The notes beneath the pieces were generated by a model. It worked only from the letters and a program-made list of their open reading frames with translations, ran no database searches and was not told the origin of the DNA. DNA of 64,000 nucleotides from Marasmius tenuissimus. Lineage: Eukaryota > Basidiomycota > Agaricomycetes > Agaricales > Marasmiaceae. Within the stretch, counting starts at the first letter, position 1, and each line of letters starts with the position of its first letter. This document shows, in pieces, positions 1 through 64,000 of this stretch. The stretch is taken from NCBI GenBank assembly GCA_029532415.1, contig JAQOTA010000046.1, forward strand, positions 1,178,001 to 1,242,000. Direction: 5' to 3'. The position numbers were made by a program, and so were the translations under genes.

Positions 1-2118
1 AGGTTCATTCCTGGTGGTTCTGGGAAACCACCAAACTTTCTCTGTAGCTTTTTCACAATCTTTCACCTCTGTACCAACAGATTCACTTTGCAAACTGAAC
101 AAAGGCATAATCAGAGCGACTGTGATGGAGCAAGCTCCACGTAGAGACTTGATTTCGCTCATCGGTTTGGTATTTGATGAAGCTGAAGGACTTCAGGGTT
201 GACAATGTTTCAGCTGAACCAAAGTGTTGGATTTGTGGAACGAGAATTCAATGAAAAGCGAATCAAGCCTGGGTCAATAAGATCTCAGACCTCCGGCGAA
301 GCAGACGGATGGTATCCACTTGGTCCCCATAAGCATCGGGAACATGCATGGAAAGGCCAACCATGGGATTGAGTTGAAGACTGGGTTGACGGTTCCAAGC
401 AGACCACTCGGAGAAGAGTATCTTTTGATTCAGTCGATGTTGGAGTGTTTCTGTCTGTTGCTTTTACTCTCTGAGTCCTCCCGCATCCAGGGACCCTTTT
501 AGAACTGGCCGTGATTGGATCTATCGGAGACCGTGTGGTGTGTCCCGGTGGCAATCCCAAAATGGGAGGGCCCAACTCCAGCTTGTGCGTCATCTTGCGC
601 TTTTACCACCACCACCCATGATTTTCATGCCCCAAATTGGTCAGCATCTACCGACGCCATACTTTTCTCTTCCACTGATTTCGAAACCAAAATTGTTCTT
701 GGCCCCTCATCACAGTGTAGGCTACCGAGTCGGTCGTTCCGTGTTTTGGGCCAACTTACGATGAACAGTAAACCTCCCTCTGTACTTTTATCAGGGTCGT
801 TCGTCGGAGTTGACTGGCTCTCTCCATTGCAAATATTTCTCTCTGCATCAATGCGATTTGTCCAGACCAGGGGCGTGCACGTACAGCAACCATGACCTTG
901 GTCGAGCAGCAGTCATGTACACGGATATGAGATGGACGTAGGAGATCGAGTAATTGGATAAAGTCATCTTCAATATTGGCTAAACTCTGTATGTCTTTTT
1001 TCGATTGTGATCTCGCCAGCAAACTCAACTTAGCGATTCTCAGATTTGCTTTGACGGCCAATGAAGGGTATACACTATTTGTCTCGATTACGAGAGCCAT
1101 GATAGCGGTAGGAGATATATTATTTCTGGCTACGAGCCACACACGAAGCACTGTTTCAGCCAGAAGAAAGTTCCACAATCTCGCCGTATGGGGGACAGTA
1201 TGAATAACCTTGCACCCTAGAACAGTGCACAGATGGCATGTGGTACATAAATCTTTTGGAGATGGCAAGGTATTAGATTCTACGGAGAATACTTTGGAAT
1301 GTTATACATTCTCTGCTTGGTATGTTTCATCTACGTTCTTCGCTCAAACTTAGACGCGCTAAAGCACTCTTGGACCCTCCAGCTCACTCCGGTGACCGGT
1401 CAAATGTGGACATCTTCGAGGCGGGGAAAGGACAGCAAGCGGTTGCTTAAAGGTACCTCCTCGGGCACCAGCAGCTGGATAGTCTCACCTTGTACGTGTT
1501 CTCCTGTCCACGCCCTCAGAACTAAACTCATGCAAGTTTGGCTACCTCAGTTGTTGTCAGACAGTAAAACATGGATAGTTACAAATACTCCCGTCTGCGA
1601 GGAAGAATGCTGTGGGGTCGAGGATGATGCAGAAAGTGTATTTCTAATTGCTCAACACAACCTTCTGATCAATTCTAAGGATTCGCTGGTACGGGAAGAT
1701 CACGCATGTGACCTTGCATTGCAGGAAGACGTATGGAGAGAAAGTGGAACTCAGGGTGGAGTTCTGCATGTTTTATCACTCGGGACGGTGGAGACGATAT
1801 CTTACCTCGCATGTTTAACCAGGCACGTTCGTTCAATCTTGAACTCCTCTGTTCAGAAGAGTCACTAAATCAATCTACGTCCAAAGGCACCCCTTTGCTT
1901 CTGCTCATTCTGAGGCAGCCTGATTGAGCCATTCACGAGAAGAACCCGTGGTCGAGACAGTGTCAGCCAGATATGATATATATCTGTCCATCTCGAATAT
2001 CTTTCCCGTTCTGGTACGAAGTGTACAATCAGGCCAATAGTAGAACCTGGCTATTGTATGCTACTGCCGCATCCGAGACTTACTCCATTTTTTCACCCGC
2101 CCACTACTCTATTTCTCT
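1..2118. other. Gene-poor stretch, no supported intact gene
   Basis: Both strands were read and no reading frame carries a recognisable domain or consistent splice sites, apart from a possible decayed fragment listed separately at about 975-1268. The short open frames here have no conserved motif. The stretch probably holds decayed host sequence, since the neighbouring DNA consists of duplicated and eroding gene copies. Confidence 0.5.
975..1268 (-). pseudogene. Possible remnant of the seven-pass membrane protein family
   Basis: The minus-strand frame contains the successive segments LRVWLVARNN and AIMALVIETNSVYP. They resemble the order 'hydrophobic helix - R-x-W - basic loop - I-[LV]-E-[ST]-x-x-[LI]-Y' seen in the late helices of the seven-pass family at 3641-5076 and 15833-17297. 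No start, no other exon and no C-terminal APT-[IL]-IVR motif could be found around it. This is a guess from short local similarity; it could be chance. Confidence 0.25.
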
Positions 2119-2623
2119 CTATTCGCTACTCTCTTCCCCATATGAGTGTCTGGCGTTTTCAGCGTTTGCTGCCCACGCGAGGTCAGCAAACACACACTCG
2201 ACGTTGTCGCCACTCTCCTCATGCTGCCTCTCTACCTCCTCGAACGCCTTTTTCGCTGTGATCCATAGCACCTTCCGCTCATTGGAAAGTGTTACCTCTA
2301 AAAATGCTCCACGGTTCCGTACCGCTTCTCTCATCTCATCCGACCATGAACCTGCGGTTTTTGAGGATCCTGGTGGCTCCCTTGCACTGATGAGGTCACG
2401 CTGAGTCTGAGACGACTCTGTTCTTATCGGAGTCGTGGAGAAACGGAGTGTATGTGAGTGCTTATAGTTGAGGGCAAAGCTACGGGTCGGTTAGGGGTTA
2501 ACAATCGCCGGTGACCAACGTGGAACAGAAACGCTACCACCCACAGTATTTTTTTCGGACGTGTGGGCTATATCCGAGGTGTTGAAGGTATTCAGAAGGA
2601 ACAAGGCCATAAAGAGTTAACAT
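2119..2623 (-). pseudogene. Decayed glutathione S-transferase copy
   Basis: A first exon is still readable from an ATG at 2623 (MLTLYGLVPSEY, then SPHVRK), matching exon 1 of the GSTs at 7361 and 14367. The rest is broken. After the FALNYK block (about 2475) most of the thioredoxin-fold domain is deleted and only short blocks corresponding to FLHDSDKNRVVSDS and DLI-ARE survive. The C-terminal helical part (EERKVLW..KKAFEEVERQHEESGDN) is readable down to GEESSE, where a stop at 2119 replaces the W that follows in the intact paralogue. Internal deletions and the truncated end mark it as a pseudogene. Its position next to a seven-pass gene mirrors the GST-2 / seven-pass pair at 13.6-17.3 kb. Confidence 0.8.
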
Positions 2624-3640
2624 CATCGAGAGCTGTGTTATATCAAACCATGAATGGATGTGGAAGTCCTATAGAACGTGGACAAGTTTCCTCAGGAGTT
2701 GCGGATGGATACACGAACTTGTTACTAATCCTCGAGACGTGGCGTCTCACCGAGGCCGAGCTACAACGTACTAGTAACTGCATATGTCGAGCAGTCACCG
2801 ATTCAGATTAATCAAGCGACCTTTGGCGGATGCCCATGTAGGGCCGAAACGTGATCAAGTAAGGGTATGAATTAGGAGGATGAATTGAATGAGTAAGACT
2901 TCTCACACAGTCCTGCCGGCTCTTTTCCGATGGTTGCGCGACATGACTGAACTTGTGTTTGTAGTTTCACTAGTTGGTCAATCATTCCCCTCTTTTTTGA
3001 CAGGTTCACTCCGTAACTTCAGGCGTAACCAGGGGGACTATATTTTCAGGGTGATAAAGGGACGGGGACGCTGGTCTCGTTCAAGAAGGGAACAGAGTTT
3101 CCGGGTCCGTGACCTTTCCTGTGGGACTCCAGCTGACTGATCTATTGAATAGGACTCAACGATTCACGAACGCTGAGACGAGCAGGTGTTGCGTCGATGA
3201 GATTTATGACTTCTGACATGCCCAAAGATGGTGTTCATGCCTCAACCTAAGTGCAACTCAACTGCAGAGTGCATCCAGTTCCCTTTTTCTCTCTCCGATT
3301 AGATTCATAGCCTGGCTTACAAGCTAGATACACTTGACGCGAGTACGTGTTCTGGTCGTCGCTAAAGCGTCTTTCATTCCGGCAACCAGAAATCGATACT
3401 CTCACTTTACTTTAGGTGGATAAATGCGTGATAAATGGAAATCTACCGGTATCCAACGTTCCCAAGTTACCCATATTCTCACATCAACACAGCAATCACT
3501 TCTTTGGTCTCTCAACATGACGAGGACTGTTACCGTCGGGCCAATATCCCGTGATCTTCAATTCACCGTCTTCTCAAGCTGCGCTCTTATTAGAAAGCTC
3601 GTCTAGTGTAGGTATCTCGTTTTACCACTCCTCACATATC

Positions 3641-5076
3641 ATGACCCTCGCTAATACTTCTCTAACGCTCCAGCAGGATGATTTTGTGGCACTGGACTAC
3701 AATCATGGGATTCTCGCTCCCGTTCTAGTTACAGCGGTGAGATTTGTTCGATCGTACAATTCCAGGATACTAAAATCATCCTATGCTTAGGTTCATCTAT
3801 TCCTCTATGGTTTCTACGTATCGCTTTTCCGGTTTGAGGTCCTGGCCCTCGCAAAGCGGAAAAACACTCAGGGATATTTTCTACATCTGGTCTCCGCGGC
3901 CACGACCTTTGTGTTAGCTACGATCATCGTGCCGATCAGTATGGAGTCGGACATACTATCGCTTAGCATCAGCTATTGGGTCGTCTCAGGCCTGGGATCT
4001 ACGGCTACCCGTTTGAAAGCCAACATTGCTCGGGGGTCCTTGGAGTGAGTTCATAAGGTTCCGTTTGTTGTTCTCAGTGCTTATTTAATTCAATAAGAAT
4101 TTGTCGCCTCGTCATCATCGTGCTGATAAGGTGAGCAGACAATGGCATTTTGCTGTTCGATGTCTCTGAATGCCGCGGTGCAGCACAATAGCAGATACTA
4201 TGCTGGTAGGACGCCCAGAGGGACTGACTCTATAGTACCGTCGAGGCTAATTTTTCCATAGATATACCGATGTTTTGCCATTTGGGGCGAGAAGAGGAAG
4301 GGATTCGCGATTATTCTCCTCGCGAGTTGTGCAACCCTCAATGGTGAGATTTACCCACTTGCGATTGTGGGATACCCTTCGACAAGATGCCTCTCTACAG
4401 GTTTAGGAGCATGCTCGAGCATTTGGATGACCGTGTCGCGTACACCGTTTCATGGGAGGACATTAATCGTGCCCGATTTAGACCGCCAGCTATACATCTT
4501 GTTTCTGGTATCTGCTACAAGTCACATATTCGTCAATCTCGCTCTGACAATCATGATCGGTTTGTATTCTGGAGTTTGAGTGATTCTCACCTCCCCTGAT
4601 GCCATCTCCCTCCCTAGCTGGTAGAATCTTGTGGGTAGCACACATAGCCAGTCGTACTTGGGAATCCGAAAGTACAAGGTTTCGCATCATCGTCGTTATC
4701 ATGTAAGTTTCATCCCTGTATTTTTCCTCGCAATCAGGTCTGATGCGGCTAGAATTGAGTCTGGGCTACTTTATGTGGCAGCCTGTGCTGGATTTTTGGT
4801 TGGTATGCGTACGGGCGTCAATATAGAGTCTATATTCATTCAAGTCGCGGTGAGTATACATAGTTCCCATACGCTTCAGGGTTCTTCTCGGAATTTGACG
4901 ACATCCGCTAGGCAATAGCCCCCACGCTTCTCATTGTGCGGGCAAATATGGAGAACGCGGCAAATGCCGACGAGATTGTCCAAAGCCAGGAATCTCTAGC
5001 TGCGTTAACGTCGATAGAGGAGCAGACTCTTGTTCTGGAGAGCGTTAGACAGGCATCAATACATTCCGCAACTTAA
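3641..5076 (+). CDS. Seven-pass membrane protein, copy 1 (335 aa, 9 exons)
   Basis: Exons read by eye: 3641-3736, 3791-4044, 4098-4130, 4184-4205, 4262-4343, 4401-4559, 4618-4702, 4738-4849, 4912-5076. They join in frame to 336 codons with GT..AG introns throughout. The product is strongly hydrophobic, with about seven helices: residues ~20-45 (ILAPVLVTA, GFYVSLFRFEV), ~65-85, ~100-115, then the conserved IYRCFAIW block after a 22-nt micro-exon, two more helices, IESGLLYVAA, and a final helix carrying the family signature AIAPTLLIVRANM. The polar C-terminus (about 40 aa) would be cytosolic. The family is abundant and lineage-expanded in Agaricomycetes; its function is unknown, and a receptor-like role is only conjecture. 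The paralogue at 15833-17297 conserves every exon length up to exon 7, which supports the model. No lesion was seen. Confidence 0.8.
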
Positions 5077-6587
5077 TTTCACTCATCCCACGACCTTACA
5101 GCTTCCCAGAATGACTTATAAGACATTCAAGCCAGTGAACGTCCAGATTGTAAGCGGTGAACATTCAAACACCCACTGGCCGGAGAACCGTAATCGCGGT
5201 CGAATCATCAGCTTGATCCAGGTCTGGTCCCCACATAGTCGTGTCATTCTCCTATTTGTTTATGATTCATGATTCATCTTAGAACACATTTCCTTTCCAT
5301 ATATCATACAGAGCATTCTCTAATTGGCTGCAGCTACCACGCTCGTGGGACGTTTCTTTCATTCTCTAGAGCTGTGAAAGGCCTTCACCTGAATTGTAGA
5401 TAATTGGTTTATTCCGAAGCCCTTCTTATTGCTGCCTCTTGTAATTTAACATTTCCTTGCCCTTTGTGCTTGACAGTCGCGTTCGATGTTTCGTTCGGAA
5501 GTGAACCTTCGGATCGGGGGAATTATCATGATCGGACCTACGTCATAGACTCCGTGGCTGTGTCCAGCACAATCCTCTTCGAAAGTTTCCGGCTTGACCG
5601 CGTCACTTTTGCCCTTACCACCACTATCTCGAATGTCTACATCTTCAGTCGTCAAGTATTACCTCATTCAACACTATCCTACGATCTTCGCGTCACTTTA
5701 GATCATCTAAATCGCATTTTCAATCCCTCGAACCACCGTGCGAACCACCGAGTCGGTCGTCCCCATTATTCGGGCTAACCTAGTAAGAAGAATAGGGACT
5801 CGGTTTTTTGTTGATCTCTGGAGGCGATTAGAACATGGAGCTGCTGAATCTACGCTTAGTACGCCATTGTTTCTCTGCAATTTTTCTGTCTAACTATATT
5901 CACAATCACATCTAGCAGACCATCCAGAACTCGTGAATATATCAAAGGTACTTTTTCCCGCTGCAGACGCGCACTCGCCGCAAGCTGAACGGATTTCTCA
6001 AAGGCGCCTCCCATCTTAAATAGCTCAGGAGTGTCAACTGGTTGGAAATGCTGTACGTTTCCTCTTCGTTCTGTTCCTTACCCATCATCATCCATGAAAG
6101 TTATAAGACGAGAATGTAAACGCCTCAGTCTTTTCAAGATGGAACGGCATAGTTGGGTCTCCCGAACATTGCAGGCGTGCGAATGCGAGGGGTATTCACC
6201 AGGACATCGTACGGCGAAGGTTGATCTCCGTGCGGTATGCGCCGCTGCGGACAACGACTTGGAAGTTTGACAATTATCCTGGATATGCGGTACGTTCCGT
6301 CGCCCAAAAGATTCGATTATATACCTCCTCTTTAGAGAAAGGTTCGCTGCGTTTTCGTGATACAGAGATCGGCCATTCGAGGCAATGGCGAAAGTATAAG
6401 GCCTTGTAGCTGGATCTAACGATCTACCGCCGAGTGTATGCTGCGCTTTCAACTTTCCCTTCTCGTTGTTACTTCGGCTGCCCCACCTCTGGACGCCTTG
6501 TCCCAAAAGTACAAGAACTATTATCCTTTTCCATGATCACAAGACCGTTATCTGCTACTCGAAAGTATCGTTTCGGGGCGATTACAT
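5077..6587. other. Stretch without a supported gene
   Basis: Open frames exist (for example + strand 5404-5778 and - strand 6078-6506), but none shows a domain, a codon pattern shared with a paralogue, or sensible splice sites. The 3' flank of GST-1 begins at the right edge. Nothing further can be supported. Confidence 0.45.
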
Positions 6588-7361
6588 TTACAGCATCTGA
6601 CTCTTATACTCTACCGCCGCGTCTGTTACTCGGCCCACCTTCCCACCTGCCCACGACTTCAGTTCTCCCCACTCGCTGCTTTCTTCCCCAAAGGGGTATC
6701 TGCCGCTCCAGGCAAACCCTGCCAACGCTAGGTCAGCAAAGAAGTAGTCATTATCGCCGCCATGCTGTTTCTCTGCCTCCTCAAATGCCTTTCTCCCTTC
6801 GGCCCATAGCTCCTTCTGTTCCTCAGGGGAGAGCGTGAGCTCCAGAGGTGCTCCACGGCTACGGTACAGCGCTCTCGCGTCCTCCGACCACAAACTGAAT
6901 ACTTTCGGATACGTGATGGGGAGGAGGATCCCGATGGCTGCCTCCCTTGCGTTGATAAGGTCGTTCTGAGCCTTTGCCGTGCCCTCCGCGATCAGCCTCG
7001 GTGTGTCGGGGTATGCTTCGTCGAGATACTCTGCAATCGCAAACGAGTCCGAGACGACTCTGTTCTTGTCAGAGTCATGAAGGAACGGTACGGTGTATTT
7101 CGGTGAGCCATCGGGATGTTTATCCGTCGGAGTGGCACCTAGGGATTTGGCGGTGAGCTCGAGGGAGTTGATGGAGATGACAACGAGTTTGAAAGGGAGC
7201 TTTTTGTAGTTTAAGGCGAAGCTACAGAAGGGTGAGGACGTCAGCCGTCGTCGATAATCCAGGTAAGGGGGGAGGTTCACCTACATAATCTTTCGGACGT
7301 GTGGACTACCTCCGATGTGCTCCGGGAACTTGGTTGGACCGAGATCGTAGAGGGTTAACAT
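6588..7361 (-). CDS. Glutathione S-transferase 1 (236 aa, 2 exons)
   Basis: Exon 1 is 7361-7285 and exon 2 is 7221-6588, split by a 63-nt intron (GTAGGT..TAG) and joining as ..HVRKI-I-FALNYKKLPF. The start at 7361 gives the family N-terminus MLTLYDLG. Residues 1-85 form a thioredoxin-fold domain with PKYTVPFLHD (cis-Pro loop) and VVSDSFAIAEYLDEAYPDTP (glutathione-binding Ser/Asp region and helix). Residues ~95-236 are the all-helical C-terminal domain. It belongs to the fungal etherase/FuA-like GSTs, which conjugate or reductively cleave xenobiotic and lignin-derived compounds with glutathione in the cytosol. The Ser of SPHV sits where family members place the catalytic residue; this is inferred by alignment in the head, not tested. 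Length is normal and no lesion was seen. Confidence 0.85.
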
Positions 7362-8125
7362 TGTTGAGCGCTCTGCTTTGATGTGAACATCGTGCACTTT
7401 ATAGAAACCGGAGAACCTCTAGGGATCCGTAGCCAATCGTCATACCGTGCCCGCCGAGACCGTTTCCTTTATGGCGTCAATCAAGCTGGAGTCAACAACA
7501 ACCTAGGCACAATTACATAAGGAATGGTCCCGCACTACGTCAAGCTCAGTTGTACTCAGGGGGTGTCTCAGCTTAAACAAGGATATTTGGGTACAGTTGT
7601 AGAATAACCTCAACCATCGTTAAAACATTAAAGAGAAAAAATGTGCCATTTGACAAGGAGGATGCAAGTTACCGGATTATCGCGCAAAGTTCACTCAAGC
7701 TTTGTAGATCAGAACACTATGTAAAAACTCCATCGTCATGAATCTCGTAATGAAATTCCCGCTTGGCAAATGCCTTGATTTTAGTGGCACAAACCCTCCC
7801 GGGGCCCACAGATCTTGGATCGAGACTAGTCAACAACCGATGGCCAGTCCTCACGCCGTGCCCACCGAGGCCTAACTGACCCTGGTCTAATTTGAGGCGT
7901 GCTACTAACTAGCGAGCTGGGGCCAACTGACTTTGCCGGACGCCCACACCGGTACACCTTGGAATGTCAGATGATCAAGGGCACTCACTGGGTAGACGAC
8001 GAACATATTCTTGGCCCGACATGGCCTTCCACAATATTCGTAGTCCAGTCTAGAGTACAACCGAAAACTCGCTCACAACTCGCTCATTGCTGGTTAAGAG
8101 TCTCGCGACTCCATGAATGTTTTTA
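7290..8125. repeat. Direct repeat, copy 1: GST exon 1 plus ~760 bp upstream DNA
   Basis: This block matches 12545-13378 in the same orientation. Shared landmarks include CAATCGTCATACCGTGCCC (7432 / 12690), CAACAACCTAGGC, CCCGCACTACGTCA, CATTTGACAAG / TATTTGACAAG, CTGGTCAACAACCGATGG with CCGTGCCCACCGAGGCCTAA (about 7855 / 13130), and CCGAAAACTCGCTCA (about 8060 / 13320). It holds the promoter side of GST-1 and no gene of its own. The two copies flank the subtilase gene about 5.2 kb apart. Confidence 0.8.
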
Positions 8126-8531
8126 ACCAGTCTATCCCATATTCCATTGTAACCTTAGCTTCTTACCGTATCTTGTACACCAATAGCTTTGCTTGATGCT
8201 GGGTCGATACTGAAATTAATTCCTTTGGCATGGATGTTTGCTCTCGTCACCATATATATGCAGGATAGAGTTGGGATGGTAAAGTCATGAAGTCATAGAA
8301 TTGAGAAGCATAGGTAATAAATAACAGAATCCAAGACAGTCTAATTTAGACGGGAAACGGTGTCCGAGTAGCAATGACGAGTCTGTTTGGCCCCCGACAG
8401 TGGCTTGTAGGGTCCCATCGGCGGGACAAACGGAGCCTCAGACGGAATCGTGCTGTCGTTTTCTATTCGAAAGAGAGAAAAAAACAACAACTCTATAACG
8501 GCGCCCGCAACAACGAGCAAGGCTCCAACAC
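8126..8531. other. Intergenic DNA with possible membrane anchor of the subtilase in another frame
   Basis: On the minus strand from about 8560 to 8350 an open frame, offset from the subtilase frame, reads YKERWFIATLSVGALLVVAG followed by a hydrophobic run, a basic residue and a Pro-rich tail ending in a stop near 8345. It looks like a transmembrane anchor with a short cytosolic tail, belonging either to the subtilase through an unrecognised intron or to an ancestral form now frame-shifted. Confidence 0.4.
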
Positions 8532-11500
8532 TCAGAGTAGCAATGAACCAGCGTTCCTTGTACCCGGTGTGTCCACATTCTCGTCATTACTGTCGGAGGC
8601 GGAGACGGCATGAGCTGTTTTATTGAACTTGAATGTCATAGCTGGACTGAGCCACGTGTCCCAGTCGTTCAAGTTATCATGGTTCCCAGTCACCCGGAGA
8701 GCCCGAACGAGAATCTTGTAGGTGCCATCTGGTACCAGCGTGCCGTTGCTGAATGTTACATCGTTGTTGAGTAGGATCGAGGAGTAATTTGGCAGATTCA
8801 CAATGGGCCTCTGTTTATAGATTCAAAAGGTAAACGGTTGAACGACAACGGAGAGGTAGATAAGACGTACCAGGGTGTTGCGGCGCAAGCCCGTCTGATT
8901 ACGGAACAACGAACCGACGACAGGGATTTTAGACCCAATGACCTTGTTCAAATCCACTGAACCGTCGACAAAGTCGATCTCAGTTTGGGGAGGACCAAAC
9001 GCCATTCTGGTGACAACCAATTCAAATTACCGTCAACAGAGCAGTGAAGACAAGGTCACTCACCGGAATATCAACTGAGGGAACGTCTCATTTCCCTCAA
9101 ACTCGAAAGTTGTGGCTTTCTTCTGAGCAATGAATTTGCCATCCTGTTTGTCAATCACAATTGCAGGGAGGTTTAGGCCCTTCTGTAGATCATCTGTGTC
9201 ATCGAGAACTTTCTGATCGAATAGGGATCCTGCGACACCCATGTATGATACGTGAACCTTTTCTTCCTCGTCATTGCCTTCGGCTTCGACCTGGATGAAG
9301 CCAGAATACACGGGAAGGGTCTTATTATCGAGACCCTGTGGGGGAGTGAACTTGGCCGTGATGATCTTGCTCTCGTGAGGCGCGAGGGCAAATGAGGTAG
9401 AGCTGAGCTCTACTTTGGCGTAAGAGTCGGTGAGGGGGACAGGTCCGACCGCAGCTTGAATAGACCCAGGTTTGATGGTGATGGCAGTTCCGGCTGGGAT
9501 GTGGGTGACATCATACTTCTTTTCTTTGCTGCCGAGGTTCTTGACAGTGAAGTTCTGACTGAGATCCGGATGTCGAGATCAGATGGAAATGTAGAGATTG
9601 ATGCGACACTCACGTTCCCCTGAAATGCTTAGTATCGTTCAACAACAGTTCTCCGGGCCACACATAAGTTTCGGTGTACGCTGCAGCGTAGGCATCGACT
9701 AATCCGGCACCTTGCGATGTAGCACTCTGCAACATCGAGTTTTTCTCATGGCTCTCTGGGAGCATGACTGACGTTGACTCGAAGAAATTCCTTGCTCGTC
9801 TGGCAACATCAGCGTTCTTTCCGCGGACCTGGAGATATAACGCAGCGCAACCGGCAAGATAGGGCGCAGCCATACTGGTTCCAGGTTGAACTAAATAACC
9901 ACCTTTTGCAAGGGGGTAGGTGGAGAGGACCTGGCCACCGAGGGCCCCAATGGACGGTTTAAAACGAAGGTCAAAGGAAGGACCATACCTGTTCGGAAAC
10001 AAAATTCAAAGCCAGACAGAGTAGATAGAACAGATGGGAGCTTACGTGGAGAAAGTGGACACCAATCCACCCGTTCGCTGCTCATAATTAACCAGACGGC
10101 CACCCTTTGGGAATGTAACTGTCACTTTGTTTTTCTCCCAGAACTGCTTTGTGAGCTAAGGTGAATCATGAATGGCACTATCAGTTCCAAGCTTGGGCTA
10201 GAACAGAAGTCAAACGTCATTTACCCATTCTCCAGCCTCTGCTGGGATCCGTGATGCAGATAGGTCACCCATCTTGCCCACGGCAGAATTAAAATCCTCG
10301 GTCCTGGAATATTCAAAGGCGATAGCACGGAGTCAATGCGAGGGTGTAGCAGAAAGGACACGACATACATACCCGGAGTAGAGGAGCACTAGTTTGGCAC
10401 CTTTCGCACTGAGATTCTTCAGGAGATCAGGCTAACAGAGGTGGTGAGGTATCAGACATCGAGAGCATTATCGCCGACACAGGCTGAGGAGGAAGGACTA
10501 ACAATTGCGCAACCATCTTCACGGGTAATCACTACATGGTTCTGGAGATTTGGAACGGCGTCGGTCAGATTGGCACAACCGAACTTAGTATCGTTAGCAA
10601 ACGCATATATAGGCAGGGCCTTGTCGGAAATATTCGTGAGAGGGGAAAGATCGAAGTATGGGATGGGGTCATGTGGTGTATCCCCACCCACATCAACGAC
10701 CTGTAGAGGGAAATGCGGGCTATAGAAAAGACATTAATCTGAGGCACGGCCCGGGCTGAAAAACACATACGTATCCACGCTCGCTACACTGATGACCTCT
10801 TCGCCAGAAGCAGGAGAAGAGGCGTACCAAGCACCGTCTTCCCCTTCATTGCCCGCCGCAATGATCACAATGCGTCCCTTCTCTGCTATGCGACTCGCAA
10901 CGGCGGACTGAATATTTCCCGGCCATCCAAAGCCGGCTAACCCCAAGGACAGATTAACCACATCGTTGCCTTCCTGATCGGCCCTAATGAGAGCAGCAAT
11001 CGTTGCTGTAGAAATACAATGTTAGCTTGGACTACACAGGCTAAAGCAGCAGCTTACCATCCTGATCAGTGTTACGTCCACATCCAGCAACCTTGTAAAC
11101 TGATATTTCGGCATCATAAGCAACACCGGTCAAATTGAACGGCGCGATTCCTGGATTAGCACCAATAATGCCAGTAACGTGGGTTCCGTGACCGTAACAG
11201 TCCATTGGGTCGTCATCTGGTTTGGAAGGCGAAGTGGTATTCCACAGGTCCCCAACGAAATCGTAACCTCCGATGATCTTGTGTCCTTTACCGTACCCGT
11301 TGCCGAGTACGGGGTGGTTGTAGTCAACGCCCGTGTCGATACTATTTGAAGGAGCAAGGGGAACAGTGAGTTCTGGGTCGCGGTCGAGGTTTGGGATTGT
11401 ACGAACATGCCGATCTTAATCCCTTTCCCAGTGATACCTTTGGCGTGGAGCTTGTCGACGCCCTATGATGAGATACAGTCAAGATTTAATCCAGGTCCAA

Positions 11501-12194
11501 AATCACAGATAAGACCTGCTTACAGTGATAGCATGTAGGGTATCGGTGAAAGGTGCATTCTTCGGGTCGTACGTAGCATATGCCTCACGTTTGGCAATTG
11601 AGGAAGAAGCCTGTGCGGGTCTGACTCGGACAGCATCCTGTGAGTAGTTACTTCAAAAAGCGGAAGACTGTTTGCTCACCCGGGGATTTGAAACATGCGC
11701 ACCGGGTGAACGGCTTTCACACCTGGCATCGAATGCAACTTGTGAAGATCCTAGAAGAGAAGTTGAAATGAATACCAGGTACTGGTTTTCTAGAACCGCA
11801 ACACGTACCGATTCATCCTGGCAAGCGACATGATTGTCCAATGATCTCGTTTTTCGTTCAAGCGAGAAGACACACCTCGATCGTCAATGACAGGCCAACG
11901 AGTACACCTGGAGATCCATACTCATGGCGTGTTTCGTACTCAAGGCCCCGAGCCTCGAGATAGTTGTGCATCCGTTTATGAATGTGAGCCTATCATTGAG
12001 CATTAGAATGAGTCTCCCCAAGAACGATTGAAACTGGTGAGAGCAAGACTTACGGGCGACTCATCGCGAGCAAAAAGGGCGTGGTTTTCCTCAATCTCGA
12101 CGATGTACCGTTTCGGGATGAACTGGCTGGTAGTGGCTATAGCTTGAGCTGCTAAGAGCAACAAGCTGCCCGCGATCAGGTTGGGTTTTATCAT
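8532..12194 (-). CDS. Subtilisin-like serine protease, peptidase family S8
   Basis: Multi-exon gene. The start at 12194 opens a signal peptide (MIKPNLIAGSLLLLAAQAIA), then an I9-type prodomain (KRYIVEIEENHALFARDESP; GLEYETRHEY). The catalytic triad is readable: Asp in IDTGVDY (codon 11335-11337), His in GHGTHVTG (11179-11181), Ser in GTSMAAP (9874-9876), with the oxyanion Asn in AAGNEGEDG. A fibronectin-III-like domain follows (about 9610-8640: DVTHIPAGTAI, GDETFPQ-like block, ILVRALRVTG). The length of roughly 880 residues fits Agaricomycete vpr/pyrolysin-type secreted subtilases. Exons 1-3 are 12194-12054, 11989-11876 and a 9-nt micro-exon 11817-11809. The boundary after exon 4 (near 11680) is ambiguous because the obvious donor gives the wrong phase. 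The stop at 8532 gives a soluble protein; a membrane anchor lies just beyond in another frame. Confidence 0.85.
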
Positions 12195-12544
12195 AACGAC
12201 AAACTGTAGCCGTATGATAGAGAAAAATAGAGAGATATGACTTGGAAATATGGAAGTGCAATGACACAAAGAAGAGAGGATGAGATTCGGAATGTGGAGG
12301 TTGCTTGGAGTTTTATACTGAACTGGCAAGCAGTGTTGGACAGGCATTGAGGTTGGGGTACCGTCACCGTCAGGGTTATTGGCCGTCTACCAACGCTAGT
12401 GACGGGACGTTAGAAGCTTGGCAATGGCTTTGATGGAATGACGCTACGCGGAACGGGCCGCCGGCACTTTGCTTCCCGCGGTCCACGAGTTGATTCCGAG
12501 TTTCACAAGTTGTGAGCTCGCATTCCATAGCTGTTCCACGGTTC

Positions 12545-12605
12545 TGAGAGTAGTGGAGGTTAGTTACCTCGATGTTCCGAGATCATGGAGGATTAACAGC
12601 GTCAA
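12545..12605 (-). pseudogene. GST exon 1 remnant
   Basis: Reading the minus strand from about 12602, GTTAATCCTCCATGATCTCG aligns with the start of GST exon 1 (GTTAACCCTCTACGATCTCG in GST-1). The initiating A of ATG has changed, the reading frame is lost within about 40 nt, and exon 2 is absent. It is a fossil of a fourth GST copy. Confidence 0.6.
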
Positions 12606-13378
12606 GTGCTCTGCTTTGATGTGGTATATGTGAACATTGTGCGTTTCGTAGACACCAGAAACACGAGGGGTTCATAACCAATCGTCATACCGTGCCCCCC
12701 GAGCCGAACTGACTCTCAGTTTGATATGAAGCTTTTCCCGAGCTGAAGTCGACAACAACCTAGGCCCGATCAACCATACACTCCCGCACTACGTCATGCT
12801 CAGTGGTAGGAGGGACTGTTACTCAAGACCTTCGGATACGACTGTAGACTTCGACCGTCGCTGGAGCTTTATTGAGAGAAATTGTATTATTTGACAAGAA
12901 TGACAAGTTGACAAATCATTGTGCAAACTGAGCCGTGGTACACTGAGTCTGTGTAGATCAGACTAACATAGAGTATGTACAAACTCCATCATCATAAATT
13001 TTGTAGTGGAATTTCGCTTCCCAGATTCTTTGTTTTTTGCCGACATTGGCACAAGACTCTCCAAGAGCCTGAAGTTCTCAAACCGGGACTGGTCAACAAC
13101 CGATGGGCAGTCCTCATGAGTCCTTACGCCGTGCCCACCGAGGCCTAAGCGACCCTAGGCCTGATTTAAAGCGTACTACTGAGCTGGGGTCAACAACTGG
13201 CTTGCCGGACACCCACGCCTGTACACAAATCTCAGATGATCAAGGGTAGATGACGAACATATCGTAGCCCTGCATGGCCTTTCCCATCATTTGCGCACAG
13301 TCTGGTCGAGAATGGAACCGAAAACTCGCTCAATCTTATTGCTGGTCAAAATTCTCCCGACTCCATAAATACTTTTCA
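12545..13378. repeat. Direct repeat, copy 2: GST upstream region without its gene
   Basis: Matches 7290-8125 in order and orientation (landmarks given there). The edge nearest the subtilase retains a scrap of GST exon 1, listed separately. The rest is former GST 5' flank and carries no gene. It shows that the GST unit was once present in an extra copy here and was lost, or that a duplication copied only the promoter. Confidence 0.75.
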
Positions 13379-13564
13379 CTGGGAAAGGACAAGATGAGAA
13401 CACGATCTGGTGGAGTCTGGTTTAAGATGCACTTTTTTCACCCAAGAAAAGTGTCAAGCCGCATTCATTTCGAGCAATCACAGGCAGGCACTTTGCACAC
13501 TAACAGCTGCCAAGTATTCGATCACGGCTTTTCAAGTTCGAATCATCGGCCGAAAAATACTAGC
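13379..13564. other. Short intergenic gap
   Basis: Lies between the repeat copy and the 3' end of GST-2. No feature was seen. Confidence 0.4.
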
Positions 13565-14367
13565 TTACGCCGACACCATCTGGCTTTCCCCCTCTATAGC
13601 GGTATCAGCAACCTCTCCCAATCTACCATTCCCCCAAGACCGCATCTCCCTCCATTCCTCACTGTCTTCCCCCAGAGCTATCCCAGCCGTCCAAGCCAAT
13701 GCAGCCAACACCAAATTGGCATATACATAGTCATCTCTCGCATTTCCATCAGCCACCACCTTCTCGAATGCCTGCTTCGACTTATTCCATGCCTCTGTCT
13801 CCTGCTCTTTTGTCAATGGGTCTCCGGAGCCGTACACTTGTCCGCGTCTTTTTCTCGCTTCTTTCATTTCCTCAGACGCCAATGCCTGAAGCTTGGGCGT
13901 CACAATCGGTAGTAGAGTCCTCATTGAAACCATCAAGGCGTTGATAAGATCACCTTGCGCCTTCTCCGACCCCTCTGCGAAAAGTTTCGGCGTGTCGGGG
14001 TAGGCTTCGTCTAAATATTTGGCAATTGCCAGGGAATCTGAGATGACTTGGTCGTTATCATCATCGTGAATAAAGGGGATGGTGTATTTAGGTGAGCCGT
14101 CGGCGGATGTGGTTGTGGGAGCGGCGCCGATGGACTTGGCGGTGGGCTCGATAGAGTCAAGTGGGAGAGGAACGAGCTTGAAGGGAATTTTCTTATAGTT
14201 CAAAGCGAAGCTGTGATACGATCGGAAGGGATGTCAGATTACAGTAAGCTGGAACGGGTTACATCGGACAAGGGGAAGCGGTCGACGCACATGATTTTCC
14301 GTACATGAGGTGAACATCCAAGATGCTTCGGGTAGTTGGAGGGACCCATGTCATAGAGGGTTATCAT
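13565..14367 (-). CDS. Glutathione S-transferase 2 (240 aa, 2 exons)
   Basis: Exon 1 is 14367-14291 (77 nt, exactly as in GST-1) and exon 2 is 14210-13565, split by an 80-nt intron (GTGCGT..CAG). The join reads HVRKI-I-FALNYKKIPF. The N-terminus MITLYDMG and the blocks SPKYTIPFIHDDD, VISDSLAIAKYLDEAYPDTP mark the thioredoxin-fold domain. The C-terminal helical domain runs from about residue 95 to SQMVSA. Same etherase/FuA-like fungal GST type as GST-1 and clearly its paralogue. Full length, no lesion. It is followed head-to-head by a seven-pass membrane gene at 15833, the same arrangement as the decayed GST and intact seven-pass gene at 2.1-5.1 kb. Confidence 0.85.
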
Positions 14368-15832
14368 TGTTATCGTCGAACGTTGAACGTCGAAGTGAAA
14401 GTGCGAGTTCTAGCTAGGGGCGTTTGAGGGGCCAAACCTCTTTTGACCCCCAAACACGGTCGTGCAATCTTATAAGCCGAGATCGATGACGAATGGCATT
14501 CGGCAAGCAATTTACTTCTCGGGTCGCATGGTCTTTCCAGGCGGCTGTGAGTTTCATCGATGTGGCACACAATTCATATCCCCTCCAGCCTGATCTGTGC
14601 CAATACTGATTAGCAGGCCCGGAGTACCTCCGACGCAGCGACAGATTGTTCATTGTCTGACTAAACGGTCTGCCCTTGAAAGTCGAGAAACACGATACCG
14701 AGCTTGCTAGTGGCTACTGTGGCTACCAGAGGCTACCAGGCACCAACGGTAGGCGCGTTTGTCGGTTCGATTTCCCAGGCACACGGGCCGGAACTCGCAC
14801 GACGTTTTGTTAGACTCATAGAGCCTCGTGACTCGCCTATCTTGTTTTCCTCCAACGCCAAACTCACAGGATACCCAGTTTTGTCCCGTTCTGTCTACAA
14901 AGCTTGAGAAGTGGTAAACCTACTGCAAGGCGGCCTGATGAAGCCCTGCGAAAGGGTTGAGGGTGGATTTGGACAAAGTAGAAATTACGGCTCGATTGCA
15001 ACTCGATCATGTTTACGACGGTGAGCGGCAGACTCGTACTACGTTGCGTGTCAGAGTTTTGACTTAACACTGATACAGAGGCCATTATGCATTATGGGCC
15101 ACACACACTAGTGTTTTGCTTCGTAACGCATGGCGAAAAACGCAAGATTATCGATCATCACTCGATTTGATGATCCCGGGAGATCAGATAGAAAAAAGTC
15201 GAATCCTCGATGCATTCATTTCCAAGCACAACTAAAGCGATCGGGGTGAGTCGAGCTACAATGGAAGTCGAGTGGATAAAGTGTTCGGGGTTGATCTTGT
15301 TCATCTGTCCAATGGTTGATGCAGTTCGAGAAGCGGATAGCCTATCCCAAGGTTCGATATATTTCTTGATCACTATGGGATTTCAGCTGACCGGAACTAA
15401 TAGGGCAAGTGCATACCATGAACGGTGAACGGAAAATGAATGAATGTTGATGAAACATCCAACTTCCCCCGCGCGCAGAGACAGAGTTAGGGCCTCCATC
15501 CATGTGCAACTCAATCTCTCGGACTCACAAGTCATCGACAATCGGATACTCATAGTGCACCTTGAGGTGGTGGGTAAATGCGATACAGCTATAAGTGTCA
15601 GTATCTGACATCGATACCACGTACTAAATACCCTCTTCGCAGGCTCCTCTTTCGGATTCCCATTATTGAATCATCCCTTCCATTGGTCTCTAACTTGATG
15701 TCCATCTGTCATTTGCGAAGACGGTTGCCGTCCGACCAGCGTGTCATAGTTGACATGTCAATCCGTGCTCTGAGTCTTATTAGATACTATCCTGACTGCT
15801 AACGGAGGCATCACACCTTCACACCCCACATA
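14368..15832. other. Intergenic stretch between divergent GST-2 and seven-pass gene 2
   Basis: No reading frame with recognisable content. It is probably the 5' regions of both flanking genes plus unannotatable DNA. Confidence 0.45.
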
Positions 15833-17297
15833 ATGGCTTTGAGGATTGCTTTTGGTACGTTCCAGCAGGATTATTATGTGGCGCTGGACTACAGTCGCGG
15901 AATTTTGGCTCCCGTTCTGATTATTGCGGTAAGAACTGGTCGGCGTACTCCCTCCATGCTAGATTCATCTTTTTGATAGGGCCATCTTTTCCTCTATGGG
16001 TTCTACGTTTTGTTTTTCCGGTTCGAAGTCCTACTCTTGAGGAAGCGGAAGAACGCCCAGGAATATCTTCTCTATCTCATCTCGGCCATTGCAACTTTTG
16101 TGTTGGCTACAATCAGCGTGCCTATCGGCATGGGCGCAGACATTATATCGCTTAGCCTCAGCCATTGGGTCGTCTCAGGCTTGGGCTCTACGACTACCTT
16201 CTTGAACGCGGGCGCTGCCCGGGGATCTTTGGAGTGAGTTGTATGCCGCTCTTGATTCTCGATTGAATCACTGAACGTGTCTCAAGGATCTGCCGCCTCG
16301 CCATTATCTTGTTAATGAGGTCAGGACTCAATGTCATGTCGTCGTACAATCCTCTTCTGATCGCCTAGTGCTAGCACGATGGCAGATACTATGCTAGTAC
16401 GATGCTCGATGGAATTGAATCTGGTCCTTGATCATGGCTAACCAATCCGCAGGTATATCGGTGCTTCGTCATCTGGAATTGGAGCAGAAAGAGGTTCGCG
16501 ATAATTGTCGTCGCGTGTTGCGTGATTTTCAATGGTGAGGCTTACGAGCTTTTGTACCATAGCCATCGACAAGCTTTCTTCCTATAGGATTAGCAGCAAC
16601 CACGTCGATCTGGATGACTGCGTCGCGAACACCGTATCACGGCAGACTCATAGAGCCGCCTGCTGTAGACCACCATCTATACATTTTGAGTCTCATATCT
16701 GCCGGAAGCCACCTATCTATCAATCTCGTGTTGACGATCATGATAGGTTGGTTTTCCGGAGTTTACACGGACCCTGGCTCGCCCTGATACTCCGTCTTCC
16801 TTTTCAGCCGGTAGAATCCTGTGGGTAGCACACATAACGAGCCGTACTCAAGACTCCGACATCACAAGACTTCGTATGATTGTAATCATCATGTCCGTCT
16901 GATTCGGTACATTCTCCCTCATCTCAGCTAATACAACTAGTAGTATCGAGTCCTGGGTGCTCTATGTGGCAGCCTGGGTTGGATTCTTGCTTGGTATGCG
17001 TACGTGAGTTAAATTAGGGTCCATAGCAATCCAGGTAGCGGTGAGTGCGCCCGTTGCGATTCGATCTGACATTTCTAGGCCCGTCTTGATGGCATCAACT
17101 AGGCAATAGCCCCAACGATTATCATTGTACGGGCGAACATGACAGAGGAGGATGATACTGACGAGCATCTGAGCCAGGGATCTCTTGCCGCTGTGGTAAT
17201 CTCGATGGAGGAGCAGGTCATTCTGGGGAACGTTAGCAAAGGTCTTCACGCCCCGCAACACAAAATCATTAACAATGGGCCGGGCACTCGCGAGTGA
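15833..17297 (+). pseudogene. Seven-pass membrane protein, copy 2, with a nonsense codon
   Basis: Exons 1-7 (15833-15928, 15980-16233, 16287-16319, 16375-16396, 16453-16534, 16588-16746, 16808-16892) have the same lengths as in copy 1 and are open, including the 22-nt micro-exon before VYRCFVIW. After exon 7 the donor has become GTCCGT, the expected exon 8 acceptor would give an immediate stop, and even with a shifted acceptor the frame hits TGA in LGMRT-stop (about 17002-17004) where copy 1 has GGC. Downstream, AIAPTIIIVRANMTEEDDTD and a normal stop at 17295-17297 survive. The gene is probably recently disabled or makes a protein lacking the last helix. Function of the family is unknown. Confidence 0.7.
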
Positions 17298-17342
17298 TCA
17301 TTCAAACAGCTGCTACATGAAAGTTCCTTTTCTGATGCGCAG

Positions 17343-18187
17343 TGGTTAGATCGACAGTAACAGTGACGCAGACGAGATCGCCAACTCCCGAAGCCAGTAC
17401 AACATCGACTTCACCCTCTTCTTCTTCAAGTCCATCGACGGATAGTTCAGCAACCATCACAGATTCAAGTTCGGTTTTTAGTACTACAATACCGCCAGCT
17501 ACTACTTCGTGAGTGATTATAGGTCCCTGATGTTGGCGCCTGTTCTCTGATAGCGCGATCAGTGATATCAACCTCGTCCCGACTGCTCACTCACAATCAA
17601 ATGTTGGGACGCCTCAGAACCCAAAAATATCTATACCCATAATTGCCGGGAGCATCATTAGCGGAGTCTTATTTCTTCTACTCGTCATTGTGGTGCTTCG
17701 CCGGTGCCAATTTCGAGGAAAGTTCACTCACAGGTTCGAGTCTCTCGGATTCCGCCGACATCGACAGAGCTTTGGCATCACAGCTCTACCTATGTTTACC
17801 CCGCACGTACCTAAGGCTTTGTACTCCAAGGCACAACGAGAGTTACCGGTTAACAGGGGAACCGATCAACCGACCGAAAGGTCTGGCTTGGGACAATCTT
17901 TGGCTCCTACGGTTCGAGAGAAGTTGCCGATCCCCAAGTCAACTCCACCACCATCATTCTGGAATCATACCGAGCACGACGAACGTTCACAAGGATTTCT
18001 AGTCCCTCCTCACGCTGATGGTGATAACCGAAATATTTTGAAATCAATGGAACGAGCGTTCCAGGGACTTCGCAGTCAGTTTGGTGTCATGGCGCAGAGG
18101 GTGGCTCAGTTGGAGAGTGAGCTGGCGGAGCAAGCGCCACCGGATTATACTTCGAGTCCTTTGTACCTTCTGGCCCATCTAAACTAG
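17343..18187 (+). pseudogene. Stalked single-pass membrane protein, copy A (5' truncated)
   Basis: Two exons are clear: 17343-17508 (Thr/Ser-rich stalk) and 17554-18187. The second encodes IPIIAGSIISGVLFLLLVIV (transmembrane helix), RRCQFRGKF (stop-transfer), the conserved RQSFGITALP block, a heptad-like segment (VMAQRVAQLESELAEQ) and the tail APPDYTS. Copies B and D show that the family should start with a signal sequence and a TWIRD ectodomain. Those parts are missing because the sequence upstream is the end of the seven-pass gene. Either a deletion fused the neighbourhoods or the 5' exons were lost. Confidence 0.65.
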
Positions 18188-18410
18188 GCCGTTCTATGGA
18201 CGGCGAGCGAAGAATCTGGAGTCGGCCCTTGGCATATAAGTTCAAAGATGAAGATAGTAGTGATCTTGACTATTCCTGTTAAGTGTCTCGAAGGCCGAAA
18301 TTTGAAAACTGATGATACATATTGTGGATTGGGTCGCTCGTTGCATTAGTGATACGCTCACTCACTTATAAGCCTGGTAGAATGACAATCGATAATCTCC
18401 CATTGCCCTT
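18188..18410. other. 3' flank of stalked gene A
   Basis: Presumed transcript end of copy A; no feature recognised. Confidence 0.35.
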
Positions 18411-18895
18411 TTGATGGCGAAACTGGGGAGACGTATAGGTGATGTCATTCACGCAATTTTGATCTCCGCTCTACCGTTCTCTCGACCACCATCCCTGTCC
18501 TTGTTGGCAGATAACCCTCTCAATTCCTATGGCCTTGCTTGTTGGCAACGCTCTGAGCACGACGTAAACTGCCGAATCTATGACGCTGATCGCCACTACT
18601 TCTCTGGTGCATATACTGCCTGCTGGTGTGGTTTACCGGGTTGAGATGCTAGTCTACTACGGCGCGACGACCACGATGTATTGTACTGCAACGATTGCCA
18701 ATCCGCTTCAGGATACCCTACCTGGGAATGAACACTCGGAGAAACTTACTCATCGTCAAAAAATCGCCAGGATCTGGTGAGCTGTCATTCGTCTTTCGTC
18801 GGAATTTTTGTTCCTGACTGTCTCTCGTAGCACTTTGTTCAGTCTCTGGGTCGGAGTAGGATGGTATAAATACCATCTAGAAAATGGTTCGTGAG
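18411..18895 (+). other. Possible exon remnant of an unidentified membrane protein
   Basis: A frame with ATG at 18580 runs to a GTGAGC donor near 18778, and after an intron ending TCTCGTAG (about 18830) continues as TLFSLWVGVGWYKYHLENG before another GT. The two pieces join in frame and the second is hydrophobic, which hints at a membrane protein exon. No family was recognised and no flanking exons were found. Confidence 0.25.
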
Positions 18896-20100
18896 ATCCA
18901 CGGGCTCATCCCGTGGCACCCAGTGAGCTTCGGCGCCCCCCTCCTCCATGACACCAGCTCATCTAGTTCCGTTTAAAGCTATAGATCAGGACGAAAATCG
19001 ACAAATCGCCCTTCGTCGGCTGTCGGATAGAGCGGATATTCAGGGTGCTGATGGCTGTATGTGCTGGCGAGGGACAAAGAAGGGCCTTTAAGAGATGATG
19101 CACGAGAGTCACTGTACCAGAGGCGAGGAGTCACAGAACAGACCTGCAACGGTGCGAACATCTCGACTAGTTTGCTCAGGGACGCATGATATACTAACTA
19201 GTCTACAGGCCGCATCTGACAGCGGCTACTTTCTATCACTAATGCCACGAATAAAGAGGGAGGAGGAAATCCGAATCATTATCAACGGCTCGCGTATCGC
19301 CTGGTCTCTGCCATACTGCGTCATGCCTCATGTCCATTGGTGGGTTGCACTTCACACTCCTGGTCTGTAACCGTGCTTTCCGACCCCCGAGCGAGTGACC
19401 ACGGGAGGAGATGAGCAAATAAGCGATATTCGAGCAACGCAGGCAATCCATTACTTCAAGTCCCTGAAGTTTCCGCCATATTCATGGTCATCTTTACAAC
19501 GAGCCCTGGCGCTGCAACCCCGACACTTCCCACTTTCGCTTTGGATATCCCGACTGCTCTGGCACCCCCGTTTCTTCAACCTTGACTATGTTTTCGTTGT
19601 TGGGTACGTCTTGTTGTCGGACGACCCGAGCAGTCATCCTTATTCTGTCGCCGTTGGTTGAGGAAGCATTGTCTATGACAGAAATCTTGGGCGTGCTGCG
19701 AAGCCGATAAACTTGTGTAGCCATATCCCATGGCTTGTGTATCGAGGGATGGATTGGTTTAGAGCATGCGAGTTTGTGGAGTTGGAGAGGGAATATGGTA
19801 CCAGCAGCTTCAGAAGGTGAGAACTCAACACTCCCCTTTTCTTCAGATTAGATTATTGGCGTTGCTGACCAGACCCATAGGTCATATATCTTTGAGGCCA
19901 GTTGGGAGGATGGGCGAGACAAACCCTCTTCACGTGTATGCTTAGCCCGCCACGCTCAAGTACCCCGACCATGGCTTGTCATGCTAGCCGTTGCCGTCTT
20001 CATTGTGGACATTCCTCGGTGATGTCGAACCTTGGTCTCCTCGCCATTTCACAAAGCATACGGACCTCAGTCGCTGATGTGTTGTTTGATAACCTATGGA
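18896..20100. other. Stretch without a supported gene
   Basis: Several medium open frames on both strands, none with a domain, paralogue or splice pattern. Nothing can be supported. Confidence 0.4.
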
Positions 20101-21180
20101 TTGCGGTTTAGGCACCTTTCGACACCGGAATACCTCGCTGGGGATAGGATCAGAGCAAGGATGGTAGCGCCTGCATGAAAGCCTCCGCTTGGAACGGTGT
20201 AAAAGGACGCTGTTTTGTTCGACGATGGGCTTTGCATGAGTCGGGTTTCTATTCTCCGGAGTGCATGGGTTGTCTCTGGTCACCTGTTCGTGCGTACAAG
20301 CTCTCAGTCTAATTCTCTTTCTCCCATCATATCGTATAGGAGTTGACGCTCATCTAGGTCCTCGTGGGGGATAATCCAGGTGAACGAACGTCAAGAGGAA
20401 GAGGGGCTTGTGCGATGGGAAGCCCTTGGCCTTCAAACGTTTAGAGCGTTGACGACGTAAGGAGTCTGGGTTCTAGATGAGAACGACTTATTGACTAGTA
20501 CGAACCTCTGTTTTCTACTGTTCTTCCGTTGCTACTCCACGCACTTTGTTACTTCATTCTCTCTTCCGGTGTTTTTGCTTCCTCTTGCTACCGTCTTTCA
20601 ACAAAGACATTGGACATCCCTCGTTCCTCACTGTACCTTTTTTACGACGGCTGGACCTTACACAACCCACCCATGTTACATGTACACTCTCGCTAAATCA
20701 AAACACATCCACGTTTCCTAGTCTCACTCAATCTTCACGCCGATACTTTTTCGACGTAATTAATCTCCTAGCAACGTACCCGCCCCTTCTGCCGTTGGAA
20801 GTGATATCCTGACAGATGGTTTCGTAGAGCGGCGATGAACTAAAAGATGAAATCAAGCCACAACGATTGCCAGGTGTACACAGTGCTGGTGTTGTCACCG
20901 TATCCGTCTGTTTTACGGCTCGCAGGAGAACAACGCGGCGAAGATCCTTGCAATCCTAACCAGTCATGCGCTCGAATACTCTTGTAGCTCGTTCTCAGTG
21001 AGTGGGGATCACCACTGATTGCACGAAAATGACGCCTTCTCATGAGTAGGCCTTCATCTTAGAACGCAGTTGAGCGATGTTCATCGTCAAGTGACTGTGG
21101 CAGGACGTATCAATCAATGATGCTTGCCCGATGAGCTATGTTGATCTTCGATGCTCTATAAGTAAATGGGCTCACGTTGA
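20101..21180. repeat. Ancient duplicated 5' region of stalked gene B (pairs with 30281-31310)
   Basis: Aligns in order with 30281-31310: GAGCAAGGATGGTAGCGCCTGCATG against GAGCAGGCATAGTAACGCCTACATG, then TAGGAGTTGACGCTCATCT against TAGGTGTTGACATTCATCT, then the CAAGCCACAACG.. / CAAACCACAATT.. block with GTGTACACAGTGCTG / GTGTACTCAGTGCTG (motifs shown in short pieces). It lies upstream of stalked gene B as its partner lies upstream of stalked copy C, so the duplication carried the gene with about 1 kb of 5' DNA. Confidence 0.6.
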
Positions 21181-21309
21181 CGACAACCTCCAACCTCCTC
21201 CTCCACACCTCAAATCCAGGATACACTGTTGTCGATGCACAGAGAAATGTTGTACGTCCTTCATGTGTTTGTACGCAGCTGAGATTGATTTGTTGGTTTG
21301 ATTAGGCTC

Positions 21310-22572
21310 ATGTTGCCTTTCATCATTCCCCTTGAATTTTCCTTGCTCTTCGCGACTCGGTTCAACCCAGTAGTTGCCTTCAGAATCGAACCACCTCTGC
21401 CGTCCACGATCACTCCTCTCCAGCACGTCCCTTTTACGTGGATACGCGATCCTGGGGATCCAAAGCAGTTCGGCTTCCGGAAGCTAGGAATCGGAGCTCC
21501 CCCCTCGGAGATTCTTGCTGTTGATGGTGCTGAAATAAGTGGTGAATTCACGCTGACTTTCACACAGGAACTGTAAGGATATTCCTGAAAGACTGCTCTC
21601 CAGATATCGACTGACCGACAATACAGCTCATACTCCATCGTAGCCATCGCTCCCGGCGAAGACTTGTAAGTCCGTTACAAGGTGGTCGATGCCATCTCGT
21701 ATAAGCTTAATGTCTTCCCTGTTCAATGGACCCTTTAGGACATTCTTCACGGCACCCAACTTGGTCGTTGCCACTTCCCTAGATCTCTCGTCTTCTTCCG
21801 CGTAAGTATCTCACCATTAGTTCAAAACTTTCTTTTTGATGCGAGGTTAATAGCTCGACAAGTCCGACGGGAATAAGTTCTGTTTCCGTTACAGGACCGA
21901 CGTCCCCACCTCATTCGTGAGCGGTCGTAACCCTGCTTCATCTAGTCCCCTTCGCTGATAGACCGTTTAGTACCCCAGACAACCCCCCCCGGGATTCCTA
22001 TCACCACCCCCGCCGTCACGTCCTCGCGGAACAAAAAGCCCATAATCATCGGGGCCACGGTTGGTGGTGTTGCTATTCTGCTGCTGTTGATTGCTGTGAT
22101 ATTCCTTCGCCGACGTTCCTTTCGAACGCAATTCGCACTCAAATTCAAGTTTCCTCGGTTCTACCGAAATCGTCAGAGCTTTGGTATCACGGCCTTGCCG
22201 ATCCCCACCTCACAAACGCCTCCTTCAAGCTCTATAGCACAACGAAAGCTACCGAGAAACACAGCAAGGAATAAGATGGCCCAATCTTTGCTTCTCGTTG
22301 CTCAAGAACGGAAGCTACCAATCACCGAAGTACTCCCGCCACCACAGCTTCAACATCACAACGAAGATGATGAGCGCTCACAAGGACTGCCACAGCTTCC
22401 TCAGGCTGACGGTGCTGGTCAGGTTAACATGGCAGTAATGGAGCGAACGGTTCAAGGCCTTCGCAGTCAGTTAGATGTGATGGCGCAAAGGATGGCGCAT
22501 CTGGAGAGTGAGCTAGCGGAACAAGCACCGCCGGATTATACCTCTTCGTACCACCCAAGTCACTCGAGCTAA
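21310..22572 (+). CDS. Stalked single-pass membrane protein, copy B
   Basis: Exons: 21310-21572, 21627-21665, 21739-21801, 21854-21916, and a last exon from about 21962 or 21971 to 22572. The ATG at 21310 opens a hydrophobic leader (MLPFIIPLEFSLLFA), then the ectodomain with FTWIRDPGDPKQFGF, a Ser/Thr/Pro stalk, the helix IIIGATVGGVAILLLLIAVI, RRRSF, RNRQSFGITALP, a heptad-like stretch and the tail APPDYTSS. The type resembles Agaricomycete cell-surface sensors with a stalk and a short cytosolic tail; the role is unknown. The last junction is out of phase by one base, and a run of eight C at 21983-21990 would restore the frame if it were seven. So this is either an assembly or homopolymer error or a fresh frameshift. 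Confidence 0.65.
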
Positions 22573-22746
22573 CTTATCCAATAACTATATTGATGTGGGA
22601 GTAGAGACCTCGGTCGTGCCTTAGTACTTGTGACGCTTTAGATAGGTTTCGACCTCAATCATAGACTCGCGTGGCCAGTACGTTATGTCTCGTTGATGGG
22701 TTGATGGGCAGGAGCACGAGACATAACGACTGGGCTCAACATCGCT
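22573..22746. other. 3' flank of stalked gene B, insertion site of the helicase/DUF6589 element
   Basis: Non-coding. The right-hand continuation of this flank is at 29603 onwards, where sequence similar to the 3' flank of stalked gene D (about 54770-54850; shared AAATCCCAAATGG) is found. Confidence 0.45.
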
Positions 22747-22754
22747 CCAAAAAC
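22747..22754. repeat. Target site duplication, left (8 bp)
   Basis: CCAAAAAC here and CCAAAAAG at 29603-29610, directly outside the inverted repeats; seven of eight bases agree. Confidence 0.75.
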
Positions 22755-22793
22755 CGTGTCACGGAAATGTGACAAAGGACTTAGTGAAATTTC
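22755..22793 (+). repeat. Left terminal inverted repeat (39 bp)
   Basis: Begins CGTGTCACGGAAATGTGAC and continues AAAGGACTTAGTGAAATTTC. The reverse complement of 29564-29602 matches except at positions 9, 23 and 34. The repeat contains its own small palindrome, GTCAC..6 nt..GTGAC, a plausible protein-binding site. Confidence 0.85.
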
Positions 22794-22972
22794 GCACTCC
22801 CGTCTCACCCAGTCTGGCAGCAAAGCTTGAACTTCAGCAGCATCCCATCCTCTCGAACTTCAAAAATGCGTAGATAGGATGATTATATTGGCCTTCAGTA
22901 GCATAAGGTAAAATTAGGGATAAAAATTGATATAGACCATCATAGATAGCATTATTGCTGCGCGGGCGACGT

Positions 22973-25960
22973 CTACCAGCCAGGTAGCCCATAACTAGTG
23001 TTTCTCTGCTCCTCGTAATGTGTAAAGGAGCCAGTGGCGTCGTCGCGAGCGGGGTAGGTGGTTGTGGAATGATGGTTGTAAGGGTAAGGTGTAAATTGGC
23101 CGAACGTGTGTGTTGGATATGTGGTTCGGTGAGTGGTGCTGTACACTTGAGGGGTGGAAGGATGAAAAGGGTGATTTGAAGTCCTACGGATGCTATATGC
23201 GTTTGCGGGACCTGTACTTGGTGCTGGAGAGGCCGAATTGTGAGGAAAAGAATGAACATTTGATACAGGGCTGAAATATGTTGTAGCTGATGGCGGTTGC
23301 AGCCTAGTATACTGGTCGTGCCGTTGCTGGGGTGTAGTAGAACCATTCAAAGGCACCGTGAAGTCGTATTGCGCGGGAGAAAACATGTACTGAACCGAGT
23401 TTTGGGCGAGCTGCTGCGGGTATGAGTTGACTGAGACTGGCCTCGGGCTTGGTGACGGTGTGGTAGGGGCAGCAAGGCGCGGGAACAACGTAGTTGTTGT
23501 TGAGTGAGGTGCCTCGCAGTGTATGCCAGAATGCCGTTGTGCTGAATTGGGTGTTGGATATGCTGTGAGCAGACTGAAAGGATCTCGTGGGGTGTGCGAA
23601 GTTGCCGGTCTGGTTGAAGGAACAGGCGTTCCGGGGTATGGAAGCGAGGGAAATAGTGCTGTTTGTAGACGATGGTGGTGGTGGGAGGAAGAGTTGACAG
23701 TGTCTGGCCTCGTGTCCGACGTTACTGCGGGTGTTCTCGGCGGCTGTATATTCTGATTCGACGACGTCGATGATGTCGTTCTCGCACGCTTTTCACTCCC
23801 TGCCAACACCTCCCCTTCAGCCATCTCTGGTTCCTTTCTCTTTGTAGCAGCAGACGTTTTTTGACCCTCTTTCACCTTTTTCTTAAACGGTGGAATTGTG
23901 AGTTTTGAGATATAATTCCATAGATCAACACCATGTTTGTCCCACCAACTCCAGTGACCAAGGACCATCTTCAGCCGCTTGGTAGACGGAATTGGACCCG
24001 TAGAAGCCAAGAGCTCGAGGTGAGAGTCCGAAAGTATTCCCTTGAAAGACCACTGTGAACCTGAATGATGGCGTTCATAGGTGTCGACCCGCCATTTGTG
24101 GATGGCGAGCTGCGTTGCTTTATCGAGCTCACCCTTTTCGACACCGGATTGACGAGGGGTTGAAGTATATTTTCCGGGACGACAGCGATCAAGGAGAGTT
24201 GGATCACACACGTCGCAGCAAGAGCGTCTAGAAGGGGCTAGGACACGGTGAGTTCATGGATGCGAGTTGTTGAAATGAGTTCACTCACGCAGTGCTTGAT
24301 TTTTATAGATGCTCGTTAGGATCTCGCGGCGACACTTGCCAGTGAGTACAAACGCAAGGAGATTCTCGTCCTTGGCTGTCGGTAGCAAGGTCGGTTCCCA
24401 TCCCTTCTGGGGCAACACATCGGATAATCCACTATGCGATCCTCGTTTGACTCCCTGCCGCTCTGCTACCTTCTTCCCTGTGCCCTTGGAGTATTCACCA
24501 GCTGTCTCGGCTGACGCTTTACTGTTCTTTTTGCTCTTTCCTCCCCCTTTGGACCCCTTTTCCTCGAGTTTCTCGCAGTCTAGTCCATACATTGACTTTT
24601 CAACCAGTAGAACTGCCAGACCGGTGCGCCCATGCCCTCGTGCCGCCCTTCCAGCTCGCTGAATCCATATAGAAGTCGTGTCCGGCAGTTTCCATTGAAC
24701 AACAACATCAATATCTGGGATGTTGCAACCCTGTTCACATTGCAATTGAGGTTAGCGTTGACACAGTCGGCCGTTACATTTTCCACTCACCATACCCGCA
24801 GCATCTGTACAAATGAGGACACGAACCCCATTATCTGACCTGAAGTCATTCATCACGGCTTTCCGATACTTTTTCGAGTATGCGGCGCTATACGGTCGAA
24901 TAATATTCTTGTTCCGAAGGTGCTCTGGCAGCAGGGACTCCAAGTGGTCTTGGATATCAGCACCGGTAGCAACATTGTCGGCATAGATGAATGTCTTTGG
25001 AATTGGGGATTCTGGTGTTATGCGAGGTGGTATAACGAAATCAAGGTCTCGGTATGTGTTCATCGCATGTTCCATAGCGCGTACAACAAGAGAAACATTG
25101 GGCCGGTCGTTCCCAATGTCTATATTGATGAAACTGTTGGGTCCTGATCTTGAGAAGTGAAGCTTCGAGGTTACATCGTTTCGAACACGAGGTGAGAGGG
25201 TGGCAGACAGTGCCGCAAATGGAACGCCTTTCGGGAGTAATGCGCGAAGTATACCCAGTTCCCCGTATTTCTTTCGGAAACCTCCTCCCCAGTGAGAGAT
25301 GACATGCGCTTCGTCCACCACCACTGAAAGAATTCTCTTTCGAAGCTCTGCATTCCTCAGGACCTTGTCGATGAAGCGCTTTGTCAACATCATCTCTGGT
25401 GAGATGAGTACCACCTGGTACTTTCCCGAACAGATTTCCTTCAATGAGAGGTTAGTAGACTGCTATTACTGACCGTAACTCGTGCTTACCATCAGGTTCT
25501 GTGCTGCCAAACCATCATGAGCGCTATTGATAGCAATTGTGCTCAATCCGTACTCCTCTCGAAATGTCTCGGCATGTTCGTCCTGAAGCGCGATCAACGG
25601 CGACACAACAAAAGTCACTTTTCCCGCAGCGAGTGGATGTGCATGAGGTGCGGCGATTATCAGGGATTTTCCTGCTCCGGTGTGGGCATGAATGAGACTA
25701 TCGCGTTGGAGAAGCTGCGCTCGTGCAGCTTCTTTTTGGAATGGCTTCAAGTCGAAACTGAGGTGGAACTTGCTCTTGATACATTCATCAAGGTTCTCAA
25801 AGTCTGCGAGGCGTGGTTGTGGAACCTCTTTCGGTTTCGAGGTTTTGTTGGCTGTTCGTCCCCCTTTTTGTTTGGCGTTCTTCCTCCTCGTCTGATAGTT
25901 GGACTGTGGATGTTTCGATTGGGTCGAATGAATGGTATTATGGGCTCTAGTTGGTGGCAT
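22973..25960 (-). CDS. RecQ-like DEAH-box DNA helicase (941 aa, 4 exons)
   Basis: Exons 25960-25490, 25438-24791, 24730-24289 and 24237-22973 join in frame. Motif order is that of a superfamily 2 RecQ-type helicase: a Q-like region, Walker A AHTGAGKS (~residue 103), VSPLIALQDEH (Ia), DEAH in VVVDEAHVISHWGG (II), ALSATL (III), then in the second RecA lobe KTFIYADN (IV), VRVLICTDAAGMG (V) and QRAGRAARG (VI). It should unwind DNA 3' to 5' with ATP. After the helicase core comes a Lys-rich linker, a cysteine cluster (CCDVCDP..C, about 24190-24230) that may bind zinc, and a long Pro/Ser/Thr/Tyr-rich disordered tail (about 24000-22973). The start at 25960 is the first ATG of the frame. It shares a 96-bp promoter gap with the divergent DUF6589 gene and lies inside the inverted-repeat element. 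No lesions. Confidence 0.85.
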
Positions 25961-26056
25961 TAAAAGTGAGAGGTAGAGTAGAAACAAAGGTAATGGTCAA
26001 GAGGTAGGGAGATTTTGAAATTTTGCATCCGCGACTTCGTCTCTGCTTCCACAGTC
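25961..26056. promoter_or_regulatory. 96-bp bidirectional promoter between helicase and DUF6589 genes
   Basis: Only 96 bp separate the two start codons, so both transcripts must start within it or inside the neighbouring gene. No clear TATA box was seen. The compact arrangement should couple expression of the two proteins. Confidence 0.6.
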
Positions 26057-29000
26057 ATGGCCACACCACCTTCCAGTCCCCCTCGAAGCTCCCCCACCCC
26101 AGGTCAGAACGACAGTAATATTCAGCTAGATCTCCTCGATCCCCTGCTTTCATGCCGCCTACCGTCAAAAAATCTTCCGCCAAGCTCTCCACTTTCCTCC
26201 GTGCCTCCTAGCCCAACTCCTATAGTCGAGGCAGATCCCACAACCCCTGCGGCGGCCGACTCGTCAGATGATCCAGGAATCATGTCCACCGATCCGATCG
26301 TTGGCTCGCCCGCTACTCAGAAGAGAATTCGCCATGAAAAATCTCAGGCAAAGCGTGCGACTACTCTGGCTGCAAAGAAGGCAGCTCGGGCACATGAAGC
26401 TGCAATAGCGGCTGAGGAGGCACGGAAAAGGAAGTGCCAATACTTTCACGACGTACTAGTAAAGCTAAATCAGGAAGGGTTCACTTTCGGGGAGCTGCTG
26501 ATGCACTTCCTTGATCCAGATAATTGGGAGGGTAGCGTGCGGTGGCACCAGTTTCTTGCGGCACCAGGGCGTCTTGAGCAGATTTTAGATTGGTTTGTGG
26601 GTGGCCAATACCCCCCTTCTGTCCGTTACAGAACGCAGGAGTGGGCAGTCAAGACGACATGTGAAGTGGTGGGGGAAGAGGCAGCAACAATCACCAAGTC
26701 TGGGCTCCTCAAAACACACAATCGGGACATCAACGAGGAGTTTATCATGTCCTACAATCTCCGAGACTACTATGATAAGCTGAAAGATGGGGGTGCAGGG
26801 AATATCCTCCGAGTATTTGAAGCGGTGGCCTACTCACAGCGCCATCCCACATTCACGAAACAGCGGAAACTACGAGGACGGGTAGTAAGTCATGTTCAAC
26901 TTCTACTGGGTTACCATTCAGAGAGTAACTCACAATGATATCAATAGATCGTGACTTCTTCCGTTATTGGATGTCTGGGAGAACGGAATCACTTCAACAA
27001 TCTGCCGCAGAGGATGATGTCCATGTACTTGTATTCGAACGGCGCACAGCGACAGTTAATCACAGTCTTGTCTCGCCTCGGGGTGTGCGAAAGCTATCCG
27101 ACGTTGACTCGGAACGAAACCGTGAAGCCCAAGGAAGGCCGTGTAGTCGCAGTCAGGCAGAAGCCATCACCCAATGTCATGGATGGGAAGAGACTTGGGG
27201 TCTTGCGGCGCTTGTCAGTCTCCATGCGCGAACAAGCTCGGAACCTAGCCCAAACAGGGCTGATGGAGGAGATCTTCGATAATATTAACTTCCAATCATA
27301 TGTGGCGGAGCAGAAAGTGGGAAGCCATAGTGAGTCCTAAGGTTCTTATTTTTGTGTCTTATGGTCGGCCTAATGTTTGTTTGTATGGCTTCTGCGCAGC
27401 TACACAGGAAAATGGCACCTGCCAGACCATAGTCGACCTGTGGAAGGCAGAGTTAGACTCCCTCAACACTTCGAAGCTGATAGAAGCCTTCCTACAATCC
27501 CCACCACTTTCTCTTTTCAACATCGTCCATAATAACGAGGAGCAGCTCCTATTTCGGCACTGTCTCGTACACGACATCGTCCAAGTTGCCATTGATTTCA
27601 GTGGACAGGAGAAGCTCAAGTCGTTTCGGGTTCTTGCAGAACAAAAGCAGCCACGGTCAGAGTACAAGATCGAGGTTCACAAGACTCGGGTCTATCCTCT
27701 TCCTGCTCTCAATATAGACGAGTCAACAATCAAGGGAAACGCTGAGGTGGATGAGGCACGGGTGAAGGAGTTGAAACTTGATGAGATCATTCAGTTTTGG
27801 GAGCGAGGGCGCCTCATTGCAGGTGATCAGCTGTCACTGGCGCGACTTCGTGCTCTACAGAATATCCGCGCTGGGCAAGAAGGCGATTACGAGGCATTGT
27901 TGTCGCACATCCTGATCCCAGGGATCTTCCATATCAAGATGGCGGACATGACAGGCTTCGTTCCAACACACTTTGGCCGTGTAGGCAATCCGAGCTGTAT
28001 CGCTCACGACAACACGGCACTGAACCGCCTTCCTATTACCATCACTTCACTTCCAAGCTACCGAATATGCCGCGACATCGTCTTTGTGTCGTACTATGCA
28101 CGAGTACTGCAATGTCTCCTGCTCGTCTCAAACAAGCCAACACTGAAGGCCTACGCTGATTCAGTAGAATCCTTCCAACAACTCCAGGATGACGCCGCAA
28201 AGGTGTACGACAGATTCGCGAATACAAACACGGTCATCAAGCTGCGTTCCGAGAGAGAGCTCAAAGGAAAGGGCCATGGAGACGTTGTATTCGAGAATGC
28301 CGTATTGTTTCTTCGCGACGCCTTGTATTCTTACGAGCTGACAAGGGCAGTGAAGGCCGGGGACTCTGGCCGTGTCGTATTGGTACTCAAGATTTGGGCG
28401 CTGAGCTTTCGGGGAAGTGGCCGCACGAAGTATGCGTACGAGATGTTGCATCTGATACACAACCTCACTCACGTATGGCCCAAGGAAGTAGTGTGAGTAA
28501 CAATTTTATTCTGCTCGAGTTACGACTAAAATGTGACCTAGAAAAATCGTACTGAACAACTGGTTAGTCAATACGTCGGGAAAGGCTAACCGCTTTCTGG
28601 AGGCGGACTTACTTCAAGAGCACCTCAATTATTGGATCAAGGTGATTTCCGTGGAAACCAAGCTCGAGCTTCCTCTTGATCTCGAATTCGCAGGTTTTTT
28701 TCAAGGCGCACGGCAGTAATATGTCCTGGGACTGGATCGCAATGATTGCCCCGTGTGTAAATATCCTTCGACATCTGGCCAACGTTATGAACGAGACACT
28801 CGGTGCACGACAGGGCTCGCGCCATAGCTCTGTGGACCTGCAAAAAGATATTGGCGTGTTGATGAAAAATCTTCAGGAGCACCAGGTGTACGAGGTTCAA
28901 AACGGCCGGACTGTTGATGATGACGACTCGCAGATCTTCAAAGACAATGTCACTGCAGGAATAGAGGCATTGACGACGGGCAGCGACAATCCACTCACCG

Positions 29001-29482
29001 AGTATAACCGGAATTTTCGACGGCTTCAGAAGCGACGTCGAATGCCGCCAGTCAAAACTGATCCTACCCCAGCTCCCGCCCAACAACAGAACGACACTCG
29101 AGACTCGAATTCTACCGCTTCTTCATCCATCCCAGTTCACGACCATACCACAACCCCTTCACTGAGCGCTTCCACCTCAGTTCAGAACTCGTGTCAACCT
29201 CCTAATTTCGATTCTGCTGACCCCTCCTGTCTTGAGTCTTTGTTACCTGGCGTTGAGCGGGAGGGAGGCCATAATGATGATGTCGAGACCGAGGAATTGG
29301 TTAGCGAGTCGTGTATTGAGGAAGAAAATTTAGGTGCCGAGTTTCTGGAGGCAGAGAACGGGGAGGAAGAGTTGATGTTTGAGATGATGACGGAGAGCGA
29401 TGTCGAGCTCAATTCTGGAGACGAAGAAGACGAATTGGCCAATGATTTCGGGGAGACTGACTCAGAAGATGAGGATGAATGA
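26057..29482 (+). CDS. DUF6589-like protein, candidate transposase partner (1,063 aa, 5 exons)
   Basis: Exons 26057-26884, 26948-27329, 27400-28492, 28542-28641 and 28694-29482 join without a break. The N-terminus (~1-95) is Pro/Ser-rich and disordered, then a basic Ala/Lys helix (KKAARAHEAAIAAEEARKRK), then a large globular part. The most conserved-looking stretch is GDQLSLARLRALQ followed by IPGIFHIKMADMTGF, the GDQL..FHxKM pattern I associate with DUF6589 proteins, and YRICRDIVFVSYYARVLQCL. The last ~200 residues are acidic and disordered (DSEDEDE end). DUF6589 has no established biochemistry; an RNase-H-like nuclease is a hypothesis based on its place in a TIR-bounded element. ATG at 26057 is the only one in frame upstream of conserved sequence. 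No lesions. Confidence 0.75.
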
Positions 29483-29563
29483 AGTATGATAGACTTGCGA
29501 AGGATACGTGCATTGTGACTGCAAAAGACGTATATTTGCGTCGAGGACGTTGTAGTCGTACAT

Positions 29564-29602
29564 GAAATATCACTAAGTCTTTTGTCACATTTCTGTGACA
29601 CG
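29564..29602 (-). repeat. Right terminal inverted repeat (39 bp)
   Basis: Ends ..TTCTGTGACACG; inverted copy of 22755-22793 with three mismatches. Confidence 0.85.
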
Positions 29603-29610
29603 CCAAAAAG
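29603..29610. repeat. Target site duplication, right (8 bp)
   Basis: CCAAAAAG, against CCAAAAAC at 22747-22754. Confidence 0.75.
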
Positions 29611-30280
29611 CGCGACTTGGAGCCCAGCCGTTCTCCTTACCTCTTTCTCTGCCATGTGCTCATTCCCCTTTTGGAGAACGGCTGGAACCGAGCCTACCTC
29701 AATCAAAGTGCTTTCAGAAGCTTGGTTCGGTGGCTGATGTGGCTGCCACCGGCACCGGACCGAGCTGGGATCGATTAATCTTGAGGCTGTGCCTCGGCGA
29801 TAAATCCCAAATGGCACGGAAGAGGGTTTTACAATTACCACCAACATCTCGGATTTCTATGTCTCCAATCGCCACTACTCACCCCTTCTGGACGCTCAAA
29901 TATACCTCCTACGCCATATCTCTCCCATAAACCTCATCATCCACAAGCCTACCATCACCACTCGAACCCTCCATTAGAATCGGTCAAATTTGCGCTTTGT
30001 TTGCTCTCGGCAGTCGACTTACATGACCAGACAGACAAGATGCTTGTAGGTGGTGACGACTACCATTGCTACTACCCAAGGGTTGATGAGAGAGGGGTCT
30101 TCACGAGATGACGAACAATAGCAGCCACACCATAGGGCGAGAGGAGTCGTTTCATATTCGTGAGTATCTCCATGATAATTACTGAACATCGATGACACAC
30201 GCCACCTTTTCTCATCGGCATACATGACACTGTCAAACCTTGTTCATGAATGCTTATAAAGTTAGCTTACAGATTGGCGA
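29611..30280. other. Host flank, no gene recognised
   Basis: The part near 29740-29860 resembles DNA downstream of stalked gene D (54770-54860), so it is the continuation of the 3' flank of stalked gene B. A short minus-strand hydrophobic segment (LINPWVVAMVVVTTYKHL, about 30025-30090) may be a remnant of a membrane protein exon. Confidence 0.4.
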
Positions 30281-31310
30281 TCTAGGTGCTCTTTGACACT
30301 AGAAGACATTGCTGGCACCAGGATTGGAGCAGGCATAGTAACGCCTACATGCACGTCTCCGCCTGAAATGGTGTACAAAGACTTTTCCTCGCACGATGCA
30401 CCTCAGACTTACGAGTCAGGTCTCTGCTCTTAGTAGGAGCTTGAAAGTTGAGGTGCATGCCTCGTCATCTAGTCCTACGTAAAATCTTCAAGGTCTCCGA
30501 TCTCCTTTGTAGCTCATAGGTGTTGACATTCATCTGTGCCTTTACCGAACTCGAGACTTCAGAGCTGTCCACAGCAAGATGAGAGGTTTACGCAATGACT
30601 ATTGGCGTGCCGGTGCAGGTGAATAACCATTGAGGGGAAAAAGAAAGAAGTGCTTCCAAGGTGAGAAAGGGCTCGGTCGTTGGACATCTAGAATGCTGAC
30701 GACACGAAGTGTTTAGTTTAGAACTGATATGTGTACAGTTTGAAGCAAAGACCACATCAAGCTACATTGACTGGTGTGATCATCAATCATTCTGCAGTCC
30801 TCTCGCTGCTGCCCTCGATACCTCATGACAGGCCCTTCGTCTCCTACCATTTTGTTTACGATGACTGAGCCTTGCGCAAAACCTACACGTGTATACTCCT
30901 CGAGCCAATCTGAACTATATTTCCCTTCCTTGGCCTTGCCTGGCATTTAGGTCAATCATTCTTGGGCGCAATTAATCGTTGGCTTGACATTCTAGTCTTC
31001 TGCCGCTCAAACCAATACACTACCGGACATTTTCTCATAGCAATGAATGAAATGATATAATCAAACCACAATTTTTGGGAGATGGGTGTACTCAGTGCTG
31101 CCACTACTGTCCCTGTCTCCTTCGCAACCTACAGAAGAACAATACGGTGAAAGCCCCGGCAACACTGGCCAGTCGGGCCCCCAACTTACCTATAGATTAT
31201 CTCCAAAGTGGGAGATGCTGTCATGAGAGGATTGTGGTAAAGCACTCACTATATCATATCTCATACAATGATATTGATCTGGCCGAGTTGGACAAGCGGA
31301 TCAGAGCCTG
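30281..31310. repeat. Ancient duplicated 5' region of stalked copy C (pairs with 20101-21180)
   Basis: Collinear with 20101-21180 as described there. The proximal part (31350-31480) also resembles the promoter of stalked gene D at 53130-53250 (ACTGCTTCTT(T/C)CCCTCTTCC, then TGTGAACAA/TTGAACAA before the presumed start). Confidence 0.55.
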
Positions 31311-31489
31311 ATGCAGATGGCTAGCCGTGCACTCAACCATAGTGCCTTTTAACCGTTCTTCGCCTCGTACAACGCCAACTGCTTCTTTCCCTCTTCCTTC
31401 ACCACTGGCATCTACGCCACAAATTTTGCTTGAACAATACCGTGACGTTGGACTGACGTGTAAGTGAATTATTCACTGGTTTGTACCAA

Positions 31490-32390
31490 ACCTACTACAT
31501 AACGCAGTGCTCAGGCTCGCAGTGTCCCTTGTGGCCGCATTTTACTCCTTCGACAGTCAAAGTCACGTCAGCTTTGAGAATGGAGCCGCCTCTGCCATCC
31601 GCCGTTGTACCTGATTAATGAGCGGTTGTATTCGCACGGATACGAGAACTGGGCAATCCAGCGGGACTTCACTTTCAAAAACATGCTAGCAGTTCCCTAT
31701 TGAGTCGGTGAGCGTTTCTATTAATCAGGTCGACGATGCTGGTGGTAAAGTGACACTAAACATTTTTAAACATATTCTGCTTGGGCTGCTCTCTACATCT
31801 TGACTGACTAACAATCCAGCCCTGCCATCCTCGCACCGCTTCCGTGAGCGATCGGTGGTAACCTCTCGCTATCAATTCTTGCTTCCTGACGTGTTGAGCA
31901 GCAGATCAAATAGCCCCGAGCTTGCTGGGGCTGAAAATACCCTTGAGACGTCAGCACCGCTATCTCCAAACGCACCCCGGGAACCAGAAAAACCAATAGT
32001 TGGGAGCATCATCGGCGGGGTCTTAGGTTTCCATCTCCTCCTCTTTGTCATTATGGCTCGTTGCCGTCGCTGCTTTTGAGTCGGCATTGCCCTCAAGTTC
32101 AGGGTCAACTTTCCCGAGTTCCGACAACGACGACAAAGCTTTGGGGTCATAGGTTTACCAACATACTTCCCTCGAGATCCTCAATGGAACGGAAGGTGCC
32201 GGGAAACACGGGAAGGGGCCAATTGAGGGAGACATCTGGCCAATCTTCAGCCTCTGTAGCTCGAGAGCGAGAATTACTGATTCCCGAGTCTATTTCACCA
32301 ACATCACAGTTAGATGTCAAGGTACAGAGGATGGTACAGATGAAGACAGAGCTAAAAGAGCCGGCGCCATATACCCCGTCGTAGCTTGCA
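31490..32390 (+). pseudogene. Stalked single-pass membrane protein, copy C (decayed)
   Basis: Pieces align with copy D in order: CACGTCAGCTTTGAGAATGG.. for the leader, a fragment of the TWIRD ectodomain broken by stops and deletions (31560-31690), then PIVGSIIGGVLGFHLLLFVI (transmembrane helix, about 31990-32055) followed directly by a stop. The RQRRQSFGVIGLP block (about 32125-32160) is in another frame, and the tail is cut short. Multiple frame changes make a functional product very unlikely. Confidence 0.7.
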
Positions 32391-32546
32391 ACTGCCATGG
32401 TGACGTTGGTTAGACGTTGCACAATGAATAGATGTATACCTCTCGAATTGAATCGAATTTTACTTACCCTTACTGGTTTCGCATACCAATCGAGTCGATA
32501 CTGACCTATTTCATTCAATTCGTATGTCACACGTCACAGGTCCCCC

Positions 32547-32571
32547 ACCATACGAAAAATTTTCGTATGGT
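32547..32571. repeat. Perfect 25-nt palindrome in the MITE arm
   Basis: ACCATACGAAAA-A-TTTTCGTATGGT, centred on A59 of line 32501+. The CATACGAA half-site recurs at 32515-32526, about 32592 and in the right arm (52635, 52680), suggesting a repeated binding site. Confidence 0.7.
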
Positions 32572-32757
32572 CACATAGTCACAGGGGGTCCATACGAAAT
32601 GTTCCCGTATGTGACCAAAATCTGGACAGCCTAAAAAAGCCAAAAAATGACCTTTTTTGGCCCAAGTTGAAGGGTTAGGGCAAATTTCAGCGGGCGGCAG
32701 CTAATGCCGCCGCCATTCTTCTCACATACGTGCTCCCAGCTGCCAAGGGCTTGAGAG

Positions 32758-33212
32758 TGTTGAGCCAGCATAGTTAAAGTGCACAGTGGGTATAACAAAG
32801 TAAACCTCACATGGGTAATACACAGAGTGTTCTTGTAGACTTGAGATGCTTGTGAAGAGGTGTTAATCGAGTAGATTGTCCTAAGGCTTAAGGCCTTGGA
32901 ATACCAGCTTTTATACACAAGTTTCTGTACATGTAAGAGTAATTACAATACTATGAAACTACTACTAGAAGTAGGTATTTAGCCAATACTAATGAGTCTA
33001 TTGTCCGTTGTGCCTCGCACTTTGGACTATGAGCATCATACTTGATGTAACTAATACGTAGTAGATATCTACAGTGTCATTTGTGAAGCAATAACTACGT
33101 AGATACATTCTTGCATGAGAGCGCAAGTGTTCCTAGAGGCGTAGCTCTATAAATAGTGTGACGCGTAAACAACACGTCAATATGTATCACATGATATCCA
33201 TCATGTTCAACA
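32758..33212 (-). repeat. Copia 3' LTR
   Basis: 455 bp, TGTTGAGCC..GTTCAACA. Appears identical to 52132-52586. Confidence 0.9.
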
Positions 33213-33223
33213 CTCCTCCTCAC
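33213..33223 (-). promoter_or_regulatory. Copia polypurine tract
   Basis: On the coding (minus) strand, GTGAGGAGGAG abuts the 3' LTR, the expected plus-strand primer position. Confidence 0.65.
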
Positions 33224-33247
33224 TAAGTTCATCATGTAAGATTGTAC

Positions 33248-34768
33248 TCAGTGAAAAGTTAATCCTAAAGATTGCCTGAACAAGTCAAACTTTGTTCTGC
33301 CAAGATTCTTTGTAAGAAGGTCTGCAGGTTGCTTAGCAGTTTCGACAAAGTATATTTTAACTTTGTTTTCTTTGACTGCTCCCCTAATAAAATGATACCG
33401 ATTATCAATGTGTTTTGTCCTTTTATCAGTAGCTTCATTGCTGCTGAGGAAGATAGCACCTTGATTGTCGCTGACACATGGTATTGATTTAATGGGAAAG
33501 TTTAATTCGTTCAATAACGACTTCATCCAACATGCCTGACGTGTACAGTCAGAGAGAGCCATATACTCTGCTTCTGTGGATGATAATGCAACAGTCTTTT
33601 GTTTCTGAGAAACCCAACAAACTGGTGCATCGGCAAGCTTTACGATATATCCAGTCTGTGATTTACGATCATCTTTATCAGTTGCCCAATCAGAGTCAGC
33701 AAAGGCAATCAATCCATGATTTGATTTTCCATCGTAAATAAGTTCATACTTTGCAGTGTGAACTAAATATTTCACGATGTATAAAGCCTTCTGTAGGTGT
33801 CCCTCACTAGGATTCGCACCGTACTGTGACATTTTGATTACAGCAAAAGAAATATCTGGATGTGTTCCAAGTGCCAGATAAAGCAATGATCCTATCACTG
33901 ATTGGAATCTTTGCCTAATCTCGGGATTAACCTTCCCTTGGTTTTGGGTAGGATTATAGCCATCAGGCAATGGCGTATATGCCGTTTTGGCGTTCAGAAC
34001 TCCGAATTTACGAATTATCTTATCAAGATAGTCCCGCTGATCAAGGATCAATGTGCGGTTCTTTTGATTACGAGTAATTTGCATTCGTAAGAATTCTGTA
34101 GGCTCGCCTAAGTCTCGACATTCCCAGATTTTCATGAAATCGCTTTTCAGTCTATTGACTAGGTTGCGATCTGGACCCATAAACAAGGCATCACCAACAT
34201 AAACTACAGCAATAACCATATTGCCATTTTTGTTGAAGACATATACGCCAGCATCGGATAAGCATCGTTTGAATCCCAGACATTTCATGGATTCAGTACA
34301 TTGATGCCACCAGGCTCAAGATGCCTGTTTTAATCCATATAATGCTTTGCGTAACCTCCAAACCTTGCTGGAGTCCTCAACGAAGCCTTCAGGCTGTTCC
34401 ATGTATATCTCCTCATCTAAGGCACCATATAGAAATGCTGTTTTAACGTCTAGCGCAGAGATCTCCCAATCTTCAAGTGCTGCTAGTGCCAATAGAAGTC
34501 GTACGGTTTCAAATCGTACTACAGGAGAGAACAACTCGTTATAGTCTATCCCTTGTTTTTGCGAAAATCCTTTCGCAACAAGTCTTGCCTTTTTACGGCC
34601 ATCAGACTTGATATCAAATACCCAGCGAGATTTAACCGCTTTTCGGCCTTTGGGTAATGTAACCACATCAAAGACGTTTCGATCTTTCAGTGATTGTAAT
34701 TCCAGTCTGCATGCTGCTTCCCAAGATGGTCGTTCATCTTTAGGACGTTTCTGGACTTGTTTATATGT
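33248..34768 (-). pseudogene. Copia reverse transcriptase - RNase H region
   Basis: Frame opens with [17 protein letters not shown]. The RT_2 domain follows ([38 protein letters not shown]). A TGA at 34316-34318 replaces the Arg expected before AWW. The active-site motif reads AVVYVGDALF, where Copia elements have YVDD, so the first catalytic Asp is Gly. RNase H follows with FADSDWATD, SSTEAEYMAL and a KHIDNRYHFIR end. The frame stops normally at 33248. TGA at 34769 separates it from the upstream part, in the same frame. Confidence 0.85.
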
Positions 34769-35803
34769 TCATTCACGAACATCATCATAACTACTGGCTT
34801 GAAGACCATATAGTTGATGACTGTTATTCAGCAAATAAACCAGGTAATTTACTCCCCCTTCCTGAGCAAGGTCGCGCATATCTTCATCTGTCTCCATAGG
34901 AGTGACTGGATCAGGAACCCTTACTGGTATTGTTTCAGGTTCATTTGTCGGATTTATCTGACTTCTCCAGCGTGCTTCAGAATCAATATCGCGCTCAATT
35001 TCTACAGGATGCCTGTTTCCATAGACATTAAATGGTCGAACAGGTGGAAGTCTGGTTCTTGGTGGATTCCTTCTAGGAGCTGGTGGCTGATTTTGTATAT
35101 TTTGCCACTCATCATAATCATCTTGACAAAAACTAAAAGGATTCGTCGCTCCTGAAGGACCAGCAGACTGTGGATCTGGACCATACTGATTAGGATTAAT
35201 ACCGGAGCCTTTCAGTGAACCGGGTCCATCAGTAGGTGGATGATAACCATTGTGCACATCATCGCTTTTATCATCCTGGTTCGGATCCATGGGAGGATCT
35301 CCCCCATTCTCATGATCGTCATCATGAGTATCTGGTGGAGATGGTGGATCAAATGAATCATTATTATTATTATGATCCTCATGGCCATCATATGGGTATG
35401 ATGGAAAGGGTATAGACCAGACAGGTTTGTCGGTTTCATCAAACTCTATGGATCCGGGCAATTCCTTTTGACATTTCGGAAACCAGTTTTCATTAAAAAC
35501 TGCTTGTGGAGTAATGTACACTGAATTGTTTGTTGTACGAAAGAACCGATAAGCTTTTGATCCGCTTTCATATCCAATGAATATCATTGCTTCTGAATGC
35601 GGGGAAAGCTTATTTTTACGTTTCGGTAGGTACGCATAGGCACCGCAACCAAATGTCTTAAAATATGAGACATCCGGTTTCTTTCTTTTGAACAATTCAA
35701 CTGGTGTTTTATACTTCCTCGAACGTATAGGAGTTCTATTATAGATATGGACTGCTGTGAGAATTGCAAATTCCCACCAATTTTCAGGTGCACATGCCTG
35801 AAA
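34769..35803 (-). pseudogene. Copia integrase C-terminal and linker region
   Basis: Continues in the frame of the integrase after the TGA at 35804: FQAC-PENWWEFAILTAVHI, then YFKTFGCGAYAYLPKRK, GYESGSKAYRF (the end of the integrase core and GKGY-like region), followed by a long acidic, Pro-rich linker and RNPPRTRLPPVRPFNVYG. Ends at the TGA 34769-34771 (Arg codon CGA would be one step away). Confidence 0.8.
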
Positions 35804-36931
35804 TCACATAGCTTCAGATTTTTCTCGCAGAGTACGACTAAATCTTTCAGCTCGTCCATTCTGTTCATGTACATTGGGCGAACCTCTATTAGGAAAAATT
35901 CCAAGAGAGTTGTACCAGGCCCACTGTTCATTTGAAAAGAATTCTCCTCCTCGATCAAAGTGTACGCGTTTGACCTTTTTATTAGTCTGGCGCTCTACAA
36001 GAGTAAGCCAATTGCGTAGTTTTAGATCTGTATCACTCTTTTTACGGATTGGATATACCCATCCATACGAAGTTGCATCATCAAATAAAGTTAATGCATA
36101 TTCGTTTTGATAATAAGAGCGAGTAGGAAATTCAATCAAATCACCATGAACTAATTCTAGAGGCTCCTTTGCACGTTTTGAAGAAGAAGGGTATGGTTTT
36201 GCAACCATTTTGCCTTTCACACAACCGCGACAAGGTTTATCTTCCTTAGAGATAGCCAATCTCTTTGGAAACCCTTTAACATTATCCTCTAGTTTCTCTA
36301 AGACTTTGGGATTTATATGTCCCATTCGTCTATGCCAAAGTTTGGAATCCTGAATTGAGAAAGATGCGATCGATGTGAAGGAAGCTTCTCCCACAAGAAT
36401 CTTTGTGTTCATCCATCGCAAATTATCTTCTCCATAGCTCGGATAAAAGCTCATGAGAAGAGAATTATCTTTCTTGCTCCGGATCGAAGTCTCTGGAGAA
36501 TCCAGAACAGTATAGTATCCTATACTTCTGAATTTTCCGGCAGAGATTAAACAATGTGGGCTGTCTGGATTATACATCACTGGAAATAACTTGGTGACTT
36601 GTGTCACTCCTGCACTATTGGTATGTCGAATATAGACAGTACCATATCCTGTTATTTGCACTTGTGCTTTATCCCCAGCTGAAGTTGTAAGACCTAAAGG
36701 CGTTTCAAAAATCTGATAGTCTGAGAAATCCGTCATAAACGGAGTCATATGCGCAGATGCCCCACTATCTAGTAGCCAGGCTTCTTGCGTATTTCCAATT
36801 TCACAATCACTCATTAATGCAGAACAATACGACTCTAATTTTGTCGTAGCAAATACAGAAGTTATTCTAGTTTTTCTAGGTACTGAGTTTCTTAGTACAT
36901 GGTAGTTCTGCATTGAGTGTTTAGTGAAAAA
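35804..36931 (-). pseudogene. Copia protease and integrase core
   Basis: Aspartic protease motif WLLDSGASAHM near 36775, GAG-pre-integrase zinc finger (HRRMGHINPKVL..CRGCVKGK) and the integrase catalytic core with D in VHGDLIEF, D in HFDRGGEFF and E in EQNGRAERFSRT. Ends at TGA 35804-35806 in SEAM-stop-FQAC, one C-to-T step from Arg. The TAA at 36932-36934 lies upstream in the same frame. Confidence 0.85.
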
Positions 36932-37525
36932 TTAACTATCAGAAGATTGAATTACTTGCCAGTCTCCACGATCGTTACTTTCTGCCCAACTATCAACGTC
37001 ATCTACTCCTTCAAGGCCTTCACCATAATCTCCATCATCGAAGTATCTTTCATTTGATTGGAGTTGGGTCTGTTGATATCCTTGTTGGATGAGTCCAAGC
37101 ATATGAGCTCTTCTTCTATCATATTCTTCTTGACGTTGACGTTGATCCCTTTCTAATTGCATACGTTCAGCAAACATTGTTGCTACCATTTGTGAATGGT
37201 AACGTTGCCATTCAACAAATTGTCTAGCTTGCTCTGGATTGTTATCATTAACAACCATAGATATGTTGCCAATGCTAGTTCCAGTTGCAATTTGTTGTTG
37301 TACTGGATCTAGTTGCTGACGTTCAGGAAGTTTATTGATTTCAATGTCCATACTATTATTGACTCCAGGTCCGTAATTTTCAAATTGCGGATTCCTGGGA
37401 TCATTTTCCGACATTACCCAAGGATCAACCTCAGGTTGTTCTTCCGAATCTAGCATACTGCTATCTTCCGGTTCAGAAAGAAGAGGGGTTGGAATAGTAG
37501 TACTAGGACGATTGGGTACATCAAT
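36932..37525 (-). pseudogene. Copia gag C-terminal segment
   Basis: In frame after the TAG at 37526. Gln-rich, coiled-coil-like (QRQRQEEYDRRRAHMLGL) and acidic (DDGDYGEGLEGVDD). No zinc knuckle. It bridges gag and protease in the single long reading frame. Confidence 0.7.
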
Positions 37526-38403
37526 CTAGTCTTCCTCTAGGGATTGGACTCCATAAAAAGATCCTGGGGAATCCGGTGGTGAAAGTGAAGGTCGTTCCAG
37601 GGTGTGTTCAAGTACAGGTGGAGTAGTCGTGGGTCTGTTGATAGATGCATATGTAGGAAAGGGTGGTGAATAAGAACAATTTTGCTCTTCAGCCATTTGA
37701 ATATAGTTTCCAGGATAACGACTATAAAATTCATAGTCCTGGATTGATCTTTCAAGTGCATTAGCTTCTGCTAGTACCATAAAGTCATCAGGATAATAAA
37801 TTGAAGATTCATTTTCCTGTAACGTTCTTCGTGGTACATCAGCACAAGACATGGGAACATCGATACTCTTGTTGTTCATCCATTTATATAAGATCATATT
37901 TTCATTAATGGCTTCTCTCAAATAAATTCTCGGCACAAGACGCCATGTTTGGTGTCTACGAATAAATGCTTGTGCTCTGAAATGAGAGTAAGGAAGAGCA
38001 TTAATCATTCCATCCAACCATTTCCCTTCCAATTCTAGTTTAACCAGTGAATCCCAAAAAATCGGATTAAGAACGTTTATAGGAAGATTTTCTTCCCTTA
38101 AGTATTTCGACTTGCGAAATACTTGTAAGATTGTCTTTCTTTGGTTTTTAACACCGCCATATATGTCAATGTAATCATCGACAGTACTGATCCAATTTTG
38201 ATTATTGATATCAGTAATGACTCTAGAAAGATGTTGAACGTTCCAGCTTCGATAATTGTGGTCACTGAAGAAACCTTGATCCTCTACTGATTCTACATGT
38301 AGAATTGATTCATGCAAATCCAATTCAAAGAGTGCATGTCTCGGAGTGAGATTATGAACTGCATCTCTTTGAATAGGGTACATTACAATTCGATTTGTAG
38401 TTC

Positions 38404-39116
38404 TGTTAGGATCGTGCGGATATGACAGCTCGGACGGAGGTCCGAGCGGAAGAGAACGGAAGCCGACGTGCCGGAATGGACCAGTCGGAGTTGGAGAGAT
38501 TCCGACGACCGGAAGGCCGAACGGATGGCTGGACAATAGTCGAAGGTTTCGCCAACGACACCGTTGAGTTGAGTTGTCCTTGACTGGAAGGAAAGGAGAT
38601 AAAGATGAAGAGGAGATAGAGATAAAGAGATGGAATGAGATGAATGAGATAAACGGAAACCAAGTTGATTTTAATTCTGAGGAATACAAGTCGTGAAGTA
38701 TCTAGCTTATATATGTATCGATCTCCGAGACCTCCGAAGGGGTTCCGGCGATCGTGGTACCGAAGGTGAGTCAAGAGCGGGAGAGAATGTATGTACAGTA
38801 CGGAATCCGAGACGGAGGGTGAAGTCCCGGAGTCGGAGATGAATCGGAAATGAAGTGTCAGAATGGAATGTACGGGATGAGTCATGATAGAATGGAGAGC
38901 GGAATGTCAGAATGTAGAGTATACGTACTACTCGGAGATGAACGGTGAATATGTATCTCCGATCTGTAAGTACCGGGGACACGACGTCGGAATCCGAAGT
39001 CATGTTCCGGAAAGGATCGTGAAATAAAGAGAAACATAAAGTAGATTCCGAGTATCGGAATCTCCGGAAGGTGGATAGAGGCCTTCGGAAACCCCGGAAC
39101 CAGCATGGATGTAACA
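38404..39116 (-). repeat. Gypsy 3' LTR
   Basis: 713 bp. Open frames inside it are chance products that recur in the other LTR. Confidence 0.9.
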
Positions 39117-39130
39117 GTATCCCCCTCTTA
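39117..39130 (-). promoter_or_regulatory. Gypsy polypurine tract
   Basis: Minus strand AAGAGGGGGATAC directly precedes the 3' LTR. Confidence 0.55.
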
Positions 39131-39355
39131 AGGCTCTCGCCTCGAGAGCCGCGGAGGAAGTAAGAAGAAAACCGTAAGACGTAAAAGTTCAGAAGCATTC
39201 GGAAAGAAGACATAAAACAATAGAAACGTGATGAGTCAATAGAACGTTCTGGAACATAAAAGAATATTCTGGAAATCCAAACAAGGAACAAATAGAAAAA
39301 AGATATATAAGAAGCGTACCAAGCGAATCCCAACTTCATTTCCCCAATTCCTAAA

Positions 39356-40580
39356 ATGTCACCTACACCCTCTCGATCACCAACTCCCTCCAATCTTTTC
39401 TTCCTCATTCCGCGTCCGGATGAAGCGATTCCGGATTACATCACCAAGAAACCAAAACTCGCCGAATACTTGGCTCGATATCCGGAAGAGGAGGATGAAC
39501 AAGCCTCACGCGAATTCAACGAGGATGTGAAGACCTGGAACCGGAATCGGAACGCTTGGATAGAGGAAAGGAAGGAAGAGATAGCGGAGAATATTGCGGA
39601 TTGGGAGAAAGCGAAAGCGGATGCGGAAAAGGAGCTGGAGGACTGGCGGAAGGATAGGGATGGTCGGATGGAAACGAGGCGGAAGCAACGGGAGGCTGAG
39701 GAGGAAGAAGTGCGAGCGAAGACGGCAGTTCCGGAAACAGAGGTGAAGTCCGAGCCTCTCGAATACACATTCTCCGACGCCGACAGACAGTCCATGGATA
39801 TGGACTGGGAATCGGTGTGTCCGACTTGTCGGATATTTCCTCCTTCCGATCTTTTTAACTTCTTGTAGTTTTACCCCACGCTGACACCTCATCAACAAAT
39901 GATTTTCCAGTCCGGGTTCGTCGCCGGAAAGAAAACGTCGGAATCCGCGGGAGCTAAACGGAAGGGGAAGGCGAAAGAGAGCAGCGGAAAGGTTACGGAT
40001 GTAGAGGAGGTCGGAACGGGACCGCTTCTTCCGATTGGTAAGTTCAACTTGTCTGGAATCCGATTTCTTCTAACTTTTTATAGCCTGCAAGAAATGTTCC
40101 GTTGCGAATGCAGAATGTCGCCGGAATGTGATGGCTGGAACCAACTTTCGTGGTCCGACCAACGCATGCTTCCGATGCCGCAAGAAGAAAGCAAAGTGTG
40201 TGTTCCCGGACGGAAGCGGAGACGGAACGAGATTGGATGCGGGTTCGATGAAGTCCAAGAACTCGGAAGGAAGATGGAAGCCTGCGGGCAGGAAGGAGGT
40301 ACACTTGGCGCCAGAGGTCGAGAAGGATCTGCGGCAGATCAACCGCGGAATTCAACTCCTCCTTAGTGTTCATGGTGTTGATTTCCTGGACAGCTCGGAT
40401 GAGGGTGAGGACGAAGCGGAAGAGGAAGGGGAAGAGGACCGGGAGGAAGGACCGTCATCGAGGCCTAGCAAGAGGCCAGCGTCTCGATCCCCGAAGACAC
40501 TCCGGAAGAAAGTGAAGAGCGCGGAAACGATCCCGGAAGAGGAAGAAGATGAAGCGGATGAGGACAGGATGGAAGAGTGA
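39356..40580 (+). CDS. Antisense accessory gene of the Gypsy element with a cysteine cluster (360 aa, 3 exons)
   Basis: Exons 39356-39814, 39911-40037 and 40084-40580 join in frame with GTGTGT..CAG and GTAAGT..TAG introns. The N-terminal half is a long charged helix (EEIAENIADWEKAKADAEKE). The centre carries CKKCSVANAEC, then CFRCRKKKAKC, a double CxxC-x(n)-C cluster reminiscent of Zn2Cys6 DNA-binding domains (C-x2-C-x6-C with basic spacer). The C-terminus is acidic with basic patches (nuclear-localisation-like KRPASR..KKVK). It is transcribed against the element and ends 145 bp before the pol stop, so both transcripts converge. The frame is fully open, unlike gag and pol. Role unknown; a self-encoded transcription or silencing regulator is a guess. 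Confidence 0.75.
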
Positions 40581-40724
40581 AGAACGGAATGTCCGGAACG
40601 CGGACAATTTCTTGTTTTTGTATTTGTAGAATAGTCTTGAAACGTCGCCCGGCCGGAAGGCCTTTCTCGGAATCATGAGTGATCGTAAGATAATCGGAAG
40701 CGGAATCGGAACGATGAAATGAAC

Positions 40725-43700
40725 TTAGATAGAATCGATAGGTCCAGGCTTGTGAGGATAACGTTCGTGGAATGCTCGGAGGAGATCCGGAGCGTTGAAG
40801 TTGTCTGCTGTGACCCAAGAAAACTCCTCGTCGGTGCCTTCGTATCCGAGCCATCGGATGCGATATTGTAACTTGCACTTGAAACGATGGTCGATCTTGG
40901 AGTCTAGGATCTCGGAAATCTCGTAATGATCTTCTTCTCTGGTGTCAAGTTCGACAGGACCCGGAGGAGGCTGGACACGATTCGGAATGGGGTTCGGAAG
41001 GATGGACTCAAGTTGGGAAACGTGGAAAGTTGGATGGATGGTATGGAATTCAGTCAGAAGTCGAAGGGTATAAGCAACTGGAGATGGTGTAGCAATGATC
41101 TCGAAAGGACCTAGGAATTTCTCGGAGAATTTAGCGGTAGGTCTGGTCGTTTTGATGTACTTAGCGGAGACCATAACTTTATCGCCAATCTTCCATTCCG
41201 GCTGAGGCTGGAGATGTCGATCCTTCTGTTCCTTCATACGGGTTTGGGCGTGAGTAAGTTCTTCTCGGAGCATGGAATGAAGCTCATCTAAATCAACCAC
41301 AAACTCTCGTGCACGGGCGGAAGCCATGTCTCGTTCCGGGTGGATGGTGATGTTCGGATGATAACCCTTGTTGGCAAAGAATGGTGAGATTCCGGTGGAA
41401 GCGTTCGGAGCATTGTTGTAAGCGAACTCGGCAAGAGGCAGGAGTTCATCCCAGTTGTCCTGCTGGTAAGAACAGTAGACTCGGATATACTGCTCAAGCG
41501 TCTGATTCGCCCGTTCAGTCTGTCCGTCGGCGGAAGGGTGATAACCGGAAGTGTAATGAAGATTCATGTCAAGGGCTTTCCCGAGGGAACGCATGAAGTG
41601 GGAAACGAATTCGGAACCACGGTCGGAGGTGAGGTGCTGAGGAACTCCATGCTTAGAGAACACATGGATAAAGAAGAGTCGAGCGAGTTGTTCGGAAGTG
41701 ATATGGATGTCTGTAGGAATGAAGATTGCTTGTTTCGAAGCGCGGTCGATGATAACTAGGATGGAATTGAAACCGTTAGAGTTCGGAAGTTCCTCGATGA
41801 AGTCCATAGAAATAGAGTCCCATGGTCGTGCGGGAACCGGAAGAGGTCGTAGAAGTCCGTATGGCCGATGTCGTGGAGTCTTGTTCCGTGCACAAGTTAC
41901 ACAGGAGCGAACGTAGTCTCGCACGAATTCTCGGATGAGAGGCCATGTATATTGACGTCGGATGGTTTCTAGAGTCCGGTTCTGTCCAAAGTGACCAGAG
42001 ATGATATGATCGTGATATTGTTGAAGGATTCTAAGTCGGAGGTTGTTGGCTTCAGGAACGTAGATTCTGTCATCTAAACGGAGGAAACCTGTCTCGTCGA
42101 CAGTCCATCTAGTCTCGTCGGAAGTGTCGGAAGCGGATCGGAAGTGTTGGATGAGGGAGGAATCTTCTGTCTGAGCAGTTCGGATGTCTTCATGGAGCTG
42201 CTCGACGTCCATGATAACGCTTGCGCGAAGAACTGGACCTTCAAGGAATGTAGCGCGGAGGGAAGCGGTGAGTTGTTCCTGAGTGAATACAGGTCGGAAG
42301 TTGTGTGGATTAAGATGGGCGTAAGGCGTATCCCCCTCTTTAGGATAGACGTCCCATCGTCTAGTCAAAGCGTCCGGTTTTGCACCGAGCTTGCCAGGAC
42401 AGAAACGGATTACCATGTTAAAGTGAGAGAGGTACTCGGACCAGCGTACTTGTCGTCGGGTGAGAATCTTCGTAGTGGTGAAATATTCAAGATTTTTATG
42501 ATCCGTTACCACGTCGACCGGATTCTCGGAACCTTCCAAGTAGTGCCGCCAACGTTTGAACGCCTCGAAGATGGCGAGGAGCTCTTTGTCGTGCACATCA
42601 TAGTTAAGTTCCGGAGGAGTGAAAGTCCGGGAGTGGAATGCGATAGGATGGATCTCACCGTCGTCGGTCCGGATAGAGAGGATAGCCGCCAACGCATAGT
42701 CGGATGCGTCGGTTTCCACAATAATTTCTCGATCAGGAATCCAGTGCGTGAGGATAGGAGCATGAGTGAATGCCTCTTTCAGAGTATCAAAGGCAGCCTG
42801 GCATTCCGGGCTGAAGTTCCAACGAATGTCTTTCCGAGTGAGGCGGGTTAAAGGAACGGTAATGGCGCTATAGTTGAAGATAAAACGCCGATAGAAGTTG
42901 CAAAAGCCGAGGAAAGATTGAATATCCTTGACTTTGCGCGGCGTAGGCCACTTGGTAATGATATCCACTTTGGACATATCCATTCGAAGACCATCCGGCG
43001 AAAGAATGTAGCCGAGGTATTCGATAGTATCGGTATGGAATTCGCACTTGGAGGCTTTGCAGTACAATCCGTTTGCCCGGAGGCGTTTGAGAACCTCCCG
43101 GACATGCTTCTTGTGAGAGGAAATGTCGTCGGAATAGATGAGGATGTCGTCTAGGTAAACTAAAACGTTAACATCAAGCATATCGGAGAAAATGTTGTTG
43201 ACGAAGCGTTGGAAGACTGCAGGTGCGTTGGATAGTCCTTCCGGCATAACCCGCCACTCGAATGAGCCGTAACAGGTCCGGAAAGCGGTCTTGTATTCAT
43301 CACCGTCGGCGATACGCACAAGGTGATAAGCGTGACGGAGGTCAAGCTTGGTATAGATCCGAGCCTTCCGCGGAGCGTCGAGAAGGTCGGAGATGAGAGG
43401 GAGCGGATAGCGATCTTTTTTGGTAATCTTGTTGAGACCCCGGAAGTCGACGCAGAGTCTAAGATCACCACTCTTCTTCTTGACGAAGAGAACGGGAGCG
43501 CCGAAAGGAGATTTGGATGGAGTGATGAGCCCGGCCTGGAGATGTTCATCGATGAATTCTCAGAGAGCTGTGATCTCCGTTTGAGAAAGGGAATAGATCG
43601 GACCGTGAGGTGGTTCCGTTCCTTCCTCTAACTGAATCTTCATGTCGTCTTCTCCCCGATGCGACGGAAGCTGTTTCGACATTTCTGGACTGAAGACGTC

Positions 43701-44512
43701 AGTGAATTCATGATAATCAGGCGGAATGATTGCCAAATCTTCCTCGGAAAGTTCCGCTGCGCGTCCGGAAGCCACGTCGGAAGGCGTCATCTGGATGGTG
43801 AACGCCTGAGCACCGGATTCGGACTTCGCTCGGAGGTAAGCGCCAGCAGATATGAGGGAAACCTTCGGAGCTATAGCAGACGGAGCTGAGAGAAGATCAG
43901 CGTAGGAATAGATGGGCTCGAATGGATAAGATGGAGACTTAGCCTTGCGCCGAGGCGTACTAGGCTGAGGAGAGACTTCCGAGAGCTCGGAAGAGCGAGT
44001 CGGAAGGGCCGGCTGAGACGGAATAGGCTTTGTCTGGAATTCGATACTGTTGTTCGACCAGTCAACCAACGGGTTGTAGCAGTGAAGCCAGTTATATCCT
44101 AAAACTAGGCTGCAAGCTGAATCAAGGTGAGTGACATAAAAGTCAATCGGAAGGATGTCTCCAGAAGAAAAAATGATAGGTAAAGAGGCCATGCGCGAAA
44201 TAGTGGAACCATGAGAACCATTGAGAAGGCGAAGAGAAATAGGTGGTATTGGAATGGTAGGTACTTGGTTACGTTCCACGTACTTTGTATCTATAAAGCA
44301 GTGGGACGAACCGGAATCAACGAGAGCAGAAAAAGATAATGGTACAGTAGTAGATGACTGTTCGTGTGTATCGGAAGAAATAGACATATTTGAAGAAAGA
44401 GTAAGAGTAAGAGAATTAGGCAAAGAAAGAGCAGCTGCGTTGAGAGTTACCTCGGTGGAATGATCCGGCTCAACGCAACTCCGAACTCATTCCGAGGGTT
44501 CGGAGTTGCGGA
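40725..44512 (-). pseudogene. Gypsy pol: protease, RT, RNase H, integrase, chromodomain
   Basis: Read in the -1 frame relative to gag. The protease motif is ALVDSGSSHCFID (about 44300). RT: PFGAPVLFVKKK, LRLCVDFRGLN and the active site VYLDDILIYSDD. RNase H: VETDASDYALA, HDKELLAIFEAF, TDHKNLEYF. Integrase: HH-CC finger (HIISGHFGQNRT..CVTCARNK), then D (SMDFIEEL), D (LTSDRGSEF), E (QTERANQTLEQ), GPF module (KFLGPFEI) and chromodomain YEISEILDSK..IRWLGYEGTDEEFSWV. Two in-frame stops are seen: TGA 44487-44489 near the frameshift junction and TGA 43560-43562 in EITAL-stop-EFIDEHL, where Arg is expected. Confidence 0.9.
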
Positions 44513-44524
44513 CTATTTTTTCGC
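44513..44524 (-). promoter_or_regulatory. Probable -1 frameshift site between Gypsy gag and pol
   Basis: The gag end reads GCG AAA AAA TAG (A run at 44516-44521). The pol frame is -1 relative to gag, so slippage on the A run would fuse them. A stop (TGA 44487-44489) now lies shortly after in the pol frame. Confidence 0.45.
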
Positions 44525-46435
44525 CTCATCCGGTTTGGATGTGGAGGCGTCCGAAGTAGCTGCAGCACGACCTTTAGCCTGAGAACCGGCCGCAGGTCGC
44601 TTCCTACAATCATCTGTCTTGTGCTTTCCGCCACAGAACATGCACAAGTTGTTCTTCTTCTGACGTTCCTTCTCCTCCGGCTTCAACTTCCCGTCCTTAC
44701 CAAGATACTGGGCAACCGGATTGGTATTGTTAGAAGTCGGATTCGACCCAGAGTTGTTGTTGGCGTTGGACTTGTTGCCGGAAGAGTTGCTGGAAGAGTT
44801 GCCGGAACTCTTGTTGGAGCCACCGGAACTACCGGAACCTCCGGAAGAGTTGTTGGAATGATTTCCGGAGTTGTTGTTGGATCGGGAGTTAGAATTGTTG
44901 TTGTTGGCTCGTTTCACCGCTCGGCCCTCTCGGGATTTCTCCCCTTCGCGTACCCAGTGTGTCCGGTCGTATTCCCGGCACACTACACGCAACTGTTTGA
45001 GAGTCGAAGGACGAGCACCAACGTTCGGAAGTAAATCTTTGATACGCTTTGGCATAGCGCGATAATAGGCATGACGGAGAGCGTTCTCGCCGTAACCAAT
45101 CTTGGCTGCGAGAGTGTTGAAACGAACCTCAAACTTTCCGATTTTCTCCCCTTCTCCCATCCGGAGGTTGTCGAACTTGTCTTCAGCTTCCTCTATCGTA
45201 TCCACCTGTCCGAAGAACATTTCGAGTTCATCGAGGAATGCTCGAAGGCTGAACATCCAAGCGGGCGGGTCGGAATCGGTTTCGTAGGATAGGATTTCGG
45301 GTTAGAAATATTCAAGGCACATGCCACGGAGGTAGGAAATGATGTAGTGGATTTTATCGGCATCGGTAGGAAAGTCGGAGGGACGGTGATTAAAGACGAT
45401 CATACATGACACGATGAAGCTCGGAAGTTTGTCGGGTTGAGTTCCGTCGAAGGTATCAGGTTCCTTGACGTTCCCCTTCTTTTCCGGCTTCTTCTCAAGG
45501 AGCTGGGCGATGATTTTGTTGTGCTCAAGCATGGATTGTACGAGTGCCATCATATTGAATTGGTAGAGATCGTTTCCGGGACCTCTAGGGAATCCAGGTC
45601 CCCCACCTCGTCCACCGGAGGGTCCTCCGCCAGGAGGTCCACCGCCAGGTGGTCCGGGGGGTCCGGGTGGTCCGGAATCACCAGGTTCGTGATCGGATCC
45701 GTCGTCACCTTCCGGCTCCGTATCCGTGTCTCCACCCCTTCTACTACCTGCTCGGGATCCGCCCCTACTGCCACCTCGAGAGCCCTTGGGTTCATCGACC
45801 TGTTTATGTGGATCGGATCCCTCGGGTAACACTGTCTCTGTTGGTAGTTCAGTATCCCGGGGCATAACTGGAGCTGTAACTGGATGAGTGGATGGATGTT
45901 CTTTGTCAACGGCGGCATCGAAAGTAAAGTCATCAATTATTCCCTCATCGGCTTTGTTTTTCCCCTTAGCTGTTTTCGGAGGCGGTTCGTTATGAGCCTT
46001 GTCAAGTGCTAGTGCTAGTTTTGCAGGATCAAGCACCCCCCGAGGATCTTCGATAGTAGCTGGAGAGAAAACTTGACGGGATGCGGGTTTCGGAGGTGGA
46101 GGAGGACGACTAGGAGTTTCGGGTACCTTGTCCCCTACATAGACTGTTCTGCCGTCCTCAAGTGTCCTGTATTTCGAAGCCATTGTAGTAGGACGTCGGA
46201 GCTTGCTAGGCGGAAGTGGTGCAACGGTATTAAGTGTGCCAATACGTGGAGTTGATTGTACGTTGATTTGATATTCGGAAGCACGGACGCTGCTACCGAA
46301 AACCGCTTGTCGTTCTTTACGTCGAACGTAACGGTTGGTTGAGATGGATTCGGAAGCGGAGATACTTCCTATGAATTGGTTGGGTGGATCTTCGTCGAAG
46401 TGTCCAGGGAATTCAGGATTGACTTGTCTGGACAT
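44513..46435 (-). pseudogene. Gypsy gag with one internal stop
   Basis: ATG at 46435 (MSRQVNPEF). Pro/Gly-rich N-terminal half (about 45600-45760), then a retrotransposon gag domain (FLDELEMFFGQVDTIEEAED, YYRAMPKRIKDLL), an Asn/Ser/Gly-rich linker encoded by a repetitive tract (44730-44920) and a zinc knuckle CMFCGGKHKTDDC (CX2CX3HX4C). A TAA at 45302-45304 interrupts EYF-stop-PEIL in frame (CAA, Gln, one C-to-T step away). It ends at TAG 44513-44515 just after a run of six A. Confidence 0.85.
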
Positions 46436-46472
46436 TCAGTAATTTCAACTCAAGGTTCGAGAATTAAAATAC

Positions 46473-47185
46473 TGTTAGGATCGTGCGGATATGACAGCTT
46501 GGACGGAGGTCCGAGCGGAAGAGAACGGAAGCCGACGTGCCGGAATGGACCAGTCGGAGTTGGAGAGATTCCGACGACCGGAAGGCCGAACGGATGGCTG
46601 GACAATAGTCGAAGGTTTCGCCAACGACACCGTTGAGTTGAGTTGTCCTTGACCGGAAGGAAAGGAGATAAAGATGAAGAGGAGATAGAGATAAAGAGAC
46701 GGAATGAGATGAATGAGATAAACGGAAACCAAGTTGATTTTAATTCTGAGGAATACAAGTCGTGAAGTATCTAGCTTATATATGTATCGATCTCCGAGAC
46801 CTCCGAAGGGGTTCCGGCGATCGTGGTACCGAAGGTGAGTCAAGAGCGGGAGAGAATGTATGTACAGTACGGAATCCGAGACGGAGGGTGAAGTCCCGGA
46901 GTCGGAGATGAATCGGAAATGAAGTGTCAAAATGGAATGTACGGGATGAGTCATGATAGAATGGAGAGCGGAATGTCGAAATGTAGAGTATACGTACTAC
47001 TCGGAGATGAACGGTGAATATGTATCTCCGATCTGTAAGTACCGGGGACACGACGTCGGAATCCGAAGTCATGTTCCGGAAAGGATCGTGAAATAAAGAG
47101 AAACATAAAGTAGATTCCGAGTATCGGAATCTCCGGAAGGTGGATAGAGGCCTTCGGAAACCCCGGAGCCGGCATGGATGTAACA
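46473..47185 (-). repeat. Gypsy 5' LTR
   Basis: 713 bp; eight transition differences from 38404-39116. Confidence 0.9.
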
Positions 47186-47344
47186 AGTTCTGATAAGAAT
47201 CCGGATCCAAAGTTTATGATCTGATTGTTTCTTTATCATGTATTTTCGAGTATTGGCCATCACATCTCTTTTGCGATCATCATTTCTCCATGTATCTTCT
47301 ATATCATAGAAGCGTGGAGCTTTAGGTGGCACAAGTCTCACCCC

Positions 47345-47352
47345 ATTAAATA
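47345..47352. repeat. Target duplication of the GGGGC element (left)
   Basis: ATTAAATA, repeated exactly at 49237-49244. Leaving out the element and one copy restores the open Copia gag frame (..PEIFNG-VRLVPP..). Confidence 0.85.
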
Positions 47353-49236
47353 GGGGCATGCTAAATTCACGTACAGTGTTACGTACAGTCACGTACTGTT
47401 CACGTACAGTCGCGTACAAATTCACGTACCGTCACGTACCACTCACATATCATTTACTATTGTTATTCCACCTCGATAAGCCTTTCCTTAGCTTTTCAGA
47501 CTTTCTTGACTCTGCTAAGATTGACCAGGAAGAAGCACGCTTATCGTCTACCTGCGATCGAATCCATCAAACCATTCGGGGATATCAGTTTGCGTTGTAC
47601 TCGACCAACTTCAATTATGGGCGATCTTTCATTGAGTTTTCCGGCAGTTATGGCTCAGGTATTCCTCAGTTGACAGCCATTTACTGTGGGTTTGAAGCCA
47701 CTCTGAGACTCAGTATCAAGCATGCCCGGTAGGCTGAGGTGCAAGGCACCACATCAACTGCGACCCTGGGTCCCAGATCGATTTGAAATTCCCAGCGAGC
47801 AGATTGGCAGTGGCAATTGTTATGATTGCCAGCCCCTTCTTCCCCATTGTATCATTAGAATCACAGTACTTGTATACTGATATGTTTATTTGAATACACC
47901 AACCTGTACAGTTGAACCGTGACCCAGGACTGCTGCACTGCATCATTCGGGCGGGGATCCTCATCAGCAGAACACCCTCGCGCTATGTTTTCACTGTCCA
48001 GTGTGTGCATCGCATTTTGGCTACATACCACCCGCCCATGGATACAAGTCCAATGTATTCAGCAATACTGACGACAATATCACTGGTGGCAATTACAGTT
48101 TACTGGTGTATCCTGGTTCCCGCCAGGCTCAATGGCCCTTATACTCAATCATGGAAACAGGTCCGGTAAGACGTGACCGAAGTTCGAACTGAGGAATACT
48201 GATCAACTACAACAGCATACTCGCCCACATCCAATGCTCAGGCCTGTCCATAAGAACAAAGCTTGTTTGTAGACATTCCTGGATATATTGTCAAAGTGAT
48301 ATCTTTATCTAACTTCATTTCCTGTTGTATCAGAAGTCCTGTACCTCACGTACAACTCACGTACAACTCACGTACAATTCACGTGCCTCACGTACACTCA
48401 CGTTCAAATTCACGTACCTCGCGTTCATTCACGTTCATTCACGTTCCGATTCACGTACCTTGTGTTTTTTCACGTCCAGACTCACGTACCTCATGAAAAT
48501 TCACGTTCGCTCACGTACATGTTCTGTTCTTAGTTCAGCATACTCTATTTGCCATCAGGTCCACGAGGTGCTTTGCGCGACCTAGTAGGTTTGACCTCGA
48601 TTCTCTATGACAGTCCTACTTCTCAAAGTGACAATAGGCTCGCAGCTTACATTAATTATGGTGGGAAGGCGGTACAAGAGGCTCAATATCACATTGTGAT
48701 GCCTTACATATAGGTGAGGCAGCCTGGAGGAGGTATTTGGCGCAGTCAAGACCCGTGGGAAAACACTATATCAATGACCACGGAACAATATTGGGGATGT
48801 CGACCAGCTCCGTTGCTTGTAATCACTTAAAGAGGAGTCTCAATAGCTCCCGATGCATGCTTTGAGGTTGGTTAGCACTAACCTTGACTGGTGAGTTGTG
48901 TCTTTTTGCTATAGGGAAGACCCTTCTCCTGGGCAGCACACCCCAGAAGACTGTTTACAGCGGCGAGACATCATCCAGAACCATCGAGTCTCATTCAGAT
49001 GGTTAGTTTATGTACCTATTCTGGCGGAGAAGCCAGAGGGCTATGTACATGGAGCAGATATTCAAGATGTCGAACGGAGGTGGCTATGTTTCCTGGTCTC
49101 CACAAGCTGTGGCTATGCTTTGCCATCAATTCACGTACCTCGCGTATCAAAATGCTAAATTCACGTACATTCACGTACCGATTCACGTACCTCACGTACC
49201 GCAAGATGTACGTGAACGTGAATTTAGATAGGCCCC
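47353..49236. mobile_element. 1.9-kb GGGGC/GCCCC inverted-repeat DNA element with ACGTAC subterminal arrays
   Basis: Left end GGGGCATGCTAAATTCACG and right end (reverse complement) GGGGCCTATCTAAATTCACG form imperfect 20-bp inverted repeats flanked by a perfect 8-bp duplication. ACGTAC and related ACGTTC motifs cluster just inside both ends (47370-47450, 49125-49215) and in the middle (48345-48515), as expected of transposase-binding subterminal repeats. The 8-bp duplication suggests a hAT- or KDZ-mobilised non-autonomous element. The interior (about 47460-48330 and 48560-49050) has several coding-looking plus-strand segments (for example FALYSTNFNYGRSFIEFSG; GGNYSLLVYPGSRQAQWPLY) in different frames. 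They may be captured host exons; I do not recognise them. Confidence 0.75.
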
Positions 49237-49244
49237 ATTAAATA
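49237..49244. repeat. Target duplication of the GGGGC element (right)
   Basis: ATTAAATA, identical to 47345-47352. Confidence 0.85.
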
Positions 49245-51123
49245 TTTCTGGGTGAGGTCGAGGAATCCTGATTTCATCCGTAACACCCTTAGTGTCCCAT
49301 AGGTAGTTCTCTAGGAACCGCCATTGTATTTTTCTATTAGTGGGATTAAGAGTTGGTTTATTGTCTGAGTTATAATTCTCAGGCATAAACTTGGATATTT
49401 GATCAGGATCATCTCTTGGTAAAAGACGTGTGGCCCAAGGATCATATTCTACAAATGCATTATGAGGAGGCCATTCTTCATTCTGTATGTTTACATCTGT
49501 AGGTTCCTCTTCGACATTCTGTCCTTCCTCAATTCTATCCACAGACGGAATTGTCTCAGGACTCGCCTGTCTATGAGGCATAGTGAAATTGATATGTTCT
49601 TCACTATGTGATCTAACGCCATAAGAGTTCTCAGATTCATTTTCTGAGGAAGAGACTCCAACCAGAGTTGGCATGGGATCACCATCGCTGTCATATTCTT
49701 GTTCTGTGTCTGCTGTGTCTGCTGATGAAGCAATTGCCTCATCAATTTGTTGAACTTGTTCATCTATTTGAGCAGTTCGACTAGCATTCCATTCAGCAAC
49801 AGAAATAAAACGCTCTGGGCGTCCTTCTCTATTGGCAGCGATTCTCTCTTCTAGGCGTGCAAGTTGTAAATCATACGTGTTTTGGAATGGATTCGGTGCA
49901 GTTGTACTACCAGTTGGATAATGATAGGACATATGAACGTGTTTAGGACCAGCCATTTCACGTTCAAAAGCTGAACTTGTCAACTTTTTAACTGCATTTA
50001 TACGAATTTCAGAAGATGAAAGTTCCTCAAGAGGTTCAACTACCGCTGCATGCGATTTTTGCCCCCCTTCTTGAGTACTTTTCTGTTTTCCTTTGCCTTT
50101 CTGCTTCTTTCCGCTTTTCTTCTTTTTAGAAGACGATTTCCCACTTTGATTCTGGTTGTTCTGGTTCTGGTTTTTATTATTATTTTTCTTTTGGTTCGAA
50201 GAACCACCAGATGTGTTACCAGGACGATTTGATTGACCAGACCAATTGGGAGCGCATTGATATCTATTAATGCCAGATATTTTGGCATTATGCGCAGCAT
50301 AAGCAGGAGGTACAGAGTTTCCACTTCTTCTATTCCATTCATTACTGATTCCAGCGATAATATCTGTTGGTTTCAATTCTTCTTTCTTCATGCGAGTAAC
50401 ATGCTGCTTGAAGAGTTGCCAACGCTTCTCCAGTAGTTTAGCTGTGACCATAAGGCAAAACAGCTCGTCTGAAATTGTTACACCCAGTGTAGCAAGTTCT
50501 TGTTTATTCATCAACATAAAGTTTATCCCAGGAACTGGGTTTATGTTGTCAAAGAATTGGACGTTATGGAGTTGCGTATATAAATTAAGCAACTGAGAAG
50601 AAGACTGAGTCCCAAAGATTTCTCTAAATTTTGCCAGAGTGTTCGGAACTGAAGTTCTATCAATATGTGGTTTATGAATATGCTTTGTTCGCATCATAAT
50701 AATTCCGATTATTTTATCTCGTTTGGCTGTCCATTCTCTCAGCGCAGTATTTTCAGCATCTGTAGCTGGATTTGACTGTTCTGGCGCTGTTTCTTCTACC
50801 ATGGTTGGAATACCATGTGAGAATAGAAAGCCTTTCATTAATCGGTACCACTCTTCAAAGTTCGAACCATCATCTAACAAAACTGAAATTAAATTAATGC
50901 CTCCCGACCCAGTCGGAAAACTACTCTCTGATACAAGCGAATGAATTGGATCCATAGTATATACTTCTACTGCATTCCCCACATCCACACTAAAGGTGTG
51001 TTCCAATGTGTTTTTGACCGGCATTGCTGAGGGTTCTGAAAAGACCCCTGGTGATTGTGGTAAATGTATAGAAGAGCCTGATTGGTTAGACATATTGAGG
51101 TCTGCCAAAAGTCCCATGAGCAT

Positions 51124-52119
51124 ACTCTTCAAATATTAGAAGGGTGACGCTAAGAGTAGTGTCAATCGATAAAGTCTTCCATTGGAAGACAACCCATAAA
51201 AGAAATAGGGCTCAATGCACACCGAGACGTGCGTCAAAAATGTCTAGGACTTTTAACAGGCTGTATGCGTCAAGCAAGCTATGGGGGAATCCACCGCGCA
51301 GGTAAGTGCAGGTAGTTAATCTGGTTACGTAGCCCTGCCCGCTTGAGAAGGGTCTTACAGTAACCTTCCAATGTGTGTGTCTGGTGTCCTTCGCGCTATC
51401 TGGTCTCAATCCCAGACTAGCAAATCTAGACGTCGTGCCTTGAGAAAGTTATTACTAGATCCCCCATTACTCCATATGGTTACTACGTCCAAAGATGCCT
51501 TGAGCATATGACGAACGAGTGAACTACTAGAGACTGGAACGAGATCTAACAATAGCGTGGATGAGAAAGGCAGACATGAGGGGAGTCCCTGTACATACTA
51601 AAAATGGCCATGTGATACCGTAAAAGTAGTATCATACAAAGTCCTAGTTGTAAGGGAAATCAAATTTCCCCGGCATGTTTCAGCCTTCAGGAATCATGGC
51701 GAACTGGTTTAGAAGCACAGTCCCATAGACCCCCTAAACGGTGCCTCTGCCGAGGACCACCGCCAACCATTAGACTTTCATCAGTATCAGACAGTGGCAA
51801 TAGACGGCCAAAGCCTAATCCGGGTTGTCAGCAGAGGAACAGAGCCGTAAAAACAGATAGGTTCATGCTGAAGAAGATGAAGCCAAGACAGTATGTACAT
51901 GTGTTCGTGCGACATGCAACTTGTACAGGGATGTGAGTGGATGGATATAAGGGATGAAGAACCCTGATCCCAACACCAGACAATCGTCAATGACGAGCCT
52001 TTGACATCGCTAGAGACTTCCTTAACCCATGTAGGTTACAGGTTGTCCGCTAGGATGGTGGCGACACACGGAAAGTATTAGCTACTCCGATCATATCATC
52101 GACCTGACCACCGCTGGCG
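51124..52119 (-). other. Copia 5' untranslated region
   Basis: About 1 kb between the primer site and the gag ATG with no coding content. It is long for a Copia leader. Confidence 0.6.
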
Positions 52120-52131
52120 GGGCCCATAACC
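52120..52131 (-). promoter_or_regulatory. Copia primer-binding site, half-tRNA-iMet type
   Basis: On the minus strand GGTTATGGGCCC directly follows the 5' LTR. It is complementary to the anticodon stem-loop of initiator methionine tRNA (..GGGCCCATAACC..), the internal priming used by copia and Ty5. Confidence 0.75.
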
Positions 52132-52586
52132 TGTTGAGCCAGCATAGTTAAAGTGCACAGTGGGTATAACAAAGTAAACCTCACATGGGTAATACACAGA
52201 GTGTTCTTGTAGACTTGAGATGCTTGTGAAGAGGTGTTAATCGAGTAGATTGTCCTAAGGCTTAAGGCCTTGGAATACCAGCTTTTATACACAAGTTTCT
52301 GTACATGTAAGAGTAATTACAATACTATGAAACTACTACTAGAAGTAGGTATTTAGCCAATACTAATGAGTCTATTGTCCGTTGTGCCTCGCACTTTGGA
52401 CTATGAGCATCATACTTGATGTAACTAATACGTAGTAGATATCTACAGTGTCATTTGTGAAGCAATAACTACGTAGATACATTCTTGCATGAGAGCGCAA
52501 GTGTTCCTAGAGGCGTAGCTCTATAAATAGTGTGACGCGTAAACAACACGTCAATATGTATCACATGATATCCATCATGTTCAACA
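52132..52586 (-). repeat. Copia 5' LTR
   Basis: 455 bp, appears identical to 32758-33212; followed by the target duplication GAGAG. Confidence 0.9.
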
Positions 52587-52707
52587 GAGAGTTCTATACG
52601 AAAATTTTTTTTCAGTCACCGGTCACTCACTGCTCATACGAATTCACCCCGGAGAATTTTTGTGTCACACGAAAAACCCCATACGAATTGATTGAAATAG
52701 GTCAGTA

Positions 52708-53298
52708 CTATATGTTTTTGGGAGCAATCGATCTCCTGGCCCAATAGCTCAGGCGATCATGTTGCTGAAACCAATGTGTTGAAAGGTGATCTCTTGAGGG
52801 AAAGAAAGGAAAAGATATGATCAGGCCGTAATGATGGGAAGATGAGTATGTGTAGTGCGGACAACATCACCGTCGCCATAACTTTTCGGAGCAACATATG
52901 GGCGAACTCATGCAATAATTGGGCGCATAGACTCGTTTATGGACTGTCTCTGGAGCAACGAGGGCTAACTGTTGTGTGTGAACTACTGTGAATGGAGAAG
53001 GTCATGGCAGAGGTCATGTACCGGCTACAGCATCCATCACACTATAATCTACGATGGCGATGGCAATCCGACTTAGTGAGTGAATCGGAGCCTGAGAATG
53101 AGTTCCTACACACAGCTACAGTATTTAAACCGTAAAAACGGCAGGAGATCCCTGCTTCTACATCGACGACTGCTTCTTCCCCTCTTCCCTTCACACCCTA
53201 CACCTTGAAACTCCTGTGAACAACATACTGGGTTGACTGTGATGTACGCCAATCATCCATTTCTTGAGCCCAAATTCTGAACACGGGGACTGCTCAGG
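52708..53298. other. 5' flank of stalked gene D
   Basis: Non-coding. 53130-53250 resembles the 5' flank of copy C (31350-31470), so it is probably the promoter and first non-coding exon. Confidence 0.5.
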
Positions 53299-54623
53299 CT
53301 CGCAGTACCCCTCGTGTTCGCATTCCATCCTATCTTCTCGACAATCTTATGCACGTCAGCTTTGAGAATTGTACCACTCCTACCATCCATGGTCGAACCA
53401 TTCCAACCTGTTGCTTTTACCTGGATACGAGACCTCGGGGATCTGGGACGATTTGGCTTTCAGAAAAATAGAATCGGACGTCCTTCAAAGACCTTTCTTG
53501 TTGAGGCAGCCGACAGAGGGAGCGGTGTATTTACACTTACCTTCAAGAATACTGTGTAAGCATACTCTGAGTGACTCAATTCTTGGATGTCAACTCACTA
53601 ATGGGTCAGCTCTTTCACCATTGTAGCAATCGATCTCGACGAAACACTGTGAGTTCCTCGCGAGAATATCATTGACGCTTTATAGCGGCTCATCAACTTC
53701 CCCGCTCGACAGAAGCGGTAGCACATTTTTCACAGCACCTAGCCCGATATTTGTTGTTCCCACTCGAGTCACTTCACAGGAAACTAACAGGTGAGCATCT
53801 CAGTTATAGCCCCGAGACTTCACTGCTGACAACATGTAAATAGAGAAACGGGAACATTGGTGACAAACACAAGTCCTGTGACAACGACAAGTCTAAGTCC
53901 TACCCCGTGAGCTATCAATTCCAATGCCCATCCTATCGCTATTAAGTCTCGTTTTCTGGCCCATCCATCAGCAATCCGGACGGCCTTCCTGAGACAACTA
54001 GAACCACTTCGACTGAGACGTCTGCGCCCCCGACTTCAACTACCCCCCATGAATCCAAAACCACTATGCCCAGAGTAGTTGGGTGCGCCATCGTTGGTGG
54101 AGTCTTAGGTTTAGCCCTCCTGCTCCTCATCGTTATGCTTATTCACTACCGGGGGTTTCGAGTGGCGTTAACTCGCAAGTTTAGATCCCACCAGCACCAA
54201 CAGTGCTTCAACATCACGGCATTACCTATTTCCACCCCGCACGTAACTCCTTCAAGTTCCTTAGCAGAACGAAAGTTACTAAGGAACGCAGGAAAGAATC
54301 AGATCGCCCAGTCTTTACTTCCCGTGGCCCAAAAGCGGAATGTACCTAATCCTCAGTCACCCCCGACATTGCAGCTTCGGGATCACACAGAAGATACCGA
54401 GTGTTCACGAGAGCTACCTCATCTTCAGGCTGACGGCACTGCAGCTGATCGAAATGATTTGGACAAGGGAATGGAGCGAGTGGTTCAGGTTTTGCAAAGT
54501 CGGTTTGATGTGATGGCGCAGAGGGTAGCTCAGCTGGAGAGCGAGCTGGCAGATCACTTGCCACCAGATTATACTTCCTTGTACCGTGGCCCAAGTCATT
54601 TGAACTGGGCTGTTCTATGCTGA
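53299..54623 (+). CDS. Stalked single-pass membrane protein, copy D
   Basis: Exons ~53299-53555, 53610-53648, 53722-53790, 53844-53906 and 53972-54623 join in frame. The ectodomain contains PLLPSMVEPFQPVAFTWIRD and GRFGFQKN. Then VSFTIVAIDLDETL, TFFTAPSPIFVV, a Thr/Ser/Pro stalk, the helix VVGCAIVGGVLGLALLLLIV, a basic stop-transfer, the FNITALPIST block, a heptad-like VMAQRVAQLESELADH and the tail PPDYTSLY. The N-terminus is uncertain: the conserved leader LAVPLVFAFHPIFSTIL is open but lacks an ATG at the position used by copy B, so a short upstream exon after the acceptor at ~53298 must supply the start. Probably a cell-surface protein; function unknown. Confidence 0.75.
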
Positions 54624-56679
54624 CCAGCAGGTAACTGACCTCGAAACTCATTGATTTACGGTATACAAGTGTCTCTATTTGGAACTAGGGCACTTTAATG
54701 TACTTTAGAATCATAGTCAGGTGCTAACGACTCCAGACGGAACTCCGTGGTTGAAGCTCTGATGTACTCACCAGGATCGGACCAAGCAGCCTCGACGCTG
54801 TGCCTGGCAGCAAAATCCCAAATGGAAGAAGTGGCACGGCGCTTTGATTCCTTCCACCACCATCTACGATTATGTGGATTCGAAGCCGCTTTGGTTAACA
54901 AGCCGTCTTGTGGTTTGTTTCTTAAAACACTCGGATTTCCGAAACCGATTACATAACCTTCTCTCCAGAGGCGGCTGGAAGGAGGAGGACTTCGACGCGA
55001 GCGGACCTGGGGAACGAAAGTGAAAGTGAAAGTGAAAGTGAAAGTAACGGACAGAAAATGAAAGTGATAGATAGGAAATCAAAAGTGAAAGTTTCGAGAT
55101 CGGACTTTTGTTTTTCATGGACACTTTCGATTCTGAAGGCGAGTCCAGTTTTGATTTCAGAGCAAGGTATTTCCGTCTCACCGGTCGCCGGTGTTGAATT
55201 TCACGTGACTTTGTTCAACGCGGTCCCGTTGAACATTCATGTTGCATGTTGGGTTCAACTTCAACGGCCTCCATCCGGCCACATCTTCCACTCTACATGA
55301 TGAACCAGCTCAATATTACCGACATTCAGCAACTTCACCTTCCATCTTCTCTCAATCTACTTGCTTTATCCTCATTCATGAAAATAGCACGGTTTCTCCA
55401 TCAGGGAAACCGTACATCGAAAATTTGCACTAATTTCGAGAAATTTCCGGAAATCCGAGCTCTCGGGCCATTCTCAGAAATTCCCGGAATCGCACGGCCC
55501 TAAAATTTCCTTTGTGTTATTTCGAGAAATTTTGTGAAATTGAGAGCAAGTTTCCCAAGATATCCAGCTTGGTTCTCCTGAATTATTCGGGTTTTTATTG
55601 ATGCACATTGCGAGGTAGAGTGGAAGATTTCATATATAGACATAGAACTACTAATATAGTACACGATGACACTGCCTGTGACTATGAACCTAAATGATAC
55701 ATACCGTAGACCCATAAACCAGCAATCTAAAACATGCCCTGAACCTTCACCTTTCACTGGCTATTCTACGACTACTCACAGTTTCCCAAATAGGACTGGG
55801 TTGAGTGCACAGTAATGAAAATGACAAGGCGAAGACAAACCTTTTCTGAAGCACCACCAGGAACCTCTGGCCAGCCCAGCTTAGTTTCGGAGAGTAATAA
55901 AGTTATGAGCGGGGTATGCCAACTCCAATAAAAGAGAAGACCCACCTGGCACCATTTTAATACAACACAGTGCCTTTGTAACGACAAATCTGAGTCCTTG
56001 TATAACAACACGTACCTTTGAGACCAGTATTCTGAATCCCAGCCACACCTGAGCTGAAGATATCAGCGAGCCAGGGGGAGGAAAATGGTGTAGGGAATGC
56101 GGCTCGGATTCCTGGAGTCACAGGTGGAGAAGACGGGGGGAAAGGAAGAAAGGAAAGTCAGGGCTGAAACGTTGAAACGGCGGCGACTAGTTGGTAGCTC
56201 ACGGCATTTCCCGAACAACTGTGCAGTTGATTCACACGGTACATACCAATTGATAGTGACAGGGCTGCAGCAACTCAAACTCGCATTCACACAGGGTTAT
56301 TTGTGTACTTACAGAGTACAGGTTTACCCTGACCTTGCCCCAACTCAAGGAGTTGACGCTCGGGGGACTCTCAAGTGTTTGAGTTGTGGGAGAGATAATT
56401 TTGCACGGCGATGGGATATGGGACGCTGCGCACGCAAACTTGGTGGCATAATGAGCTTTCTGTTGATAGCAGAGGTAGTAGCCGGCCAGTCACCAGCACA
56501 TAGATCTGTTAAACAAGGTAGGGTAGGATATTGTTTTGCACTTGAGACTGGACTGGCAACTTACCAGAAAGTTATCAGAAATATCACTAATCTGCCACCG
56601 AACCTCTAGTGAAAGTAGGTTCAGGGTCGACAGCTCGGAAATTTGAAGAATTTACCCAAACCATTATGCGCTGGCTCTT
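54624..56679. other. Stretch without a supported gene; 3' flank of D, then simple repeats
   Basis: 54770-54860 resembles 29740-29860. 55018-55045 is a (GTGAAA)n run. 55425-55500 is rich in GAAATTTCCGGAAAT / GAAATTCCCGGAAT with the line ending CACGGCCCT, which looks like a terminal or subterminal repeat, but no partner was found. An open plus-strand frame at 56097-56609 (with LKCLSCGRDNFARRW) could be the start of the KDZ gene below or an unrelated fragment. Confidence 0.4.
55018..55045. repeat. (GTGAAA)n simple repeat
   Basis: About five tandem GTGAAA units, with further scattered GTGAAAGT nearby. Confidence 0.8.
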
Positions 56680-58130
56680 GTGCTTGTCATTACCCGGTTC
56701 TACTCTGGCCCTATTCGAGAAATAAAGGAAAATGATGGGAATTCGCCCCAATTCTTGAAATTGTGGATGTACGGTTTTCCTGATGTCAAGCGCGAGGTGG
56801 AACTGTTTCAACAGACGCGGGTTTTAAACAAGGCACCTACTCAGCTACCAACACATGTTCGTGCCTTCTTATCTGCTGGCCTTGGGATAGATGCAGAAGA
56901 CACAAAGATGCTATGAACCACATTGAAGGATCTTATTTGGAATGATGAGGAGAGAGTACTGGATAATAGGGAGAAAGAGATATTTGAGAAGTTTGGACAG
57001 GGTGATAAAGACTCACAGAGGCATCTCAGTATGTATTTTGAGTGTTCCTTACACTCGAAGACCTTAAATGTCATTTCATAGGTTATATCATGTACTATCC
57101 ACCACACTCGTCCTGTTTGAAATGTGGTTGTACCCTTCAAAAAATATCCCGCATAGAAGTCGTCCTTTTTTCGTTGCAAGGAAGTCACACTGCCTATTCA
57201 ACATCACTCCATTGCCCATTCTGTCCTATTCGGTATTATCCTCAATACTACATTGACAAATCATCAGCCCGCCGTTATTACTACTTGACTGCAATACCTA
57301 CTGCTATACATCTCGAGCTGCACGCCTACATCGAGACAGGCCTGTGTGAATTGATGACTATGTGGATGCTCTTCGCATGGGTTTCGTCCCAGAACTGTGC
57401 CAATGTCTACAATCATGGCATGAATGGCTCCCACGCATGGACAGCAAGTCAGTTCACCTTGACATCAGAGCAGATATGGCGGGGTTTTGCTCTCAATGCA
57501 CTCTTCCGACACTCTGAGGAGTATGGTTCGGTGTTATCAATGTCAGAGGCTATTGGAATCGACCATGACTTGCGGCTGAAGGAGGTGCAGATCAGTCGGA
57601 ATGAACATATGGATCGACATGGTCAAATTGAACGTCTACATGCATGTGATACATGCGAGAAGTTCATCCCCACTGATATACTGGGTGCATATAAGGGTCT
57701 TCGTGAATCATTCACTTGCCTCTTACTGTCCTTTATGACTAACTCACTGGCAATTCAGGCCGCCTTCATGCTGTTGTCACCGACGGGGTTACCATTGGGC
57801 GTCCATGCTGCAAAGTTCATAACTGTACTCAGCCACTTATCAACAACCAGGCACACTACTGCTGTATCCATGAGGAGCTTCTTCATAATACCTGTGTTGT
57901 CAACGGGTGCATCAATCAGGCACGACCAGGTTGTCAGACTTGTTCTGTACCAGAGCACATTGCTCTTGAGGACTACCGAAACTTGAAGGGAAAAGGTTTC
58001 TTCCTCCTACAAAAGTGACTTCAACGAGCTGGAGTTCAGCAGCCTACTGAAGACTTGCTTTCCTCCTCCGGCCTACCAAACGATGGAAAAATTGGACACG
58101 CGAGAAGTGAACAAGTCCGGTCCCAACCAA
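56680..58130 (+). pseudogene. KDZ transposase N-terminal half (CxC5-CxC6 cysteine clusters), damaged
   Basis: Helical N-terminal part (LPTHVRAFLSAGLGIDAED..TLKDLIWNDEERVL) interrupted by TGA at 56914-56916 where Trp is expected. After an intron (about 57031-57079) comes the CxC5 domain: MYYPPHSSCLKCGC, VVLFSLQGSHTAYS, LHCPFCPIRYYPQYYI, then CANVYNHGM and ACDTCEKFI. After another intron (GTCTTC..CAG, about 57690-57758) comes the CxC6 domain: VVTDGVTIGRPCCKVHNC, HYCCIHEEL, CVVNGC, CQTCSVPEH. A second stop (TGA 58016-58018) replaces an Arg in LLQK-stop-LQRAG. The catalytic KDZ domain that should follow is missing; the frame runs out near 58130 into repetitive DNA. KDZ enzymes mobilise TIR elements with 8-bp duplications in basidiomycetes. 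Confidence 0.75.
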
Positions 58131-60629
58131 ACTGAGGTGAAAAGCACGGTGAGCGTGGTGAACGTAGTGAACGTGCTCAAGGCACAATGTATTAGGTGTC
58201 ATATTGTTAATACTGAACAGTAGAGTAACGAATAAAACGGGGTGGACAAGGAGGATATGGGATAAAGTGAGCGAACTGGTTGGGGAACAGCAATGAGTGA
58301 ACCACTGAACCAGGATGAGCAAGCGAACTGGGGAAACTAGGACAGGGTTGGAGTGAACGAGCAAGTTAGGAGGGAAACTGGCAAGCAAAAACGGTGAGCA
58401 AGCGAGGGCAAACGTAGATGTGAACGACATACAGTGAACAAGACAGTGCTCGTTCTGTCAATGTTGCTGGCTTTCAATTGCAACGTCGAGGCAATCGAAC
58501 AGGCCAGGATACAGACGGTCAGCTTCAGGAGCAGCAAGAAAATATCAGTATGCTATTCTGGATCAAGTCAAGACGACACTCACCGCAGAGACCAAGGGAG
58601 GTTGTGAAGAGTTGGCGGTGCGCGTGTAACCTGTATGTAGTTGTTTTTTGGTTTTTTGGTACGCTATACTTGGTTGAGATACAGGATAGGGATCAAGAAT
58701 GAGGTTTGTTTACACTTTACGATGCTTCAAGATGATACATTCGGCACGGGCCAAAGCTTGTTTGGTGGTCATCCCCGGGTATTTGTACCACTCGCTATGT
58801 TTTCTCCTGCCTGCACAAGAGTGAGAAACGGGATTGAGGATCAGGGGGAAGGATGTACAGGAACACTCCATCTGAGTTTTGTTGAATCCGTGAGATTTCA
58901 TCTTGAGGTGGATGCAAGACTCTAGAGGCGAGTCAGCACTGGCTTTCAGGAGAAATATGCCACACACCGGCTTTGTGGCAATGAACCGTGGGCCATATCC
59001 CAACTACCCTCCAAATGACGCCCTTGCAAGTCTTCTGATGTTGTTCAAGGCGCCGCTCGAAGTCGACTGATCTTCTGACCTTCACAAAGGTCTTCCTACG
59101 GAACCTGCCCTCCAGCATGTAAACATTGCCTTCGTTGCCGTTCACGCTCGCTTTTCTTTGCTGTCGACTATGGTAGCGGGATTCGATGGAACGGAATCGT
59201 TGGTATGTTCGATGATGCATGCTGGTTTTTGTAGTGACGGAGGTGTGGAGGTGGATGTTGATAACTTGGAGATGATGATATTTGTAGACTGCGAGGACAA
59301 AGCAGTGCTGGTAGAAAAAGAAATAGGGAAGGGAGAAGTGAAGGAAAGATTCGTATGTTAGCAAAACTATCGATATGATAGTATGCAAATGTACCTTTTT
59401 GTTTGAGCTCGTGTCCGAGGCTAAATATCGGTCTGTATGAATGAACGGTGAAGACGACAAGGAACGAAAAAGACGAGAAGGAGAACGATGAGGACGGGGA
59501 GGTGAACGATGGAGGTGAAACGAAATGAATTACTTCTGTCAATTAAGCTTTTCCTGTGGATAAAAATAGAGTTGGCCGTGCCCTTCGATGATGTGAGCGA
59601 TTTGACAAGGAGATCAGGAGGAAAGTAGCAGAGGTCAAGGACAAAAAAGGGGAGAAGAGAACAAGGAGGAGAGAGAACAGAGAAAGGAGAGAACGAGGGG
59701 AGGGGGAGAGAGAACGAGGGGGGGAGAACGATGATATAAACAAGGGAACCTCGAGGAGAGAAACACAGGGAGAATGAGAAGAGCGTGAGATCTGAGTCCT
59801 ATTGACCTTGCAGTTGGTCTTGTACCGATCCAGAAGGAGGGAAGGAGGGAAGGTGAGAAGGTGGAACAAACTCGAGCTCGTTCCCGAAGGGACTGGTGAT
59901 TGGTAAGCAACGCCATTATAGTATGGGCGAAGAGACTCGATAGCAAAACAACAATGAGCAAGACGAAGCACGACGTGTGAGGGGACGAGAGACCATAGGA
60001 CATAAAGTGTGATAGAAACAATATCAAAAGGAGTATGAAGAGGTAAGACAAGGTAAGTGACGGGGAAGGGCCCACTGAAAAACCTAAGGAAACAAAAGGT
60101 GACGCGTTGAGTTATGAGAAGTCTTATGCACTTGTAAGCAGCATGCCAGAATTGTGCTCTGCATTCAGTTTCAGTTAAAGATCAGAAGGATCTGAAGCTG
60201 CAGAAAAGTTGGAGACCGAAATTTGAAGGTAGAACGCTAGTAGCGCAGCCTTTCAAGATGACGGGGGCTCAGGGCTTCCCACTTCCATTCCTTCTCCTTG
60301 TAGGAACATGGAAACAGGAAGATCTAAATGAGGATGACGGGAGAACAGAAGTATGGGAAAGGGGATGAGGAGAGAACGGGGATGAGGAGAATGGGGATGA
60401 GAAGAACGGGGATGAGAAGAACAGGGATGAGAAGAACAGGGATGAGAAGAACAGGGAACAGAAACCAAGGGGAGAGCGGGAAAGGAAAACGGAACTTTGG
60501 GGGAACAAAACGAGGAGAACGGAGTATAGAGAACATGGGGAGAAGGGAACTATAAGAAGGGGAAGGAGGAAATCGGGGACATATACAAGGAGGACCATCG
60601 AGAAAACGGCGCAGCAGGGGACGAGGGCT
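58131..60629. other. Purine-rich repetitive stretch with GTGAACG and GAGAACGA motifs
   Basis: GTGAACG/GAGTGAAC words recur (for example 58149, 58343, 58420, 58433). 59600-59780 and 60300-60600 are almost pure purine on the plus strand. The long minus-strand frames here are Ser/Pro/Leu/Phe low-complexity translations of the purine bias, not genes. Confidence 0.6.
60374..60463. repeat. 15-bp tandem repeat (about 6 units)
   Basis: Units of GAACRGGGATGAGRA at 60374, 60389, 60404, 60419, 60434 and 60449 (last partial). Confidence 0.85.
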
Positions 60630-61001
60630 TCAGACCCCGAAACTTAAGATCGTGAACTGTTCAACCCCAACTGCTTTGGGCAGTTGATAAGGCATCTGTT
60701 CGCAGTAAAGGGGGGTGACATTCGCAAATGACACAAGTCCAACCATTCCTGGTCTTGATAGACAGTCCATATACCTTTGTCCGCTAACGAGAATGATTGA
60801 TTCACTCCCTCTCATATCCTCTAGTTGTTCTACAAAGTTTCGGTGGTCCGAGCCACCTGACCTTTTGAGTTTGTTGAACACCTGTTCAGTGCCCTCAAGT
60901 TGAACAACTTCTTCATATGATCGGATTCCTTTTCCGACGAACGCCATTAGCAAGGTCTCATTCTCGTCGAGAACGTTGACACAGAAGACATGGGCCGCCA
61001 A
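60630..61001 (-). CDS. Unidentified small ORF (123 aa) with decayed relatives nearby
   Basis: The frame reads MAAHVFCVNVLDENETLLMA, FVGKGIRSYEEVVQLEGTEQ, then KLKRSGGSDHRNFVEQL, SIILVSGQRYMDCL. Composition is normal for protein, unlike its surroundings. Weaker matching blocks lie on the same strand at about 61560-61790 (DKNKHYL..STNSTVG) and 63240-63440 (GLNKLNGRVAGTTEAQFGNV), with stops and frame changes. It may be an exon of a repeated gene or of a transposon. I do not recognise it, and the start is the first ATG only. Confidence 0.4.
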   Translation of the reverse strand: MAAHVFCVNVLDENETLLMAFVGKGIRSYEEVVQLEGTEQVFNKLKRSGGSDHRNFVEQLEDMRGSESIILVSGQRYMDCLSRPGMVGLVSFANVTPLYCEQMPYQLPKAVGVEQFTILSFGV

Positions 61002-61119
61002 TGGTCAAGGTCCACTCGTAAACCGACCAAGGTGAACACTTGAAGTGAGCGGCGGTGATAGTGAGTGAACGAAACCGACAGGAAGACACACAAGCCGCAC
61101 GGTGCACCATGAGCACATA

Positions 61120-62120
61120 GCTTCCCCTTAAGAGGACGTGTCAGTGGAACACCTTCGCAGATAGAGAGCCTGTTCTACTGAACGTCCACACCGTGGGTCT
61201 TTGCGGGAAAATCTTCGGGGCCAATAGGCATTTTGGGAGATGCTGAAGATGCAGGCAAAGGAGTGTTGGGCATAGAAGAGCTTGAGTTGCATGCTTCTCC
61301 TTGTGACGAGGGGTTGGCGAGCTTTCTGTGGAAGCGGCTGACGATGAGTGCCAGCATCAGCGGCTTGTTTGAACGCCAATCAAGGACCAAGTGAACGGTG
61401 GGTGTGAACGACGGGCGAGAACGGGTGGGGAGAACAACGCAGACGAGAACGAGGGGTACAGGCGAACGATGTATGGTGAACCTCGATTTGCTCTGCTCAG
61501 GGTCGATAAGGTGCGGAACCAGCGGTGAGATTTCACGAGTGTTAGAGGTTTAGTCATTTTCTACTCTCCCTTGTTAAAAGATTCGTGTACCTTTTCACGA
61601 ACGTGAACGATTGATTCACTACGAGGGAGGTCTGAAAGTGTTCCCATGTTGTTCTACGAAGCTTCAGTTTTCCCTGTCACCCAACCGTTGAGTTTGTGGA
61701 GTCCCGGAGCGTTGAACGATCTTCGTATGATCACCTTCCCCTTCTCAAATAGTGCTTGTTCTTGTCGAGAACGTTGATGCGGAGGAGGGACTGTCAGTGA
61801 TTCGGGTTCACTCCACTACTCGACTTTAAGTTTGAAGTGCAGATGGGGAACCACATGAGCCGATTGAGTAGCCCGTGAACGGTCCTCGCTGACAAAGGGG
61901 GCCAAAGACGTAAAGACACAGACATCACCGTTCCAGTTGTGGAGATGGTGTTCAGTTTCATATGGTTGTTCAGTTATGCCAGAACGCGAGTGAACGAGCT
62001 GCACTGAACAACAATGGGGTGAACACCTGGGTCAAGCAGCAGTGAGAGCGAGTGAACGATACTGACAGGGAGTGAGCAAGATTCTAAAGTGAGAGGTGAG
62101 CGAGAAATATAGTCATGGCA
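61120..62120. repeat. Duplicated ~1-kb unit, copy 1
   Basis: Pairs with 62840-63995 in the same orientation: CGTCCACACCGTGG, CGGGGCCAATAGGCATTTTG (61217 / 62945), GGGCATAGAAGAGCT, CTTCTCCTTGTGACG, CTCTCCCTTGTT, GTGAACGATTGATTCA, TTTGAAGTGCAGRTGGGGAA (61831 / 63500). The spacing drifts from about 1,720 to 1,900 bp because of small indels. Confidence 0.75.
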
Positions 62121-62839
62121 AACGGGAGCCTACAGTATGTCTCAACATCCCACGAGTGTCCTTGAATCCCTCGGAGTGTATGTTTGGATCAACAGATATT
62201 GGACGATTCTTCACACCAGAATTTGGAATTCAATACTGGTAGACATAGCTGGGAGCAATCACTTACTGGTAGTGAGGGGAGAGCTTGTTCTCTGATTGGT
62301 AGTGCTTACTGTGAGAACGCATGAGTTCTCGTTCCTTCTCCATCCCCTTGAAGATAGACGAGAACGAGAACAAGGAAGGTGAACGCAAATGGGGAACAAA
62401 GACAGGACGGAATGAGAAGGGAGGATCAAAAATGAGAGATCATAACTGCGAGAAGGGGGGACGAGAAGAGTGAGTAGCAGAAAGTGAAGAGAACCACCGA
62501 GAAAACAATATATCAGAAACCTTCAGGCCACAAGGTCCAAATATTTGACTGCTGTTTCTCCCAACGCTAACACGGGGAGAATCGTGTGATAGACAACCAA
62601 CCGAACAATGGACAATCACCCCGCATTCATATATGAGTGAGTTGCATGGACGAAAAGAGGAGACATATAGTTGTTCGGTGAAATGAGAGTATGGGGTATA
62701 GATAGCGAAAGAAAGTGCGTTTGAGCATGGTACAGTGATATGGAAGAGCCACTCAATGCTTCGAGTTCAGGAAGAGGGAATGAGAATTGAAAAGGATGAA
62801 CGATAAGACCCAATGTAAGCAGCCGCACAGTGTGAGGAT
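62121..62839. other. Spacer between duplicated units
   Basis: Purine-rich with GAGAACGA words; no gene recognised. Confidence 0.4.
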
Positions 62840-63995
62840 GAGCAAACATCTTCCCCTTGAGAGAATGTGTCGGTGGAACATCTTCGCGAATAGAGAAGCC
62901 GTCGTAGTGAACGTCCACACCGTGGATCTTCGCAGAAAACATCTTCGGGGCCAATAGGCATTTTGAGAGATGCTGACAATGCAGGTGAAGGAGTGTCGGG
63001 CATAGAAGAGCTCGAGTTCATGCTTCTCCTTGTGACGTGGGGGTTGGTGAGCTGTCTGTGGAAGTGGGAGCGGCGTTGGGGAGAGAACGACACAGACGAG
63101 AACAAACGAGAACGAGGGGTACAGGTGAACGAACTGCAGTGAACCTCGATTAACTCTGTTCGAGGCGGTTGATAAGACGCGGAAATCACAGTGAAGGGGG
63201 TGAGGTTTCACAAGGATAAGGTTTGGTTGTTCCCTGCTCTCCCTTGTTGGATGGTCCATGCACCTTTTTACGAAAGTGAACGATTGATTCAGTACGAGGG
63301 AGGACTGAAACGTTCCCAAATTGTGCTTCAGTCGTCCCAGCCACCCGACCGTTGAGTTTGTTGAGCCCCGTAATGTTGAATGACTTTTTCGTATGATCAC
63401 ATTCCCCTTCCCTTATAGTTCTTGTTCTCATCGAGAAGGCTGATGCGGGGAGAAAGGGACTGTCAGTGGTTTGGTTTCACTGCACGAATCGACTTCGAAT
63501 TTGAAGTGCAGGTGGGGAACCACACGAGCTGACGGCACACAACGTAATCAGACCTGACTCAAAGAAGAAGACGCACCTGGTGTCTTTGTGGGTCCCTATT
63601 ACAGCTCGCACAGGCGGCTAGACGTCTGTTGGCTTCGTTGAGGATGGGTTCCTCAACTACTGATCCCTTGGGCCACGAAGAGGCCAGACATCATCCAAGG
63701 GGTGAGAGTGTAGTCTGATCGATTTCCAAGGCAAGGGTAAGCTACAAACTGACTTTGAGCGAGATGATTACAAGAGTGAACTACAAACTGACTACAAGTG
63801 AAATAATTACAAGGCAATACTACAAGTCAACAAAATAGAGTTACAAGGTGCGAGAGAACAAGGTACAAGAGAACAAGGTACGGGAGAACAAGGTACAAGA
63901 GAACATCATTGGGGTGAATGTTGTGAGCAGCAGTGAGAAGGAGTGAACGTGACTGAGAGGGAGTGAACAGGATTCTGATGCAAGAAATCAGCGAG
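62840..63995. repeat. Duplicated ~1-kb unit, copy 2
   Basis: See 61120-62120. Contains an additional 15-bp tandem repeat near its end. Confidence 0.75.
63854..63903. repeat. 15-bp tandem repeat (3+ units)
   Basis: GAGAACAAGGTACAA / GAGAACAAGGTACGG at 63854, 63869 and 63884, then a partial unit. Confidence 0.8.
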
Positions 63996-64000
63996 AAATA

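What the first reader, a model, noticed from the sequence alone, without database searches (positions are those of the whole stretch)
22747..29610. TIR- and TSD-bounded transposon made only of a RecQ-like helicase and a DUF6589-like protein
The sequence shows two 39-bp inverted repeats (36/39 identical) exactly enclosing a divergent, intact gene pair, with CCAAAAAC / CCAAAAAG directly outside. No known DDE transposase, tyrosine recombinase or HUH nuclease motif is visible in either protein. If the unit is mobile, the DUF6589 protein is the likely catalytic component and the helicase a processing partner, which would be a cut-and-paste element with its own helicase. I know of no description of such an element, but cannot check the literature.
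Basis: partly seen in the sequence, partly recalled or inferred. Interest (0 to 1): 0.88.

Follow-up and report, generated by a model that had tools for sequence, protein, structure and literature searches.

The report
AcademH-type fungal DNA transposon with helicase
This stretch of a mushroom genome is an apparently complete jumping gene that carries its own cutting enzyme and a DNA-unwinding helicase; it is real and looks recently active, but it fits a kind already described (AcademH), and its true ends lie outside those first proposed.

Summary
The 39-bp inverted repeats and the divergent helicase/DUF6589 pair are real, but the repeats are subterminal and CCAAAAAC/G is not a target duplication. 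Other copies in the same genome (Marasmius tenuissimus) share a longer unit: window 22662-29696 (7035 bp), ends TAGACTCG...CGAGCCTA, flanked by a perfect 9-bp duplication CCTCAATCA. Of 17 insertions with such ends that I examined, 13 have exact 9/9 duplications, 1 has 8/9 and 3 have none. Of 3 junctions searched, 2 have uninterrupted equivalents elsewhere in the genome; the window's own has none. The DUF6589 protein is predicted to fold like DDE transposases (Hermes, P element, RAG1, Transib), with three invariant aspartates (D387, D546, D790). The helicase is RecQ-like, and the pairing recurs across mushroom genomes. DDD-type transposase, helicase and 9-bp duplications match AcademH (Kojima 2020, not readable here; a 2013 paper already names RecQ helicase in Academ). 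I file it as a new family of a known kind; sequence membership in Academ could not be tested because no reference sequence was reachable. Less expected: a foldback hairpin just inside each terminus, with modest covariation, and that Pfam DUF6589 looks like a transposase domain.

The parts
22653..22661 (.). left 9-bp target-site duplication CCTCAATCA
   Evidence: identical to 29697-29705; other copies have other 9-mers there
22662..22669 (.). left terminus TAGACTCG (short terminal inverted repeat TAGRCTCG, 7 of 8 matching the right end)
   Evidence: start of the shared unit in copies and relatives
22675..22733 (.). left terminal hairpin (stem CCAGT + CGTTATGTCTCGT against ACGAGACATAACG + ACTGG)
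   Evidence: z -5.52, 0 of 200 shuffles as good; for relatives
22973..25960 (-). RecQ-like SF2 helicase gene, exons 25960-25490, 25438-24791, 24730-24289, 24237-22973, 941 aa
   Evidence: model; TIGR00614 E 3.6e-49 (below its curated cut-off); RecQ/WRN/BLM structures
26057..29482 (+). DUF6589 (PF20231) putative DDD transposase gene, exons 26057-26884, 26948-27329, 27400-28492, 28542-28641, 28694-29482, 1063 aa
29624..29685 (.). right terminal hairpin (stem CCAGCCGTTCTCC against GGAGAACGGCTGG)
   Evidence: z -4.35, 1 of 200 shuffles as good
29689..29696 (.). right terminus CGAGCCTA
29697..29705 (.). right 9-bp target-site duplication CCTCAATCA

Best explanation
Window 22662-29696 is an autonomous-looking DNA transposon of the AcademH kind. 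The DUF6589 protein is a DDD transposase that binds the ends, cuts the element out and inserts it at staggered cuts, which after repair leave a 9-bp duplication. The RecQ-like helicase is an element-encoded partner that most likely unwinds or processes the ends or helps repair the donor gap. Shown: ends, duplications, two empty-site equivalents, copies, recurrent gene pairing. Predicted by computation: transposase fold and its aspartates. Inferred: catalysis, cut-and-paste rather than replicative movement, the helicase's step, any role of the terminal hairpins.
Confidence: 0.85

Rival explanations
1. A new superfamily of DDD transposons, neither Academ nor any named one, that independently acquired a RecQ-like helicase and makes 9-bp duplications.
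For: No Academ sequence could be compared; DUF6589 is still 'unknown function' in Pfam; the 240 DUF6589 rows listed by two searches show PF20231 as their only Pfam domain and, by my reading, only fungal names among the named rows.
Against: Helicase, 9-bp duplication and fungal host all match AcademH as described. The listings show only the closest 120 of 339 and of 133 rows, so absence of animals or of a nuclease domain means little.
Confidence: 0.1
2. One reading: a transposon bounded by the 39-bp repeats with an 8-bp duplication CCAAAAAC/G.
For: The repeats are 92% complementary and lie just outside the gene pair.
Against: Copies at other sites share the supposed duplication and ~85 bp beyond it on the left, and on the right too except in L031. 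A 133-bp derivative (L076) with a 9-bp duplication lacks the 39-bp repeats, by eye.
Confidence: 0.01
3. A replicative or single-strand (peel-and-paste, rolling-circle-like) element, with the terminal hairpins and helicase used as in Helitron-type or IS200-type transposition.
For: A hairpin at both ends and an element-encoded helicase. Element-to-element joins exist at L031/L032 and on C10.
Against: Exact 9-bp duplications, short terminal inverted repeats and a DDE-type predicted fold. The C10 join is an ordinary nested insertion with duplication GACTCGCGT. No HUH domain was matched in the seven ORF pieces scanned.
Confidence: 0.05

Closest known systems
AcademH lineage of Academ DNA transposons (Kojima 2020, Mob DNA 11:15; not held, nothing of it read; features from passages of PMC10045372, PMC10799480 and PMC3627910)
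   Same: DDD/E-type transposase plus an element-encoded helicase (RecQ in Academ), 9-bp duplication, fungal host
   Different: Terminal hairpins and 39-bp subterminal repeats: whether AcademH families are described with these could not be checked
KolobokH (PMC9587614, passages)
   Same: DNA transposon of fungi encoding a RecQ helicase with a DDD/E transposase
   Different: Kolobok duplicates TTAA (4 bp) and KolobokH encodes the helicase downstream of the transposase; here 9-bp varied duplications and a divergent gene
hAT (Hermes), P element, Transib/RAG1
   Same: Closest solved folds; RNase H-like core interrupted by helices before the last acidic residue (that comparison partly recalled)
   Different: Duplications of 8 bp (hAT, P) and 5 bp (Transib), and no RecQ helicase, by recall
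Helitron
   Same: Helicase in a transposon; hairpins near ends (PMC3627910 passages)
   Different: No terminal inverted repeats or duplications, by recall; HUH nuclease (PMC12730594 passage). Here a DDE-type predicted fold and 9-bp duplications

Membership tests
AcademH | target-site duplication of 9 or 10 bp | tested here: met
   13 of 17 insertions exact 9/9, 1 of 17 8/9, 3 of 17 none; feature from PMC10045372
AcademH | element-encoded helicase | tested here: met
   RecQ-like helicase inside the ends; same divergent pair in L035, a relative at about 48% identity in the DUF6589 exon
AcademH | DDD/E transposase | tested here: met
   predicted fold like DDE transposases and three invariant aspartates; a prediction, not an assay
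AcademH | transposase groups with the Academ superfamily by sequence | not testable with these tools
   no Academ reference sequence reachable; defining paper not held
AcademH | terminal inverted repeats (recalled as a feature) | tested here: met
   TAGRCTCG, 7 of 8 matching between the ends
KolobokH | TTAA 4-bp duplication | tested here: not met
   9-bp non-TTAA duplications; feature from PMC9587614
hAT | 8-bp duplication (recalled) | tested here: not met
   duplications extend to 9 of 9 bp
MULE (MuDR) | MULE transposase domain PF10551 (number from PMC8290104) | tested here: inconclusive
   not listed up to E 0.1 when seven ORF pieces were scanned against Pfam; spliced proteins were not scanned against Pfam and distant relationship is not excluded
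Helitron | no target duplication, no terminal inverted repeats (recalled) | tested here: not met
   both are present

The most novel reading that the evidence does not exclude
The two terminal hairpins are functional, structure-recognised ends. The left stem differs in sequence between related elements while its arms stay complementary, with a conserved loop among the closer elements, so transposase and RecQ-like helicase may act together on extruded or single-stranded foldback ends. That would be a DDD transposon whose helicase opens or resolves hairpin ends, a mechanism not known to me for any DDE element.
Probability: 0.18. Interest if true: 0.65.

Novelty: new member of a known kind. Interest (0 to 1): 0.33.

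Why it matters
It links a large Pfam family of unknown function, DUF6589, to a predicted DDD transposase fold with named candidate catalytic residues, and gives one of its helicase-bearing members exact ends, duplication length and non-autonomous derivatives. Hundreds of 'hypothetical proteins' in mushroom genomes could then be annotated as transposon genes. A copy with both genes open and a 99.4% identical sibling is a good starting point for asking why a cut-and-paste transposon carries its own RecQ-like helicase.

Tried and rejected
Boundaries at the 39-bp repeats: rejected by the alignment of copies. Rolling-circle chimeras: the C10 double element first looked like an end-to-end join but is a nested insertion with duplication GACTCGCGT inside the outer element's terminus; its size comes from an inserted retrotransposon that looks Copia-like from its ORFs, by eye. 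The tandem L031/L032 is only partly explained: L031 lacks its last ~70 bp and is joined directly to L032, with one duplication CATCACCTG outside both. Likely L032 inserted into the right end of L031 and the duplicated ends then recombined (inference).

A distant DUF6589 query meant to reach the Academ superfamily listed only more DUF6589 rows, fungal where named. Foldseek alone against PDB gave no match at E up to 0.001. Empty sites: 11 junctions were built and 3 searched; L066 and L068 were chosen because their flanks looked repetitive, and both matched; the window's did not; the other 8 were not searched. Inverted repeats around helicase-less DUF6589 loci L013 and L016 gave no convincing termini. 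Rfam gave no match in the window. Kojima 2020 and Muszewska 2017 are not held. Paper searches for DUF6589 (0 papers) and PF20231 (4 papers, seen in the listing only, unrelated to transposons) found no printed link of this family to a transposase; that covers the held open-access library only, and an Academ profile of Muszewska 2017 (mentioned) may cover the same proteins.

Hairpins: of 13 left ends and 18 right ends, 12 left and 18 right show a stem at the expected place; L073's left end does not. Some stems are imperfect: L030 and L071 left, and L035, L065, L067, L071, L075 and L077 right. Covariation is modest: left hairpin 2 of 14 pairs with changes on both sides, 9 rows of which 7 distinct, 1 of 500 shuffles as high in covariation score but 138 of 500 in number of such pairs; right hairpin, five L035-type rows of which 4 distinct, 1 of 19 pairs, 148 of 500 shuffles. 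Dropped before the left count: L035 (could not be aligned), L045, L070, L073. Not counted on the right: the 13 other right ends; an 11-row right alignment was cut too short for them and not used. An earlier 8-row left alignment with L035 was also not counted.

The contig-length control is weaker than it looks: 41 of the 120 rows of the second DUF6589 clade sit on contigs under 6 kb, which may be too short to hold a partner.

Full report
What is there. The window lies in an assembly of 71,056,785 bases in 70 contigs. The 39-bp inverted repeats are real. Spliced models give a 1063-aa DUF6589 protein and a 941-aa helicase, both open. The central DUF6589 exon matches PF20231 at E 1.3e-98. The first 552 residues of the helicase score best with the RecQ family (TIGR00614, E 3.6e-49, 167.8 bits against a curated cut-off of 219.8, so a divergent member) and with RecQ, WRN and BLM structures.

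True ends. The DUF6589 exon has 29 matches in its own genome, 3 of them (the window's own included) at 99-100% over the whole query. Aligning the copies shows one shared unit, window 22662 to about 29700. Outside it the flanks differ and carry 9-bp duplications: window CCTCAATCA, L030 TCTCGCCAG, L031 left and L032 right CATCACCTG. Two internally deleted copies on contig C20 lie in opposite orientation, and each carries one duplication on one side and the other's on the other side (ATTCAACCG and GTGTGTGTT). That is the expected trace of an inversion by recombination between two insertions (inference).

The wider family. The termini TAG[A/G]CTCG...CGAG[C/T]CTA recur in a 6909-bp relative, L035 (about 48% identity in the exon searched), which carries the same divergent pair and duplication GGATAACCT. 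They also recur in non-autonomous elements of 1043 to 1309 bp (L044, L045, L066, L068, L071) and one of 133 bp, L076. Of 17 insertions whose two outer ends I examined, 13 have exact 9-bp duplications: window, L030, L031/L032 as a unit, the two C20 copies after exchange, L035, L044, L045, L066, L068, L071, L076 and the nested C10 element. One has 8 of 9 (outer C10 element). Three have none (L069, L070, L074). Seven were compared by script (window, L030, L035, L044, L045, L066, L068) and the nested C10 one was printed; the rest were read by eye from printed ends. Loci with one end only, or mutated ends (L036, L037, L038, L047, L067, L072, L073, L075, L077), are not in the count. Of 3 junctions searched, empty-site equivalents span the joined flanks without a length change for L066 (best 170 bases at 96%) and L068 (180 bases at 93%); the window's own junction has none.

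Recent activity. L030 differs from the window copy by 42 of 7035 bases. Its transposase frame is open with 6 amino-acid differences, but its helicase has two internal stops. The window copy has both genes open.

Pairing. They include contigs of 6,886 bp (Pluteus cervinus) and 7,141 bp (Schizophyllum fasciatum), and consecutive locus tags JAAARDRAFT_62157/62158. For the other DUF6589 clade the count is 0 of 120, but 41 of those 120 are on contigs under 6 kb. Equal length is a proxy for the same contig, and each listing shows only the best 120 rows.

Hairpins. Just inside each 8-bp terminus is a foldback: window left z -5.52 (0 of 200 shuffles as good), right z -4.35 (1 of 200), L044 left -4.03, L035 left -5.03, right -6.10, L046 right-type end -7.70. 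A stem is found in 12 of 13 left and 18 of 18 right ends, some imperfect. The left stem varies between elements while its arms match (CGTTATGTCTCGT, CGGTATGGCAT, GTCGGTAGGTGAACCT), with a conserved loop among the closer elements. Formal counts are small: 2 of 14 pairs with changes on both sides (138 of 500 shuffles reach that number; 1 of 500 reaches the covariation score); right end, L035 type only, 1 of 19 pairs, 148 of 500. Repair of imperfect palindromes could also keep arms matching.

Known or new. PMC10045372 (passages) says AcademH makes 9 or 10 bp duplications and that this seems related to its helicase. PMC10799480 (passages) says AcademH occurs at low copy in Basidiomycota, Ascomycota and Mucoromycota. 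PMC3627910 (passages) lists RecQ helicase in Academ. PMC8290104 (passages) reports putative non-autonomous Academ elements in Marasmius oreades. The defining paper (Kojima 2020) is not held and nothing of it was read. On these I file the element as AcademH with the superfamily tree untested. Interest is modest: a complete new family with good ends, plus an identification of DUF6589 as its transposase for which I found no print in the library searched.

Noticed in passing
L033 and L034 (G000 C20 about 60.6-62.6 kb and 76.1-78.0 kb): Two internally deleted copies in opposite orientation have exchanged duplications, the trace of an inversion of the ~13.5 kb between them by recombination.
   Followed up: partly
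L031:1300-8043 with L032:44-7130: Copy L031 lacks its last ~70 bp and abuts a related element, L032; one duplication CATCACCTG lies outside both. The left flank of L031 looks like a degraded left end of another related element.
   Followed up: partly
L046:307-1405, L078, L065 (C10 5332.6-5344.1 kb): A related small element is inserted inside the left terminus of another (duplication GACTCGCGT), and a Copia-like retrotransposon (by eye) with ~524-bp LTRs, 97.7% to a stretch of L037, sits inside the outer one.
   Followed up: yes
L013, L016, L023 and P0121-P0240: A second large DUF6589 clade, about 20% identical, keeps the three aspartates in the 15 rows aligned, but none of its 120 listed rows shares a contig length with the listed helicases; no clear termini were found around L013 or L016.
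   Followed up: partly
window 32754-33212 and 52131-52590: Two stretches match, at about 90-93% in pieces, the part of L037 that is the LTR of the Copia-like element; probably solo or partial LTRs.
   Followed up: no
L076:30-162 (C57): A 133-bp miniature derivative with a perfect 9-bp duplication that lacks the 39-bp subterminal repeats and part of the right hairpin, by eye.
   Followed up: partly
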